The translations under genes were made by a program, and so were the position numbers. Under the pieces are notes generated by a model. That model was not told the origin of the DNA, did no database searches, and was given only the letters and a program-made list of their open reading frames with translations. Positions 1 to 64,000 of a stretch of DNA of 64,000 bases are shown here, piece by piece (position 1 is the first letter of the stretch; the number at the start of each line of letters is the position of its first letter). The DNA comes from Clostridiales bacterium (GTDB taxonomy: Bacteria; Bacillota; Clostridia; Oscillospirales; CAG-272): positions 1 through 64,000 of the forward strand of contig JAAZAV010000034.1 in NCBI GenBank assembly GCA_012514145.1, in the 5' to 3' direction.

Positions 1-1
1 A

Positions 2-79
2 ATCGAAGACTGGGTGAATAACTATCCTCGCAAAATTCTTGGATATAAATCCGCTTACCAATTGGCAGCCTTTTTGTAA
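2..79 (+). mobile_element. IS30-family transposase, C-terminal fragment (cut by window start)
   Basis: Frame starting at base 2 reads IEDWVNNYPRKILGYKSAYQLAAFL*, matching the conserved IS30 transposase C-terminus (N-x-PRK-x-LGYK-x-P/AY). Not in the ORF track because it lacks a start codon. Confidence 0.8.
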
Positions 80-152
80 CTGTTAACTTCTTTAAAACCT
101 TGGGCAATTATTCTTGCAATTTACAAGCGCTGATTAGATTTAACCTAAGGTA

Positions 153-181
153 TTGACAAGTTCAAACGGTTGTGCTATACT
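153..181 (+). promoter_or_regulatory. sigma-A promoter for tRNA-Ser (TTGACA-N17-TATACT)
   Basis: TTGACA at 153-158, TATACT at 176-181, 17 bp spacer. Confidence 0.75.
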
Positions 182-256
182 GCTCATGTTGACGAGATAC
201 AGTTTGTAAATCCTTCTGCATCTTTCGACAGCATAATCCGCAACCGTTTGATGTAC

Positions 257-347
257 GGAGAAGTACTCAAGTGGCCGAAGAGGCGCCCCTGCTAAGGGCG
301 TAGGCCGGGTGACCGGTGCGAGAGTTCAAATCTCTCCTTCTCCGCCA
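257..347 (+). tRNA. tRNA-Ser (anticodon GCU), CCA encoded
   Basis: Acceptor GGAGAAG pairs with CTTCTCC followed by G-CCA. Anticodon stem CGCCC/GGGCG encloses loop CTGCTAA. Long variable arm typical of class II tRNA-Ser; T-arm contains GTTCAAATC. Confidence 0.96.
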
Positions 348-349
348 GT

Positions 350-388
350 AAAGAAGCTGATGCGATGATCGGCTTCTTTCTTTTTATT
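350..388 (+). terminator. Rho-independent terminator after tRNA-Ser
   Basis: AAAGAAGC-TGAT...ATC-GGCTTCTTT stem followed by CTTTTTATT. Confidence 0.7.
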
Positions 389-415
389 GAATTATCAAAA
401 TTCCTTTAATAGACC

Positions 416-449
416 AACCGGGTTATCCTTTTTGGACAACCCGGTTTTG
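416..449. terminator. Second hairpin terminator
   Basis: AACCGGGTTATCC-TTTTT-GGACAACCCGGTT stem followed by TTTGC. Confidence 0.6.
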
Positions 450-514
450 CATTTATTATGTTATATTGAGTATTGAACAGCTATATTGAGCCGGTTTTCC
501 GTATTGATAAATTG

Positions 515-1171
515 TTACTGCTTTACCTCGGTCTTTGAAACGAATTCGATCGACTCTATCTCAAAGTCTCCCTCGCCAGTGAAGGGGTCAATACGGAAGT
601 TTGTGATAGTGCCCTTCCACTCGGTGCTGTCGAAAGTGTAGACAACAACATCGTTATCCTTGTTCTTGTCGCCGTCGGCAGCCGACCAGAGGAGCGACGC
701 CTTCATTGACGCGGGTTCGGACCAGCTGACGGTTTCGGTGGTGAAGAAGAACTGGAAAGAGGTATTCTGGGAATTGTTCTTCATCTTGATGCGGATCTCC
801 TGAACCTTGTCAGCCTCAAGATTACAGTCACCGCCTTTGTATGTTATGAACGGATCGTTGCCGGTGGAGGTACCCTTCACTCTGCCGCCCTCTATCCTGA
901 GGTCTTTGACCCAGTTGCTGCCGCTGAAGGGAACGGTTGCGCCGTCCTCCATCTTGGAGAAATCGATCTTAAAAACCGTCTCATAGGTATATACTTTCGG
1001 CGGCTTGGTCTCTCTGACGGTGGTAACCTTTGTTGTAGTCTCGGGTTCGGTTTCGGGCTCTGTCTCGACGGCGGCGGTGGTTTCCGCCGGTGGCTCCTCG
1101 GATGAGCAGGATACAAGTAATGCACCGAGCATCAGAAGCGCCATGATAAGAGCGAGAAGTCTTTTTGTCAT
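515..1171 (-). CDS. Secreted lipoprotein with Thr/Glu linker and carbohydrate-binding-like beta-sandwich
   Basis: Signal peptide and lipobox (MLGALLVSC), ETEPETEPETTTK linker, then a jelly-roll-like segment (IRIKMKNNS...FQFFFTTETVSWSE...FRIDP). Confidence 0.65.
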   Translation of the reverse strand: MTKRLLALIMALLMLGALLVSCSSEEPPAETTAAVETEPETEPETTTKVTTVRETKPPKVYTYETVFKIDFSKMEDGATVPFSGSNWVKDLRIEGGRVKGTSTGNDPFITYKGGDCNLEADKVQEIRIKMKNNSQNTSFQFFFTTETVSWSEPASMKASLLWSAADGDKNKDNDVVVYTFDSTEWKGTITNFRIDPFTGEGDFEIESIEFVSKTEVKQ

Positions 1172-1253
1172 TGTTTTTCTCCTTGTCGTTTGTATTGTTC
1201 AGTCATATCTTTAGCGACGGTAAAAGTATCCTGTTGCATAATAAATCATGTAA

Positions 1254-2762
1254 TCACGGCAGCTTGTCGATTGCCTCGACCAGTTTTTGGAGATTACTCT
1301 CGACAGTAGCGGCATTGGACGCCATAATGGATGCTGCCGTATCCGCGTTGTTCTTAACCATGTCGGAGAGAGCATTCACGAGGGCGGAAGTGGTACCGTA
1401 AATCTTACCCACCTCGGTCATACGCCCGACATTTATTATGTTGAGCATTTCGATTGAATCCTCGTCGCGCAGTCCCTTCTGGGAAAGTGTACTGTCGTAG
1501 TATAGCGGGAGCACGTTGGCATAGCTCTCATATGAAAGCACATCCAGGATAATTCCCGTTCTTGCCAGATCGGAGTTTGTCACCGGTATGCTCATGCGTC
1601 CGACATTCTCGGAGCAATAGGTTATATAGTTATCCTGAGACTCGTCATATTTGGGCGCCGGCAGAATTCCGTAGTCTGAATCCATTACCCTCATGACCTT
1701 CGCACCCTTGAGCTCGGTGGTGAGGAAAGCGGCGCGGTTGTTGATGAAGAGGGAATAGTAGCCGCCGCCGGTATCATCAAGCTTGTCCTGAGCGTTGTAC
1801 AGGGCGTGTCCCTGCTTTACGTTGAGCAGTGTTTTAAGTTTTTCGAGAGAGTTGAAGAGGCGCTCGGATTCGCCGGTGTAGTATAGGGAGCCGTCATCCT
1901 TGCGGCTGATAAAGGTGTTGCCTGCGGAAAGCATGAAGAGATATGCACCGGTGGCGCTGTGAGCTGCCACGCCGTAAATTGAGTTGCCGTCGAACTTGAA
2001 GCCGAAGTCATCATCTCCGTTGAGGTTGACCAGCTTGTTAAGATATTCGTTCATGTTGTCAATCGTCCAGCTGCCGTTGCGAACGTCCTGATATGGGTAG
2101 TCCACCTTATAAGAGTCAAACAGATGCTTGTTGAACAGCAGTACCCAGGACAGGTCGAGAGAGGTCAGCTGCAGCGGGCTTGTAGCGGCGTAGAGTTTGC
2201 CGCTTATCTCCAGCGTGCCGTTGAGAAAGGTATCCCACCACTCCTCTTTAAGCTGAAGCTCCGGAATAGTATTCAGGTTGATAAGGTGGCCGTCGGTCAT
2301 GACAGCAGGCTTGAATGAAAGAAGCAGATAGCCGCAGTCGTAGGTATCATCCCCCGCCAGCACAGCGGCGGACAGCTTGTCGATGGGCTTGACACCGTCA
2401 TTCCATCCGGCAAAATGCTCTTTGATCTCATTGATCTCAATATCGAGCATGTCCTCAATCTTGGCGTTGCGAGCGTAGACCTCGTCGTCAACCGCCTCGC
2501 CGGTCTGCTCGGTGATGTCGATTGTGACATAGCAGTTGTAGAATTCGTCCAGGTTGATAACGCGGAACTTGTAGCCGTCGTATTTTACGGTCGGATATTT
2601 ATATGCGGGTTCGGTTTCTGCGGAGTCTGTCTGAACTTGATCATCAGCTGCAGTGGTGTCGGAGGTTCCGCTGCTGCCATCGCCGCCGCAGGACACAGCC
2701 GCAAAGACCATCAGTAAAACCAACAGAGCTGCCGTAAATCGTGTGAACAGTCTTGAATACAT
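1254..2762 (-). CDS. Extracellular solute-binding lipoprotein (SBP paralog 1)
   Basis: Lipobox FAAVSC; motifs GDDTYDCGYLL, EEWWDTFLNGTL, DYGILPAPKYDESQDNY shared with six other proteins in the window. Confidence 0.85.
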   Translation of the reverse strand: MYSRLFTRFTAALLVLLMVFAAVSCGGDGSSGTSDTTAADDQVQTDSAETEPAYKYPTVKYDGYKFRVINLDEFYNCYVTIDITEQTGEAVDDEVYARNAKIEDMLDIEINEIKEHFAGWNDGVKPIDKLSAAVLAGDDTYDCGYLLLSFKPAVMTDGHLINLNTIPELQLKEEWWDTFLNGTLEISGKLYAATSPLQLTSLDLSWVLLFNKHLFDSYKVDYPYQDVRNGSWTIDNMNEYLNKLVNLNGDDDFGFKFDGNSIYGVAAHSATGAYLFMLSAGNTFISRKDDGSLYYTGESERLFNSLEKLKTLLNVKQGHALYNAQDKLDDTGGGYYSLFINNRAAFLTTELKGAKVMRVMDSDYGILPAPKYDESQDNYITYCSENVGRMSIPVTNSDLARTGIILDVLSYESYANVLPLYYDSTLSQKGLRDEDSIEMLNIINVGRMTEVGKIYGTTSALVNALSDMVKNNADTAASIMASNAATVESNLQKLVEAIDKLP

Positions 2763-2817
2763 ATTGATCCCCCATTAGTTATCAATGTTGTCATCGAGCG
2801 ATGTATACCACATAATT

Positions 2818-2846
2818 ATTATACACCGAAATGATTACGATTGCAA
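2818..2846 (-). promoter_or_regulatory. Promoter for SBP1 with overlapping cre-like site
   Basis: On the minus strand TTGCAA (2841-2846)-N17-TATAAT (2818-2823). TTGCAATCGTAATCAT (2831-2846) fits the CcpA cre consensus WTGNAANCGNWNNCAW. Confidence 0.6.
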
Positions 2847-2873
2847 CATCGTTTAACATTTGTTTGCACTCGA

Positions 2874-3761
2874 TCAGAGTCGGATAAAGTTGCTCCAGGC
2901 GGTTCTGCCCTCGGAATCCACTGCCTCAACACGTACAAAACTGTCACTCTTTACCGGCTTGTATATGGCTCCGGTAAGCGGTTTGTCTCCCCGCTCCCAG
3001 ATGCGCTCGTTTACCCAGACGCTGTCGCTATATACTATTATCGTGCTCACATCTGAGGTCTCGATAACTATACAGCCGTCCTCCTCCCGTTTTGTCACGA
3101 AAAGCTCGGGACCCTGGGTGGAGTAGAAACGACCGGAACGCAGTGCTTCAAGTATCGACTCGCGGGTCAGTTCCTCAGCGTTAACCATTATATAACTTCG
3201 GCAGGCGTCGCGGTTGTAGAAATGCGTATCGTCAACGGCAATCAACAGCGGGAAATGCCCTGCCGCGGCAATGGTATCGGCAAAGGCTCCCGAATAGGGC
3301 CGGCAGTTTCGGGGTAAATCGGACACCGAGTTAAAAATCTCGATGGCGTCGATACCGGTGAAACGGTCAAAGCATTCGGGGCGGTTTAGCGACCAGGCGG
3401 GATGGGCGAGAGCAATGAAACCACCAACTTTTGCAATACCGTCGATTATATCCTGAACACCCGCCGATACGCGGTCGATTTCCGGCTCATTCGCCGTACC
3501 GTTGGCAATAATATGGTATATACCGTCCTCCGGTGTGGGACGGGTACCGAGATGGTATTCGCAGCCCGAGAGAATCAGCATTCCGTCGTCGGTGTAACCG
3601 CCCTCGCCGTATATCCAGTGGTCGGTAAATGACATGAAATCATATCCCGCCGCGCGGTAGATCGCCGCCGACTCCTCCGGGGATTTGCCGCCGTCCGAAC
3701 GGGTGGTATGTGTGTGCAGGTTGCCCTTGAACCACTTCCTGCCGTATTTGTCGATTGTCAT
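2874..3761 (-). CDS. PHP-domain metal-dependent phosphoesterase-like protein (CehA/McbA-like)
   Basis: KGNLHTHTTRSDGGKSPEESAAIYRAAGYDFMSFTDHW is a PHP motif 1/2 signature; GGFIALAHPAW and DDTHFY follow. Confidence 0.85.
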   Translation of the reverse strand: MTIDKYGRKWFKGNLHTHTTRSDGGKSPEESAAIYRAAGYDFMSFTDHWIYGEGGYTDDGMLILSGCEYHLGTRPTPEDGIYHIIANGTANEPEIDRVSAGVQDIIDGIAKVGGFIALAHPAWSLNRPECFDRFTGIDAIEIFNSVSDLPRNCRPYSGAFADTIAAAGHFPLLIAVDDTHFYNRDACRSYIMVNAEELTRESILEALRSGRFYSTQGPELFVTKREEDGCIVIETSDVSTIIVYSDSVWVNERIWERGDKPLTGAIYKPVKSDSFVRVEAVDSEGRTAWSNFIRL

Positions 3762-3893
3762 AAAAATCTCCGTAATTCTTTGTAAACATTGATAGAAGTA
3801 TTATATCACAAGTCTGCATTTCATGAGTGTATGTGTGCGCAAATTTACGGTGTGTTCATATTTGGCAGCAGACCAAACAACGAAAGCTTGCGG

Positions 3894-3922
3894 TTGCGAT
3901 TTACCGCGCGATGTGGTATAAT
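3894..3922 (+). promoter_or_regulatory. Promoter TTGCGA-N17-TATAAT with extended -10
   Basis: TTGCGA 3894-3899, TATAAT 3917-3922, TGG immediately upstream of the -10. Confidence 0.55.
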
Positions 3923-3951
3923 GCAGCCATACTGAAACAGCGGAGGAAATT

Positions 3952-4932
3952 GTGGCAGAAAGTCGGTATAGTCGTTCCGCCTCAAATTTGAAGGCGAAGG
4001 CTGAAACAAAATCAAATACAACAAAAAAGCATCGGTGGCGTTTTCCCAAGTGGCTGCTGTCACTTGCCGCCGCTGCTGTGTTGGTGCTGGTTTGCCTTAT
4101 TGTCACCGGCCGTCTGCCTTATAAACCGGACGACAGCAGCGTTCTGAATGTCGAGCCGGCGGCGCTCAACGTCTGGTTTTTTGATGTTGGACAGGGCGAC
4201 GCCGCGCTTGTAATGGGACCGGAGGGCGAGACAATACTGATTGACGCGGGGCCCGGGCTTTCGGCAGCGCGGCTGAGGGTATCGCTTCACGCGCTTGGTA
4301 TAAGCGCGTTTGACTGCGCCATATTTACACACCCCCATGAAGACCACATCGGAGGTGCCGACGACCTGCTGCAAGCCTTCGGGGCTAAAACCGTGATACT
4401 GTCGCCCGGTGTCTTCACCCCCTCGGCATCGCAGATGCGAATGAATGTCGAGATAGCAGACTGCGGCGCAGAGGTGATCGAAGCCTTGCCCGGCAGGATG
4501 TTGACTCTCGGCAGTCTGAAACTCATACTGCTCGCGCCCTGTTCCGTCGAATACGAGGATGAGAACGACTTGAGCGTGGTGGTGCGTATCGAATACGGCG
4601 ACATTTCCCTGCTTTTCACCGGCGACATCACCGAAGCGGCAGAGCGTGATCTGCTTGCTCTGTATGACCCTGTTATCCTCAAATGCGACCTGCTTAAGGT
4701 AGGGCATCACGGCTCGGCGGGTTCTTCAAGCGAGGACTTCATAACCGCCGTTTCGCCGGGGTATGCAGTAATTTCGGCGGGCGCAGACAACGAGTATGGT
4801 CATCCGGCGCCATCTGTTCTGCAAAGACTGAAATACTCAAGAATTTTCCGCACCGACCGGGACGGCACCATACACGCTGTCAGTGACGGTACAGACTTCA
4901 TATTTTATACCGAGAACGGAGAGAAAAAATGA
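3952..4932 (+). CDS. ComEC/Rec2-like metallo-beta-lactamase-fold hydrolase with N-terminal TM
   Basis: GTG start with GGAGGAAATT upstream. Motifs NVWFFDVGQGDAALV, ILIDAGPG, FTHPHEDHIGGA, LKVGHHGSAGSSS. Confidence 0.85.
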   Translation: MAESRYSRSASNLKAKAETKSNTTKKHRWRFPKWLLSLAAAAVLVLVCLIVTGRLPYKPDDSSVLNVEPAALNVWFFDVGQGDAALVMGPEGETILIDAGPGLSAARLRVSLHALGISAFDCAIFTHPHEDHIGGADDLLQAFGAKTVILSPGVFTPSASQMRMNVEIADCGAEVIEALPGRMLTLGSLKLILLAPCSVEYEDENDLSVVVRIEYGDISLLFTGDITEAAERDLLALYDPVILKCDLLKVGHHGSAGSSSEDFITAVSPGYAVISAGADNEYGHPAPSVLQRLKYSRIFRTDRDGTIHAVSDGTDFIFYTENGEKK

Positions 4933-7100
4933 ACGAAATCAGTAATTCACCGACTGCGGCAAAAACTACGGTCAGAATAGAACAGCTGACCGACAGCATA
5001 TACCGCATCCGACGTTCGGTCTCCTTCGGCGAGACGCTGACCGAGCGCTACGGGCTGATTAATCCACCGGAGCCTGTATGCGAACTTCCCGCCGTTCAGC
5101 GCGCGATACGGCTGAAATCCGACAGGTTCCTCTGTTTTGAGCTGCGCCCCGACGAGGACAATGAGCGCTGGGCAGGCATCGCGGCGTACTTTGAAGAACG
5201 TTTCAAAGCCCATGCAGCCAGTTACAAAACCATTCAGGGCAATCCGAACAATGTCCGCTCCGAACCTGCTCCCCAGGCTTCCGGTGGCGTGGGACATTTC
5301 GGCATCGACTTCCGGTTAAGTGAAACCGAGCGTTTTTACGGTCTCGGTGAAGCCAGTAAAACACGGCTGGAGCTGCGCGGTTCGGCATATCAGAACTGGA
5401 CGGTATATCAGTATGATGAGATACCTATACCATTCCTTGTAAGCTCCGAGGGCTGGGGACTGCTGATAAACGCCGCCTACCGCCACTTTGTCGATATCGG
5501 CGAACAGTTCTCCGACCGGCTGATAATCAGCGGCGAGCAGGATGAGCTTGATGTCTTCGTCTTTGACGGTGATTCGATGCAGGATGTCATCTCTATGTAC
5601 CTCTCCTTAACCGGGCGGCCGATGCTGCTGCCAAAGTGGGCATACGGGCTGACCTACATCGCCCCGATTGCAGCCGACCAGTTCGAGGTCATCGCTGAGG
5701 CGGAACGGTTCAGAAATGAGCGCATCCCCTGCGATCATATCTCACTCGAACCCGGATGGATGAAGAAATTTTACGATTTCTCAACGAAAAAGGAGTGGAA
5801 CCTCGATAAGTTCCACGTTCCCTCATGGCAGAAGAGCCGTGATAACCCGCAGCATCTGTTGGGTGCGCTGCGCCGAATGGGCATGCACCTCAGTCTATGG
5901 GTCTGTACCGACTACGACCTTACCGATGAGGAGGAACGCAGAATTGCAGGGGCCGAAAATGGCACCTTTGAAGCATGGTATACCCATCTCGGCGAGTTTG
6001 TCAAATACGGTGTTGACGGTTTTAAGCTGGATCCCGCCTGCATGGTTGACACCATGCGCCCCGACATGATCTGCGCAAACGGCATCTCACAGCCGCGAAT
6101 GCACAATATCAATCAGACTCTGCTTCCAAAGCAGATGTACAAGGGCTTCTCGGAGCAGCTCGGGCTGCGCCCCATGCATCACTACTGCGGCGGCTACATG
6201 GGCATTCAGAAATGGTCGGCTTCCACAACCGGCGACAACGGCGGGCAGTTGGGCGCAATGGTCTGGCTGCTAACCCTGGCTATGTCGGGACATATGAACA
6301 CCACTGTTGATATGCATATCTTCGAGCCCGCCAGTATCCATTTCGGCATGTTCGTGCCCTGGGCTCATCTCAACGCCTGGTCGGGCATCCGTCAGCCCTG
6401 GTACACAAACGAACGGCTGCACGCCATGTTCGGTGACTATGCGCGCATGCGTTACGCCATGATCCCCTATATCTACTCCACCGCAATTGAGGGTCATGAA
6501 ACCGGCGTTCCCATGATCCGCCCGCTTCCGCTTGCCTTCCCCGATTTTGCCGAGGGTTACGAGTGCATATATCAGTATATGCTCGGTCCCTGGGTAATGA
6601 TATCCGCCTTCACCGACAGTGTCGCCCTGCCCGAGGGCGAATGGATAGACTATTTCACCGGTGAGAGATATGACGGCGGTCGGGTTATCGATTATACTCC
6701 CCCCGAAAATCGCGGAGGAGGCATGTTTATCCGCTCTGGCGCTATAATTCCCATGTGGCGGGAGCGGCAGTCGATAACAGGCAGCGACGAAACCGAAATA
6801 TTCATTGATCTCTTCCCCTCCGATGAATCTGGCTTTACAGCTTCCTACACCTTCCGCGAGGACGACGGCATCACCTGCGACTACGAGACCATCCCGTCAT
6901 GCCGCACCGAAATCACCTGTACCACCGCCGATGACGGCAGTCTTGAGGTTCATATAGGTGAGCGTGTCGGCGATTACCGCGGCAAACCCGAAGTTCGGCG
7001 CTGGCTGGTGCGCGTCCACGGTCAGCGGCGCGGAGTGTCTGTAAAATGTGACGAGCCGAGCGCCCGGGTGTCCTATGTATTCACCGACTGCCTGGGGTGA
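4929..7100 (+). CDS. Glycoside hydrolase family 31 (alpha-glucosidase/xylosidase-like)
   Basis: ATGA overlap with the upstream gene. GH31 architecture with RFYGLGEAS, VDGFKLDPACM (nucleophile Asp region), TTGDNGGQ and a C-terminal beta domain. Confidence 0.88.
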   Translation: MNEISNSPTAAKTTVRIEQLTDSIYRIRRSVSFGETLTERYGLINPPEPVCELPAVQRAIRLKSDRFLCFELRPDEDNERWAGIAAYFEERFKAHAASYKTIQGNPNNVRSEPAPQASGGVGHFGIDFRLSETERFYGLGEASKTRLELRGSAYQNWTVYQYDEIPIPFLVSSEGWGLLINAAYRHFVDIGEQFSDRLIISGEQDELDVFVFDGDSMQDVISMYLSLTGRPMLLPKWAYGLTYIAPIAADQFEVIAEAERFRNERIPCDHISLEPGWMKKFYDFSTKKEWNLDKFHVPSWQKSRDNPQHLLGALRRMGMHLSLWVCTDYDLTDEEERRIAGAENGTFEAWYTHLGEFVKYGVDGFKLDPACMVDTMRPDMICANGISQPRMHNINQTLLPKQMYKGFSEQLGLRPMHHYCGGYMGIQKWSASTTGDNGGQLGAMVWLLTLAMSGHMNTTVDMHIFEPASIHFGMFVPWAHLNAWSGIRQPWYTNERLHAMFGDYARMRYAMIPYIYSTAIEGHETGVPMIRPLPLAFPDFAEGYECIYQYMLGPWVMISAFTDSVALPEGEWIDYFTGERYDGGRVIDYTPPENRGGGMFIRSGAIIPMWRERQSITGSDETEIFIDLFPSDESGFTASYTFREDDGITCDYETIPSCRTEITCTTADDGSLEVHIGERVGDYRGKPEVRRWLVRVHGQRRGVSVKCDEPSARVSYVFTDCLG

Positions 7101-7123
7101 TAAACGCATACAATAACACAAGA

Positions 7124-7175
7124 ATAGAACACGGGAGCTCCGGACATTTTCGGAGCCCCCGTGTTCTATGCGATT
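7124..7175. terminator. Strong bidirectional terminator between convergent genes
   Basis: ATAGAACACGGGAGCTCCG-GACATTTT-CGGAGCCCCCGTGTTCTAT near-perfect stem. Confidence 0.8.
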
Positions 7176-7186
7176 ATCTTCCCAAA

Positions 7187-8026
7187 TCAACCGCCTACGA
7201 CCACCGAACCGTCTTTAGTATGCAGAAAGATTACTGTGTCCTGAATGTATCCGTTGTGTTCGTAGGTCATGCCTTTATACATGTCGCTGAAGGTCACACC
7301 GTCAGATGAGACGATTTTAAATGAATGATAGTCGTAACCGGTGAGATTAAATGCAATGTCGCCTTTCTCGGCTTCAACCGACATATCTCCCGCCTGCACA
7401 TTGTCGAGTGTGACGTTTGTATCACCCGTACCGGTGAATCTGAACACCGATTCGGTACGCAGATTCTCCGCCACAATGTCGCCGCTTTTAAGCGTAAAAC
7501 TGAAGTCGGCAGAACCGGTAATATCTTTGACGCTGATGCTGCCCCGCTCAAGGTTTATATCAAGTTTCTTGAGGCTCTGGGCAGAGGAGACATAGATATT
7601 CACCGTGCGCGGCAGGTCGTCCGACCAGGTATCCGCATTCAGATAGTGCCGCAGCCCCGAGAAACGAAATCCGCTTTCGGTGACCTTAAGCCCCGACAGT
7701 ATTCCCATTGAATTTTCAACCGTGACGGTTTTCGTCGCTGAGGACAGGTTGTAGCCGTTGCTCGGGAAGTTTATCAGTTCCACGCGGCACTCGTCAGCTC
7801 CGCCTATTATGTTCACATCCGTATCGCGCAGATCCAGCCTGAAACGGTTGATGTCATCGTCCGTGAAATCGCGGGAGACAATACGGTTTCCGTCCTCATC
7901 AAGCGTCTGCTCGTACAGCGGTATTTCCTGCTTCTCAGCCATATTGCCTGCCGTATAGCAGAGCGCTACTCCGCCGGCTGCCAGCAGCACCGACAATACT
8001 AGGAAGATTATTGAAGTCGGCTTCAT
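7187..8026 (-). CDS. DUF4097-family beta-strand repeat protein, membrane-anchored
   Basis: N-terminal TM; repeats such as LDINLERGSISVKDITGSADFSFTLKSGDIVAENLRTES typical of DUF4097. Confidence 0.7.
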   Translation of the reverse strand: MKPTSIIFLVLSVLLAAGGVALCYTAGNMAEKQEIPLYEQTLDEDGNRIVSRDFTDDDINRFRLDLRDTDVNIIGGADECRVELINFPSNGYNLSSATKTVTVENSMGILSGLKVTESGFRFSGLRHYLNADTWSDDLPRTVNIYVSSAQSLKKLDINLERGSISVKDITGSADFSFTLKSGDIVAENLRTESVFRFTGTGDTNVTLDNVQAGDMSVEAEKGDIAFNLTGYDYHSFKIVSSDGVTFSDMYKGMTYEHNGYIQDTVIFLHTKDGSVVVGG

Positions 8027-8130
8027 TTGTTGTCACACCCTTTATTTATGCGTCTTGCGCATCCGTGCAAATTCGCACATCCGCGGCAGTTTTATATCGG
8101 TCGGTACACTCCGGCGATCCTTCGGTTAAC

Positions 8131-9108
8131 TCAGACGGTCTGAGCGCTGCGGCGCTTGAGATATCTGAAAAGGTCTGCAATTGACGACAGAGTAAAACTC
8201 ATAAGCGAACCGGTTCTGCGCATGAGATATGGAATCAGCCGCACCGCCAGGTTGTAAAGCAATATGCCCAAGAACATGGAAACGCCGAGAGCGGTAAGAC
8301 CGAGACCTATTTCGTATAGACCTACCGGCAATACCGTGACCAGCTGAGTCACGCCGTATATGATGCCCACAAGCGACACCACCGTACCTGCGGCTGCCAC
8401 TGCCACCAGTGCAGCCACAAAAACAAATATCAGCGCTGCCAGTGCGGCGAACACACAGCAGAAAATCAATATAACAAGGATGACAAGCGGTATGGTAATC
8501 GGCAGCGTGCAGAGAAAAACTATCCAGAATGTCAGAGAGCCGCGGGGTTCCTCACGGTCATAGTAATGCTCATCATAATCATCGGCCGGGTGCAGCTGTG
8601 ACTTCAATTCCGATGCAGCGGCATCTGACAGCTGCGCGGTCGGCTGTAACGGCATCATGGTTGTGGTAGGCGCGTCGTCCGGAGCCGGAAGTGCGTTATT
8701 CTGTGCCGTATCCGTCCGGTGCTGCTCATAATAGGCGCGTCCGACGGACGAGCTGGGATGGTATGTGGGCGCATTCTGCGCCGGCAGAGTCTGTTCCTGC
8801 ACTGCGGGAATCTGCTGCGTGATACCGGCATTTATGTCATACATCTGCCGATTGCCGCCGGGCTGAAGACCCTCATTCTCTGCCGCAGCTGCGGCCGCCT
8901 TCTGTTTCTGGCGCAGAATCAGAGCATACATGTTGTTGGCAAGAGTGTCTATGCTCTCGCCGCTGCCTATGATTTCGGCTCGCTCATTCTGAGGAAGGGA
9001 GCTGAGGTACCGGTCGAACAGATTGAGATTCTTCTCTATCTCAGCATCATCAGCGCCAAGCTGACCCAGCCTGGCTGCTATCAGACGCAAAAAGGTATGT
9101 CTGTCCAT
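8131..9108 (-). CDS. DUF1700-domain membrane protein
   Basis: MDRHTFLRLIAARLGQLGADDAEIEKNLNLFDRYL followed by several TMs. Start placed at codon 26 of the tracked ORF, next to GGAGGATCACC. Confidence 0.65.
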   Translation of the reverse strand: MDRHTFLRLIAARLGQLGADDAEIEKNLNLFDRYLSSLPQNERAEIIGSGESIDTLANNMYALILRQKQKAAAAAAENEGLQPGGNRQMYDINAGITQQIPAVQEQTLPAQNAPTYHPSSSVGRAYYEQHRTDTAQNNALPAPDDAPTTTMMPLQPTAQLSDAAASELKSQLHPADDYDEHYYDREEPRGSLTFWIVFLCTLPITIPLVILVILIFCCVFAALAALIFVFVAALVAVAAAGTVVSLVGIIYGVTQLVTVLPVGLYEIGLGLTALGVSMFLGILLYNLAVRLIPYLMRRTGSLMSFTLSSIADLFRYLKRRSAQTV

Positions 9109-9128
9109 GGTGATCCTCCGATTTGATA

Positions 9129-9157
9129 TTGTAATTGCGTAAAAACCGTGGTATAAT
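9129..9157 (+). promoter_or_regulatory. Promoter TTGTAA-N17-TATAAT for trmB
   Basis: TTGTAA 9129-9134, TATAAT 9152-9157. Confidence 0.5.
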
Positions 9158-9197
9158 ACGCCGCAAAACCCACTGCACCACAAGGAGATGCCTTATA

Positions 9198-9935
9198 ATG
9201 CGAGCACGCAGAAAAAAACACGGCGCCCAACGGCTTGACGCATGCCGTGAAAAGGGAATTGTAATCGATTCAAAAAACGAACTGCCCGTCGGCTTCCTGC
9301 CCGCCGAAATCGAAATCGGCTGCGGCAAGGGCGATTTTATAATAGAAATGGCAAAGCGTCATCCCGAACGGAATTATATCGCTTTTGAAAAGAAAGATGA
9401 CATTGCGCTTGAAGCCGCCGAACGCCTTGACAGGGAGGGGCTGACAAATGTCCGCGTTATGGTGGCGGATGCGGGAGAGCTTGAAACACTCTTCGCACCC
9501 GGAGACCTTATCAACCTGTATACCAATTTCCCCGATCCCTGGGCCAAGACGCGCTACATCAAGCGCCGCCTGACTAACCGCAGCTTTCTTGAAATCTACA
9601 AGCGTCTGCTGCCGGTCGGCGGATGTGTGTTCTTCAAAACCGACAACCGTATACTTTTTGATTACAGCTTATCGGAGTTCAGGGCATGCGGTTATCGGCT
9701 TGAAAATGTGACTAATGACCTTCACGCCTCGGATTTCGCCGCCGAAAACATCGTCACCGAGTATGAGACGCTTTTCTCGCAAAAAGGTTTCAAGATAAAC
9801 CGCCTTGAAGCCTATATCGACGAAAAAACTCTCGAAACATATCCGCCCATGAAGTGGACATATACGGAAGATGAAGCCGCTGACAAAACTCCGGAAGATG
9901 AGGCTGACGGAAACAACAAAGATAATGACGGCTGA
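9198..9935 (+). CDS. trmB: tRNA (guanine-N7-)-methyltransferase
   Basis: PAEIEIGCGKGDFIIEMAKRHPERNYIAFEKK, LINLYTNFPDPWAKTRYIKRRLTNRSFLEIYKRLL. ATG at 9198 preceded by AAGGAGATG. Confidence 0.93.
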   Translation: MRARRKKHGAQRLDACREKGIVIDSKNELPVGFLPAEIEIGCGKGDFIIEMAKRHPERNYIAFEKKDDIALEAAERLDREGLTNVRVMVADAGELETLFAPGDLINLYTNFPDPWAKTRYIKRRLTNRSFLEIYKRLLPVGGCVFFKTDNRILFDYSLSEFRACGYRLENVTNDLHASDFAAENIVTEYETLFSQKGFKINRLEAYIDEKTLETYPPMKWTYTEDEAADKTPEDEADGNNKDNDG

Positions 9936-9956
9936 CACGCGGGAAAACAAATAATA

Positions 9957-9993
9957 ACGGGCTGCCGCCTGAGAACGGCGGCTCGTTTTTTTG
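9957..9993. terminator. Terminator after trmB
   Basis: GGGCTGCCGCC-TGAGAAC-GGCGGCTCG followed by TTTTTTT. Confidence 0.7.
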
Positions 9994-9999
9994 TGCCGC

Positions 10000-10764
10000 T
10001 TACTTTCTCGAGGCTAAAATCCGCTCCACCTCGCGCAGATCCTCAAAGGTATTGACACCCCAGAGTTCGGTCTGGTCGGGGGTGATATGCGCCTCCACCG
10101 GTTTGCCGTCGGCGATAAGCATACCGGGTATGTCGGTGAAATAATACTCGCCGGCTTTGTTGTCGTTTTTCAGTCTCCCCAGATACTCGCACATTTCGCG
10201 GCTCTTGTAGACATAAAGTCCCACATTCAGCTCGTCGATCTTCTTCTGCTCGGGAGTGCAGTCCTTATCCTCCACGATAGCGGTAACCTTGCCGCTGCCA
10301 TCGCGGACTATGCGCCCGAAAGGCAGCTTCAGAGGGGTACGGCAGCTGAGCAATGTACATACGCTTCCCTTCTCGCGGTGGGTCTTAAGCAGTGCTCTCA
10401 CCGTCTCGGCCTTCACCAGCGGCACATCGCCCTGGAGTATGATAACATCACCGTCAAAATCCGCAAGCCCGGCAGCTTCGGCACCGCACATGACAGCGTA
10501 GCCGGTGCCGTATGCGGCAGTTCCCTGAAGCGCGAAATTGCAGCCGCTGTCGGCAAAGGCTTCCTTTACCATATCGGCCATGTAGCCTACAATGATTGTA
10601 ATGTTCTCACGGGGCATACCATCGGTAGAGTCCAATACATATGCGAGCAATGGCCGTCCGTTGGCGCGGCGTAGCACCTTTGGGGAGGGATCATCTTTGG
10701 TTGCGAGACGTGTTCCCTTGCCGGCAGCCAGAATCAATGCCCGGCAGTTATCAAAAATGTTCAT
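10000..10764 (-). CDS. GlmU-like nucleotidyltransferase domain only (no LbH acyltransferase domain)
   Basis: ALILAAGKGTRLATKDDPSPKVLRRANGRPLLAYVLD, GTAAYGTGYAVMCGAEAA, ILQGDVPLV, ELNVGLYVYK, YYFTDIPGMLI; 254 aa. Confidence 0.82.
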   Translation of the reverse strand: MNIFDNCRALILAAGKGTRLATKDDPSPKVLRRANGRPLLAYVLDSTDGMPRENITIIVGYMADMVKEAFADSGCNFALQGTAAYGTGYAVMCGAEAAGLADFDGDVIILQGDVPLVKAETVRALLKTHREKGSVCTLLSCRTPLKLPFGRIVRDGSGKVTAIVEDKDCTPEQKKIDELNVGLYVYKSREMCEYLGRLKNDNKAGEYYFTDIPGMLIADGKPVEAHITPDQTELWGVNTFEDLREVERILASRK

Positions 10765-10848
10765 ATTTATCTCCGTTTGTATCAGATGCCGTGAATAATC
10801 CTTCGGGATTTCTTACAGCCGAACAAGCCGACAATATATTAGAGAATG

Positions 10849-13173
10849 TCAGCTTACCCGCTCGGTGCAGACGAGGAAGGTGGATCTGGCTGCTGCCAGT
10901 TCGATTTCCACGAAAGTATATGTCTCACCCTTGTATTCGCCGGTTTCGGATGTTATATGTCTGATCTCGCCCGTATACGGGTTCCACTCCTCCACATGGA
11001 AGGAGCCGCGTATGCTTACCCTGCCATCGTAATCGTGGTTTGTGGAATTGGATATGAAGAAGATGTCACAGCCGGCGTATCTGCGGTGGATATGGTTGAA
11101 GAGACCGCCCGACTTTATGCCAAATTTCCCTGCGCGCAGTGAACGGAACTCGTCGCGGGTCATGTTCAGCAGTCCGGAATTAGCTACTCTCGGCGGGTTA
11201 TCGAACTCGATGTCAAATCCCATATTAAGCTCGCCCAGCAGTTCGTCAAGGTCGGCAGAGCGAACCATTGATGAACCGTCAACAGCAGTCTCGTTTACCG
11301 GAACGAAGATCGCAATGCCTCCGTTATCATTGGTATTGGTATAATGGTGCTCCATCCAGTAATTGGTTTCCTCGCCCGAGACGCCGAAAATGTGATCTGA
11401 AAGCATCCTCACCTCTTCGTCGGCGGTGCTTTCCTGCATACTCATGCTGTCGGCAGGCGGCATGTACTCAAAAGCCCTGTCGGGCAGTGTGCCGGTGGCG
11501 ATTATCCTGCCGCCCTCATCGAAGAACTTCGCAAGCATACGCATGTTCTTAAGACTTACGATCTCCACGAAAGGCAGGATTATAACCTTGAACCGCTCGT
11601 GATTGATGTCGTTTGCAAGGCAGAGACAGCCGTCCACCACATGGCACTGCTTCGTGACTGTCTTGGGATGCAGAAGCGTCAGATCGAGGCAGGAATAATT
11701 CATCAGTGAATTGATAACATTGGTATAATCCACTCTGTCCGGCACCTGCGGAAACTCAAAGCCCTGGGAAGCGGATGAATACAGGTATGACTGAGAATGC
11801 AGAGAGTATATTGGATATAGCACCGCTATGTCGCAGACGTGTCGTCCGCCGCGCAGCATCGCCTGACAACGGGCTGCAAATCGGTTGAAGTCGGGCATTA
11901 CACTGCCGAGACCGCCGGTTTCCGAAAGGTCAAAGGGCTTGTCCCTGCCTCCGCTGAGAGAGACGCTGTGCGGTATGATGAAGTTGATTCCGCGGGCGAA
12001 TACATTCATCGCCTCGCGGTAGAGTATGTCGGCGTCAAGTTCCGGGTATTCGCCGTATATTTCACAAGCTACGATGCTCTTGTCATAGTTATTGGCCGCC
12101 CCCGACGCCAGCTTGCAGCCGTTGATGCCGTAAAGGTAATCGTGAGACATCTCTACACCAGCGGCGCCCGCGTACTTCTGATAAAGCATACCGTCACCGA
12201 ACATCCAGCTTGCCAGTGTGGTTTTAGGCTCAGCCACATGACCCGACGACACAAGTCCGCGGGAACGGGTGAAGTCGGATACGGCTTTGATATAACCCCG
12301 GCAGAGCATATCGGCACGGCAGTCGAACATCATTGTCCTGACATGCCGCCCCTCCTCACCGATATCCCTGAAAAGCGCCAGGTAGTACGGTGCGCAGTCA
12401 AAGCCGTAGGTTTCCATGAATACTGTATTAAAGGATGAATCCCAGGAACGCCGATTCGGTGCGATGAACTGAATGTCATCGTAAAAGGTCATGCCCACCA
12501 CCGATCCGATGTATTCCTCAAACTGACCGGCAAAACGCTCGTATGTCAGCTCAATGAAATGCAGACAGGCATCGTAGTTGAGCATATTGACATATTTGGC
12601 GCCCTCGGCAGGCCGGCATATAAACTGTATAATATCCCAGTTGCCGTGTGGCGGCTCCCAGTTTACCGTTCCGTCCTTGAAATATTCCCGGATATCTATG
12701 ACCTGACGGGTGTCCACCTCATAGGCTGTTAAAGCCAGCGTCACACCGTCGGTGTCCAGCTTTCTGCTCACTGCCTCGCCCGCTGTACAGGTGTATTCGC
12801 GCATTACAAGCTCTTCGGTCACCTCATCCGGGTACTTCTCCGCGAACTCGCCGCAGGCATGGCCTGTGCATTGGTCCATGTCGTCGCAGTAAATGACCTT
12901 AAGTCCCAGCTCACGGCAGCATTCTAGTATACGCCCGTAGGATGCAAGATATTCTTCGCTTCCGCACTCGGGCAGTGTCTCTGGCATCGGATGTATGGCA
13001 GCGCCGCCGAAGCCCGCTTTTTTCAGTGCGCCAAGCTGCGAGGCAATCTTTTCTTCATCCGATATATCGCCGTCAAGCAGCCATGCGGGCACCGGTCGGT
13101 ACCCTGCAGGCGGTGAAGAAAACAGCTGCCTCAGCTCATGGGGCGTACTTATATTATTATGATTAATCTCCAT
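10849..13173 (-). CDS. GH106-like (alpha-L-rhamnosidase-related) large hydrolase
   Basis: N-terminal RPVPAWLLDGDISDEEKIASQLGALKKAGFGGAAIHPMPE and C-terminal beta domain (FISNSTNHDYDGRVSIRG) resemble the GH106 architecture; no signal peptide. Confidence 0.65.
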   Translation of the reverse strand: MEINHNNISTPHELRQLFSSPPAGYRPVPAWLLDGDISDEEKIASQLGALKKAGFGGAAIHPMPETLPECGSEEYLASYGRILECCRELGLKVIYCDDMDQCTGHACGEFAEKYPDEVTEELVMREYTCTAGEAVSRKLDTDGVTLALTAYEVDTRQVIDIREYFKDGTVNWEPPHGNWDIIQFICRPAEGAKYVNMLNYDACLHFIELTYERFAGQFEEYIGSVVGMTFYDDIQFIAPNRRSWDSSFNTVFMETYGFDCAPYYLALFRDIGEEGRHVRTMMFDCRADMLCRGYIKAVSDFTRSRGLVSSGHVAEPKTTLASWMFGDGMLYQKYAGAAGVEMSHDYLYGINGCKLASGAANNYDKSIVACEIYGEYPELDADILYREAMNVFARGINFIIPHSVSLSGGRDKPFDLSETGGLGSVMPDFNRFAARCQAMLRGGRHVCDIAVLYPIYSLHSQSYLYSSASQGFEFPQVPDRVDYTNVINSLMNYSCLDLTLLHPKTVTKQCHVVDGCLCLANDINHERFKVIILPFVEIVSLKNMRMLAKFFDEGGRIIATGTLPDRAFEYMPPADSMSMQESTADEEVRMLSDHIFGVSGEETNYWMEHHYTNTNDNGGIAIFVPVNETAVDGSSMVRSADLDELLGELNMGFDIEFDNPPRVANSGLLNMTRDEFRSLRAGKFGIKSGGLFNHIHRRYAGCDIFFISNSTNHDYDGRVSIRGSFHVEEWNPYTGEIRHITSETGEYKGETYTFVEIELAAARSTFLVCTERVS

Positions 13174-13418
13174 TATAATACCTTTGGGGTGAACGCCGAA
13201 CTCACTGAACCATTATTATACCAGTCTGTGTATTGATACTCGGCGTATTCTGCATTATACCACACTAATTCATATGTGTAAAGCCCGTGTGCGTAAATTT
13301 ACAAATCTGCGTTCCGGAAGGACAATGCGTCCGAACCTGCGGCGGAATCGCCGCCTAAGGCTCATGCAGCCATATTCTTCTTTGCGGGTATTCATGTTGC
13401 GATAAAGAATTTTTATTG

Positions 13419-13448
13419 CTTGACAGCGGCTGTCAAGTATGTTACAAT
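13419..13448 (+). promoter_or_regulatory. Promoter TTGACA-N17-TACAAT with palindromic operator on the -35
   Basis: CTTGACAG-CGG-CTGTCAAG perfect inverted repeat (13419-13437) contains the -35 TTGACA (13420-13425); -10 TACAAT 13443-13448. Confidence 0.65.
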
Positions 13449-13540
13449 TATAATGTCACATGGCAAATAACGCTTTATCCGGTACCGGCTGCCGGGTAGA
13501 CGTAAAAATAACATTCAGAGAGCCGGAGAAACGGAGTATC

Positions 13541-14545
13541 ATGGCTAAAGTAAAAGTTGGCTTTATTGGCTGCGGCGGAAGAGCCGGTGCGCATTTCCAG
13601 AAGCTTGTAACCTTCAAGGAGGACGTTGAACTTGTAGGTTACGCCGATGTTATTCTTGCCAGAGCGGAGAATTTCCGCAACAAAGCCGGCGAGGGCAAGG
13701 CTTACACCTGCTACAAGCAGATGCTCGACGAGACCAAGCCGGACGCTGTCGTTATCGCCGTTGAACCCTGCGCACACGGTGCGATCGAGCTTGCCGTTGT
13801 TGAGCGCAACATCCACTTCATAATTGAGAAGCCGATGGATCTCGACATCTGCGCTGCAGAGAACATCAGCAACCTCGTGGCTCAGAAGCGCATCATAACC
13901 AGCGTAGGTTTCCAGGACAGATATCAGGACATCACCGACAAGGCGGTTGAGCTGCTCGCAGGCCGCCGCATAGGTCTTGTAGAGGGCGCATGGGTAGGCG
14001 GCATCCCCGGTGTATGGTGGTGGAGAAAGCAGGAGACCTCAGGCGGTCAGATCATTGAGCAGAACATTCACCTGTTCGACCAGGTCCGCTACATGCTCGG
14101 CGAGCCTGTAAGCGTATACGCGGCGGGCGGCAAGGGCATCGTTCGCCCCGCAGAGCGCAATATGCCCGGCTACAACGTTCATGACTACTCCTCTGCCGTT
14201 ATAAAGATGGAAAGCGGAGTTGTTGTCAACCTTTTCACCGGCTGCTATGTAAAGGGTCCCTCAAAACAGAACGGGCTCACCTTCTACTGCGAGGACTGTG
14301 TAGTTGACTACGCGCTCCGCAGCAAGCTGACCTTCAGAGATAATCAGGGCAATGTTGAGACCTTCAACCATGTAGTCGACGGCAACATTGAGCAGACCTA
14401 CATTCTTGACCGTGTCTTTATCGACGCCATCAAATCCGGCGACACCTCCAAGATCCGCAGCCCCTACAGCGATGCTCTCAAGTCGCTCAAGCTCTGCTTC
14501 GCTGCTCAGAAATCCATCGAGACCGGCGAAGTCATCATGCTGTAA
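13541..14545 (+). CDS. Gfo/Idh/MocA-family oxidoreductase (module 1)
   Basis: MAKVKVGFIGCGGRAGAHFQK Rossmann motif, FIIEKPMDLD. Start at 13541 (codon 28 of the tracked ORF). Confidence 0.88.
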   Translation: MAKVKVGFIGCGGRAGAHFQKLVTFKEDVELVGYADVILARAENFRNKAGEGKAYTCYKQMLDETKPDAVVIAVEPCAHGAIELAVVERNIHFIIEKPMDLDICAAENISNLVAQKRIITSVGFQDRYQDITDKAVELLAGRRIGLVEGAWVGGIPGVWWWRKQETSGGQIIEQNIHLFDQVRYMLGEPVSVYAAGGKGIVRPAERNMPGYNVHDYSSAVIKMESGVVVNLFTGCYVKGPSKQNGLTFYCEDCVVDYALRSKLTFRDNQGNVETFNHVVDGNIEQTYILDRVFIDAIKSGDTSKIRSPYSDALKSLKLCFAAQKSIETGEVIML

Positions 14546-14548
14546 TCG

Positions 14549-14594
14549 GACGGACAGTCATTAAGTCTAAAGACGGACAGTCATTAAGTCTAAA
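14549..14594. repeat. Perfect 23-bp tandem duplication
   Basis: GACGGACAGTCATTAAGTCTAAA at 14549-14571 and again at 14572-14594. Confidence 0.95.
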
Positions 14595-14607
14595 ATTGTC
14601 AATTAAG

Positions 14608-14645
14608 CGCACAAGCGGTCCTCGTGACCGCTTTGTGTGTATTTT
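14608..14645 (+). terminator. Intergenic hairpin (terminator or attenuator) within the module
   Basis: GCACAAGCGGTC-CTCGT-GACCGCTTTGTGTG followed by TATTTT. Confidence 0.55.
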
Positions 14646-14675
14646 AACGAATTTAAAAGAAAGGATACAGATTAC

Positions 14676-15467
14676 ATGGTAAAACTTTCCGCATGCATTG
14701 AGATGATCTTCAACAATCTTCCCTTCTGCGAGCGCATGACCGCCGCGAAGGCAGCCGGACTGAATGCTGTTGAGTTCTGGGGCTGGACGGGCAAGGATCT
14801 GCCTGCCATAAAAGAGACCGCCGAGAAGAACGGTCTTGCCATCGCCGCATTCTGCGTGAGCGGCGCCGGTTCCGCCCATGCCGACGAGTTCAACGCCAAG
14901 CGCCTGCTTGACAGAACCGGCATCGACGCTTTCAAGAAGGTCACCGAGGAGTCAATCGAGAAGGCGAAGTTCCTCGACTGCCAGACTCTCATCGTTACCG
15001 TGGGTCAGGAGCGCAATGACATAACCCGCTTTGAGCAGCACACCAATATTGTGCTCGCTCTCCGCGCCGTGGCGCCGTTGCTGCGTGACTCGGGCGTTAC
15101 TATGGTGGTAGAGCCGCTGAACACCCTGGTTAATCACCGTGGCTACTATCTCGCTTCGGGCTATGAGGCATTCTCCATAATCGAAGAAGTCGGCTGCCCC
15201 AACGTGAAGCTTCTTTATGATGTATACCATCAGCAGATTTCCGACGGCAATGTTATAGACAACATCACGAAGCACATCGATCTTATCGGGCACTTCCATA
15301 TCGCCGACGTTCCCGGCAGACATGAGCCGGGCACGGGTGAGCTAAACTACCGCAACATCTTCAAGGCTATCGACGCTGCCGGCTACAAGCGATATGTCGG
15401 TATGGAGTATCATCCCTCTATCGACCACGCCGAGACGGTACGCAGCACTCTCGCCCTGACGAAATAA
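14676..15467 (+). CDS. Hydroxypyruvate isomerase-like / sugar phosphate isomerase-epimerase TIM barrel (module 1)
   Basis: MVKLSACIEMIFNNLPFCERMTAAKAAGLNAVEFWGW, TMVVEPLNT, VKLLYDVYHQQISDGN, GHFHIADVPGRHEPGTGELNY. Start at codon 14 of the tracked ORF. Confidence 0.88.
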   Translation: MVKLSACIEMIFNNLPFCERMTAAKAAGLNAVEFWGWTGKDLPAIKETAEKNGLAIAAFCVSGAGSAHADEFNAKRLLDRTGIDAFKKVTEESIEKAKFLDCQTLIVTVGQERNDITRFEQHTNIVLALRAVAPLLRDSGVTMVVEPLNTLVNHRGYYLASGYEAFSIIEEVGCPNVKLLYDVYHQQISDGNVIDNITKHIDLIGHFHIADVPGRHEPGTGELNYRNIFKAIDAAGYKRYVGMEYHPSIDHAETVRSTLALTK

Positions 15468-15729
15468 ACAAAAAGATAAGCATCCCGGCATCACTGCCAA
15501 TAGCAGCAGGATGTCGGGATGAATTGTCCTGTGTTTTGACTTCCCTTATAAATGAAAGGAACGAGCCTGGGGGAAAGCTCGCTCCGATCACTATAAAAGG
15601 GGTTTGGGGGTTACGGGTCATATAATACCACAACCTTCGTCAAAATGAAATAGGAATAGCACGTTTATTTGTAAATATTGTATGAAGAAAACTGAAATCT
15701 TCATACACAATCAACAACGGAGCGGTAAC

Positions 15730-16689
15730 ATGAAGAGATTTCCCGATAATTCCCGCGTGGTTTTCATAGGCGACAGCATAACCGCCGGCGCGACCTGGAT
15801 AGCCCATATCCTCGACAGATATGTTACAGAACTGCCCCGAAGCCGGGTTTACATGTACGGCGCCGGAATCTCGGGCGGCTCTGCGCGATCGGCTATGTTG
15901 TTCATGGACAGCGACACGCTCATATATGAGCCGACACACGCGGTTATAATGCTCGGCATGAACGATATCGGACGGGGCAGCTACTGCGCCGCCCCCACGG
16001 AGGCTCAGCTGCAGGCTCAGAAGGCTTCCATGGCGGCTCACAAGGAGGGTATGACAGCATTGGCAGAACGGCTGTCGTCACTGGGCATTCAACTTACCTT
16101 CCTGACTCCCACGCCCTATGACGAGGGAATGGAGACAGATGAGACCTGCTATAACGGCTGCGCGGGCGCGCTGGAGGAATGCGGGCGTTTCGCCTCGGAG
16201 CTTGCCGAACGCTTCGGCGGTGAGGTCATCGACTTCAACGGTCAGATGACCGCAATCAACCGTGAGCTGCAAAGAACCGACCCGAAACTCTCACTGATAG
16301 GTCCCGACCGGGTGCATCCGCTGCATACCTGCGGCCACTCGGCAATGGCGCGGCTTTTCCTCGCAGCCCAGGGCTTTGATATCGTACTTCCCACCGCATC
16401 CGGTGTATTGGACGGCAGCGTGTGCCTCGACATGTCCCCCAAAGCTGCCGGATGGCTGGCAGCTCACGGACGGCTTGAGCGGCTTCGATCCACCGAATGG
16501 CTGCTGCTTCAGAAATACCGCGGCAGGACTGCCGATGAGAAGAACGCCTTTTTGAAGGAATATCTTAACGCCGGCAGTTTCCCGTCACCCTTCTGGAAGG
16601 GAATCGCCCGCAACTACTATGAAAACAGCCACTACGCTGTCAAGTACCTTGTGGAGCATGTGCGCTCCTCCTGCGATATATATAACTGA
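15730..16689 (+). CDS. SGNH/GDSL-family hydrolase
   Basis: RVVFIGDSITAGATW, AVIMLGMNDIGRG, DRVHPLHTCGHSAMARLFL blocks. Confidence 0.85.
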   Translation: MKRFPDNSRVVFIGDSITAGATWIAHILDRYVTELPRSRVYMYGAGISGGSARSAMLFMDSDTLIYEPTHAVIMLGMNDIGRGSYCAAPTEAQLQAQKASMAAHKEGMTALAERLSSLGIQLTFLTPTPYDEGMETDETCYNGCAGALEECGRFASELAERFGGEVIDFNGQMTAINRELQRTDPKLSLIGPDRVHPLHTCGHSAMARLFLAAQGFDIVLPTASGVLDGSVCLDMSPKAAGWLAAHGRLERLRSTEWLLLQKYRGRTADEKNAFLKEYLNAGSFPSPFWKGIARNYYENSHYAVKYLVEHVRSSCDIYN

Positions 16690-16710
16690 GATTACCGGAG
16701 GCAGATTATT

Positions 16711-17169
16711 ATGACATTCCGCAATATGGAACCCGGCGACCGCGACGCCATGCAGAGCTTTTATGACGATATGGGGTTGGCGAGCAAGACCTTCTTCAAC
16801 CTCAGCGGCTATAACGAAAAACGCACAATGGATTTCTTCAGCGAGGAGGGCAAGCCCAATCACGAATTCTGGGTTATGACCGAGGGTGATCTAATCGTCG
16901 GTCTTTCCTTCATATGGGATATCGGCTCGATGATTCCCTGGTTCGGCATCGCCGTTCGAGACGAATGGCACGGTAAACACGTTGGCACCGCCATGCTGAC
17001 AAACGTTCTGGAAATCCTTCGTGAGCGGGGCTGCGGCGGGCTGCTGCTCACCACCGCTCAGAACAACTATAAGGGTCAGGGGCTTTACGAGAAGTGCGGC
17101 TTTGAGCGTTTAGGCGTTCACCGCGGCGGAGAGTATCTATATATACACCGCTTTAAGAAGGATTCCTGA
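16711..17169 (+). CDS. GNAT-family N-acetyltransferase
   Basis: FGIAVRDEWHGKHVGTAMLTNVLEILRERGCGGLLLTTAQNNYKGQGLYEKCGFERLGVHRGGEYLYIHR. Confidence 0.88.
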   Translation: MTFRNMEPGDRDAMQSFYDDMGLASKTFFNLSGYNEKRTMDFFSEEGKPNHEFWVMTEGDLIVGLSFIWDIGSMIPWFGIAVRDEWHGKHVGTAMLTNVLEILRERGCGGLLLTTAQNNYKGQGLYEKCGFERLGVHRGGEYLYIHRFKKDS

Positions 17170-17216
17170 CAATCAAAAACTGTAGAATTATACCGTAACA
17201 CTTCCATGAAATGGCG

Positions 17217-17256
17217 CGACCGGACTGTCCGAAAAGACAATCCGGTCGATTTTTGT
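17217..17256. terminator. Terminator between convergent genes
   Basis: CGACCGGACTGTC-CGAAAA-GACAATCCGGTCG followed by ATTTTTG. Confidence 0.75.
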
Positions 17257-17285
17257 GTTTGTCGGGTTATAATGACAATTCCGGT

Positions 17286-19346
17286 TTATTTTTCGCTCTC
17301 TGTATAGAACACCGAGTAGCCGAAACCTTCAAAACTCAGGCGCACTTTGCCGCGGTCAAGCTCTGCCGGAACTCCGCAAAGAGATGAGAAGCCTGTAATA
17401 CCGCCGGCTAATTCAAGCGCAGCTTCAGCGGGGCTGCGAACCGTATTTGCGCAGAAGCAGAGTTTACAGCTGCGCCCCATAATATCGGTGTATTCCCACA
17501 TACTCACCTTAACGGTATCGCAGGAGCTTTTTACCGCGCCTTCCTCAAGCTGCCAGAAGGGTCTGAATTTCGCCTTATCCCAGGGCACACAGTCCAGCGC
17601 TGTCCATATTTCGGACATGAGCTCCAATGGTTTACCGGTGTCGTTGGACTTGGGCAGCGTGCCGAACAGGATGCAGAGAGATATTCCCTCCTCCATAGTC
17701 CAGAGAGGCGGTTTTGCATAGCAGAGCATCTGAACAGGCATACCCCAGGCACGACCGGTCAGCATGGCGCGGTAGTAGCCCTCGGGCAGTTTGGTTATCT
17801 CGCCTCTCCAAAGCGGCATCTGGAAAATTTCGCCGTCCCAAATGCTGTGATAGAAGGACATGGCGCTGAAGTTGATGCACATGTTGGTGTGGCAGTTTAT
17901 GATTCCGCCCATGGGATCGATGACCGCATACAGCCGCTTCATCATATCGCGTATGGCAAGCATGCCGCAGGTGGGATGAAGTTCGCCCTTTGCGTCTCGT
18001 GTGCCGCAGCCGTGCGCCTCGTTAGCGCAGAACTTGGGTGTGAGGGTGGAGTCGAGATAGACACCGTCGAAGTGAAATCTCTCGATAAGGCGGCGTATGC
18101 CGTCGACGAAAATATCCCGTGCCTCCTCGGCATTATAGCAAAGGCGCGGCGCGCGCTGTGCCGGCAGGCGATACCACTTCCAGGCGTGGGGCGATGTTGC
18201 TTTGAATCTCACCTCCTCACCGATCTCCGACCACAAGGGTGAAAGGGTCGAGATTTCGTAACCGAAATATGGTATAACCTTGATGCCGCGGCGATGCGCC
18301 TCGGTAACTATCTTCTCAAGGCGCCGAGCGGTATTGCGGGTGAGATACTGGCTGTTCTGAATGTCGTTCCAAAGTTCATGGATATAGAGGGTATTTATAC
18401 CCAGGCGCTCTATTCGATCGAAGGTCATTTCACCCGTGTCTTCGAATTCGCTGAACAGGAACTTGTCATAGTCGACAAGAACCTTCTTTGCGCAGTCTAT
18501 ATGCAGTGCCCGCTCACGGTATGGCTGCTCGGGAAGCGGCTTTACCGGCGTGGTGATAAAGCCGAACGTAAAAGTTATGGGGTCAAGGCTTCTTCCCAGT
18601 GATTCGGCATAGCCCGCCCAGGAGGACGGCTCCCGGTCCAACAGACGCAGTCTGAGGACAACCTCGTTCTCCCGCCGCACCACCTCTACAGGTCTGCCTT
18701 CATACTCCCAATTAGCCGAATCCTCCGCGAAAAAGGCGAAGCCCGTCTCGTCATTTCCGAGGTAAAGCTGGTTGCAGAAGGGCAGCTCCAGCTTATCGGG
18801 CAGGAAACCCGCCGATTCCAGTACGCCCTTCTTCTCCGCGCCGTCCGCCAGATAACTGACGAAAGGCCATACGGAATAATATCTGACCGCCTCGGGTTTC
18901 AAAGGTATCTCGAGTGTCAGCCCGGTGAGATTAAAATGCAACTCCGGGTCCTTGGTATAGCCGAGAGAATCCAGTATCGACTGACCGCGGGACATTACTG
19001 CCAGCGACGCGAAGACGCAGCCGTCGTATTCGACGCGGAATGAGGTGTTAAAGATGAAATTTAGCGTGTCTGCCGAGCAGACGACGGTGGCAGTCTCTTC
19101 GGTCACATCGTCCATGAGGAAGGAACGCGCCGCCGTCACCGTCTTTTCCTCGCCGTTTTCACATACTGTGACCCGGATTGCTCCTGCAAGCAGCTCACGC
19201 CCCTGAGAGGTGAGCGAGGATGGGAAAAGGCTGCCGTCGAAGGCGAATTCCCTGCCCCATACGTCAATTTTAAAGGCGCCGTCAGATTCGGATGCCTTAA
19301 CGGGAGTCCACGGGCGCATTACTTTGCTGCTGTCGGCTGTATACAT
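17286..19346 (-). CDS. Putative TIM-barrel glycoside hydrolase, family not assignable by eye
   Basis: N-terminal beta domain, then IKVIPYFGYEIS, FHFDGVYLDSTLTPKFC, GGIINCHTN, FYHSIWDGEIF; TIM-barrel with Asp-rich strand ends; no signal peptide. Confidence 0.55.
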   Translation of the reverse strand: MYTADSSKVMRPWTPVKASESDGAFKIDVWGREFAFDGSLFPSSLTSQGRELLAGAIRVTVCENGEEKTVTAARSFLMDDVTEETATVVCSADTLNFIFNTSFRVEYDGCVFASLAVMSRGQSILDSLGYTKDPELHFNLTGLTLEIPLKPEAVRYYSVWPFVSYLADGAEKKGVLESAGFLPDKLELPFCNQLYLGNDETGFAFFAEDSANWEYEGRPVEVVRRENEVVLRLRLLDREPSSWAGYAESLGRSLDPITFTFGFITTPVKPLPEQPYRERALHIDCAKKVLVDYDKFLFSEFEDTGEMTFDRIERLGINTLYIHELWNDIQNSQYLTRNTARRLEKIVTEAHRRGIKVIPYFGYEISTLSPLWSEIGEEVRFKATSPHAWKWYRLPAQRAPRLCYNAEEARDIFVDGIRRLIERFHFDGVYLDSTLTPKFCANEAHGCGTRDAKGELHPTCGMLAIRDMMKRLYAVIDPMGGIINCHTNMCINFSAMSFYHSIWDGEIFQMPLWRGEITKLPEGYYRAMLTGRAWGMPVQMLCYAKPPLWTMEEGISLCILFGTLPKSNDTGKPLELMSEIWTALDCVPWDKAKFRPFWQLEEGAVKSSCDTVKVSMWEYTDIMGRSCKLCFCANTVRSPAEAALELAGGITGFSSLCGVPAELDRGKVRLSFEGFGYSVFYTESEK

Positions 19347-19425
19347 ATCATCATCTCCGTTTTGTCATTTATCCAAGGCTCTGAGCCGCTCTTTGGCGGA
19401 ATCGTATATTATTTCTTTGTTCACA

Positions 19426-22167
19426 TCAGACAAGTTTTACATGCCCCTTGAGACCGCCGGCTTTGCCCTCGGGAGCCTTTACCAGCACTCTCAGTTCAAC
19501 GGTGCTTCCCGCCTCGGCGTCAAGCTCAATCTCAAGCCTGCCGCCGTCGCAGGAGCCGGAGAACGCCTGTCTGCCGCCGCACCATACGCCGACTTCGGAG
19601 CCAAGCACACCGTCGAAGCGCAATACAGGCTTTCTCTCGGCGGCGGCCTTTATTGCGGGCACGGTCACAAACGCACGGTAGAGCCGCCAGCCCTCGATGA
19701 AGGCTTCGGGATATTTGCCCAGGTCGGTGGGTTCAAGTGAGTTCATATCGTCGTCGGTTATAATCATCAGCGGGTCGGGAGCCTCGGCACAGTTTGCCGG
19801 AGACATACGCCAGCCGGTAACTCTGCGGTCGAGTGCCGAGTAGATGTATGCGGGCTGAGCCACCTTTTTGACTTCGAACACCACGCCGCCGCCCACCAGT
19901 CCCTCGGATGATGCGGTGAGAACTATGCCGTCGCCGCCCGACTTTGTCTGAACAAGCGCCTGACACCAGCCGCAGTACAGTTTGCGCTCATATGCGTTAT
20001 CCGGTTCATGGGAATTGGGGTCGCCGTTGCCAACACCGATAACCGCGCCATAGCCGTTAAGTGTGAACTTCACAAGATTGTCTGCGGTGGGAACAACATT
20101 GCCCTCGGCGTCCAGAGCGCAGATGTTCACCGCCACCGTGTCCATGCCGTCATTAGCGATCTGGCGTCTTGCCGGAATCACACCGAGGCGAACAGCCTTT
20201 CCGGTGGTCTTGACTTCGTAATAAGAGACCTCCTCGCCGTTTCGGTAGCCCTTGGCAGACAGCACACCCGGCTCATATTTAACCTGCCACTCTAATTGCT
20301 CGCAGACATTGGAGGCTCTGCGCCCCAGGGATACGCCGTTGAGGAAGAGCTCCGCTTCGTCGCAGTTGGTGACCGTCATGACGCGTATAGTTTCACCGGC
20401 GCCGTGGTTCCAGTGAGGGAGTATATACATCATCGGCTCGTCGACGAAGCACGCCTTGTTAAAGTAGTAGGAGTCCTTGGGAAAACCGCAGGTGTCCATG
20501 ATGCCGAACTGAGAGGATACCAAAGGCCACTCGAAGGGTGTCGGCTCGCCCCGGTAGTCAAATCCTGTCCAGATGAAGATACCCGACATATATTCGTGGT
20601 CAAGCACGAATTTCCAGGTCTCGCGGATAAGCTGTCCCCATGGCACCCGCTCCTCGTCGTAGCCCGACAGCAGGTGGGCGTCCATATCGGTCTTGTAGCA
20701 GCCGCGGGTAGTTACCGCGCTGTTATTCTCCGAACCGACAATCGCCAGCTCCGGGAATTTCTCGTGGAAGGGCTCGATGCCGTTCAGACCGTAGTTGATG
20801 CCGACAACACTCATCTCCATACCGGCTCCCTCTGAAGAAAGACCGCCGTTCATGGCACCGGTATAGTACCTTGTATCGTCCAGCGATTTGGCGCGGCTGA
20901 GCATGCGCATGTAAATACAGCGTCCCTCTGCGGTGCCCTGCAGCGGCTCCTCGTTAAAGAGCGAATACATGATGACCGACGGGTGATTGCGGTCGCGGCG
21001 AACCATCTGCTCCACCGCGTCCAGCACCTCGGGACGGCTCTCGAAGCGGCGGTTCTCGTCCATGACAAGAATGCCGTATTCGTCGCAGGCGTCAAGTATC
21101 TCCCGCGCCGGCAGATTGTGGGAACAGCGGTAACCGTTTACTCCCATCTCCTTGAGCAGCTTGATACGGTAATATTGGATCGAATCGGGAACCGCCACGC
21201 CGACGCCCGCATGATCCTGGTGACAGCAGACGCCCTTGATTTTCAGCGAACGGCCGTTGAGGAAGAAGCCCTTGTCGGCGTCAAAATAAAACTCGCGGAA
21301 GCCGATGCGGGTGCTGTCGCTGTCAAGCTGACTGCCCTTCTCGTCAAAGAGCCGTATCTTCGCCGTGTAGAGCTTCGGATCGTCGATATCCCAGATTTCC
21401 GGATTCTCCACGGTCAAAGTGAGCCTGCCCTCGGTCTTGCTGTCCGCAGGTATCGTGAAGTCGCCGGAGATTCCGGTTGCAGCCACGCTGCCGTCCGGGG
21501 CAAAGAGCGCCGCACTGAAACGGACGGTTTTCGGCTCGTATGAGATGTTGCCGCATCTGACCTCGCACTCGACACTCCAGCCGTTCTCACCCTTTACGGG
21601 CTTGATCCACAGACCGTCATGGGCGATGTGTACGGTCGATTTGGCGAAGAGACGGACGTGACGGTATATGCCTGCACCTTCATACCACCAGCCCTCGGTG
21701 GCGAAACCGTCTATGTGTACCGAAATGACATTGGGGCGATCGCCGAAGTAAACCCGGTCGGTTATGTCAATAGGAATCTCGTTGTAGGCGCTGAAAGAAC
21801 GTGCCATAAGCGAACCGTTGACGAAAATCTCCGAAAAGACCGAAATGCCCTCGAAATTGACAAGTATCTGCCTGCCCTTCAGCTCCTCGTCAAGGCGGAA
21901 GGTCTTGCGGTACCAGCTGTTGCTGCGGGTGCGGTAGCCGTGGGAGTGCAGATTCTCCTTTGCGAAATCGCTCTCGGCGTAGTAGTCGTGGGGCAGATCC
22001 AAGACGCGCCAGCTGTCATCGTCATAGGACGGCGCCGCCGCGCCGGGTGCGTAACCCGCCTTGGATATCATGTAGGAGCTGGAATGGGTGTTGCGTATGC
22101 CGCTGTCCAGCTCGCCGAGGTTGAATTTCCATTCCTTGTCAAGCAGAAATACCTTTCTGTCTGCCAT
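19426..22167 (-). CDS. GH2 beta-galactosidase-like
   Basis: KEWKFNLGELDSG, LDLPHDYYAESDF, IKGVCCHQDHAGVGVAVPDSIQYYRIKLLKEMGVNGYRCSHNLPAREILDACDEYGILVMDENRRF, VIMYSLFNEEP (acid/base), IFIWTGFDYRGEPTPFEWP. Confidence 0.92.
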   Translation of the reverse strand: MADRKVFLLDKEWKFNLGELDSGIRNTHSSSYMISKAGYAPGAAAPSYDDDSWRVLDLPHDYYAESDFAKENLHSHGYRTRSNSWYRKTFRLDEELKGRQILVNFEGISVFSEIFVNGSLMARSFSAYNEIPIDITDRVYFGDRPNVISVHIDGFATEGWWYEGAGIYRHVRLFAKSTVHIAHDGLWIKPVKGENGWSVECEVRCGNISYEPKTVRFSAALFAPDGSVAATGISGDFTIPADSKTEGRLTLTVENPEIWDIDDPKLYTAKIRLFDEKGSQLDSDSTRIGFREFYFDADKGFFLNGRSLKIKGVCCHQDHAGVGVAVPDSIQYYRIKLLKEMGVNGYRCSHNLPAREILDACDEYGILVMDENRRFESRPEVLDAVEQMVRRDRNHPSVIMYSLFNEEPLQGTAEGRCIYMRMLSRAKSLDDTRYYTGAMNGGLSSEGAGMEMSVVGINYGLNGIEPFHEKFPELAIVGSENNSAVTTRGCYKTDMDAHLLSGYDEERVPWGQLIRETWKFVLDHEYMSGIFIWTGFDYRGEPTPFEWPLVSSQFGIMDTCGFPKDSYYFNKACFVDEPMMYILPHWNHGAGETIRVMTVTNCDEAELFLNGVSLGRRASNVCEQLEWQVKYEPGVLSAKGYRNGEEVSYYEVKTTGKAVRLGVIPARRQIANDGMDTVAVNICALDAEGNVVPTADNLVKFTLNGYGAVIGVGNGDPNSHEPDNAYERKLYCGWCQALVQTKSGGDGIVLTASSEGLVGGGVVFEVKKVAQPAYIYSALDRRVTGWRMSPANCAEAPDPLMIITDDDMNSLEPTDLGKYPEAFIEGWRLYRAFVTVPAIKAAAERKPVLRFDGVLGSEVGVWCGGRQAFSGSCDGGRLEIELDAEAGSTVELRVLVKAPEGKAGGLKGHVKLV

Positions 22168-22224
22168 ATTGTTCCTCCGTATATTTTATATAATTTCTTA
22201 TTTGAGTCTGTCATGGCTGCTGAT

Positions 22225-22253
22225 ATTATCTCACTTTGCACCGAGCTTGTCAA
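22225..22253 (-). promoter_or_regulatory. Promoter TTGACA-N17-GATAAT for the GH2 gene
   Basis: Plus-strand ATTATC 22225-22230 and TGTCAA 22248-22253, 17 bp apart. Confidence 0.65.
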
Positions 22254-22328
22254 GAACTGTTTCCCCGACTTTACACTGAAATATGAAAGTCCGCACCCGT
22301 TAAAGGCGCGGACCTGTTATAACATGAT

Positions 22329-23837
22329 TTAGCCCATCGCTTTGAAGGCTTCGATGAACAATGCCAGCTTTTCCTCTGCAGCCGGACTTGCGGAGGCGTA
22401 CAATGACGCGAAATCCTTTGTTTTCTTTTCCATCAGGGTGCGCATCACCGTACCGAAATTGTTCAGGCTCGATGAGTAGACATAAGCCAGGTCGGTGGTG
22501 GGAGACGCATGGATCATGTCGACTATCTGGCCCGAGATGTCGTCGCGGATGTATTTTGTCTTGAGGGCGACCTCGTAATATACCGGGGTCACGGTGCGGT
22601 AGTTCTCGGCACAGGATGCCTCAAGCGCGGCGCACACTGTATCCAATTGACCGCAGGTCACAGGAACCATCAGCATACAGACACTGTTGTGCACCAGCGC
22701 GCCGTAGTTTTCGATTGTCTCGTCCAGCTTGGGATAGGGTATTATGCCGTAATCTGTCTCCATATCCCGGAAGAACACCGCCGAATAGAAGTAGCCGAAC
22801 ATAAAGGTCATCTCGCCGGGTATGAACTTGGCGGGTATCTTTATACGCAGCGAATCCTGAGTGGCGGGATAGAGAAAGGCGCCTTCGTTCTCATAGAATA
22901 GCGAGTAGAGCTTTTCGCTGAAACTCACCGTCTTTTCGTTGTTTGCCGAGATGTAGGGTATGCCGTCCTTATCCCGGGAGGTCAGGCGTATGCCCGAGTC
23001 GAACACCATGTGGTCGGTAGTACTGGCGGTCACCACGCCCACGCCGTATTGATCGCCCTCGTCGCGGGTGCCGTCGCCGTTGAGGTCGGCGTAGCACTTC
23101 TTGACATAGCCCGACAGTTCATCAATAGTCCATGCACCGTCAAGCACCTTGCCGTATAGCACTTCATCGGTCTCGCTGCCGGATATCTTCTCAAACTGAT
23201 CCTTGTTGAAATACATGCAGCTCATGTATGAGAGCATCGACAGTGAAATGTCGCCCAGCAGGAAGAAACGGTGGTTGCCGATCATCATCTCGTCCATGTA
23301 GGCGTTCGCCCACCAGGGCTGCTCCCAGTCGAGATATTTCGCGTCGATAAGATCTACAAACAGCGACTCGGTCACCAGCGGAGCCAGTGCCGACTGCGTG
23401 GAGTCGATAATATCATAGGCATCGTTGCCTGCAAGCACGTTTTCGCGTATCGATGCCGCCATTTTATTGAATACATCTTTTTTAATCTCGAATGAGATGT
23501 TAAGCCGTTCCTCAACCGAACGGATGCGCTCATACTGAGCCGTGACGACTATATCGCCGGTATCCTCGGTTGTCCAGTTTATGGCGTCCGCGTCGCCGCC
23601 GTGACTGTCGGTATAGGTCACCTTCAGCTTCGCGCCGTCGAAGTCAAGTTCGGGCAGGCTGTCCTTGGTGTCCTCACGGGCGGTTTCGGCGGGTTCGGTC
23701 TCAATAGTCTCAACTGCGGAGGTTTCGGCGGCGGTGTCCGACACCCCGGTATCACCACCGTCACCACCGCAGGAGGCTAATATAAGCGGGAAGCTGAGTA
23801 TTGACAGAGCAAGCAGAATTGCGACAGCTTTTTTCAT
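22329..23837 (-). CDS. Extracellular solute-binding lipoprotein (SBP paralog 2)
   Basis: MKKAVAILLALSILSFPLILASC lipobox; GNDAYDIIDST, WEQPWWANAYMDEM, DLNGDGTRDEGDQYG, DYGIIPYPKLDETIENY. Confidence 0.85.
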   Translation of the reverse strand: MKKAVAILLALSILSFPLILASCGGDGGDTGVSDTAAETSAVETIETEPAETAREDTKDSLPELDFDGAKLKVTYTDSHGGDADAINWTTEDTGDIVVTAQYERIRSVEERLNISFEIKKDVFNKMAASIRENVLAGNDAYDIIDSTQSALAPLVTESLFVDLIDAKYLDWEQPWWANAYMDEMMIGNHRFFLLGDISLSMLSYMSCMYFNKDQFEKISGSETDEVLYGKVLDGAWTIDELSGYVKKCYADLNGDGTRDEGDQYGVGVVTASTTDHMVFDSGIRLTSRDKDGIPYISANNEKTVSFSEKLYSLFYENEGAFLYPATQDSLRIKIPAKFIPGEMTFMFGYFYSAVFFRDMETDYGIIPYPKLDETIENYGALVHNSVCMLMVPVTCGQLDTVCAALEASCAENYRTVTPVYYEVALKTKYIRDDISGQIVDMIHASPTTDLAYVYSSSLNNFGTVMRTLMEKKTKDFASLYASASPAAEEKLALFIEAFKAMG

Positions 23838-23948
23838 AATATCCCCCATAAGACACTTCTGTTTATCGTAATCTTGCTCGAAAAGCCCGAAATAATCGGA
23901 AGTACACGGTTGTCATTTGTTATCGTTGACGTCTGCTGATGACCTGTT

Positions 23949-25670
23949 TTACGGATTTACTGTTTTCCAGCTTCCTGCCGGAATGGTTTTGCCGTCGGCT
24001 TCAAAGCCGGTGGCGGTGCGGTTTACGTAAATCCTTGTGCCGTCCGAATAGGTAACTCTGACAACGCCCTTTGCCACGATGTCGTGGCGCTCCATGAAGC
24101 AGTACTGCAGACGGCAACGCTCCTTATACTCGTCGTATACCCGTCCCACGCAGTCCACACCGTGAGCCAGTTCGGCAAAATCGGCGCAGGTTAAATCTGC
24201 CTCGCCCATCCAGTTGCCCCGCTTGCCGGTGGGGTCGTCCACGAAGCGCGAGTAGTAGTAGAATGAGGGTCTGCCGTTGAACTCCGCCACCTCGAGATAA
24301 ACTTCCGGCTCTTTGAGAGAGGCGTTAACGGTGTCGGAAGAGGGGTTTGAGGTGATGATACCGTTGTAAACCAGCTGCCATATAGGCACATATTCGTCGG
24401 TCAGCGGGCTCTTTTTGGTACCCGCAAAGACCGTGTAAAGACCGTAGTCCAGGTCGCCGCTCATATGGTCGAAGCAGCCCTCGGAGGATATTCCGCCTAT
24501 CTTCTCCGCCGCATCGCGCATGATCTCACGGGTATGCTTCACCCATTCGGTTCTTGTAAGCGGATGCTCCGGGTCGAAGCAGCGGCGGGCGGGAACGGTG
24601 CTTATCACGTCGATATAATGAGTGCCGCGGAATCCCAGGTCACGCAGGTCGTCGTGGGTCTTTAAGTATATCGGCTTGGCTGCCAGCGGGCAGGTGTTGT
24701 ACATCATGCCGCCGCTCCAGGAGCCGCCGCGCTGGGGCGAACCGTCGGAGTTCTTTATAGTGTAGTCCTCGCTGAAACAGTCGGCTATCCGGTAGGCATC
24801 GGTGGCATTGGTATGGCAGACCAGAGCGTAGTCCATTGATTTGGCTTTGGCGATAAGGGCGCGAAGTCCCTCCTCGCCGCCCAGTGCCGGCTCAACCGGC
24901 AGCGCCTGAGGCCAGCGCCCGTCATGACCGCGGATGTTCCAGCCCACAAGACAGAACTCGGCTTTCTCGATGCCACGCGCCTTGAAGGCGTCCATTATTT
25001 CGCCCACGCGCTTGAAGTCCACCGCCACATGCATGGGAGGCTCGTTCTCAACGGTCTGTTCCTCGACCGGTGTGGGAACCGGCTTCCAGCCGCAGCGGAT
25101 ACGGACATAAACCGACTCGGCGGTGTATTTAAGTATCTCTCCCGCCCTCTCGGCGATAGGCACACAGCCGTCAGACAGGCGATATTTGCGGTACTCACGG
25201 GCTATGCCCGAATAATCGGCGTCCGCGCCCTCCAGCAGATGGTATTTAACCGCCATGTCCTCGTCGGGTATTACGCAGTCGGTCATAAATCGGGCAAAAA
25301 CCGTGTATTTGCCATCCTTCACGCGGATGACGCCCTGCATGTCGTATTTCATGCTCACCGCGTAGGCGCAGAAGCAGACTCTCGGTGTCTTTGCGCCGAA
25401 CATGGGCATGATGAAGCCCAGTCCCGTCTCGCAGTCCTCGTGTCCTTTGAAGTATGTCAGAGTGTTGCGGGAGCTGACGATGTAGCCGGCTTCACCCTCG
25501 GATGCGGTGAAGTAGTCCGGCATAAGGTCGACATATTTGAATTTCTCGGTGACCGATGAGGCGGCTATGACCGCGGTCGTCACATTGCCATCCGCTGTCA
25601 GCTTTACTTCAAGCTCGGCTCTGCTTCCGTCGGGGCGTATACCGTATGCGTATGCGCATTCGTGTGCCAT
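23949..25670 (-). CDS. Putative glycoside-hydrolase-like TIM-barrel protein (DUF5696-like)
   Basis: MHVAVDFKRVGEIMDAFKARGIEKAEFCLVGWNIRGHDGRWPQ, GTHYIDVISTVPARRCFDPEHPLTRTEW, GGISSEGCFDHM. ATG at 25670 immediately follows the upstream TAG stop. Confidence 0.5.
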   Translation of the reverse strand: MAHECAYAYGIRPDGSRAELEVKLTADGNVTTAVIAASSVTEKFKYVDLMPDYFTASEGEAGYIVSSRNTLTYFKGHEDCETGLGFIMPMFGAKTPRVCFCAYAVSMKYDMQGVIRVKDGKYTVFARFMTDCVIPDEDMAVKYHLLEGADADYSGIAREYRKYRLSDGCVPIAERAGEILKYTAESVYVRIRCGWKPVPTPVEEQTVENEPPMHVAVDFKRVGEIMDAFKARGIEKAEFCLVGWNIRGHDGRWPQALPVEPALGGEEGLRALIAKAKSMDYALVCHTNATDAYRIADCFSEDYTIKNSDGSPQRGGSWSGGMMYNTCPLAAKPIYLKTHDDLRDLGFRGTHYIDVISTVPARRCFDPEHPLTRTEWVKHTREIMRDAAEKIGGISSEGCFDHMSGDLDYGLYTVFAGTKKSPLTDEYVPIWQLVYNGIITSNPSSDTVNASLKEPEVYLEVAEFNGRPSFYYYSRFVDDPTGKRGNWMGEADLTCADFAELAHGVDCVGRVYDEYKERCRLQYCFMERHDIVAKGVVRVTYSDGTRIYVNRTATGFEADGKTIPAGSWKTVNP

Positions 25671-25671
25671 A

Positions 25672-26655
25672 CTACTTCCTCTCATCGCCGATAACATCGA
25701 AGTCCGAAATGTCGAACTTCCATACCGGTCTGCGTCTGAATTTCTGCTTGAAGCTGCGTTTCAGCTTGCCCTGCTCCTCAAGGTGCACATAGCATGCCGT
25801 GTCGCAGGCTCTTCCGCAAATGGATGTGACATAGCTGTGCCGTATCGGCGGGTAGAAATAAATCTTCCTCAGAAGATCGCGCGCCCTCTCGGGGGTTATC
25901 TCCGCCTCGCCGGCGATGAGTTCCAGGCGATCTTTCTCGCTGAAGAAGTCGTCGGGACGCATGAAGGGATTCTTCACGCCCGCACCGCCTTTGTAGTATA
26001 CGGCACAGCGCCAGCTGTCGGTCATGCCCTTTTCGTCGATGCAGTGACCCGGGCAGGCTTTCACGCACTCGCCGCAGTTGTCACAGAGGTGAGGCTCGGA
26101 AACGGGGTCGGGCTCCAATTCCGCGTCGGTTATAACGAATATAATGCGCTGCAGCGGGCCGAAATCGTCGGTGAGCAGCTGACCGTGGAAGGACTTCTCG
26201 CCGATTCCGCACTTGACGGCCGAATCGATGAAGTCGAGCTGCGGTTCCTTGTCGAGGCCACGGACGATGTCGCCGGGCTGCATCTCGGGGTTGGTTATAT
26301 CCGAATTCTCGTTGATAATAAGGCGCTGTCTCTTCTGGGGCAGAGCCTTGAAGCCCTCCTCCTCCAGAAGCTGCGCCACACGGAGTGCCCCTGAAGGCAT
26401 CATGACCTCTTCGAGATTCTCCACCGACATTGTAGTATACTGATAGTAGGTAGTTCCCTCCTCAATCCCGCGCAGATAGCCGCGCAGTATGCGGAAGGCG
26501 AGACAGATAACCGTCTTTGCCTGCGGGAATATTGCGAACAGCGGATCCTGTTTGTCAAAGCGGGATGCCGGGGCGAAACCGACGAGATCGGCGGCGCAGT
26601 CAACGGCGGTTTTTATGACAGCGTTTTTCAGTTCTTTCATTGTCATATGCGTCAT
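25672..26655 (-). CDS. QueG/reductive-dehalogenase-like 4Fe-4S protein (paralog A)
   Basis: GIGEKSFHGQLLTDDFGPLQRIIFVITDAELEPD and CDNCGECVKACPGHCI, plus C-terminal SICGRACDTACYVHLEEQGKL. ATGA overlap with the upstream gene sets the start at 26655. Confidence 0.75.
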   Translation of the reverse strand: MTHMTMKELKNAVIKTAVDCAADLVGFAPASRFDKQDPLFAIFPQAKTVICLAFRILRGYLRGIEEGTTYYQYTTMSVENLEEVMMPSGALRVAQLLEEEGFKALPQKRQRLIINENSDITNPEMQPGDIVRGLDKEPQLDFIDSAVKCGIGEKSFHGQLLTDDFGPLQRIIFVITDAELEPDPVSEPHLCDNCGECVKACPGHCIDEKGMTDSWRCAVYYKGGAGVKNPFMRPDDFFSEKDRLELIAGEAEITPERARDLLRKIYFYPPIRHSYVTSICGRACDTACYVHLEEQGKLKRSFKQKFRRRPVWKFDISDFDVIGDERK

Positions 26656-27584
26656 ATGCGTCCACTCTCCTTCAGATGTTTTCTGCATGCGACATCACAG
26701 GCCTTTCCGCAGAGGCAGGGGGAATAGCCATAGTTTATCTTTGGCAGGAACTTAAGCTCCGGATAAATAGCCCGGGCACTTTCGGCGTTGAAACGGTATT
26801 CGCCGTTGAGAATCGCTTCACGGTTGGGATTGTCCTTGAGGAAGTCGTCCTTCATGAAAGGATTGGAGCGGTGCGCGCCCTTGTAGTACACCGAACACTG
26901 CCAGGTGTCAAGCCCTTCGTCGGATATGGCGTTTCCCGGGCATGCCGTTATGCACTTGCCGCAGTTGTCGCAGAGTCCGCCCTCAAATTCCGGATCGCAC
27001 TCCAGCGGGCAGTCGGTTATTATAAACGCCCAGCGTATATATGGTCCGTATTTTGGAGAAAGGATACGCCCCGACTTGCCCACCTCGCCCAGACCGCAGA
27101 CCTTTACGGCGCGACCGAAATCGATGATAACATCGGGAACGGGCTTGCCCTCCGCCACCGGCACGGCGTGAATCAGCTCGTAGGTGTCGATAACCTCGGG
27201 ATTGGTGGACTTGTCGCCCTTGATTTTCAGGTTGGAAATCATGCGCTGGGTACAGGCGTCCCAGCCGTTATTCTCGATAATCGCCGCCAGCTTGAAGAGC
27301 AGTATCTCGGCTAACTCCTCATCGATATGTTTGACGCCCACGGTGGAGTAGTTGTAGCTCTGCCGCCCCTCGCTCATGGCGTCGTAAAATGCGGAGGGAA
27401 CCGCTATGCCGAGACCGATTATACACTTCGCCTTGGGGAGAATCTGCTTCGGGTCGCGCTGAGGATGCTCTCCCTCAAAGCCGGCGATGTCACCGATGCC
27501 GCAGACGGACGCGCCGAAACGCAGCGCCGCCGCCTTTATCTCGGCAGCCGTTATCGTCTTTCTCTCACTAAGATTCACGCTCAT
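26652..27584 (-). CDS. QueG/reductive-dehalogenase-like 4Fe-4S protein (paralog B)
   Basis: VCGLGEVGKSGRILSPKYGPYIRWAFIITDCPLECD and CDNCGKCITACPGNAI, plus CLCGKACDVACRKHLKESGRI. ATGA overlap with the upstream gene. Confidence 0.78.
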   Translation of the reverse strand: MSVNLSERKTITAAEIKAAALRFGASVCGIGDIAGFEGEHPQRDPKQILPKAKCIIGLGIAVPSAFYDAMSEGRQSYNYSTVGVKHIDEELAEILLFKLAAIIENNGWDACTQRMISNLKIKGDKSTNPEVIDTYELIHAVPVAEGKPVPDVIIDFGRAVKVCGLGEVGKSGRILSPKYGPYIRWAFIITDCPLECDPEFEGGLCDNCGKCITACPGNAISDEGLDTWQCSVYYKGAHRSNPFMKDDFLKDNPNREAILNGEYRFNAESARAIYPELKFLPKINYGYSPCLCGKACDVACRKHLKESGRI

Positions 27585-28660
27585 CTGTCAAGCCTCCATG
27601 CCTTCTTTGTACGGAGCGGCTCATTGAAGCGGTTCTCGAGACATCCGCCCTTCTTTTCAAGCATGCTGACACAGGCGCGGATACATCCGCCGCATTTTGC
27701 CATGTTGTAGCCGACCCAGCTGGGGAAGTACTTCTGCAGCGCCGAGTAGACCTTCAAAATATCCTGCTCATTGCCGCGGTGTTCCTCGGGGTGCTCAAGC
27801 AGGTCGAGATCGCCGTTTTCGTTGGCGTCGAACACTTCCTTTGGTACAAACGGATTGTAGTAGCGGCCCGCGTGGGTGTAGAAGGCGTAGCACTTCCACA
27901 TATCGATGTCAGCCCACTCCATAACCTTATCCTCAATCTTGACCGTTACCTTTTTGCTCTTGTCTGTGGGTATGCAGCCGCCGGGGCACTCGCGCACGCA
28001 CGCCATACAATGGCGGCACAGCGGCTCGCCCGAATACATCTCGTCGTATTCAAGTTTGGCGTCGGTGAAGATGAACGCCAGACGCTGAAGCGGTCCGAAC
28101 TGGGGGGTGAGCAGCATCTTGCTCCAGCCTATCTCGCCCAAACCGCAGATAACGGCGGCAATTCTGAACTGGAACTGCAGATCGGGCGCCACGCCGCCCT
28201 CACGGGCGGGACGGGTGAACTGTACGGTGCGGTGGTGAGCCGTAGCCTTGCGGGCATGCTCGCTCACCTCGATCTGCTCTTCGGGGGAAAGTGTGTTGCC
28301 CGGGCTGCCGTCCATGTCCGAGACAACTCCCCTGGCGCCGGTGTTGCGGTATACAAAGGCCTCGTATCCCTCGTCCTCGATCACCTTGCCTACACGGTAG
28401 AGAACCGCCGGTGCGAAAATCTCGTTGATCCCGCCGTATGCCATAGACGGGTACTGGTAGAACTGCGTCCCCTCCTCGATTCCGCGCTGTACTCCGCGGG
28501 GTATGCGGAAGGCTAAACCGATCACGCTCTTGGCTTCGGGGAAGAGGAACTGTGGGTTCATCTCCTTCGGCGCGCCCGAGAAGCGTGACATGGGTCCGAT
28601 ACCGCAGAGATCCGCACCGGCATCCAGTGCCGCCTGCTTTATCATTGCGCTTGTCAGCAT
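27581..28660 (-). CDS. QueG/reductive-dehalogenase-like 4Fe-4S protein (paralog C)
   Basis: VICGLGEIGWSKMLLTPQFGPLQRLAFIFTDAKLEYD and CRHCMACVRECPGGCIP, plus AKCGGCIRACVSMLEKKGGC. Start MLTSAMIKQ at codon 28 of the tracked ORF, downstream of AAAGGAG. Confidence 0.78.
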   Translation of the reverse strand: MLTSAMIKQAALDAGADLCGIGPMSRFSGAPKEMNPQFLFPEAKSVIGLAFRIPRGVQRGIEEGTQFYQYPSMAYGGINEIFAPAVLYRVGKVIEDEGYEAFVYRNTGARGVVSDMDGSPGNTLSPEEQIEVSEHARKATAHHRTVQFTRPAREGGVAPDLQFQFRIAAVICGLGEIGWSKMLLTPQFGPLQRLAFIFTDAKLEYDEMYSGEPLCRHCMACVRECPGGCIPTDKSKKVTVKIEDKVMEWADIDMWKCYAFYTHAGRYYNPFVPKEVFDANENGDLDLLEHPEEHRGNEQDILKVYSALQKYFPSWVGYNMAKCGGCIRACVSMLEKKGGCLENRFNEPLRTKKAWRLDR

Positions 28661-28844
28661 GCTTATACTCCTTTTCCAAAAAATCGCTGTAACATCTTGC
28701 ATTATATTGTAATAACACGTTATATAATCATGATGAAACAAAGATTAACTTTTAATTTACAAATATTGTCATATTGTCCGCCATGATGCAGAACCACACT
28801 GGATGATGCGGGCTAATATAACACAATGCGTAGCTGTGTTACGG

Positions 28845-31019
28845 TCAGATGAGCTTCTTTGTCTCGCCGGCGGCGAAGGTGAGCAGCCGGAATCCGGTCT
28901 TTGTCACGAAGGTAAGCTCGCCGCTCTTGTCCGCCGTCACACTGAGGGCTGTAACCTCGCCGTTCTTCCAGTCGCAGTCAACCGAGTAGCCGCCGCGGGC
29001 GCGGAAGCCACGGAAGGAACCGCCTGAGAGGTACGAAGGCAGAGCGGGAAGCACCTTCAGCTCGCCGTTCTGGCTCTGGAGAAGCATCTCACTGATTGCC
29101 GCCGCGCCGCCGAAGTTGCCGTCGATCTGGAACGGCGGGTGTGAATCGAAGAGATTGTCTTTCGTGGACTTGGTAAAGAGCAATGTAAGGCTCTCTCCCG
29201 CCTGTCTGCCGTCGCCGAGACGGGCGAAGAGACAGGTGAGCCAGGCGCGGCTCCAACCGGTGTGTCCGCCGCCATGAGCAAGTCTGCGCTCGAGTGTGCG
29301 GCGCACGCCTTCGAACAGCTCGGGGGTGTTTTCGTTTATGGCGCTGTCGGGATATACCGCGAACATATGGGATATGTGGCGGTGACCCGGTTCGGGCTCG
29401 TCATAGTCCTCAAGCCACTCCATGAGCTGACCGTGCTTGCCGATTTTCAGCGGCGGCAGCTTGGAAAGGGCGGTTTTGGCTTCGCCCGCCATGTCGGGAT
29501 TGATACCCAGCAGTTCCTCGCACTCGATGTATAGACGCAGCAGACCGCCGATTATCTCCACATCCATTGTGGGCGACAGGCAGAGATAAGCCGCCTTGCC
29601 GTCGCAGAAGTAGCGGTTCTCGGGAGAAGTGGAGGGGCCGGAGAGCAGCATACCGTTATGCTCGAACATGTAGTCGAGGAAAAAGCGCACCGACTCGGAT
29701 ATATAGCTGTATGCGGTCTCCCGCAGATAATCTGTGTCGAGGGAGTAGAGATATCGCTCCCAGATGTGGAAGCAGAGCCAGGCGCCGCCGAGAGGCCAGA
29801 GACCCCAAAGCCCGTCCGCCGGCGCGGTGAAGCCGTATATGTCGCTGAGGTGATGCAGCACTGTGCCGCGGCAGTCGTAGTTGACCCTGGCGGTATGTTT
29901 GCCCGACTCCAGCAGGTAGTTGTTCATGTAGTCGAAAAGTGCCGTGCAGCATTCACCCAAAGCAGCTGTCTCTGCCTGCCAGTAGTTCATCTGCAGGTTG
30001 ATGTTTGTATGGTAGTCGGCGTTCCAGGGAGCGTCGTAGCGCTCGTTCCATACACCCTGCAGGTTGGCAGGCAGTGAGCCGGGGCGGCTGGAACTGATAA
30101 GCAGGTACTTGCCGAAGCGCCAGTAGAGTTCCGCCAGTCCGGGATCCTCCTCACCCTTCTCGCGCAGGGCGGCGAGGCGTTCGTCCACCGGCATGGCGGT
30201 CTTGCATTCACAGCAGTCAAACTTCAGGTCTGAAAGTCCCATCAGCGCCGTAAAGTCGGCGGTATGGCGTTCTTTAAGCTCACACCAGCAGAGCTTATCG
30301 GGGAGTTTGGGCAGAACGCCGTCGATGTCGGAGCGTATCTGTATGTATAATTCAATATATTCTGCGCCGGAGATATTCAGCGAGCCGGCTCCCGGAGCAA
30401 TGACACCGTCGGTGACCGCCGCTATTCTCGAGGTAAACTCATGCTCGCCGGTGGCGGTCCTGCCTACATAGGTAATTCCGCACTCCGAATAGTCCACCGA
30501 CACCGTGTATTTCCGGGTGTAATCGATCGAGGCGTTCAGCTTGGCGCCCTCCGAGGTATAGCGGACGGCGATAAGCCTGTCGGGATATGATGCGAAATAT
30601 TCGCGCTTATACGATACTCCGCCCCGGGTGTAGGTAATCTCGGCGAGACCGTTTGTCATGTCAATCGCCCGCCGGTAGTCGGCGCAGCTGTCTCCGCTGT
30701 GAAGGGCAACACGCAGCTCGCCCGCTGTCTCGTAGGATTTTACGCGCTTGAAGGAATCGGCGAGAGCGCTCTCGGCGTAATTGTCGGCTTCTGCCGCCCT
30801 CCCGGCAAGCAGCAGCTCACGAACCTTGCGCAGTTCTTTCATATAGCCGGGAGTCACCGCGTCGAACTTCTCGCCGGCCCATATCTTCTCCTCGTTGAGC
30901 TGGATTACGTCGGTTCCCACGCCGCCCCATAAAGAAGCGCCCATATATCCGCAGCCGATAGGCGAAGTGTCCTCCCACTCAACTGCGGGTCGGTTCAGAA
31001 ACAGAATATCATTTCTCAT
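28845..31019 (-). CDS. GH95 alpha-L-fucosidase-like (copy 1)
   Basis: [96 protein letters not shown]. Confidence 0.93.
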
Positions 31020-31077
31020 TATGTTCTCACTTTCATTTGCTTTTTCATATTTTCCGCTGCCCGTATGCCGCCGATAC

Positions 31078-31106
31078 TTGACAAAACAACGGCATCATTG
31101 TATAAT
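31078..31106 (+). promoter_or_regulatory. Perfect consensus promoter TTGACA-N17-TATAAT
   Basis: TTGACA 31078-31083, TATAAT 31101-31106. Confidence 0.75.
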
Positions 31107-31196
31107 CACATTGTATTATCTTTGATATGGCAGTATTTATTATGTAATCCGTACCGGCGCTTTTCGCCGGAATATTATTATATGGAGGTATATATC

Positions 31197-31628
31197 ATGT
31201 CAATTTGGGAAGAAATTCAACAAGAGCTGACCAAAGCCGCCGACATTACTCTGAAGGAAGCGGGAAAACTCACCGACACAGCCAGGCAAAAACTGGACGA
31301 GAAGATTCTCACAAACCACATCGGCAAGCTGTACGGAGAAATCGGCAGACTCTGCTACGATGCACATCGGACCGGCGCAGACCACAGTAAAGAAATTGCA
31401 GCCGTCTGCTCCAAAATCGACAATCTCAACGAAAAATTAGCTAACGTAAAAGCCGGGAACTCTGCTTCACGGATCCAGCATTACTGCTATATGTGCGGCT
31501 CGGAACTTCCGATTGACGCCGACACATGTCCCAAATGCGGGGAGAAACAATTTGACGCCGAGGAGACCGCTGAAACCGCCGATGACGGTAACGCCGATGA
31601 CGGCAAGGATAAGGAGCCGCTGATCTGA
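31197..31628 (+). CDS. Small zinc-ribbon protein
   Basis: YCYMCGSELPIDADTCPKCGEKQ ribbon after a helical N-terminus. ATG at 31197 with TATGGAGG upstream. Confidence 0.8.
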   Translation: MSIWEEIQQELTKAADITLKEAGKLTDTARQKLDEKILTNHIGKLYGEIGRLCYDAHRTGADHSKEIAAVCSKIDNLNEKLANVKAGNSASRIQHYCYMCGSELPIDADTCPKCGEKQFDAEETAETADDGNADDGKDKEPLI

Positions 31629-31637
31629 GGCAGTTTA

Positions 31638-33755
31638 CTATTCAACCCGTTCGATAATCATGTCCTGCCATTCGCGGCTCATGGTGACAAAGCGCGCGCT
31701 CCATCCCGCCACACGCACCGCGAGGGTCGTGTATTTCTCGGGATGGCGCTGTGCGTCGCGGAGCGTAGCGGCGTCCACCGTGTCTATCTGCATGAAGAAA
31801 CCGCCCAGGTCGCAGAAGCCGCGGATCAGCCCGCTCAGCGCCGCCACACCCGGCTCGCCCTCCAGAGCAGAGGGCGAGATTCCGATGTCCAGCGCCGAAC
31901 CGGTGGTAAGCAGGCTCAGGTCCGGCTTGCAGGCTGAATGTATAACGGCGGTAGCGCCGTTGCGTATGCTGCCCGGCGTCGGCGACCAGTTGCTCGCCAG
32001 CACATCGCCTTTCCTGTGACCGTGGGGCGAGGCCAGCCGCTGCGGCGCCCAGTCTATCTGACGCCCGAAGGTGCTGATTCCGCCCGGGAACCAGATCGGG
32101 CATGAGTCGTCACGCTCTCCGCAGCATTTAGCAAAATCCTCCACCAGCCGCACCGCCAGAGAGTCGCATTCGTCGCTGTCGTTGCCGAAGTAGACAAAAT
32201 CGTCAAGCGCATGGCGGCGCAGCTCCTCATAGCCCTCCCAGTTGGCGGCAAGCGCTTTCTGCAGCTCGGCTAAAGATACACGCTTGTCCTCATATACGAG
32301 ACGCTTTATCGCGTAAAGGCTGTTTACGATATCCGGCAGACCGCCTATGTGTGGCGAAACCACGACATAACGCGTTCCGCCCTCGTAGTAGGAGCGGGCG
32401 TTCTCTATGCAGTCGTCCACAAAGAGCGACACCACTGTACAGGGATTGCTCGGTTTCCAGCTGCCGTCCTCATTTAACCTGCCGCCTGTGGTGCCCCGCT
32501 TTATCTGCTCAACCTGAGCGCCAAGGTCGGCAATGTATGCCGCGTACAGCTCCTCAAAGCTGCCGAAGTCGCGGCTGCCGCTGTAGTTATCAAGCGTTAT
32601 GTGCTGTAAAATTGCCAGCCCGTCAAAGGGCACATAGCCGAACCAGGTCTTGCCGGGCACCTGTACCTCCCAGCAGCCGTCGTTGGCGAAGTTTCGCGCC
32701 TCGGACAGCTCATAGCCCCAGTCGGTCATGGCTTTCAGTATAAGATCCTCATTGTATATCGCCACATTGCCGCCGCCGTGTCGCATCGCCTCGGCGCAGC
32801 GGGTGATAAGATACGGGTCGGTTTTCGTGTTTATTCTGACCGTGGTGGGGAAATCGCTTATTCCGAGTTCCTCAAGAATGTCAAGAACCAGATAAGTTAC
32901 CTCGTTTGCAACCTCGGCGCCGTCCGCATCGATGCCCGCAAGAACCAGATTCTGATAATGCTGCGCATCGCCGCTGCGGGTCGCGCGGCCGTTTATCCAC
33001 TCACAGCCCTTGATAAAGAAGTGGGAGAATATTTCCCGCGCTTCGTCTATGGTCAGTGCTCCGGCGGCTAAATCTTTCTTAAGATAATCACCCAGCAGCC
33101 AGTCTATGCGCCCTATCCCCGGCCAGTTGCCGCAGAGACGGGTGAAGGCAAAGACAAACCACATGCTCTGCACGGCTTCGTAAAAGTTTCGAGCCCCCTC
33201 GAAGGGCACCCTGCAGAGGTTTGAATACACACGCTCCATGCCCGGCATATCCTTCAGCGCCTCGAGATATCTGCCGTGCCAGATGCGCATGGCGTCGATG
33301 CAGATAAGGCAGCTTTCGAGGAATGCCCGCTCGCGGGATTCCGTGTGCCTTTTAAGTGATTCATGCACCCGGCGTTCGATGCCGTTCATGCCGACCGCCA
33401 GAACTTCGTCAAAGCGGATGGTGAGATGGCTGACCGAACCGAACCAGCCGTGAGCCGCCCCGTATTCTTTTGCGGGCACGATATGGCTGATGGCGTCGCC
33501 AAGGGTGGCACTGCCCGAGAGATACTCACCCGGCACTATCCGCAGAGGCGATTTATTCGCTATCTCGAGTATGCAGGCATTGTACTTGTCAAGCCCGGAC
33601 ATTTCGCTGTAACCGGGCACTTCATCCATGCGCACATTCGGAGTATCAAGAGTCTCGAGCCCGTATATGCCCGCCTGCGAATCGGCGGCGAATTTTCGTG
33701 TCGCCTCGGAAAGGCGCACAGGACGCGGCGTCGAGCTTGCTGTATAGAATATCAT
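31638..33755 (-). CDS. Glycyl radical enzyme (PFL-like family), function unknown
   Basis: Active-site loop FANDGCWEVQVPGKTW (GCxE; Cys codon 32673-32675) and C-terminal radical loop TLAVRVAGWSARFVTMSREWQDMIIERVE (Gly codon 31704-31706). Confidence 0.88.
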   Translation of the reverse strand: MIFYTASSTPRPVRLSEATRKFAADSQAGIYGLETLDTPNVRMDEVPGYSEMSGLDKYNACILEIANKSPLRIVPGEYLSGSATLGDAISHIVPAKEYGAAHGWFGSVSHLTIRFDEVLAVGMNGIERRVHESLKRHTESRERAFLESCLICIDAMRIWHGRYLEALKDMPGMERVYSNLCRVPFEGARNFYEAVQSMWFVFAFTRLCGNWPGIGRIDWLLGDYLKKDLAAGALTIDEAREIFSHFFIKGCEWINGRATRSGDAQHYQNLVLAGIDADGAEVANEVTYLVLDILEELGISDFPTTVRINTKTDPYLITRCAEAMRHGGGNVAIYNEDLILKAMTDWGYELSEARNFANDGCWEVQVPGKTWFGYVPFDGLAILQHITLDNYSGSRDFGSFEELYAAYIADLGAQVEQIKRGTTGGRLNEDGSWKPSNPCTVVSLFVDDCIENARSYYEGGTRYVVVSPHIGGLPDIVNSLYAIKRLVYEDKRVSLAELQKALAANWEGYEELRRHALDDFVYFGNDSDECDSLAVRLVEDFAKCCGERDDSCPIWFPGGISTFGRQIDWAPQRLASPHGHRKGDVLASNWSPTPGSIRNGATAVIHSACKPDLSLLTTGSALDIGISPSALEGEPGVAALSGLIRGFCDLGGFFMQIDTVDAATLRDAQRHPEKYTTLAVRVAGWSARFVTMSREWQDMIIERVE

Positions 33756-33931
33756 TTCAGTCGATCCTTTCATATTGTCAAGGATTTGCCGGTATAGGCT
33801 TATTGCAAACCGGCACCATATACATTGTACCCTGCGGCGCAGGTTCTGTCAATCGCCATTTTCACTTTTTGACCTGAATGCAGACCTGTGCGCCGATATA
33901 AATATGCTTTTCAGTTTACGGAATTTAACAA

Positions 33932-35866
33932 ATGATTGTACTCAACTGCGACAGTCTCACGCTGTCCTTTGCCGGCGAAACGGTGCTGGAGGACATCACC
34001 TTTTTTATAAACGAAGGTGACCGTCTCGGCATAGTCGGAGTGAACGGCGCGGGCAAAACCACCCTTTTCAAGCTTATAACCGGTGAATATTCACCCGATT
34101 CGGGCGCGGTATTCATCGCCAAGGGCCACAGTCTCGGCATCCTTGACCAGTATCTGGATTTCGACGATAACTCCACCCTTTTTGAGGAGATGCTGCGCTC
34201 CTATCCCGAACTTACCGCCATGGAGGAGCGGCTCAACAGCCTGCACGCCGCTCTCGACGCGGGTGACATCTCCCGGGCAGAAGCATACGCTTCCCTGCAC
34301 GACCGCTTCACCCGTGAGGGCGGCTATGAATACAAAGGGCGCTGCCGGGGAACTCTGAAAAGCCTGGGTTTTGACGAGAGTTTTTTCGACCTGAAGATAT
34401 CTGTGCTCAGCGGCGGACAGAAGACCCGTCTGGCGCTGGCGCGTCTGCTCACGGTGGAGCCGGATATTCTGATGCTGGACGAGCCGACAAACCATCTGGA
34501 TATGGATGCCCTTTTCTGGCTCGAGAGCTTTCTTAAAAACTACCGTAAGACTGTCATAGTCATCTCCCATGACCGCTATTTTCTCGACAGTACCGTCACC
34601 AAGGTGCTGGAAATCGAGAACAAAAGCGCCCGGATGTATAACGGAAACTACACCCGATTTGTGGAGCAGAAGGCTTCCGACCGTGAGATACAGGAACGGC
34701 ACTGGCGCAATCAGCAGAAAGAAATCGCCCGCATCGAGGCTTACATAGAGCAACAGCGGCGCTGGGGTCGCGAACGCAACATCATCGCCGCCGAGAGCCG
34801 CCAGAAGCAGCTTGACAAGCTGGAGCGTGTTGAGCGACCGGATGCCCTGCCAAAGTCAATACGCCTGCGGTTCAGGAAATCCCTGGAGAGCGGCGACGAT
34901 GTACTGCACATCCGGCGTCTCACAAAGGGCTATCCGGGTAAGCCGCTTTTCAAGAATGAAAATCTGCTTGTTAAGAAGCGGGAACATGTCTTCATCCTCG
35001 GTCACAACGGCTGCGGCAAATCCACTCTCATAAAGCTGATTGCCGGCAAGCTTGAGCCGGACGGCGGTTCGGTTGAATACGGCTACAACGTCGACATCGG
35101 ATACTATGACCAGGAAAATCAGGAACTGTGCGATTCAAACACTGTTCTTGATGAGTTGTGGAACGACTATCCCCACCTGACCGAGACCGAGATCCGCAAC
35201 GCGCTGGCGCTGTTTCTGTTCCGAGGCGATGATATCGAAAAAACCGTATCGGTACTCAGCGGCGGCGAACGCGCGCGGCTCACTCTCTGTAAGCTGATAC
35301 TCTCGAAGATGAATCTGCTCATACTCGACGAGCCGACAAACCATCTTGACATCAATTCACGGGAGGTTCTCGAGAAGGCGCTGTTGGATTTCGGCGGAAC
35401 AATAATTGCCGTTTCCCACGACCGCTATTTCATAAGCAAGCTGGCGACCCGCATTCTCGACTTCAACTCGGGCGCCTCGCCCGATCGTGTGCCGCCGGGT
35501 CAGCTGTTCGATTTCAGGGGGACATATCCAGAGTATCTTGAATATAAGGAAAAATATCTTGTGTCCGATTCGGCCGACAGTTCATCCAAAGGCGCCGTCA
35601 CAGAATCACGCGAGCAGTATGAGGCGCAGAAGAAAGCCCAGTCCGACCGCCGCCGTCACGAGGGCAGGCTCAGACGCAACGCCGACGAAATCGCCAAGCT
35701 TGAAGCTAAACTTGACGGCATCTCCGCCGAAATGCACGGCGAAGCGGCATCCGACGCCGAGCGTGTCGCAGAGCTGTATGAGAGCCAGCTTGCAGCCGAA
35801 GAACGACTTTTAGAGCTGTATGAGCTTCAGGAGGAGCTGGAGCAGCAGGGGGACGAGTTCGACTGA
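33932..35866 (+). CDS. ABC-F family ATPase (EttA/Uup-like)
   Basis: Two ABC cassettes (GVNGAGKTTLFK/LSGGQKTRLALARLL; GHNGCGKSTLIK/LSGGERARLTLCKLI), linker, C-terminal coiled coil, no TM. Confidence 0.93.
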   Translation: MIVLNCDSLTLSFAGETVLEDITFFINEGDRLGIVGVNGAGKTTLFKLITGEYSPDSGAVFIAKGHSLGILDQYLDFDDNSTLFEEMLRSYPELTAMEERLNSLHAALDAGDISRAEAYASLHDRFTREGGYEYKGRCRGTLKSLGFDESFFDLKISVLSGGQKTRLALARLLTVEPDILMLDEPTNHLDMDALFWLESFLKNYRKTVIVISHDRYFLDSTVTKVLEIENKSARMYNGNYTRFVEQKASDREIQERHWRNQQKEIARIEAYIEQQRRWGRERNIIAAESRQKQLDKLERVERPDALPKSIRLRFRKSLESGDDVLHIRRLTKGYPGKPLFKNENLLVKKREHVFILGHNGCGKSTLIKLIAGKLEPDGGSVEYGYNVDIGYYDQENQELCDSNTVLDELWNDYPHLTETEIRNALALFLFRGDDIEKTVSVLSGGERARLTLCKLILSKMNLLILDEPTNHLDINSREVLEKALLDFGGTIIAVSHDRYFISKLATRILDFNSGASPDRVPPGQLFDFRGTYPEYLEYKEKYLVSDSADSSSKGAVTESREQYEAQKKAQSDRRRHEGRLRRNADEIAKLEAKLDGISAEMHGEAASDAERVAELYESQLAAEERLLELYELQEELEQQGDEFD

Positions 35867-35982
35867 TACGGACATTTTCTGAATATCCGGCTGACGCCGG
35901 CACCTGATAAAGTCTGGGTATTATTAACAGGTAATGAATTTAACATAATCTATATCGGCGCATCAATTACACAATCCGAAAA

Positions 35983-36026
35983 ACAGAGCCGCAACGAATT
36001 TGTAGTCCACTGCGGCTCTGTTTTTA
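35983..36026 (+). terminator. Terminator
   Basis: ACAGAGCCGCA...TGCGGCTCTGT followed by TTTT. Confidence 0.7.
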
Positions 36027-36119
36027 TCTGTATCTTGATTTTGTAAACAATTCATGACGCTTCCTTAACGAAGCCGTCGCTATTCTGTTGCTTGTTTCAC
36101 ACAACTTTGGGTAAATTCC

Positions 36120-36148
36120 TTGACATCCTATATCACCTGTGATATAAT
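36120..36148 (+). promoter_or_regulatory. Perfect consensus promoter TTGACA-N17-TATAAT with internal palindromic operator
   Basis: TTGACA 36120-36125, TATAAT 36143-36148. TATATCAC-CT-GTGATATA perfect inverted repeat at 36129-36146. Confidence 0.75.
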
Positions 36149-36204
36149 CGCCCTGTTAATACAGCGCGGCAATGAATCCACGAAGTTCAACCGGAGGTGT
36201 ATTT

Positions 36205-37683
36205 ATGAAGAAAAGAGGAATTTCTCTTTTATTGCTCATTATTTTTATGCTTGGCACGGTTGCTGCAAACGGCTGTGGCAGAGGCGGCAACAGCGCAGTC
36301 ACGACAGCGGCAGGCGGTGTTCCGCAGACAGAAGCCGAAACTGAATCGCAGTTTTCCGATTACGCGTCAAAATATCTCACCTTCGACGATCCGGTCGTCC
36401 CCGATGACAAATTTGACGGTCTCGAATTTGTGATTCTCAGTCCCGGTTCCAAGCCGCCAAGTGACGAGGAAACCGGAGATGTTGTCGAGGACGCGGTTAC
36501 CTTGACCCGCAGATATGTTGAGGAGCGGCTTGATATCGACATTGTATACACGATGGTACCCAGTATAGTCGATATCGAACCGTCACTTTCCAAGGCTGTT
36601 ATGGCAGGCGACAGTGCTTATGATCTGGCAATCAACCATAGCATCCATGCGCTGCCGGATATAATAAAAGCACGGCTCGTTCACGACTGGAACCGTGTTC
36701 CCAATGTGAATTTCGACCAGCCGTATTGGAACCAGAGCATGAACTCGACCCTTTCAATCAAGGGTGTTCTGCCCATAGCAAGCGGAAATTACTTTGTAAC
36801 CTCGCCGATGTGCATATTGTTCAATAAGAAGATACATAATGACTATAATATTGAAGACCTGTATGCGCTTGTTGAGGACGGTAAGTGGACTCTGGACAAA
36901 TTCTGTTCAATTGCGAAATCGGTATCGGCGGATTTGAACGGCGACGGCGAGTACGGAGTTGAAGACCTTTACGGCATGACGGGCATGGCGGATTACCAAT
37001 TCATGGGCTTCCTTGCCGGCTGCAACCAGTTCGTCGTCGAAAAAGATGAAGAGGACTTCCCTACCGTTGCTCTCGATAATGAGAAGACTTACAATATTTT
37101 CTCGAAACTATACGATCTCATATACGGAACCACCGCTGCGAAAGTCTGGAAGTACGGCTCCGACCAGGCGACGTGGGTCTCCTTTACAGATAACCATTCG
37201 CTGTTTGAAGTCCAGGGTGGATTTGGTGAAGCTATTCGCTACCGCTCGATGGAGACCGATTTCGGGGTCATTCCCTACCCGAAATATGATGATAATCAGG
37301 CTGACTATATGTCAATTGAACTGGGCAGCTTCCTGATGGTTCCCGTGAATGCCGGTAACTTGGAACTTTGCGGTACTGTTTCCGAGCTGCTCTGCGCGGA
37401 AAGCCGCCGGAGGGTACTGCCCGAATATGTTGACAAGCTGCTTGTCTCAAAGACCGCCCGCGACAACGAGTCGGAGGGCATGATATATCTTATCCTTGAC
37501 TCTGTTGTATATGATTTCGGTGTCAACCTCGGTTACTATGACGACCTGTCCTATATTCTTGGCTTTACCCTGCGAGAGGATACAAGTGACTTCACTTCAT
37601 ACGTAAACAGTCGTATTAAGAAATCCAATGCACACTACAAAACGGTTTACGAGTATTATCTTGCGTATGGGGATATGTATTAA
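36205..37683 (+). CDS. Extracellular solute-binding lipoprotein (SBP paralog 3)
   Basis: MKKRGISLLLLIIFMLGTVAANGC; GDSAYDLAINHS, DLNGDGEYGVEDLYG, DFGVIPYPKYDDNQADY. Start at codon 12, preceded by GGAGGTG. Confidence 0.85.
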   Translation: MKKRGISLLLLIIFMLGTVAANGCGRGGNSAVTTAAGGVPQTEAETESQFSDYASKYLTFDDPVVPDDKFDGLEFVILSPGSKPPSDEETGDVVEDAVTLTRRYVEERLDIDIVYTMVPSIVDIEPSLSKAVMAGDSAYDLAINHSIHALPDIIKARLVHDWNRVPNVNFDQPYWNQSMNSTLSIKGVLPIASGNYFVTSPMCILFNKKIHNDYNIEDLYALVEDGKWTLDKFCSIAKSVSADLNGDGEYGVEDLYGMTGMADYQFMGFLAGCNQFVVEKDEEDFPTVALDNEKTYNIFSKLYDLIYGTTAAKVWKYGSDQATWVSFTDNHSLFEVQGGFGEAIRYRSMETDFGVIPYPKYDDNQADYMSIELGSFLMVPVNAGNLELCGTVSELLCAESRRRVLPEYVDKLLVSKTARDNESEGMIYLILDSVVYDFGVNLGYYDDLSYILGFTLREDTSDFTSYVNSRIKKSNAHYKTVYEYYLAYGDMY

Positions 37684-37732
37684 GGGGTAAACCGCGCGGA
37701 ACAGCATATTAAAACACCATATATAACCGAAA

Positions 37733-37774
37733 GAGCTGCGGCGAAACAAATGTTTCGCCGCAGCTCCATTTTTT
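37733..37774. terminator. Strong terminator between convergent genes
   Basis: GAGCTGCGGCGAAACA-AA-TGTTTCGCCGCAGCTC perfect 16-bp stem followed by CATTTTTTAT. Confidence 0.9.
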
Positions 37775-37808
37775 ATATCAGCATAACCGTCCGCTTCGTG
37801 ATGCGTTA

Positions 37809-38918
37809 TCAGAGGTTCGGCAGAACGAGAGCCTTGGATACCGACAGCTCCTCGATCTCCTGTGCGGTGACCTCGCGTCCCAGTTTCTGGGAGAAGTAGA
37901 TGCCTTCCTGGACGCGCTGAGTTTCAAGACCGATCTTTGCGGTGGGCAGCAGCTCGCATTTGCCCAGCAGAGAGTGGATCCAGTGCTGCTGAGAGTTGTC
38001 GTAGTGGGCGGTATCGCTGTAAACCGTGTGGTCGAGATAGTCGCGGACGTTCATATCAACGGTGGTGTCGATCTCCATGTCGTGCAGCCGCGAGTGGATG
38101 GTGAGAGGGCTGAGGGTGATACCCGCCTCGGAGCCGTATATCGCGGAACCCGGGAAGGGTCTGCCGTGAATCGCCCAGGACTCAAGAATGTCCATCGACA
38201 GACCGTTCTCGTAGGTGGCGAGTCCGACGCCCAGTTCCTCGACGTTGAAGCCGGAAATCTCACGGCGTCCCTCGTCCATGGCGATCTCGGCGTAGGTGTG
38301 GCCGCAGACGCGCTCAAGCTTCGGAATACCGGTGAGGTAAATCAGCTGCGAGATATGATAAACGCCCATGTCAAAGAGCGCGCCGCCTCCCGCGGTGGTG
38401 GTGTTTACGAACTCCTTGCGGGCATATCCGTCAACATAGGGCCTGCCGCGGCGGCGGAAGCCGTAGGAGCGCATGTGGTAGATATTGCCGAGGTCGCCGG
38501 CATCGATGTAGCGTTTTGCGCACTTGGTCTCCTTTGAATAGAGCATTGACAGCTGAATATGCAGCTTTTTGCCTGTCTCCTCCATGGTCTTATACATCTC
38601 GCGGGCATCGAAGAAGGTGCCTGCCATGGGCTTCTCGCAGTAGCAGTCCTTGCCGGCTCTCATGACCGCTATGGATGCCGGCGAGTGCATGTTGTTGTGC
38701 AGACAGACGTCAACCGCCTGAATGTCGTCCTCTTTCAGCAGTTTGCCTATGTGGGTGAAGCGGCGGTCTATGCCGTAGCGGTCGCCGATTTCGTTGAGCC
38801 TTGCCTCATCGATGTCGCAGATGGCGACGACCTCAGCCTCGGGGATGTTATTGTAGGTCTGAATGTGGCTCTCGCCTATGATGCCGACGCCGATAATCGC
38901 AACTCTGATCTTTTCCAT
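37809..38918 (-). CDS. Gfo/Idh/MocA-family oxidoreductase (module 2)
   Basis: IRVAIIGVGIIGESHIQTYNNIPEAEVVAICDIDEARL, CYCEKPMAGT, GGGALFDMGVYHISQLIYLTG. Confidence 0.9.
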   Translation of the reverse strand: MEKIRVAIIGVGIIGESHIQTYNNIPEAEVVAICDIDEARLNEIGDRYGIDRRFTHIGKLLKEDDIQAVDVCLHNNMHSPASIAVMRAGKDCYCEKPMAGTFFDAREMYKTMEETGKKLHIQLSMLYSKETKCAKRYIDAGDLGNIYHMRSYGFRRRGRPYVDGYARKEFVNTTTAGGGALFDMGVYHISQLIYLTGIPKLERVCGHTYAEIAMDEGRREISGFNVEELGVGLATYENGLSMDILESWAIHGRPFPGSAIYGSEAGITLSPLTIHSRLHDMEIDTTVDMNVRDYLDHTVYSDTAHYDNSQQHWIHSLLGKCELLPTAKIGLETQRVQEGIYFSQKLGREVTAQEIEELSVSKALVLPNL

Positions 38919-38984
38919 ACTGTTATCTCCTTTTTAATGAATTTATTGTGGCTTCTTATGAGTGTCTTACTGTTTCTCTGTTCT

Positions 38985-39803
38985 TTATTTCATCGAGTAT
39001 ATTCTGCCGAAATAGTCGTCGCCTTCGATGCCCGCCTTAATCTCTGCGATGATGCCCCGGACGGTCGCCAGCTGCCATGCGGTGCGCTCGTATTCAAGCT
39101 GCCCCGAATGGTGCTCGACGCTGTAAGTGCCGTCATATCCGGCTGCCGCCAGACGCTCGAACACGCCCTTGGCGTACGGCACGGAACCTGCGTGCACATG
39201 GGTGTGCATGGCGTAGGATATGCAGAGCTCCTCGCCCTTCTCAATCTCGTCGAAGAAATTGCGGAAGTGGTAGAGATGTCCGTAGTTCGGGCAGTCAACG
39301 GCTTTCTTAACCTTTTCAAGGTACTCGGGCACGCGATCCCAGCCCCAGTGGTTCTCGGGACCTATCTTGATGCCGGAATCGGCGCAGGCGGCGCAGTATT
39401 CGCGGTAAGTATTGACGATGTATTCGAAAGCTTCCTCGGGCATTGTGTGTCCTTCGGTGCCGCCGAAGTCAACGCGTATCGACCTGGCGCCAAGCAGCTT
39501 TGCCGCCTCGATGTATTCGAACATCTTTTTCTTGTGTGCTGCCCGTTTGTCGGGGTCGTTCTCCCAAAGATGAGGCCCGTCTACGCAGAGGTTTGCCAAT
39601 CCCAGCTCATTACGATCAAGCTCCCGGCGTACCTTGCGTATGAAATCCTCGTCAAGGGTAGGCAGGAAGCCTGTCCAGATATCCGCCCAATTGGTGCGGT
39701 AGCGATATTTCAGCATATTAAGATAGCCGAAAATATCGATTTTACCCTCTCCCAGCAGACCGTGGAATGAGTAAGATGCAACGGAAATTTTCATGTCAGA
39801 CAT
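38985..39803 (-). CDS. Sugar phosphate isomerase/epimerase-like TIM barrel (module 2)
   Basis: MKISVASYSFHGLLGEGKIDIFGYLNMLKYRY, KIGPENHWGW, NYGHLYHFRNF; xylose-isomerase-like AP-endonuclease 2 fold. Confidence 0.85.
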   Translation of the reverse strand: MSDMKISVASYSFHGLLGEGKIDIFGYLNMLKYRYRTNWADIWTGFLPTLDEDFIRKVRRELDRNELGLANLCVDGPHLWENDPDKRAAHKKKMFEYIEAAKLLGARSIRVDFGGTEGHTMPEEAFEYIVNTYREYCAACADSGIKIGPENHWGWDRVPEYLEKVKKAVDCPNYGHLYHFRNFFDEIEKGEELCISYAMHTHVHAGSVPYAKGVFERLAAAGYDGTYSVEHHSGQLEYERTAWQLATVRGIIAEIKAGIEGDDYFGRIYSMK

Positions 39804-39845
39804 TTTATTGTTCCTTTCTATATGTGTTAATTGACATAGTGTTTT

Positions 39846-41288
39846 TCAGCCGACAACCTCGTCGAATTTCCTGTTGATTTTGTCAAGGTCGTCAGCCAGG
39901 GCTGCTCTTGCTTCGATGTAGGACGCAGCATTGCCCGAGTTTGCATTCTGCAGCAGGAAGCAAAGCTGTGTGAGCCTTGAGGACTCGCCGCTGAAGGCGT
40001 AACCCAGGTCGACATACTGCACGTCACGGATTATCTCGAACATATCGGTATCGTCGGGCGAATCTGACAGCTTGCTGCCAAGCACCAGCTCCCACACCTT
40101 CGGCACGACGTTGTTGTAGTTGTAGCAGCTCATGGCGACCGCCAGTGTGGCGATCATCTCGGCGCGCCCGGCAGCCGGCACCAATATGCCCCAGTAAATA
40201 TCGCAGCCGGAAGAGCGGTATTCCTCCTGCAGCTCATCGAACTTCGGGAAGGGCATGATGCCGTAGACTACATCCGAAGTCCGTACCTTTTCATAGAGCA
40301 CGCGGGCTTCCGAGAAAGTAAAGAGTCCCTGATTGCGCATGAACAGATCGGCTCCGTATTCGTTTGAGGCGCCGTATTTGTTTGTGCCGTTCTCATACAG
40401 CCGTTCAACCGCTTCCATAATGGCGACAATGCGGTCAAGGTCATACTCAAACACCAGATAACCGTCGCCATCCTTGGATATGACGGTGCCGCCCAGGTCG
40501 GACTGCATTCCCATATCGCCGTAGTAGCTGGTGAGGAAGCCGTACATATCCTTATCGGTCATTACCCCGTCGCCGTCAATATCGCTGACTATGTCCGCGG
40601 TAAGCCCGATAAGATCTTCCAGATACCACTCGCCGGCGCGCACATCGTCATAGGGGATTTCGATGTTATGCGCAGCCGCGATATCCTTATTGTATGCCAG
40701 CATGTAGTTCATGTATATGCCGCTCAGCGCGAAATGGTTGGCGGTAAAGAGCAGCTTGCCGTTTACGGTAAATGTATCGGTGGAGCCTTTCCACCAGGGT
40801 TTGCCGAAATCAATGTTGTTGATGTTGAGTATGTTGATAAAGTCACCGCGAAGCGCATTGCCCACTGTCAGCAGATCGTGGTTGAATACCATGTCATAGG
40901 TGTCATCCCCGGCAAGCACCATTTTGTCCACATTTGACGCCACTATGTTCTGAGCGTCGTTTGAGGTCAGGTCTATGGCGACATTGAAGCGATCCGAGAT
41001 TACCGAACGCTGCTCATACAGCGCATCGTTTATCACCTCGCCGTTAAGACTCTCGGCGTAGATGTAGGTCTTCGCCTGATACCATGTGGTGGTGAGGATA
41101 TGCATCCTTGCGCCGTTGTAGTTGTTCTCCGGCAGTCCGTCGTAAACATATGTGTCCTCCGCGGTCGTGGTTACCTCGGCGGTGACGGCTGTCGTGATCT
41201 CAGCCGCATCATCGTCTCCCATGCCGCCGCATGCCGCAAGGGGCAGCAGCATGAGCGCCGCAAGCAGAACCGATAGAATTCGCTTCAT
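39846..41288 (-). CDS. Extracellular solute-binding lipoprotein (SBP paralog 4)
   Basis: MKRILSVLLAALMLLPLAAC; GDDTYDMVFNHD, DIDGDGVMTDKDMYG, VYGIMPFPKFDELQEEY. Confidence 0.85.
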   Translation of the reverse strand: MKRILSVLLAALMLLPLAACGGMGDDDAAEITTAVTAEVTTTAEDTYVYDGLPENNYNGARMHILTTTWYQAKTYIYAESLNGEVINDALYEQRSVISDRFNVAIDLTSNDAQNIVASNVDKMVLAGDDTYDMVFNHDLLTVGNALRGDFINILNINNIDFGKPWWKGSTDTFTVNGKLLFTANHFALSGIYMNYMLAYNKDIAAAHNIEIPYDDVRAGEWYLEDLIGLTADIVSDIDGDGVMTDKDMYGFLTSYYGDMGMQSDLGGTVISKDGDGYLVFEYDLDRIVAIMEAVERLYENGTNKYGASNEYGADLFMRNQGLFTFSEARVLYEKVRTSDVVYGIMPFPKFDELQEEYRSSGCDIYWGILVPAAGRAEMIATLAVAMSCYNYNNVVPKVWELVLGSKLSDSPDDTDMFEIIRDVQYVDLGYAFSGESSRLTQLCFLLQNANSGNAASYIEARAALADDLDKINRKFDEVVG

Positions 41289-41340
41289 CTGACCGTCCTC
41301 CTGTCAGTTTTACATTGACGTATATTGTCTGTATGACCTT

Positions 41341-41369
41341 ATTATCTATCCTGACGCCGCCTTTGTCAA
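41341..41369 (-). promoter_or_regulatory. Promoter TTGACA-N17-GATAAT for SBP4 operon
   Basis: Plus-strand ATTATC 41341-41346 and TGTCAA 41364-41369. Confidence 0.65.
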
Positions 41370-41424
41370 CAGTTTGTTTTATTAAACCGACACAGGCAGA
41401 TAAACACCCTCCCGAATATCGTTA

Positions 41425-42885
41425 TTATTCAGCGGATGAGAAGAACTCGTTGATTTCCCTGATGCGATCCAGTTCCTGCGGCTCCTTTGAGGCGTAATAT
41501 GAAGCGAATTCGTAGGTATCGGAGGGGACGACATCGTTTAGTATGCCCTGGAAGCCGGTTCCCTTGCCGTAGATGTAGGAGAAGCTCAACACACGGTTTT
41601 TGAAGATGATATCCAGCATCTCGGCGCTGTCGAGGTCGGTGGCATAGCGGTCTTTCAGCGTTATATCCTTGTAGGCGGGCACAATGCGCTTGTAACCCTC
41701 GGCGGACATGGCTTCGAGGATGATGCCGGTGCGCTCGGAATCGGTCAGCGAAACCGGTACCCACATTGGCGAATCGTAGCAGACACCGAAGTAGTCGTCC
41801 TGATTCTCATCGTATTTAGGCATGGGAAGTATGCCGTAGGTGACATCCGAGTTCTCCAGGTTGGCAATCAGCACATAAAGCGAGCCGTATGTGAAAAGGC
41901 ATTTGCCGTCGGCGAACATGACCGAATAGGCATCGGGATTGTACAGTCCGGTGTGGGATTTCTTGTAGTAAACTCCCTCCCTGCCGCCCTGCAGCCAGTC
42001 GCGGATAATCTCGATGAGGTCGGCGGTACGCTGATTGTTTATGTTGAGATGCACTTCCTTATCATCGGGTTTGTGTGCATAGGCTTCGATTCCGAAGTTC
42101 TCAAGCCAGCCGTAAAACAGCCCGGTAAAGGCAAAGCCGTAGAAGTCGTCACGGGTGCGTGTCTGATCGCCGTCAAGGTCGGAATATATGCCGCTTGTCA
42201 TGGAGATGACCTTTTCAAGCAGCCAGTCTCCGCTCCGCACCAGCTCATAGGGCGATTCTAAATCGTAGTTTTTGAGCTGGTCGAGATTGACATACATGTT
42301 CTTTGTGCCGCGCAGACCGTTGTAGCCGATGTAATTGGAGAAAACATACATGCGGTTGTTCAGCGTCAGTCCTTCGACGGTGAACCGCGGCCACCAGGGC
42401 TTGTCAAAGTCAAGGTATGGCAGCTTGTAGAGGTCGACGAACAGCCCTTCAAGCGAAAGGTTGCCGGAAGTGCAGTCGTGGCACACGCCCAGGTCAAAGG
42501 CGTCGCTGCCCGAGAGGATGTTGCTCTTTATGGTGCCGCTGTCGCTCCAGTTCGGAAGCTTCACCTGCACCAGCTCCACATTGAAGCGATCCTCGACCGC
42601 GGCGTTGGCTTCGAACACCGAGTCGTTCACCAGCGAACCGGTTATTTCTTCCGACAGCAGCATGGGGATATCCACATCCGCGCCGAGTATGCGGTACTCA
42701 AAGCCCGCGTAATCCTTATCCGGCAGATTGTCGTTCAGCGGATCCTCGGTCTCGGCGGCGGCTGTATCTTCGGATATGGCAGCCGTGCCTGTATCAGCCG
42801 CACCGCCGGTATTTCCGCCGCAGCTGACAGCCGTCAGAAGCAGGGATATGAGCAGAAGAATTGATATTATTCCTGAAATTTTCAT
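41425..42885 (-). CDS. Extracellular solute-binding lipoprotein (SBP paralog 5)
   Basis: MKISGIISILLLISLLLTAVSC; GSDAFDLGVCHD, DFDKPWWPRF, DLDGDQTRTRDDFYG, TYGILPMPKYDENQDDY. Start at codon 16 of the tracked ORF. Confidence 0.85.
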   Translation of the reverse strand: MKISGIISILLLISLLLTAVSCGGNTGGAADTGTAAISEDTAAAETEDPLNDNLPDKDYAGFEYRILGADVDIPMLLSEEITGSLVNDSVFEANAAVEDRFNVELVQVKLPNWSDSGTIKSNILSGSDAFDLGVCHDCTSGNLSLEGLFVDLYKLPYLDFDKPWWPRFTVEGLTLNNRMYVFSNYIGYNGLRGTKNMYVNLDQLKNYDLESPYELVRSGDWLLEKVISMTSGIYSDLDGDQTRTRDDFYGFAFTGLFYGWLENFGIEAYAHKPDDKEVHLNINNQRTADLIEIIRDWLQGGREGVYYKKSHTGLYNPDAYSVMFADGKCLFTYGSLYVLIANLENSDVTYGILPMPKYDENQDDYFGVCYDSPMWVPVSLTDSERTGIILEAMSAEGYKRIVPAYKDITLKDRYATDLDSAEMLDIIFKNRVLSFSYIYGKGTGFQGILNDVVPSDTYEFASYYASKEPQELDRIREINEFFSSAE

Positions 42886-42898
42886 ATTCACATTCCCC

Positions 42899-44152
42899 TC
42901 ACACCGTATGGGTGAGCTGCTTAAGCTCATCTATGTCAACGCCGCGGGTGCCCGTCCCGCCCTTTACTGCCAGAGAGGCGGCCGCGCCCGCAGCCTGTCC
43001 CATAGCCATACAGATATTCATGACGCGGTAGGAGGCATGGGCACGGTGGTCGCCCGAGATGCAGCGCCCGGCGGTGAGGAGATTGTCCACACCAAGCGGA
43101 CGCAGCGAACGGTAGGGGATGTCATAGGGTTGTGCCAGATGAGGACAGCCATCGGTCTCCGCCTGACCAGCGCCGTCGGGGTTATGTATGTCTATACAGA
43201 AGCTGGCGTTGTGTACAACGGCATCCTCGAACTTGCGGCCTGCTATGAGGTCGTCTCCGGTGAGGATATAGTCGCCGATGACGCGCCGCGACTCGCGGGC
43301 GCCGAGTGTGGTGCTGCTGCCGTTCACATGTATATCGGCAAAGCCGGGGATATTGTTTTTCAGGAAGAACACCACCTGACGAATCTGCTGTCTCAGCTGA
43401 TATTCCGCCTCGAAGACATGCTCGGGGTCGAGCGGGCGTATGTGGTTGAACTGGGTGGCGTTGACCATGCGCTCGCCCTGCCTGCCCGTTTCGTAGAGAC
43501 GGACGATGTTTATGCTGGGAGGCAGTTCACCCGATTCGCAGGCTTTGTGGCAGAGGTCAAGATATTCCCTGCCGTCGCCCAGGTCCCTGTAGTCCTCCTC
43601 GTGGTGACAGAGCAGCTTCTGCTCCGGGTCGATGCCGTCTATGGTGAACATGATGCTGGCGGGCTGAACCAGACCGTCCTTCTCCCGGCCGTAGGCTATC
43701 TCACAGCCGGCATAGGCGGCAAGGTCGCCGTCGCCGGTAGCGTCGATAAATATGGGGGCAGTGAACTCAATCTCGCCTTGACGGGAATGTGCCATGGCAG
43801 CCTCGATAATGGCGCCCTTCCGTCTTACGCCGGTTACCTGGGTCTGGAGAAATACCCGAACTCCCGCCTCCCGGAGCATAATCGGCAGCACGCATTTCGC
43901 ACTCTCGAGAGAGGTCATGAAATCGGTGAATTCGCCGATCCGCTGACGGATTTCCGTGCCGATGTTGGGGTTGCCCACCCCTCCGAGGAATGGGCGCACG
44001 AACATGGTTGTCAGTCCGCCGCCTATACAGCCGTAGCGCTCGATAAGGGCGGTTTTCATACCCTGCCGCGCGCTGACAAGTGCTGCCGCCACTCCCGCGG
44101 GTCCGGCGCCGGCTACTATAACGTCAAAAGCGTATGTTTTAATGTCAATCAC
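42899..44152 (-). CDS. FAD-dependent oxidoreductase (copy 1)
   Basis: FDVIVAGAGPAGVAAALVSARQGMKTALIERYGCIGGGLT, FIDATGDGDLAAYAGCEIAYG, NLLTAGRCISGDHRAHASYRVMNICMAMGQAAGAAA. Confidence 0.9.
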   Translation of the reverse strand: MIDIKTYAFDVIVAGAGPAGVAAALVSARQGMKTALIERYGCIGGGLTTMFVRPFLGGVGNPNIGTEIRQRIGEFTDFMTSLESAKCVLPIMLREAGVRVFLQTQVTGVRRKGAIIEAAMAHSRQGEIEFTAPIFIDATGDGDLAAYAGCEIAYGREKDGLVQPASIMFTIDGIDPEQKLLCHHEEDYRDLGDGREYLDLCHKACESGELPPSINIVRLYETGRQGERMVNATQFNHIRPLDPEHVFEAEYQLRQQIRQVVFFLKNNIPGFADIHVNGSSTTLGARESRRVIGDYILTGDDLIAGRKFEDAVVHNASFCIDIHNPDGAGQAETDGCPHLAQPYDIPYRSLRPLGVDNLLTAGRCISGDHRAHASYRVMNICMAMGQAAGAAASLAVKGGTGTRGVDIDELKQLTHTV

Positions 44153-44168
44153 TCTTTTCTGATGTATT

Positions 44169-45674
44169 TTATTGCTCGCCCAGCGCCAGGAAGGAGACGA
44201 TCATATCGTCCCACTGCTTGAGGATTGCGGGGGATTTGCTTTCGTAGTAGGACATGTATTCACCCGGCGTCTTCTTACTCGAAACAACGCAGTTGAAGAA
44301 GAAGGAGCCGGTTCCCAGCAGCTTGTCGGCAATCATAATGAAGGAGGTATCAATGGTGTTGTAGATTATATCAACCATGTCCGAGTCGCGCTCGGTATCG
44401 GCATACTTTGCCTTGAGCGCTATATCGTAGAAAGCAGGTATAACCGTGCGGTAAGCCTCGATCGACAGCGATTCCAGCACCGCGCCGGATATTTCAAGAC
44501 GGTCATCGGGCGTGGTAACCGGCAGTATGGCGGACATGCCGTTTACCGTACCAGCCGCCGACATGTATTCGAGATTCTCGTTCATGACCGGCATCGGAAG
44601 AATGCCGTAGGGCATGCTCATTGCGCGCAGCTTGGCATCTATGAAATCTGAGAGCATGCCGAGATAGAAAATTGCGTTGCCCGATACGAAGTGAGGCAGA
44701 CCTTCATCATAATTCCCGGGGTAGGATATATTGTCCTCATACAGCATACGGTAGAGGATTTCCACCCATTCCAGCGCCTGTTCGCTGCCCAGCTCAAGAA
44801 CCGGAAGTCCCTCGGAGTCGCGGCTCATGAAGGGCAGTCCGACCGACATCGAAGTGTAGTTGACGGTGGTCTGACCGCGGTTGTAGAAACCTACGATATC
44901 GCCTTTATCCATGGCGCCGTCGCCGTTTACGTCGGTGTAGGCTTCCATGCAGTATTTGATGAAGGCGTCATGGGTCCACTCGTTGTTCTCCACCTTGTCG
45001 TAAAGTTCGTTGTGGTCGCCGAAGTAGTTGTCGAAAAGCGACTTGTTGAAAATCGTGCAGGAGCCGCCGAGGAGCGTGGTTATCGAGAAGGCGCCGGTCA
45101 CGAAGTAATAGCGCTCAGGTCTGATCGCGCCGCCGTCCATAAAGGTTTTATACCACCAGGGCTGCTCAATATCGATATAAGGCAGATCGGTCAGCTCGCG
45201 GAAATAGCCGTTGAGCATCAGACGGAAGCACTGTGAGCTCTCAAGCATGACGAAGTCATGGGTGTAGTCGCCGGCGAGGACCATTTTCTGGACCTCATTT
45301 GCAAATCCTCCCCAATCTTCGGTTCCGTTTGTGTATTCCAGCTTGACTTTCAGCCGTTCCTCGGTGGCAAGATTGCGGGCATATACCGCATCGTCAAGAA
45401 TGTCGCCGGTCTCGCCTTCGCCCTTGCCGTCGTAGCGTACGACATCCTTATAACCGAAGGTATGGATTTTTACGGTGCTGCCCTTGTAGTCAAGGTCGGG
45501 CAGATTGTCATTTATGCCCGTCTCGGCGGTAGTTTCCTCCGCCGGCGCGGCATCGGCGTCGGTAACATCCGGACTGCCGCTGTCGCCACCCGAACCGCCG
45601 CAGGACACGGCGCCGATGATGACAATGGCGAGCACCAAAATCAGAGAGATTGCGCGTAAAAGCTTATCTTTCAT
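44169..45674 (-). CDS. Extracellular solute-binding lipoprotein (SBP paralog 6)
   Basis: Lipobox VIIGAVSC; GDYTHDFVMLES, IEQPWWYKTFMDGG, DVNGDGAMDKGDIVG, PYGILPMPVMNE. Confidence 0.85.
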   Translation of the reverse strand: MKDKLLRAISLILVLAIVIIGAVSCGGSGGDSGSPDVTDADAAPAEETTAETGINDNLPDLDYKGSTVKIHTFGYKDVVRYDGKGEGETGDILDDAVYARNLATEERLKVKLEYTNGTEDWGGFANEVQKMVLAGDYTHDFVMLESSQCFRLMLNGYFRELTDLPYIDIEQPWWYKTFMDGGAIRPERYYFVTGAFSITTLLGGSCTIFNKSLFDNYFGDHNELYDKVENNEWTHDAFIKYCMEAYTDVNGDGAMDKGDIVGFYNRGQTTVNYTSMSVGLPFMSRDSEGLPVLELGSEQALEWVEILYRMLYEDNISYPGNYDEGLPHFVSGNAIFYLGMLSDFIDAKLRAMSMPYGILPMPVMNENLEYMSAAGTVNGMSAILPVTTPDDRLEISGAVLESLSIEAYRTVIPAFYDIALKAKYADTERDSDMVDIIYNTIDTSFIMIADKLLGTGSFFFNCVVSSKKTPGEYMSYYESKSPAILKQWDDMIVSFLALGEQ

Positions 45675-45727
45675 AACAAAACCTCCCGGTTAATCGAAGC
45701 AGCGTTATCGCTGCATTTGTTTCTTTT

Positions 45728-45756
45728 ATTATATCAGCAGAAGTGTTATCGGTCAA
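45728..45756 (-). promoter_or_regulatory. Promoter TTGACC-N17-TATAAT for SBP6 operon
   Basis: Plus-strand ATTATA 45728-45733 and GGTCAA 45751-45756. Confidence 0.65.
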
Positions 45757-45775
45757 GAGGCAAACTCCGGATTTC

Positions 45776-45809
45776 GTGATTGACATCACCCTCCCGCCGA
45801 TGATATAAT
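45776..45809 (+). promoter_or_regulatory. Divergent promoter TTGACA-N18-TATAAT with GTGAT-N4-ATCAC palindrome on the -35
   Basis: GTGATTGACATCAC at 45776-45789 overlaps TTGACA 45780-45785; TATAAT 45804-45809. Confidence 0.65.
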
Positions 45810-45847
45810 CTAACCGGAAACTAAAACACATCACGGAGGGTACATAC

Positions 45848-48430
45848 ATGAGAGAGCTCAAGCTGCGCTACAAAGCTCCCGCGCCCGACACCGACGAGGG
45901 CTGGGAACGGCAGTCTCTGCCCATCGGCAACGGACGCTTCGGAGTCAATGTTTTCGGACTTGTCGACCGGGAGCGGCTGCAGATAACCGAGAATTCGGTG
46001 CTGACCCGCAATAACCTGACAAACGCCGCCGAACTGCGCATCTCCTTCCCCCACGCGCTGACTGAAGCCACCGATTATGAGCGCGATCTCATACTCGACA
46101 GCGCCGCTGCCCATGTCCGCTACGATATCGGCGGGGTTCATTTCGAGCGCGAATACTTTACGTCCTATCCCGACGCGATACTCGGCGCGAAGCTGACCGC
46201 ATCGAAAGCGGGCGCCCTGTCATTCACAACCGAGCTGCAGATCCCTTTCATAGACGAATCGGGCGACCCTGACACCGCCCGAACCGGCGATGTGTCGTCC
46301 TCGGGGAACGCCATTGTCGCATCGTCACATCTCAGCTGTTACAAGATTAATCTCGCCTGCGGTCTGCGGGTGCTCACCGACGGCAGCGTGACGGCGGAAG
46401 ACGGGAAACTCACCGTCTCGGGCGCGTCATCAGCGGTACTTTATTTCTCCTGCGACACAAACTACCGTCTCACGCCCGAGTGCTTCACCGCGCCCGACGA
46501 CCAAAAGATACCCGATTATGACCCGGCTCCCGATGTGGCTGCCATACTCGACCGAGCCGAGGCGCTTGGCATTGATGGCTATGAAAAGCTGAAAGCCGCC
46601 CATATCGCCGACTTCTCGGAATATTTCAGCCGTGTCAAACTGGATATCGGCGGTGAGGAGGAGGATATCGGCGGCAAGACCACCGACGAACTGCTATATA
46701 ATCACCGTCACGGCCGCCGCAGCCGCTACCTCGAACAGTTATATTACCAGTTCGGGCGCTACCTGCTTATCTGCTCATCCCGTGAGGGCGAGCTGCCGCC
46801 CAACCTTCAGGGCATCTGGAACTGTCATAAGATATCGCCCTGGGGCAGCGGCTACTGGCACAACATCAACGTGCAGATGAACTACTGGCCGGTATTCTCA
46901 ACCAACCTTGCCGAGCTGTTCAAACCATACAGCGACTTCAACCATGCCTTCCGCCCAAAAGCCGAGCAGACGGCTGCCGAGTATGCCGAAAAGTTAGGGC
47001 TTGCCGAGGAGGGAGTGACCGATTACGGCTGGACGGTGGGCACCGCCGTATATCCCTACCGATTCAGCGGCATGCCGGGCGGACATTCGGGTCCGGGTAC
47101 TGCTGCAATGACCTCGAAACTCTTCACCGACTGGTGGGAGTTCACCCGCGACCGTGAAATACTTGAAAAATACGTCTACCCCACCGTGCACGGCGTCAGC
47201 AAATCACTTGTGCGTTCGGTTGCCGAGTATGACGGCGAGTATCTGTCGGTTTTCTCGGCGTCTCCCGAACAGACGGTCAGCGTCCGTCCGCCAAAACCCG
47301 GTGAGGAGAACGTCTGGAACAACGGCACCTGGAAATATTATCAGACGGTGGGCTGCGCCTTCGACCAGCAGTTAATCCAGGAGAACGGCGCCGATGATAT
47401 CCGTCTCGCCGCGGAGTTAGGCTATAAGGACGATGTTACCGAGACCATAGCCGGTCAGCTGGGGCATTATCATCCCGTGGAGATCGGACTTGACGGGCAG
47501 ATAAAGGAGTACCGGGAGGAGAGTCACTACGGCGAAATCGGCGAAGCCGACCACCGCCACATATCCCACCTTGTAGGCCTTATGCCGGGTACCATAATCA
47601 ACCGCGATACTCCCGCCTGGATCGACTCGGCGCGGCGAACCCTTGACTTCCGCACCGACCGCTCCACCGGCTGGGCGCTGGCGCACCGCCTCAACGCCTG
47701 GGCGAGAAGCTTCGACGGAACACGCGCCTACCGCCTGCTGTGCAATCTCATCGGTGAGCGCACCTTTGACAACCTTTGGGATTCGCATCCGCCCTTCCAG
47801 ATCGACGGTAACTTCGGCGGCACATCGGGCGTCACCGAGATGCTGCTGCAGAGCCATAACGGCTGTATCGATATCCTTCCCGCATTGCCGCCCGACTGGT
47901 CTGACGGCTCCTTTACCGGTCTCTGCGCCCGGGGGAATTTCACAGTTGACGTCAAATGGAGCGGCTGCCGCGCAAAATATATCCGTATAACCTCCAACGG
48001 CGGCGAACTCCTGAAGCTCTATTATCCGGGAATTGCCGGGGCATCTGTCAGGAGCCGCGGTAAAGACATTGCATACGGCACTGACGGCAGAGACACGATA
48101 GTCTTTGACACCGATGTTGGCTGCGAGTATATAATTTCCGACATACCTGACATGCGCCGCACTGCCGCGCCGTCAAAGGCTTCGGTTTGCGGTACCGTTC
48201 CACACCTCGTATGGGAACCTTCTCCCGACGAAGGCGTGACCTACAATATATACGCCTCCACCGACAGCTCGCCCGACTATTTCCCGGTGGCTTCGGGGCT
48301 GCAGGCGACCGAGTTTATCGATTTCTCCTACAAGCCAACCGCCGGCGGCTACACCATGTACCGCATAACCGCCGCCGCGCCCGATGCGCTCGAGAGCGAC
48401 GGTGTTACCTGCGTGATTGTCGACAGCTGA
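45848..48430 (+). CDS. GH95 alpha-L-fucosidase-like (copy 2), with C-terminal FN3-like extension
   Basis: [90 protein letters not shown]-terminus LVWEPSPDEGVTYNIYASTDSS... resembles FN3. Confidence 0.9.
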   Translation: MRELKLRYKAPAPDTDEGWERQSLPIGNGRFGVNVFGLVDRERLQITENSVLTRNNLTNAAELRISFPHALTEATDYERDLILDSAAAHVRYDIGGVHFEREYFTSYPDAILGAKLTASKAGALSFTTELQIPFIDESGDPDTARTGDVSSSGNAIVASSHLSCYKINLACGLRVLTDGSVTAEDGKLTVSGASSAVLYFSCDTNYRLTPECFTAPDDQKIPDYDPAPDVAAILDRAEALGIDGYEKLKAAHIADFSEYFSRVKLDIGGEEEDIGGKTTDELLYNHRHGRRSRYLEQLYYQFGRYLLICSSREGELPPNLQGIWNCHKISPWGSGYWHNINVQMNYWPVFSTNLAELFKPYSDFNHAFRPKAEQTAAEYAEKLGLAEEGVTDYGWTVGTAVYPYRFSGMPGGHSGPGTAAMTSKLFTDWWEFTRDREILEKYVYPTVHGVSKSLVRSVAEYDGEYLSVFSASPEQTVSVRPPKPGEENVWNNGTWKYYQTVGCAFDQQLIQENGADDIRLAAELGYKDDVTETIAGQLGHYHPVEIGLDGQIKEYREESHYGEIGEADHRHISHLVGLMPGTIINRDTPAWIDSARRTLDFRTDRSTGWALAHRLNAWARSFDGTRAYRLLCNLIGERTFDNLWDSHPPFQIDGNFGGTSGVTEMLLQSHNGCIDILPALPPDWSDGSFTGLCARGNFTVDVKWSGCRAKYIRITSNGGELLKLYYPGIAGASVRSRGKDIAYGTDGRDTIVFDTDVGCEYIISDIPDMRRTAAPSKASVCGTVPHLVWEPSPDEGVTYNIYASTDSSPDYFPVASGLQATEFIDFSYKPTAGGYTMYRITAAAPDALESDGVTCVIVDS

Positions 48431-48474
48431 CAGAGGAAGGCATTGCCGTTTATTGAGTTTATAATACAGGACAC

Positions 48475-48514
48475 AAAATGCCGGGGCGCTTTAACAGCAC
48501 TCCGGCATTTTCTT
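48475..48514. terminator. Terminator between convergent genes
   Basis: AAAATGCCGGGGCGC...CACTCCGGCATTTT stem. Confidence 0.7.
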
Positions 48515-48558
48515 ATTTCTGCATCCGTCAATCAGCGTGGTTTTATCTGTGTTCGGGT

Positions 48559-49422
48559 TTATCTGTCTTCGTTCAGCGTTTCTGCGGTGCGGCGGGCATA
48601 TGCGAGGAAATGCGGCATCAGCGGGTCGGGATATCTGCCGTAGACCAGCTCCAGAGAGAGCTTTCCTGTGTAATCTGCGTCGCGCAGCACCTTCATCTGC
48701 GCCGTCCAGTCGGTGTTGCCCAAGTATGGCAGCAGATGCTGATCTTTTGTCCGGTCGTTGTCGTGCACATGAGTGCAGACAAGCCGGTCGGCGACTTTTG
48801 CAAGCTCCATGAAATCGTTTGCGCCGAATGCCACATGGGCGTGTCCGAAATCCCAACATACGCCTACCTTGTAGCCGTTAAACAGCTCAAGGGTGGCAAG
48901 CAGCTCGTCAACCGTGGAACAGCAGCGGGAGCGCTCGCCCGGGCGGGTTTTATAGCCGTCCTCGAAAAGATTTTCGAACGCCGTTGTCACGCCAAGCGAG
49001 GAGGCGTAGTCCACCAGCGGGGTCATATACTCTTTTGTATAGGCAACGGCGTCCTCGGAGGTGTAGGGTTTGTCGCCGCATTTGTATTCGTCGGCGTGTA
49101 TAACGCAGTATTTCGCGCCCACCAGCGCAGTGGCGGTTATCATGTTCTTTATCAGCACCGCAAACTCGGCGGGATCGGCATTGCCGTAGCGTCCGAAGGG
49201 GGCGTGAGTCTGCTCCGCCGTCATGCCAAGGCTGTCAAGCTCCTCGCGCAGCCGTCTGCAGTCGTCCTCCCAGCCGGCGGTACCGGTGACGGGATTGATG
49301 TCGAGGTAACGGAAACCCGCGTCACGGCATAGTTTCACCGCCTCCGAAAGTGTGCGCTTTTCGGTGGTGCCGTATTTGTGGCAGGCGTAGTTTGCGTTAA
49401 TGGCAAGTGGGAATTTTTCCAT
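48559..49422 (-). CDS. Sugar phosphate isomerase/epimerase-like TIM barrel (module 3)
   Basis: MEKFPLAINANYACHKYG..., TAFENLFEDGYKTRP, KVGVCWDFGHAHVAFG, LVCTHVHDNDRTKDQHLLPYLGNTDW, KLSLELVYG. Start at codon 13 of the tracked ORF. Confidence 0.88.
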   Translation of the reverse strand: MEKFPLAINANYACHKYGTTEKRTLSEAVKLCRDAGFRYLDINPVTGTAGWEDDCRRLREELDSLGMTAEQTHAPFGRYGNADPAEFAVLIKNMITATALVGAKYCVIHADEYKCGDKPYTSEDAVAYTKEYMTPLVDYASSLGVTTAFENLFEDGYKTRPGERSRCCSTVDELLATLELFNGYKVGVCWDFGHAHVAFGANDFMELAKVADRLVCTHVHDNDRTKDQHLLPYLGNTDWTAQMKVLRDADYTGKLSLELVYGRYPDPLMPHFLAYARRTAETLNEDR

Positions 49423-50455
49423 TTCGTTTGTCCTCCCGGGACTGTCGGCGCACATCATAACCGCAGGCGGTCATGATGATGTCGTGCAGCTCCGCTTCAT
49501 ATTCCGGAGTATAGGGGTTGACCGCCTCGCCGCGGACATAGGAGGCGAAGTTTTTAAGCAGCCGGTCGTAGCGGCGCTCGGGCGCGAAATCTAACTTCTG
49601 CGATCGGTCGCGCCATGGGTCCTGTCTGCCGATGGTTATCTTCGCCTCGGGGATGTTGGTATTCACCCCGGGCCGGGGCACCTCCATGCGGGAGATATGC
49701 AGCGTGGCGTCATAGCCCGAGATTATGACCGAACGGCGGAGAGCGGCGCCCGGCTCCGATGCGCAGGCGCGGACATAGGACACGCCGTTGTCATAGCGGA
49801 ATGCCGCCATGCCCAGGTCTATGCTGCCCACATTGTCAAGCCCGGTGCTTACATTCAAGGGGATGATCTCCTTCGGCACGCCGCAGAAGGTCACTACCAG
49901 GTCAATCAGGTGGCAGCCTAAGTAGTAGAGCATACCGCCTTTGAAGCGCTTCAGCATCTCACGATAGCTTTTGCTGTCGCCGACGCCCATCTGACCCTCC
50001 ACCGAGAATATATGCCCGAAGGTGCCGTTTTTCACCAGTTCACGGGCATAGCGGATCGCGGCGTTCTCGCGGTACATGTAACCGAGTTCAAGCGGCAGAT
50101 TTTTCGAGGCGGCCAACTCGCACATGCGTCTGAACTGCCCCGCGTCCTCGCTTCCCGGTTTGTCCATGTATACGGGATAGCCGTATTCAAGAGCGCGTAT
50201 AGCGTTTTCAACCAGTTTGTGTTCGTCGGTCTCGATAATGAAGGCGTCGGGCTTCGCCGCCAGCGCCCCCTCCCAGGTGATGAACTCATAACCTGCGTAG
50301 GCGGGTCGGGTCATCATGTCCGGGATGCGGGATTCGTCCTCCTCCACTATGCCGATGACCTCATAGATATCGGTCAGACCTTTCAGCGCCTCGGCAATAT
50401 GCGCCGAATGCACCCATGTGCCCGTGCCGACCTGTACCACTCTCAGTTTATTCAT
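49397..50455 (-). CDS. Gfo/Idh/MocA-family oxidoreductase (module 3)
   Basis: LRVVQVGTGTWVHSAHIAEALKG, VYMDKPGSED, GGMLYYLGCHLIDLVVTFCG. Confidence 0.87.
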   Translation of the reverse strand: MNKLRVVQVGTGTWVHSAHIAEALKGLTDIYEVIGIVEEDESRIPDMMTRPAYAGYEFITWEGALAAKPDAFIIETDEHKLVENAIRALEYGYPVYMDKPGSEDAGQFRRMCELAASKNLPLELGYMYRENAAIRYARELVKNGTFGHIFSVEGQMGVGDSKSYREMLKRFKGGMLYYLGCHLIDLVVTFCGVPKEIIPLNVSTGLDNVGSIDLGMAAFRYDNGVSYVRACASEPGAALRRSVIISGYDATLHISRMEVPRPGVNTNIPEAKITIGRQDPWRDRSQKLDFAPERRYDRLLKNFASYVRGEAVNPYTPEYEAELHDIIMTACGYDVRRQSREDKRNGKIPTCH

Positions 50456-50469
50456 ATATTAACGCATTG

Positions 50470-51957
50470 TCAGTTTTTGAGCGACATCAGCGTTTCGAGG
50501 TAGGCTTCCAGCGCCGCGTCGTATGATGACTGGTTGGCGGCAAGCACCGTCGTCCAGTTTGATTTATTGCTTCCGCAGATAACCCCGCGCAGGGTCACGT
50601 TGAAGGCTTTGAGCATCTGGGCGCTGGTGAGACCGAAATCATACTCCACGCCGCCCTTGATTATGTCGAACATCTGGGCGCTTATTTCGTCCCGGGAATA
50701 CTTGACCTTAAGGGCGCTCTCAAAGTATGCCGGCGAGACGGTACGGTAGCTCTCGGAGGCAAAGGCTTCGAGAACAGCCGAGGTTATCTCCTTGTCGGCG
50801 GTTATCGGAATCGAGAAGGCCGAGAAGGTGGAGCGCGGGGTGGTTATGTAGCGGTCCTGAGCTTCATCATATTTCGGGAAGGGGATGACTCCGAAATCGG
50901 TGTCGCTGTCGCGGAAGATAACCACGGAGGCGAACTCCGCAGTGATGAACATCGCCCTGCCGCTCGGGAAGGCTTCCGCATATTCGCGCTTGTTGTCAAA
51001 GTTAACGGCCGAGCTGTCCCACTCCACCATTTCCTTGCAGCGATCCATGACATCGACAAACTTTTCGGACGCCATGTCGAAGTGAGGAACTCCCTCCGAG
51101 TCGTAGCTCATGGGCGTCAGACCGCAGGCGGTTGTGAAGTTCACCGCGTGATTCTCGTTGTCGATAACGAGCCCGAAATTGTCGCCCACGTCAACGGCGC
51201 CGTCGCCGTTTAAATCCTGATATGCAACCGCCGACATCTCGCGGAGCGCGTCAAGCGTCCATTTGCCGTCGGTCACAAGTTTATAGGGATCGTCAAGTCC
51301 GAAATCGCTTATCTGCTTCTTGTTGAAGAGGAAGCACATCATGCCCTTGATAACGCCTAAAGACGCCTCGCCCGAGGCAAGGTAAAGCCGTCCGCCCACC
51401 GCCAGCTTGTCGATAAGCGAGGTCGACCACCAGGGACGGGTGAATTCGAGGTGTTCCATACCGTCGCCCAGCATATCGAAAAAGATGTCGTTCTGAATCA
51501 TTATGGGATGCAGCACCGAAAGGCCGCCTGCGATGTCGATGGATTTATCCCCTGCCATCACCGCCGCGATGACGGTATTCATGTAAATTTCCCGCTGCCC
51601 CCAGAAATCGGTTGTGGTGTTGGCAAAGATGTTCAGGTCGACATTAAGCCGCTCCTCGACCTTCATGTTTCGGGTGTAGAGCGCGTCGTTGACGATGTCG
51701 CCGTCATTGTCCGCCGTGAACTCGGTGTCAATGGTGTCCCCGCGGACATAGATTGACACCCTTTTGCCTCCGAAATCAAGGTCGGGCAGTCCGTCCGCCT
51801 CGAAGGCGTCGGCGGTTGTCTCTTCTGTTTCGGTCTCGGTTTCGGCGGCTTCGGTTACGGTGGTTACCGCCGCATCATCCCCCGTATCGGAAGAACAGGC
51901 GGCAAGCGTCAGGAGCATAGACATAAGCAGAACAAGTGCTGTAATGCGTATTTTCAT
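50470..51957 (-). CDS. Extracellular solute-binding lipoprotein (SBP paralog 7)
   Basis: MKIRITALVLLMSMLLTLAAC; GDKSIDIAGGLS, FTRPWWSTSLIDK, DLNGDGAVDVGDNFG, DFGVIPFPKYDEAQDRY. Confidence 0.85.
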   Translation of the reverse strand: MKIRITALVLLMSMLLTLAACSSDTGDDAAVTTVTEAAETETETEETTADAFEADGLPDLDFGGKRVSIYVRGDTIDTEFTADNDGDIVNDALYTRNMKVEERLNVDLNIFANTTTDFWGQREIYMNTVIAAVMAGDKSIDIAGGLSVLHPIMIQNDIFFDMLGDGMEHLEFTRPWWSTSLIDKLAVGGRLYLASGEASLGVIKGMMCFLFNKKQISDFGLDDPYKLVTDGKWTLDALREMSAVAYQDLNGDGAVDVGDNFGLVIDNENHAVNFTTACGLTPMSYDSEGVPHFDMASEKFVDVMDRCKEMVEWDSSAVNFDNKREYAEAFPSGRAMFITAEFASVVIFRDSDTDFGVIPFPKYDEAQDRYITTPRSTFSAFSIPITADKEITSAVLEAFASESYRTVSPAYFESALKVKYSRDEISAQMFDIIKGGVEYDFGLTSAQMLKAFNVTLRGVICGSNKSNWTTVLAANQSSYDAALEAYLETLMSLKN

Positions 51958-51981
51958 TGTATATCCTCCAATTATTTATGT

Positions 51982-54741
51982 TCAGAGTGTGATTTCGGTC
52001 TTTATGGTTTCTCCGCAGTTCCAGCAGTATGCCGTCAGGGTGAGCGCGGTCAGCGAGTCGTCCTTTATCCGTACCTCCGCTTCAAGTCTGCGGGATTTTC
52101 CTGCGCCGAGGAAGAAGAAATTGTCGTCGAACATCGACAGCGTTTTGAACTCCTCTATGCCAAGCGTCACCGGGAATGCGGGTTTGCTGCCGGTATTTTC
52201 AATCTCAAAGGCGATGCGGGCGCGTCTTTCGGTGCCGCTCCTGTATGTCCGGGAACTAAATGTTCTAAGCCGCAGTCCGGCGCCGCCGATTGCGGTTACC
52301 TGGGGCTTGAGCCAGGGACCGTTGACGAAATCGATGTTTTCGCAGGCGTCGGCGCGGCGTTTCGCGGCAAATTCGGTGTCGCGCATACATTCAAGCGCCT
52401 TGCACCAGTAGAAGCTCTGCTGCAGTTCGCCGCTCTCGTCCGCAGCGAAGGCTCGCAGGAAGAAGAAACGATCGCTCCACTCCTCTGGTATGTCAACAGG
52501 CGCGGCGTCAAAGCTTATAGAGCCCTCTCCGGCAGTAACTTCGGTGTCAAAGGTTTCTCTGCGCAGCAGCTCCAACGACGGCGACCAAAGCTCGTAACCC
52601 GCCCTTATCTTCTTCGGCTCTCCTATGGAGCAAAGCAGCCGCAGGTCGGGGGTAAAGCTCTCGCCGGGAGCGAATGTCACCTCGCGAAGCGCGATTTCCG
52701 CCACTAGCGGCGAATAGGAGTTCTTAGTCGCATAGTACATGGCGGTTGTGTCGCCGAGACCGTCGATTAGCTGGATAGCCACGGTCGTCCACTGGCGCTT
52801 GAACACCCAGGGCAGGATGCCTCCGGCGACCGGGTAATTCTCACGCAGGCTCTGCAGCATGATCTGATAGAATTCGTATGCCGAGATCTGGGTCGCCTCG
52901 CACATGCGCTCAAGATCCATTTCCCTCACATTGTCGATAATAGAAGCCCGTGACATCATGCGCGGTATGCGGGAGGGGATGAATTCGGTGAAGTGATTGT
53001 GCAGCTCGGGATTCGAGATCTTGAATTCCTCGGAGAATATGGTTGTCAGTTGTCCGCGGCATTCTTTCTCGCTTATCTGCTGACGCAGGCTTTTGAAGTT
53101 GGGGAAGGCGTGTATTCCCGACTCGGCAAGCAGGGGCAGCGCCGAATAGATTTTGCGGTACCAAACCGGCTCCATATCCCGGTAGACATGGGTAGAACCC
53201 TTGTCGGGCGATGTGCGCATGAACTCGCGGGAGTGGTCAAGGTCGGCTGTCTCCCGGGCTATCACCCACATAGAGGCGTCGTTGCCCAGCTCGTAGGGGT
53301 TGAATTCATTGCCGCCGTTGTGAATTACCAACGAAGGATGATTGCGTATACGGTAGAGATTCCGGCAGACCTGCGCCGACAGCACCTCTCGGTTCCATTC
53401 GGGCGTTGACTGGTTTGCGATGAAGTTGTCCTGCATCACCATTATACCCAACTCGTCGCAAAGCGAATAGAAGCGGTCGTCCTCCGGCATGCCGCCGCCG
53501 CTCCAGACACGGAGCATCTGTATTCCGGCATGCTTTGCCAGCTCCAGCGCCCAGCGGTAATCCTCGTCGGACGAGTCGAACATAAAGTCTATCGGCATCC
53601 AGTTCATACCCCGGATGAACATATCACGCCCGTTCACCGAGAAGAGGAACTTGTCCCAGCGTGTGCGCAGTCTCGGACCGGCGGTGCGTTTGCGCTCCAC
53701 CGTGCGTATGCCGGTATCGAAACTGAGAATGTCGAGAGGGTTATTCCCTTCCTCCTCAAATAGTGCCAGGGTGGCGGTATACAGATTCGGATCGCCAAGA
53801 CCGTTCGGCCACCAGAGCCGGGGGTTTTCAAGTTCTATTCCGCATTCGATAAACTGACACTCGCGGTATCTGTCGCGGCGGGTTACCCTCGATTTATCGA
53901 GTATCTCCACAATCTCGCGGCTATGATATACGGTTTTCCCGGTGTCCTTTTCTGCCAGCGAAACGGCAAGATTCAGCCGGCGGTCGGTGGGTACGGCCTC
54001 GACTCCGGCGTCATAAGCCCAGCAGTAGCCGTAATTCTTCGTGATGTCGCAGGACGGCACCTCGAGCTCCTTCACCTGTTCGTCGGCAAGTTCAACCTCA
54101 AGTCTGAGACAAGCCTTTTCGGCGTCCGCCGATATCGTGTATAAATAAGGACGGCTTATGTGGGTGGTCGGAACCGTCTCTATCCGCACGCTGCGCCATA
54201 TGCCGAACTGGATGAAGTCGCCGTTGGAACAGCCCTTGTCGCGAACTATATTCCAGGGAACTATCTCGGCGGCATGTCCCGGGTTGTCCCGGGCGCAGGG
54301 CGGCGTCAGCTCAACTATCAGTTCGTTGTGCTCCCGCACCTGCCCGGCTATATTGACTATAGGCCCGCCGAACATGCCTTCATGGGCACATAGCAGCTCG
54401 CCGTTGAGCCAGACCCGGGAGCGATAGCCGCAGCCGTCAAAGCAAAGATATACATCTTTTCCTTCGTAACCGGTAAGTTCAAACTCACGGGCGAAGTACC
54501 AGATTTTCTTGTCGATCCAGTGGTAGAGCCTGGAGTTTACGCCGATATATGGATCGGGCAGCACTCCCGCTTCGCAAAGATTGCTGTATACCGACCCGGG
54601 CAGTGTCGCCTCGCACTCGAGTGTGAGAGACATCGGGTCATCGGTGCTTTCGTCAAACCATCCGAAACGCCACTTGCCGTCAAGGATGGTCTCGGTTCCG
54701 TCAGTACGCCGGTCGATGCAAAAAGTGTGGTATACGTTCAC
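51982..54741 (-). CDS. GH2 beta-mannosidase-like
   Basis: LDGKWRFGWFDESTDDPM...ATLPGSVYSNLCEAGVLPDPYIGVNSRLYHWIDKKIWYFAREF, MFIRGMNWMPIDFM, LVIHNGGNEFNPYE, WVFKRQWTTVAIQLIDGLGDTTAMYYATKNSY. Confidence 0.9.
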   Translation of the reverse strand: MNVYHTFCIDRRTDGTETILDGKWRFGWFDESTDDPMSLTLECEATLPGSVYSNLCEAGVLPDPYIGVNSRLYHWIDKKIWYFAREFELTGYEGKDVYLCFDGCGYRSRVWLNGELLCAHEGMFGGPIVNIAGQVREHNELIVELTPPCARDNPGHAAEIVPWNIVRDKGCSNGDFIQFGIWRSVRIETVPTTHISRPYLYTISADAEKACLRLEVELADEQVKELEVPSCDITKNYGYCWAYDAGVEAVPTDRRLNLAVSLAEKDTGKTVYHSREIVEILDKSRVTRRDRYRECQFIECGIELENPRLWWPNGLGDPNLYTATLALFEEEGNNPLDILSFDTGIRTVERKRTAGPRLRTRWDKFLFSVNGRDMFIRGMNWMPIDFMFDSSDEDYRWALELAKHAGIQMLRVWSGGGMPEDDRFYSLCDELGIMVMQDNFIANQSTPEWNREVLSAQVCRNLYRIRNHPSLVIHNGGNEFNPYELGNDASMWVIARETADLDHSREFMRTSPDKGSTHVYRDMEPVWYRKIYSALPLLAESGIHAFPNFKSLRQQISEKECRGQLTTIFSEEFKISNPELHNHFTEFIPSRIPRMMSRASIIDNVREMDLERMCEATQISAYEFYQIMLQSLRENYPVAGGILPWVFKRQWTTVAIQLIDGLGDTTAMYYATKNSYSPLVAEIALREVTFAPGESFTPDLRLLCSIGEPKKIRAGYELWSPSLELLRRETFDTEVTAGEGSISFDAAPVDIPEEWSDRFFFLRAFAADESGELQQSFYWCKALECMRDTEFAAKRRADACENIDFVNGPWLKPQVTAIGGAGLRLRTFSSRTYRSGTERRARIAFEIENTGSKPAFPVTLGIEEFKTLSMFDDNFFFLGAGKSRRLEAEVRIKDDSLTALTLTAYCWNCGETIKTEITL

Positions 54742-54833
54742 ATGCTACCTCCTGTTTGCAGGTTACATTGGTTCATGTTGATTCCGTGAAAAAACATTGA
54801 TCTATATCGAATTTATCGAAGCATCTTGCGGAT

Positions 54834-55697
54834 TTACAGAAAATTTATCAGAGCTATAGCGGTGAGACAGCAGAGCAGCGCCGCGATGTTTGAGAGTTTC
54901 AGCTTCACCTCACGGTAGACAATCAGCGATATCAGCCAGGACATGATAACTGTAATACCGGCGGTGAAGGGATAAACTATCACCGAGGACAGCTGTTCAA
55001 GCGCCTTCATCTGGAAGAGGTTTCCGCCTATTGTGCCCACGGCACCGCCTATGCCGCAGATTATCGCCGGAATCAGAGCCTTTTCGATATTCTCCTTTAT
55101 TCCCTCGCGCACGGGTTTGCGGAAGACGGCAATCACCGCGAATATCAGAGCCGAGAATGCGAATCCCCACATGAGAAAAACGTTGGCGCTGCAGTCGGGG
55201 AATAGCCGTACCGCGCTTCCCTTCACCGAGGATACCGCGCCGTTTGCGACACCGGCGCCGAGAGCGCAGATAAACCACTTCATGCCAGCTTTTTTGTTGT
55301 CGCCCCGTGGCGTGCACAGAATGACCGCCGCCAGCATGAACAGCGCACCCAGCGCCGTACCGAGCCGCAGCTCGTCGCCGAACGCCAAAACTCCGTATAT
55401 GGAAGAGATGAACATACCGATATTGCATATCATCATAGTGGCACCCAGGGAACCGAGGGAGAAGGAGCGCACCAATAAAAAGATAGTGGTCAGATAGAGC
55501 ACGCCGAACAGCCCCGCCAGCAGCATCAGCTCCACCGACATAAAGCCCGCTCCGCCGGCAAAAAGCAGCAGAAGCGCCGACAGAAACACACAGACTCCGT
55601 TCTGGATGAAGGAGCCGCCCGGACAGCGCCTGCCGTATTCCTTGTTCGACAGGTTCTGTATTGTGTAGGAAATCATTGAGAGAGCAAAGTATAGCAT
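54834..55697 (-). CDS. EamA/DMT-superfamily transporter-like membrane protein
   Basis: About 10 hydrophobic segments; two EamA-like halves; YLTTIFLLVRSFSLGSLGATMMICNIGMFISSIYGVLAFGDEL. Confidence 0.75.
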   Translation of the reverse strand: MLYFALSMISYTIQNLSNKEYGRRCPGGSFIQNGVCVFLSALLLLFAGGAGFMSVELMLLAGLFGVLYLTTIFLLVRSFSLGSLGATMMICNIGMFISSIYGVLAFGDELRLGTALGALFMLAAVILCTPRGDNKKAGMKWFICALGAGVANGAVSSVKGSAVRLFPDCSANVFLMWGFAFSALIFAVIAVFRKPVREGIKENIEKALIPAIICGIGGAVGTIGGNLFQMKALEQLSSVIVYPFTAGITVIMSWLISLIVYREVKLKLSNIAALLCCLTAIALINFL

Positions 55698-55785
55698 TGT
55701 TAACCTTCCGAGTTGGTTTTATGCCATTATAACAGTGCCATACCTCCAAGTCAAGCCGGTATATCGCAATTCGCGAAACGCCCGG

Positions 55786-55814
55786 TTGACTTTGACCGCA
55801 CGGTGTGATACCAT
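55786..55814 (+). promoter_or_regulatory. Probable promoter TTGACT-N17-TACCAT
   Basis: TTGACT 55786-55791, TACCAT 55809-55814. Confidence 0.45.
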
Positions 55815-55850
55815 AACCCTATATTCAGAAAAGAAAGGTGTGTAAGCAAA

Positions 55851-57155
55851 ATGCAATATACGAAAAAGATAGAGACCCGTCATAAGGTCGACGTGTTTGT
55901 GGCAGGCGCCGGGCCTGCCGGCATCGCGGCGGCAATAACGGCGGCGCGTCACGGCAAAACCGTCTTTCTCGCCGAGAACAACGGCTGTTTCGGAGGTCTG
56001 GGAACCGCCGGACTTGTGCCGGCTTTCTGCCAATTCACCGACGGTGAGCGCTTCCTTGTGGGCGGCGTCGGACGCGAAATCCGCGATCTGACACTGGGTC
56101 CGGCAGTCGATTACACCGCCCGCTTTGAAGCCGTCAATCCCGAACGGCTGAAACTGGTCTACGACAAGTTGGTGACCGATGAGCCTAATATAACCTTTTC
56201 GTTCTTCACCCGGCTAATCGATGTTGCGGTCAGCGACGGCAATGTAACCGCAGCCATTCTCGCAGCCAAGAGCGGAATCTTCGCGGTTGAGGCGGACATT
56301 TTCATCGATTGCACCGGCGACGGCGATCTCTGCGATTTTGCGGGAGCCGACAGCGAGTTCGGCGACGAGGAGGGCAATGCCATGCCCGTCACCCTCTGCA
56401 GCATCTGGGCGGATATCGACTCGAGCAAAAGGAGCAGCGTCAATTTCAGTCAGGCTCTCGAACAGGCATTCGCAGACGGCGTATTTTCCAAAGAGGATCG
56501 GCACATCTCGGGCTTCTTCAACCCCGCGCCCGGACACAGTGTGCGCAACGCCAACATAGGTCACTGCTACGAGGTGGACGGAAGAGACGAGCGCTCCCTG
56601 ACCCGCGCCATGATGGAAGGACGCGCCTATATGGCGGAGTTCAAGCGTTTCTACAGCGAATATATCGGCGGTCAGTATGAAAATATGCACCTCTGCTGGA
56701 CGGCGGATATGCTGGGCGTGCGTGAATCGCGTCGTATAATCACCGACTACATGCTCTGTGGAGCCGACTTCAAAGCCCGGGCATCATTTGACGACGAAAT
56801 CGGGCGTTACGCCTATCCGGTGGATATCCACGCCATGAAGCCTACTAAAGAAGCGTTTGAGGAGTTCCGGAAGGAATACGAACGTGAAATGCGCTACGGC
56901 GTCGGCGAGTCATACGGCATACCCTACCGCTCGCTGCTGCCGAAAAAGCTGGAGAACGTGCTTGTCGCCGGCCGCTGCATAGGCACCGACAGACAGATGC
57001 AGGCGTCCATACGCCCGATGCCGGGCTGCTACATCACCGGCACCGCCGCCGGAATAGCCGCGTCCATGACAAGCAAGAAGCGCAGCGTTCGAAGCATAGA
57101 CATTGATAGATTGAAGGAAGCGATAAGAGCCGACTTCGGCAAGGATACGATTTAA
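55851..57155 (+). CDS. FAD-dependent oxidoreductase (copy 2)
   Basis: HKVDVFVAGAGPAGIAAAITAARHGKTVFLAENNGCFGGLGT, DIFIDCTGDGDLCDFAGADSEFG, NVLVAGRCIGTDRQMQASIRPMPGCYITGTAAGIAA. Confidence 0.9.
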   Translation: MQYTKKIETRHKVDVFVAGAGPAGIAAAITAARHGKTVFLAENNGCFGGLGTAGLVPAFCQFTDGERFLVGGVGREIRDLTLGPAVDYTARFEAVNPERLKLVYDKLVTDEPNITFSFFTRLIDVAVSDGNVTAAILAAKSGIFAVEADIFIDCTGDGDLCDFAGADSEFGDEEGNAMPVTLCSIWADIDSSKRSSVNFSQALEQAFADGVFSKEDRHISGFFNPAPGHSVRNANIGHCYEVDGRDERSLTRAMMEGRAYMAEFKRFYSEYIGGQYENMHLCWTADMLGVRESRRIITDYMLCGADFKARASFDDEIGRYAYPVDIHAMKPTKEAFEEFRKEYEREMRYGVGESYGIPYRSLLPKKLENVLVAGRCIGTDRQMQASIRPMPGCYITGTAAGIAASMTSKKRSVRSIDIDRLKEAIRADFGKDTI

Positions 57156-57181
57156 TCATATCACATAGGGAGAGAAAACAG

Positions 57182-59089
57182 ATGAATAACTTTATGCGTG
57201 ACAACAAATTCTGGGTGGGCGTAAACTACTGGTGTTCGCGCAACTCAATAAACATGTGGGAGGACTGGAGCGCCGAGGCGGTTGAGGAGGATTTCAAGCG
57301 GCTCTCCTCACACGGCGTGCGCGCCCTGCGCATGTTCTTAGTATGGCCGGTATTCCAGCCTCTCAAGGCTATCTGGGCTAATATGAAAATCTACGAATAC
57401 CGCATGGGTGAGGAACCGCTGCCCGACACCGAGGCGGGGCGCGCCGGCGTCAGCGAGGAAGCCTGCGGGCATTTCGCCGAATTCTGCGCTCTTGCGGATA
57501 AATACAATCTTAAACTGATAGTCGGCCTGCTCACCGGACACATGAGCTTCCGCTTCTACTGGCCGGACGCCTTTCAGGGACGCAATTTCCTATCCGATCC
57601 CACCCTTATCAAGTGGGAGGTGCGTTTTGTCCGCTATTTCGTCAAGCGCTTCAGGGATCAGCCCTCGATAATCGCCTGGGATTTGGGCAACGAATGCAAC
57701 TGTCTCGCCGGCGGCATACCTCAGGATCAGGGCTTCGTATGGTCGACCTGTATTTCGGCTGCGATTCGCGAAAGCGACCCCACCCGGCCGGTAGTGTCCG
57801 GCTTCGCGGGAGTGCCGCTGGATCTGGACGAACAGTTCAACTGCCGCGAGCATGCGGAGACGGTGGATGTGCTGACTACACATCCCTATCAGATTTTCTC
57901 ATACACCCAGATCGACCCGGTCAATTCCATGCGCGGCGAGATAGATCCCGCCGTCCGCGCCTCGCTTTTCGAGGATATCGGCGGCAAGCCGGCATTTGTC
58001 GAGGAGGTCGGCTCGATAGGATACACCAACAACAGTGAGAAGTCGGAGGCGGAATTTCTGCGCACCGGTCTCTGGTCCACCTGGGCTCAGGGAAACCGGG
58101 GCTTCTTCTGGTGGTGCTCCAGCGACCAGGGGCATCTTGATTACGCCCCCTACGACTGGAACAACTATGGGAGCGACTACGGCTTCTTCCGTAAGGACGG
58201 TTCGCCCAAGCCTCTGGCTCATACCGCTAAAGAGTTCACCGACTTTATTGAGAATTACGAGTATGGCGAGCTGCCGCCTCACACCACCGAAGCGATCTGC
58301 ATTATCACACGGGAATTGAAGAACAATTTCAGCAAAATAGCCGCCACCTCCTTTATCCTTGCCAAGCAGGCAAATATCGACGTGCGCTTCGCCCATGCCG
58401 ACGAGAAACTGCCCGACTCACAGCTCTACATAATGCCCAGCGTCGTAACCTCCAAGCCTATCTTCCTGCACCGTCTCAACGAGCTGCTTGAAAAGGTCAG
58501 AGAGGGCGCGGCACTCTACTTCTCGCTGGGTTCCACCCTCTTCCGCCGCCTGCCCGAACTGACCGGGTTGACCGTCGAATCGCGGGAGGCGGGAGGTCCG
58601 GAGGAGATTACTCTAGGGTCTGACAAGTTCACCCTCGGCGGCGGTATGCGCTACAATATCGAAGCCATCGCCGACACCTGCGAGGTTCTTGCCGCGGCTC
58701 CCGACGGACGTCCCGTATTCGTCCGCAACCGATACGGCAAGGGCAGTATATACTTCCTGACTTTCCCCATGGAGCTTCAGCTCGCCGACAAAGCCGGCAT
58801 TTTCCGTGACGCCGACAAACCTCCGTATTATCGTTTCTATGAGGTCTTTGCCAAGGCTGTCGACGACCGCGCCGCCCGCTCATCCCATCCCTGCGTGCTG
58901 ACAACCGAGCATCCGCTTTCCGACGGGAAACGCATAATCACGGCTGTCAATTACTCGGGCGAGACAATCGACGCTCCCCTTGCCCTCCGCGAGGGCTGGG
59001 CACCCTGTGACATCGCACGCGGCGGCTACGCCGGCGGGAACATGAAAATCACCCCTCATGACGCACTGGTCATGACCGTGACGAAGTAA
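57182..59089 (+). CDS. GH5-like (beta-mannanase/cellulase-type) intracellular glycoside hydrolase
   Basis: FWVGVNYWCSRNSINMWEDWSAEAVEEDFKRLSSHGVRALRMFLVWPVFQP, IIAWDLGNECN (acid/base), KPAFVEEVGSIG (nucleophile), plus a beta-galactosidase-like C-terminal half. Confidence 0.82.
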   Translation: MNNFMRDNKFWVGVNYWCSRNSINMWEDWSAEAVEEDFKRLSSHGVRALRMFLVWPVFQPLKAIWANMKIYEYRMGEEPLPDTEAGRAGVSEEACGHFAEFCALADKYNLKLIVGLLTGHMSFRFYWPDAFQGRNFLSDPTLIKWEVRFVRYFVKRFRDQPSIIAWDLGNECNCLAGGIPQDQGFVWSTCISAAIRESDPTRPVVSGFAGVPLDLDEQFNCREHAETVDVLTTHPYQIFSYTQIDPVNSMRGEIDPAVRASLFEDIGGKPAFVEEVGSIGYTNNSEKSEAEFLRTGLWSTWAQGNRGFFWWCSSDQGHLDYAPYDWNNYGSDYGFFRKDGSPKPLAHTAKEFTDFIENYEYGELPPHTTEAICIITRELKNNFSKIAATSFILAKQANIDVRFAHADEKLPDSQLYIMPSVVTSKPIFLHRLNELLEKVREGAALYFSLGSTLFRRLPELTGLTVESREAGGPEEITLGSDKFTLGGGMRYNIEAIADTCEVLAAAPDGRPVFVRNRYGKGSIYFLTFPMELQLADKAGIFRDADKPPYYRFYEVFAKAVDDRAARSSHPCVLTTEHPLSDGKRIITAVNYSGETIDAPLALREGWAPCDIARGGYAGGNMKITPHDALVMTVTK

Positions 59090-59104
59090 ATATCCAAATG
59101 AATA

Positions 59105-59138
59105 TTAAAAGGCGGTTCGATGTGAGCCGCCTTTTTAT
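59105..59138 (+). terminator. Terminator
   Basis: AAAGGCGGTTC-GATGT-GAGCCGCCTTTTT. Confidence 0.8.
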
Positions 59139-59198
59139 ATGTGGAAATTCACTGAATTTACTACGGACAGATTTTCGCATTATATTCACTAATTTCAC

Positions 59199-59227
59199 TT
59201 GCATAAAATGTACGGGTGTGATATACT
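59199..59227 (+). promoter_or_regulatory. Promoter TTGCAT-N17-TATACT
   Basis: TTGCAT 59199-59204, TATACT 59222-59227. Places the start codon at GTG 59262, not at tracked 59199. Confidence 0.6.
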
Positions 59228-59261
59228 CCGAAAAGGTAATTTGTGGGGGAGGCATGTTGGC

Positions 59262-60281
59262 GTGAGCGTGAAAAACGGCATCGTTCGGCTTGCAGCCGCC
59301 GTGTTTGTTTTTGTTCTCGTTTTAACGCTTATGTCTGTGCCGTCTGACATTTTTACATCTTACGCCGCGCGTCCGAACGAGACGGTGCGTGCGCTTCGTA
59401 TGTACAGGCAGCCGTTAATCGACGGGGTAATTTCCGCCTATGAATGGGGCGAACCTACCGTTTTCTCCGATTCAGGTCAGTCAGTCTCATATGCCGTCGA
59501 AAAAAACGAACTTGAACGCCGGCGGTTAAGTATGGAAATATGGCTGCGCTGGGATCCCGGGGCGCTCTATGTAGCCGTGCGCACCCCCGAACTGGATCAC
59601 AGCCTTAAATATACGGGCGGCGACCTCTGGAACGGCGACAGCTTGCAGATAGGCATCGACCCAGATGGCGCCAACTCAACCCGCGACCCGCGGCACTGCT
59701 TCGGAGAGGATTCAAGCTGTCTAGGATTCGGGCTTTACAACGCCCGAACGCCGGCTGCCAAAACCTTCAGCCGCTGGTACGGACCGAATGGCGCGTCGGA
59801 CGACGCCGGGCAGATCAGCTATGCGGTCAGTCACGCCGACAAGACTACGGTATACGAGATAATGATACCATTCAGCGAGCTGTTCCTCATGACAGATGAA
59901 CCTGAAAGAAATGTCAGTTACCCGTGGTTTCTGCCGGGCGATTCGGTTGGAATAACCATACTGCGCCGGAGTTCGGGTTCTGCCGACAGCACTCATACCG
60001 GATTTCTCAGCTGGGGTTCCGGACTGGCGCCGCAGCCCGCCGATTATATTTCAGGTTCCAATAAACTCATATTCGACAACACCCCCGCATATGGATGGGA
60101 GGGCGTCGAGGCAGATGTGGCGGCTGCCGACGCCGCCGCAAGAGGTGAAGGCAATATTCCCGCCGCGGCGACCGGAGATTCCGGTATCGTTGCCGTCGGT
60201 ATTTCCGTCCTGTCGGCGGCATCATCGTCTGCCATTTGCAGATATGCAAACCGCAAACGATATAAACACCTGTCACATTAA
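59262..60281 (+). CDS. Secreted, C-terminally membrane-anchored protein with CBM9/DOMON-like sugar-binding domain
   Basis: GTG start behind GGGGGAGG; signal peptide; VRALRMYRQPLIDGVISAYEWGEPTVF, LYVAVRTPELDHS, GDSLQIGIDPDG, TVYEIMIPFSELF. C-terminal ATGDSGIVAVGISVLSAASSSAICRYANRKR anchor. Confidence 0.72.
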   Translation: MSVKNGIVRLAAAVFVFVLVLTLMSVPSDIFTSYAARPNETVRALRMYRQPLIDGVISAYEWGEPTVFSDSGQSVSYAVEKNELERRRLSMEIWLRWDPGALYVAVRTPELDHSLKYTGGDLWNGDSLQIGIDPDGANSTRDPRHCFGEDSSCLGFGLYNARTPAAKTFSRWYGPNGASDDAGQISYAVSHADKTTVYEIMIPFSELFLMTDEPERNVSYPWFLPGDSVGITILRRSSGSADSTHTGFLSWGSGLAPQPADYISGSNKLIFDNTPAYGWEGVEADVAAADAAARGEGNIPAAATGDSGIVAVGISVLSAASSSAICRYANRKRYKHLSH

Positions 60282-60312
60282 AGCAATACAACCGAAAGGA
60301 AATGCACTCCAC

Positions 60313-61425
60313 ATGAATTCATTAACCCGTAAGCTGATTGCAGTAGCGGCGCTTGTCATTGTTATCGCCGCAGTTCTCATTACACTGTCAGTATGCAAAG
60401 CCGAGCCTGAACTTCAATCCGGCGAACTGAAATACCCCGACGATCTCACTCCATACATCACCCTTGGCAAGTATATGGGTGTGGAAGTAGAAGTAAGTGA
60501 ACCCGAGGTGACCGAGGAAGATATCCAGGCTAAGATTAACTACCTGCTTTACTTCTATACCACATCGGTGGAGAAAGACGGCGCCGTTGAGGAAAACGAC
60601 ATCGTTACTATCGATATCACGGCAAAAAAGGGTTTTGTGGACATTGAGATGCTGAATGTCGCCGACTACAACTTCACCTGCGCCGCTTCGGAATACAGTA
60701 TCTTCGGCAAAATTGAGGGCTTCGCTGACGCACTCATCGGGCATATAAAAGGCGATGTGATTGAATTCACGGGCATACTTCCCGCTGATGAGGACACCTA
60801 CGGTCAGTTCGCCTCATCTCCCGTCGAGATGACTATAACCATTAAGGGCGTCAGCCGGCTGGAGACACCCGAACTCACCGATGAGTTTGTGACCGAAACA
60901 TTCGGCTTCAATGACATAACCGCATTCAGAAAGTCGATTGCCATAGAGGTCGAAAAAACAAAAAGAGAACAGATACTGAGCCAGAAGCAGAACGATGTCT
61001 GGTACAAGGTATATGATGAAAGTGTGGTTAACGAGTACCCCGAGGATGCGCTGAACTATTACAGGATGATGAATATCGCTTCGGTACAGAGTTACGCCGA
61101 CGAGACGGGATTGTCCCTTGAGGATTTTGTCACCGAGTATTTCGGCATAACCATGGACGAATTCAACGCTACCAATGAGAGCGACGCCAAAGAGTCGGTT
61201 AAAAATGACCTGGTGTTCTACTCCATAGTGGCGGAACAGGGGCTTGACCTGACCGATGCCGAGTACAGCGATGGCCGCGCGGCATACTTCGCAGACAGCG
61301 GCGGAGAATTCGATTCGGAGATGGATTTCGAGGCTCATTACAGCAGGTTTGTTATATACAACAGCATACTTTGGGATAAGATGATCAACTTCATCACCGA
61401 TTCGGCGGTCGAAATTAAGAAATAA
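60313..61425 (+). CDS. Membrane-anchored trigger-factor-like FKBP-type peptidyl-prolyl isomerase
   Basis: N-terminal TM; YITLGKYMGVEVEVSEPEVTEEDIQAKINYLL, VEENDIVTIDITAKKGF, LIGHIKGDVIEFTGILP, ELTDEFVTETFGF. Start at codon 75 of the tracked ORF. Confidence 0.82.
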   Translation: MNSLTRKLIAVAALVIVIAAVLITLSVCKAEPELQSGELKYPDDLTPYITLGKYMGVEVEVSEPEVTEEDIQAKINYLLYFYTTSVEKDGAVEENDIVTIDITAKKGFVDIEMLNVADYNFTCAASEYSIFGKIEGFADALIGHIKGDVIEFTGILPADEDTYGQFASSPVEMTITIKGVSRLETPELTDEFVTETFGFNDITAFRKSIAIEVEKTKREQILSQKQNDVWYKVYDESVVNEYPEDALNYYRMMNIASVQSYADETGLSLEDFVTEYFGITMDEFNATNESDAKESVKNDLVFYSIVAEQGLDLTDAEYSDGRAAYFADSGGEFDSEMDFEAHYSRFVIYNSILWDKMINFITDSAVEIKK

Positions 61426-61440
61426 CAGGGGATCAGCTAT

Positions 61441-62106
61441 ATGGATGCAAATAAGAAAGAATTTATAAAATTCATGCAGGACAGCGGCGTGCTGACCTTT
61501 GGGGATTTCGTGACCAAGAGCGGACGCAGAACTCCCTATTTTGTCAACACGGGCAACTACTGCACCGGCGAACAGCTTCACAGACTGGGTATATACTACG
61601 CCCGCTGCATCAAGGAGACAATCGGCGATGCCTTTGACGTGCTCTTCGGGCCGGCGTATAAGGGTATACCTCTTGCAGCCCTGACCGCCGCCGCCCTCTA
61701 TTCCGAATATGCCATCGACCGCCCCTATTTCTTCAACCGCAAGGAAGTCAAGGACCACGGCGAGGGAGGCAGTTTCGTCGGATGCAAACTCAAGCCCGGC
61801 ATGCGCGTCGTATATATCGAGGATGTTATCACCGCCGGAACCTCGATAAGCGAGACAATTCCGCTTCTTCGTGCCGCCGCTTCAGACCTTATAATCGAGC
61901 ACGAATTCATAACCGTTGACCGTATGGAGATCCGTTCCGAGGAGAACCGCACCACCGCCGTTGCGGCTGTGAAGGAAGAGTTCGGACTTAACGTTCACTC
62001 CATCGTGAACACCGCGGAGATAATCGAGTACCTGCGCGAGACTTCGGCGGATGCCGACCTTATCTCACGCATGGAAGCCTACGCCGAAAAGTACTGTATA
62101 ATGTAA
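61441..62106 (+). CDS. pyrE: Orotate phosphoribosyltransferase
   Basis: TFGDFVTKSGRRTPYFVNTGNYCTG, DVLFGPAYKGIPLAALTAAAL, RKEVKDHGEGG, VVYIEDVITAGTSISETIPLL. Confidence 0.95.
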   Translation: MDANKKEFIKFMQDSGVLTFGDFVTKSGRRTPYFVNTGNYCTGEQLHRLGIYYARCIKETIGDAFDVLFGPAYKGIPLAALTAAALYSEYAIDRPYFFNRKEVKDHGEGGSFVGCKLKPGMRVVYIEDVITAGTSISETIPLLRAAASDLIIEHEFITVDRMEIRSEENRTTAVAAVKEEFGLNVHSIVNTAEIIEYLRETSADADLISRMEAYAEKYCIM

Positions 62107-62118
62107 GCATAAATAAAA

Positions 62119-62162
62119 CTGGGCTGTATGGAAATTTCGGTTTCTGATACAGCCCAAATTAT
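62119..62162. terminator. Terminator between convergent genes
   Basis: TGGGCTGTA...TACAGCCCA stem flanked by A/T-rich tracts. Confidence 0.65.
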
Positions 62163-62723
62163 TTATAAATCAACAAATGTCGGCTCGTGCCCGGTATGCG
62201 GCAGAAAGACCTTCAAAATGTCATCCATCGCAAGCAGCAGGCTCGAGGTGTTGACGCAGGGGTGAATCCCGATATGGCTGCTTGAGAGCAGTTCCCGGTC
62301 GATAACCAGTCGGACATTGTGATCCGTGTCGAACCCCAGCCCCAGCACGCTCAACGCACCCGGAGTTATGTTGAGGTATTTCTCCATATGTTCGCCGTCG
62401 GCGAAGGAAAGCCGCGCACAGCCCAGCTGTGCGGTGATGTCCTTGGTTTTGAAGGGCTTGCCGCCCGGCATCATAAGCAGGTAGAAGTCGGTACACTGCC
62501 GGTTGCAGAGAAAGAGGTTTTTACACATCTCCCCTCCCAGCAGGGCATCCACCGCGTGACAGTCCTCAATTGTGTATGCAGGCAGGTGATCGACCCGCTT
62601 GTAGTCTATGCCCAGCCTGTCAAGCAGAGCGTAGGTCTCAAGCTCCTTCGGCAGCCGACCGGCACTCTGGCATTCCGCAGGAGCGCCGTTGTATATAGTG
62701 GTGTCTGTAATAATATCGCTCAT
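62163..62723 (-). CDS. YbaK/ProX-like aminoacyl-tRNA deacylase (prolyl-tRNA synthetase-associated domain)
   Basis: YALLDRLGIDYKRVDHLPAYTIEDCHAVDALLGGEMCKNLFLCNRQCTDFYLLMMPGGKPFKTKDITAQLG, PGALSVLGLGFDTDHNVRLVIDREL. Confidence 0.88.
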   Translation of the reverse strand: MSDIITDTTIYNGAPAECQSAGRLPKELETYALLDRLGIDYKRVDHLPAYTIEDCHAVDALLGGEMCKNLFLCNRQCTDFYLLMMPGGKPFKTKDITAQLGCARLSFADGEHMEKYLNITPGALSVLGLGFDTDHNVRLVIDRELLSSSHIGIHPCVNTSSLLLAMDDILKVFLPHTGHEPTFVDL

Positions 62724-62780
62724 ATCAGTGAATATTCAGGTTATTATGTTAAATTCGAGTTATAAGAATCAGATAACAGC

Positions 62781-62812
62781 GACGGGGGGCAGAATTTGCC
62801 CCCCGTCTTGTC
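62781..62812. terminator. GC-rich hairpin between divergent/tandem genes
   Basis: GACGGGGGGCA-GAAT-TTGCCCCCCGTC perfect stem. Confidence 0.6.
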
Positions 62813-62825
62813 AAAGCCGTAAGAA

Positions 62826-63995
62826 TCAGTCGTTTTTCACCGAGTTGTTATCGGCAGCCGACGCAGCCTCGGCGGGAGAAACATAGCCGTTGTATTCGTT
62901 GGTGCGGATTCCGGGGTACTTCTCATCAAGATACTTTTCACGCCACGGGTTGACGCCCTTGACAACCTTCTCGGGTTTGTTGGAAAGCAGCCAGGACTTT
63001 TTCTTGTAGAATGGGTTTTTGAAGGTGTTTTCTATGCGTCTGCCCTTCTCAAGCGAATCCATACAGGCGCGTATACAGCCCCGGGCGCCGCAGACGGCGT
63101 AGTAACCGGTGTGCCTCAGGACATAACGGTAGTACTCAACCAGGTCGCTGTTGCCCCAGTTGTCCGAGTATTTGCTGCCCCAGCTGCCCTGCGCGACGGT
63201 ATAGGATAAACGGTATGCCTCCTCCTCGGTCATGTCGGAACTCTCGACATCGAATGCCATGTTGGGGAATTCCTTCTTGAGGAAGGGCGAGATACGGTTG
63301 TTCATGCCGTGGTGGGTCAGCGTACAGCGGCCCATCTGAACGTCGCCGTACCAAACGGTTTTCTCGGGGAATTTGATGTAGAGCCGCGCGTTCTTATCCT
63401 TGAGGGGCGGAACGGCGTTGCCCGGGCACTCGCGGACACAGGCGCCGCAGTGCATGCATATTGTGCCGGTGTCAAGAATAGGATCGGGCTCAAGAACGGC
63501 GTCGGTGAGTATGATGCCGATACGGAGGCGCGGACCGAATTTTTTATTCAGAAAGACCTTGGAATAGCCGATTTCACCCACGCCGCAGCCGGCAGCCAGA
63601 ATACGCACGCTGGCGCTGATGTTGGGAGGGTAGCGTCCGGGCTCAACCGGCGGTTCATGCTGCTGACGTTCGGCAACGGCGGGATAGTGAAGCACCGCCT
63701 CCCAGCCGTGATCCTCTATGAAACATGCCAGCTTGTTGGAAAGCTGAGGACGGAAGAGGGTATTCAGACGATTGTAGGAATAGAATGTATAGTTGTGCCA
63801 GTGGGTGCCTTCCTCTATACCGCGGTAGGAACCGCGGGGAATGCGCATAACCACCGCAATGACCGACTTGCAGTCGGGAAAGTAGTTAAGTACGTTAAGC
63901 AGTGCGGGAGCGTCCTTGAAGCGCTCGGCGTTACCTATGCCGATATCGTCAATGCCCAGCTCTTTGGCTTTCTGCTTAATCATTTCGGAAGTCAA
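62826..63995 (-). CDS. QueG/reductive-dehalogenase-like 4Fe-4S protein (paralog D; start within 5 nt of window edge)
   Basis: GCGVGEIGYSKVFLNKKFGPRLRIGIILTDAVLEPD, CMHCGACVRECPGNAVPP, GARGCIRACMDSLEKGRRI. Confidence 0.76.
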   Translation of the reverse strand: MTSEMIKQKAKELGIDDIGIGNAERFKDAPALLNVLNYFPDCKSVIAVVMRIPRGSYRGIEEGTHWHNYTFYSYNRLNTLFRPQLSNKLACFIEDHGWEAVLHYPAVAERQQHEPPVEPGRYPPNISASVRILAAGCGVGEIGYSKVFLNKKFGPRLRIGIILTDAVLEPDPILDTGTICMHCGACVRECPGNAVPPLKDKNARLYIKFPEKTVWYGDVQMGRCTLTHHGMNNRISPFLKKEFPNMAFDVESSDMTEEEAYRLSYTVAQGSWGSKYSDNWGNSDLVEYYRYVLRHTGYYAVCGARGCIRACMDSLEKGRRIENTFKNPFYKKKSWLLSNKPEKVVKGVNPWREKYLDEKYPGIRTNEYNGYVSPAEAASAADNNSVKND

Positions 63996-64000
63996 TTTCA

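Follow-up and report, generated by a model that had tools for sequence, protein, structure and literature searches.

Three adjacent genes of a Clostridiales genome, here called A, B and C, encode paralogous proteins related to the epoxyqueuosine reductase QueG and to reductive dehalogenases (RDHs), and the real unit to which they belong has four parts, k0 and A-B-C. On an evenly balanced judgement, this unit is a probably cobamide-dependent reductase module acting in glycan catabolism, with A, B and C as cytosolic Fe-S proteins of their own QueG/RDH branch. No description of the k0-A-B-C module was found in the open-access literature searched (most subscription papers lay outside its scope), and as far as that literature extends the module is undescribed.

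The window, i.e. the whole stretch of 64,000 nucleotides that was analysed, and the adjoining part of its contig carry the following features:

22329-23849, minus strand: lipoprotein of an SBP-like family, relatives of which adjoin most other RDH-like genes in the genome
23949-25670, minus strand: DUF5696 glycosidase-like protein without a signal peptide, starting one base past the stop codon of C
25672-26655, minus strand: gene C, QueG/RDH-family protein, 327 aa
26652-27584, minus strand: gene B, QueG/RDH-family protein, 310 aa
27581-28660, minus strand: gene A, QueG/RDH-fold protein, 359 aa, two 4Fe-4S motifs
28661-28844, minus strand: 184-base gap 5' of A, containing the ribosome-binding site of A
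28845-31019, minus strand: GH95 glycosidase 5' of A, in the place usually taken by k0 in most relatives
62826-64001, minus strand: RDH-like paralogue from the same superfamily branch, its start (64001) lying just past the window
64099-64959 (contig position, C28): further RDH-like gene, in tandem with the preceding one

Three minus-strand ORFs were found at the coordinates at which an earlier note on this DNA had placed three tandem genes. The ATGA overlaps that it claimed are present at 27581-27584 (A/B) and 26652-26655 (B/C), as is the single base separating the stop codon of C (TAG, 25672-25674) from the ATG of the GH-like ORF at 25670. Gene A starts with the ATG at 28660, preceded by aaaggag, while alternative starts are possible for C (ATG at 26646 or 26640). 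Long antisense reading frames covering the trio were dismissed as ORF-calling noise. A promoter-like match in the gap 5' of A was not above chance level, and a palindrome 5' of A, considered as a shared operator, was rejected after a pattern search of the window gave no match. The trio is flanked by GH95, GH2 and the solute-binding lipoprotein; the latter (22329-23849) gave no significant Pfam match, and is probably a substrate-binding protein.

The three proteins are homologous from end to end, with C sharing 38% identity with A and 36% with B. RDH and QueG profiles match all three proteins with E values between 1e-7 and 3e-14: for TIGR02486 (RDH) the values are 5e-10 (C), 3e-14 (B) and 3e-10 (A), with somewhat weaker matches to TIGR00276 (QueG). 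The scores nevertheless lie far below the respective cut-offs, at 40-53 bits against 160 for TIGR02486 and 31-44 bits against 200 for TIGR00276. A profile match to the RDH structure 8q4h was obtained at 9e-18, and the solved structures matched by sequence were RDHs and QueG, besides ferredoxin-type matches. At the sequence level, the similarity within the trio and to RDH/QueG is far beyond chance.

The segment GLGE...FGP..R..F..TD..LE.D and the motif CxxCxxCxxxCP, both pointed out previously, are kept in A, B and C. The second cysteine motif had been described as degenerate, but this had to be revised: eight cysteines are invariant in 46 of 46 aligned A, B and C homologues, namely C215, C218, C221 and C225, followed by C257, C323, C326 and C330 (A numbering). 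The second 4Fe-4S set is complete, being composed of a distant W-x-C cysteine and CX2-3CX3C, an arrangement resembling that of QueG, and the invariant cysteines rule out a degenerate second cluster. All three proteins start at the cobalamin domain, with neither a TAT signal nor a small RdhB-like anchor gene adjoining, in agreement with the earlier reading. They give no match to QueG_DUF1730 (PF08331) and are without the C-terminal extension of QueG. The catalytic Asp of QueG falls one column off the invariant Asp160 of A, and is not kept in C.

The position of the trio was analysed in a maximum-likelihood tree containing QueG of E. coli and other QueG proteins, three RDH references from plasmids, the trio and its paralogues from the window genome; some of the branches are long. 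QueG, including the product of a gene of the window genome on C13, was split from all other sequences at 100/100. The three RDH references formed their own clade (99/93) with the trio outside it, and the trio and the other paralogues of the genome made up the remaining group at 86/77. As judged from this tree, the trio is a branch separate from QueG and nearer to the RDHs. Each of A, B and C forms a clade at 100/100, with B and C as sisters (98/98), which indicates that the three parts of the trio have existed side by side for a long time. Recent tandem duplication is ruled out by these separate clades, which have orthologues in other phyla; the three copies are ancient orthologous groups and no local amplification.

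An amplified true QueG, i.e. a tRNA epoxyqueuosine reductase, would account for the common core and the two 4Fe-4S motifs, and the window genome has QueA, while QueH was not found in it. This is still a very improbable explanation in view of the 100/100 split, the score of 31-44 of 200 bits, the absent QueG_DUF1730 match and the C13 gene, which passes the QueG_DUF1730 cut-off as the sole match of this kind in the genome and is therefore its natural QueG candidate. The expectation that the trio lies outside QueG and that a separate queG-like gene exists was thus borne out. The trio might also be a non-respiratory enzyme of RDH-like type that reductively dehalogenates natural organohalides, which would fit its nearer placement to RDHs than to QueG and the RDH profile outscoring the QueG profile. 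We consider this improbable, since the trio reaches only 40-53 bits against the cut-off of 160, the RDH references form a clade of their own, and we know of no RDH locus with three obligate paralogues together with a U32 protein and sugar genes.

The structure of A was predicted with AlphaFold2 from a 46-row alignment (mean pLDDT 83.8, pTM 0.85); it is the only modelled member of the trio, the fold being assigned to B and C by full-length homology. In VIA-align comparisons, the model matched QueG (5d6s) with Z 17.7 over 206 residues at 2.9 A, RDHs with Z 15-16, MMACHC with Z about 10 (8-10 for MMACHC/CblC and CblD), and nitroreductases with Z under 6. Foldseek agreed with this ranking. The prediction supports a cobalamin-binding fold of the QueG/RDH type in A, and so the structural comparison proposed in the earlier note came out in its favour, as did the phylogeny: the fold is present in the model, and the trio is not within QueG. 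Region 105-155 of A is a long loop with low pLDDT in places, which is nearly invariant among A orthologues. The fold might have been kept with a cofactor other than cobamide, the proteins then being flavin-binding or pure electron-transfer Fe-S proteins. The predicted fold of A is also related to flavin proteins, its core being related to nitroreductase-like folds (Z 5-6), and conservation is lower in B and C than in A. However, the QueG/RDH and MMACHC matches are far above those to nitroreductases and the GLG...FGP..R...TD segment is kept in A, B and C, and we give a cofactor of this kind little credence.

When 84,980 species genomes were scanned, 181 loci were identified, of which the best 80 were kept. 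These 80 are the top matches to the trio alignment, so that cases in which A, B or C has been lost are undercounted, and family matches were given priority in ORF choice when genes were counted. C was present in all 80, A in 78, B in 76 and k0 in 66. Among these best 80 of 181 loci, the 66 with k0 have the gene order k0-A-B-C, with frames overlapping or nearly touching (median gaps of -7 for k0-A and -4 for B-C). The hosts are mainly herbivore-gut Clostridia, but also Lentisphaerota, Kiritimatiellota and Opitutales. Most loci come from metagenome-assembled genomes (MAGs) and some phylum labels may reflect misbinning, but Oligosphaera ethanolica DSM 24202, whose A is 75% identical to that of the window, is an isolate; it has the trio at locus L125 and carries three copies of k0. 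Identity to the window proteins among the best 80 of 181 loci is 66-84% for A (nearly always at least 75%), mostly 54-65% for B (41-46% in a few) and 52-61% for C. Positions conserved to at least 97% number 198 of 359 in A (72 rows), 85 of 310 in B and 72 of 327 in C, making A the most conserved of the trio. About 18 loci also have a gene for a small cupin-like protein, situated between A and B or close by (for instance L055:4753-5118 and L099:4732-5079).

The fourth partner, k0, is a protein of about 336 aa encoded directly before A in 66 of the best 80 of 181 loci. It gave no Pfam match and no meaningful NCBIfam match. Its predicted structure (pLDDT 90.2) matched the U32 protein 5d88 with Z 18.9, the next fold scoring 12.5, and the three copies of the window genome score 12.6-17.8 bits with PF01136, below the cut-off of 22.4. 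Because of this fold match and the weak PF01136 matches, k0 is, as far as the model shows, a U32-fold protein. Four cysteines are invariant (C80, C188, C192 and C221; CX107CX3CX28C). Characterised U32 oxidases have the cluster motif CX6CX15CX3C (PMC11574389); this motif is not in k0, whose spacing differs, and hhalign gave no direct HMM link between k0 and a U32 protein of the genome.

Among 59 related genomes, the trio is present in six, and strong k0 matches occurred in exactly these six, with one other genome matching weakly. The probability of such co-occurrence by chance is 1 in 4.6 million, with the window genome excluded and kinship ignored. For ten trio loci without an adjacent k0, nine of the genomes have k0 elsewhere. 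The window genome is a case of this kind: its trio-type k0 is unlinked (C11:15465-16430) and falls inside the trio k0 clade. Two further k0 copies of this genome adjoin other RDH-like genes (on C59 and C69), a further and separate indication of joint function of the two families.

In most of the best 80 of 181 loci an AraC-family gene lies 5' of the module on the opposite strand. Directly 3' of C are GFO/IDH/MocA oxidoreductases (17 loci), DUF5696 (eight) and serine hydrolases (four), and the flanking sugar genes vary between loci. The order A-B-C-DUF5696 of the window is therefore one recurring arrangement, found as C-DUF5696 in eight of 80 relatives; the GH-like gene that had been joined to the trio does adjoin C here, but among relatives it is a frequent rather than a constant neighbour. 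The proposed sugar or glycan setting was supported by the recurrence of AraC, GFO/IDH/MocA and DUF5696 beside the module. This setting also bears on the possibility that k0 and the QueG-like trio jointly make an unusual modified nucleoside. Both parent families include RNA-modifying enzymes (QueG; U32 oxidases, PMC11574389), and A varies very little between phyla, as would be expected if its substrate were universal. The patchy distribution (6/59 relatives), the AraC regulators and sugar genes alongside, the missing QueG C-terminal extension and the several paralogues near solute-binding lipoproteins all speak against a role in RNA modification, which we regard as unlikely.

Beyond the trio, the window genome has about ten RDH-like genes, most adjoining lipoproteins of the SBP-like family. 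This lipoprotein family is expanded in the genome (22329-23849; loci L134, L136-L139, L148). Proteins of about 755 aa with two RDH-like domains per chain are encoded in the window genome (L140:5599-7878, C21) and in a relative (L147:5272-7527, G007). Upstream (5') of GH95 lies a gene for a 711-aa glycyl radical enzyme of unassigned subclass, with PFL-like and glycine-radical domains (31638-33773, minus strand); its best NCBIfam scores are far below every named cut-off, and no activase was noticed among its scanned neighbours. Three pairs of GFO/IDH/MocA and xylose-isomerase-like TIM barrel genes (13460-15467, 37809-39803 and 48559-50455) occur as in redox-assisted deglycosylation loci.

The only corrinoid activator RACo of the window genome (L136:7734-9557, contig C4) lies convergently beside an RDH-like gene. 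A corrinoid methyltransferase operon at this site was considered and found unsupported, the neighbours being GH28, NAT, LGT and M16 peptidases. The hosts feed on plant material in guts free of oxygen, and this, together with the placement of RACo, would favour corrinoid-dependent O-demethylation, with methylated plant sugars or aromatics as substrates, over reductive cleavage. RACo occurs at a single locus, however, and its real partner may be the single stand-alone corrinoid protein (B12-binding_2) of the genome; no methyltransferase was found in the trio operons, and we know of no methyl-group transfer at RDH-type cobamide sites. O-demethylation is thus quite unlikely. No cobalamin riboswitch was found near the trio. 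A full-length riboswitch match, below the gathering score, lies at C45:6399-6558 (L157), 5' of an operon for a transcobalamin-like lipoprotein, which we take from its sequence to be DUF4430-like; this makes corrinoid uptake by the organism probable.

For the cobamide-dependent reductase module, a cofactor, substrate, reaction and division of labour can be proposed as follows. A, B and C would each bind base-off cobamide and two 4Fe-4S clusters. By analogy with the superfamily, ferredoxin or flavodoxin would reduce the clusters, these would reduce the cobamide to Co(I), and Co(I) would then attack or reduce the substrate. A may be the main catalyst, because it is the most conserved protein and a long loop, itself conserved, covers its presumed active site; it would reductively cleave a C-O (or C-X) bond of a glycan-derived compound taken up by the cell. 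A second step or electron relay could fall to B and C, and a linked Fe-S step to k0, e.g. an O2-independent transfer of oxygen like that of U32 oxidases. The module would be switched on together with sugar-catabolic genes, and this co-regulation is a pointer to a glycan-derived substrate. Against the proposal stand the unlinked k0 in this genome, the absence of an electron-transfer gene from the trio operon, the variable flanks, the lack of a riboswitch at the trio and the Asp offset. More tentatively, k0-A-B-C could represent an anaerobic catabolic system of a new type: three cobamide Fe-S reductases would act jointly with a U32-type Fe-S enzyme to break a bond in some sugar compound of plant or host origin, one that lies outside all known anaerobic pathways. 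The system would then be a functionally distinct third branch of the QueG/RDH superfamily, horizontally spread among gut phyla.

To our knowledge, this cobalamin superfamily has two known functional kinds, dehalogenation and epoxyqueuosine reduction. The best 80 of 181 loci and the roughly ten extra paralogues in one genome represent a large further branch, whose four-protein unit is conserved between phyla and also occurs in a cultured bacterium. Identifying the substrate of this unit would bring to light an anaerobic and probably cobamide-dependent reaction by which glycans are degraded in the herbivore gut, and would give U32-like proteins a function outside RNA and quinone hydroxylation. 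In MAG annotation, such genes should not be labelled QueG or dehalogenase.

Among known systems, MMACHC/CblC and CblD share a B12-handling fold with A (Z 8-10), but unlike the trio they have no Fe-S clusters and a role in trafficking, MMACHC being a B12 chaperone. The U32 oxidases (UbiU/UbiV, RlhA, TrhP), of which RlhA and TrhP are RNA hydroxylases, resemble k0 in the TIM-barrel fold of 5d88 (Z 18.9) and four invariant cysteines; k0 differs in its PF01136 score below the cut-off, its CX107CX3CX28C spacing instead of CX6CX15CX3C, and its linkage to RDH-like genes. QueG (TIGR00276, PF08331) is, like the trio, cytosolic, with the cobalamin fold (Z 17.7), CX2CX2CX3CP and a second site of four cysteines, the first of which is distant, whereas the trio is set apart by the 100/100 split, the lack of a DUF1730 match and of a C-terminal extension, and its operons with sugar genes. 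The RDHs (PceA, NpRdhA; TIGR02486) are nearest in the tree and have in common with the trio the cobalamin fold (Z 15-16), two 4Fe-4S sites and the segment GLGE...FGP..R...TD. In contrast to them, the trio has no TAT signal or membrane anchor, scores 40-53 bits against 160, and consists of three co-encoded paralogues with a U32 partner in a setting of sugar genes.
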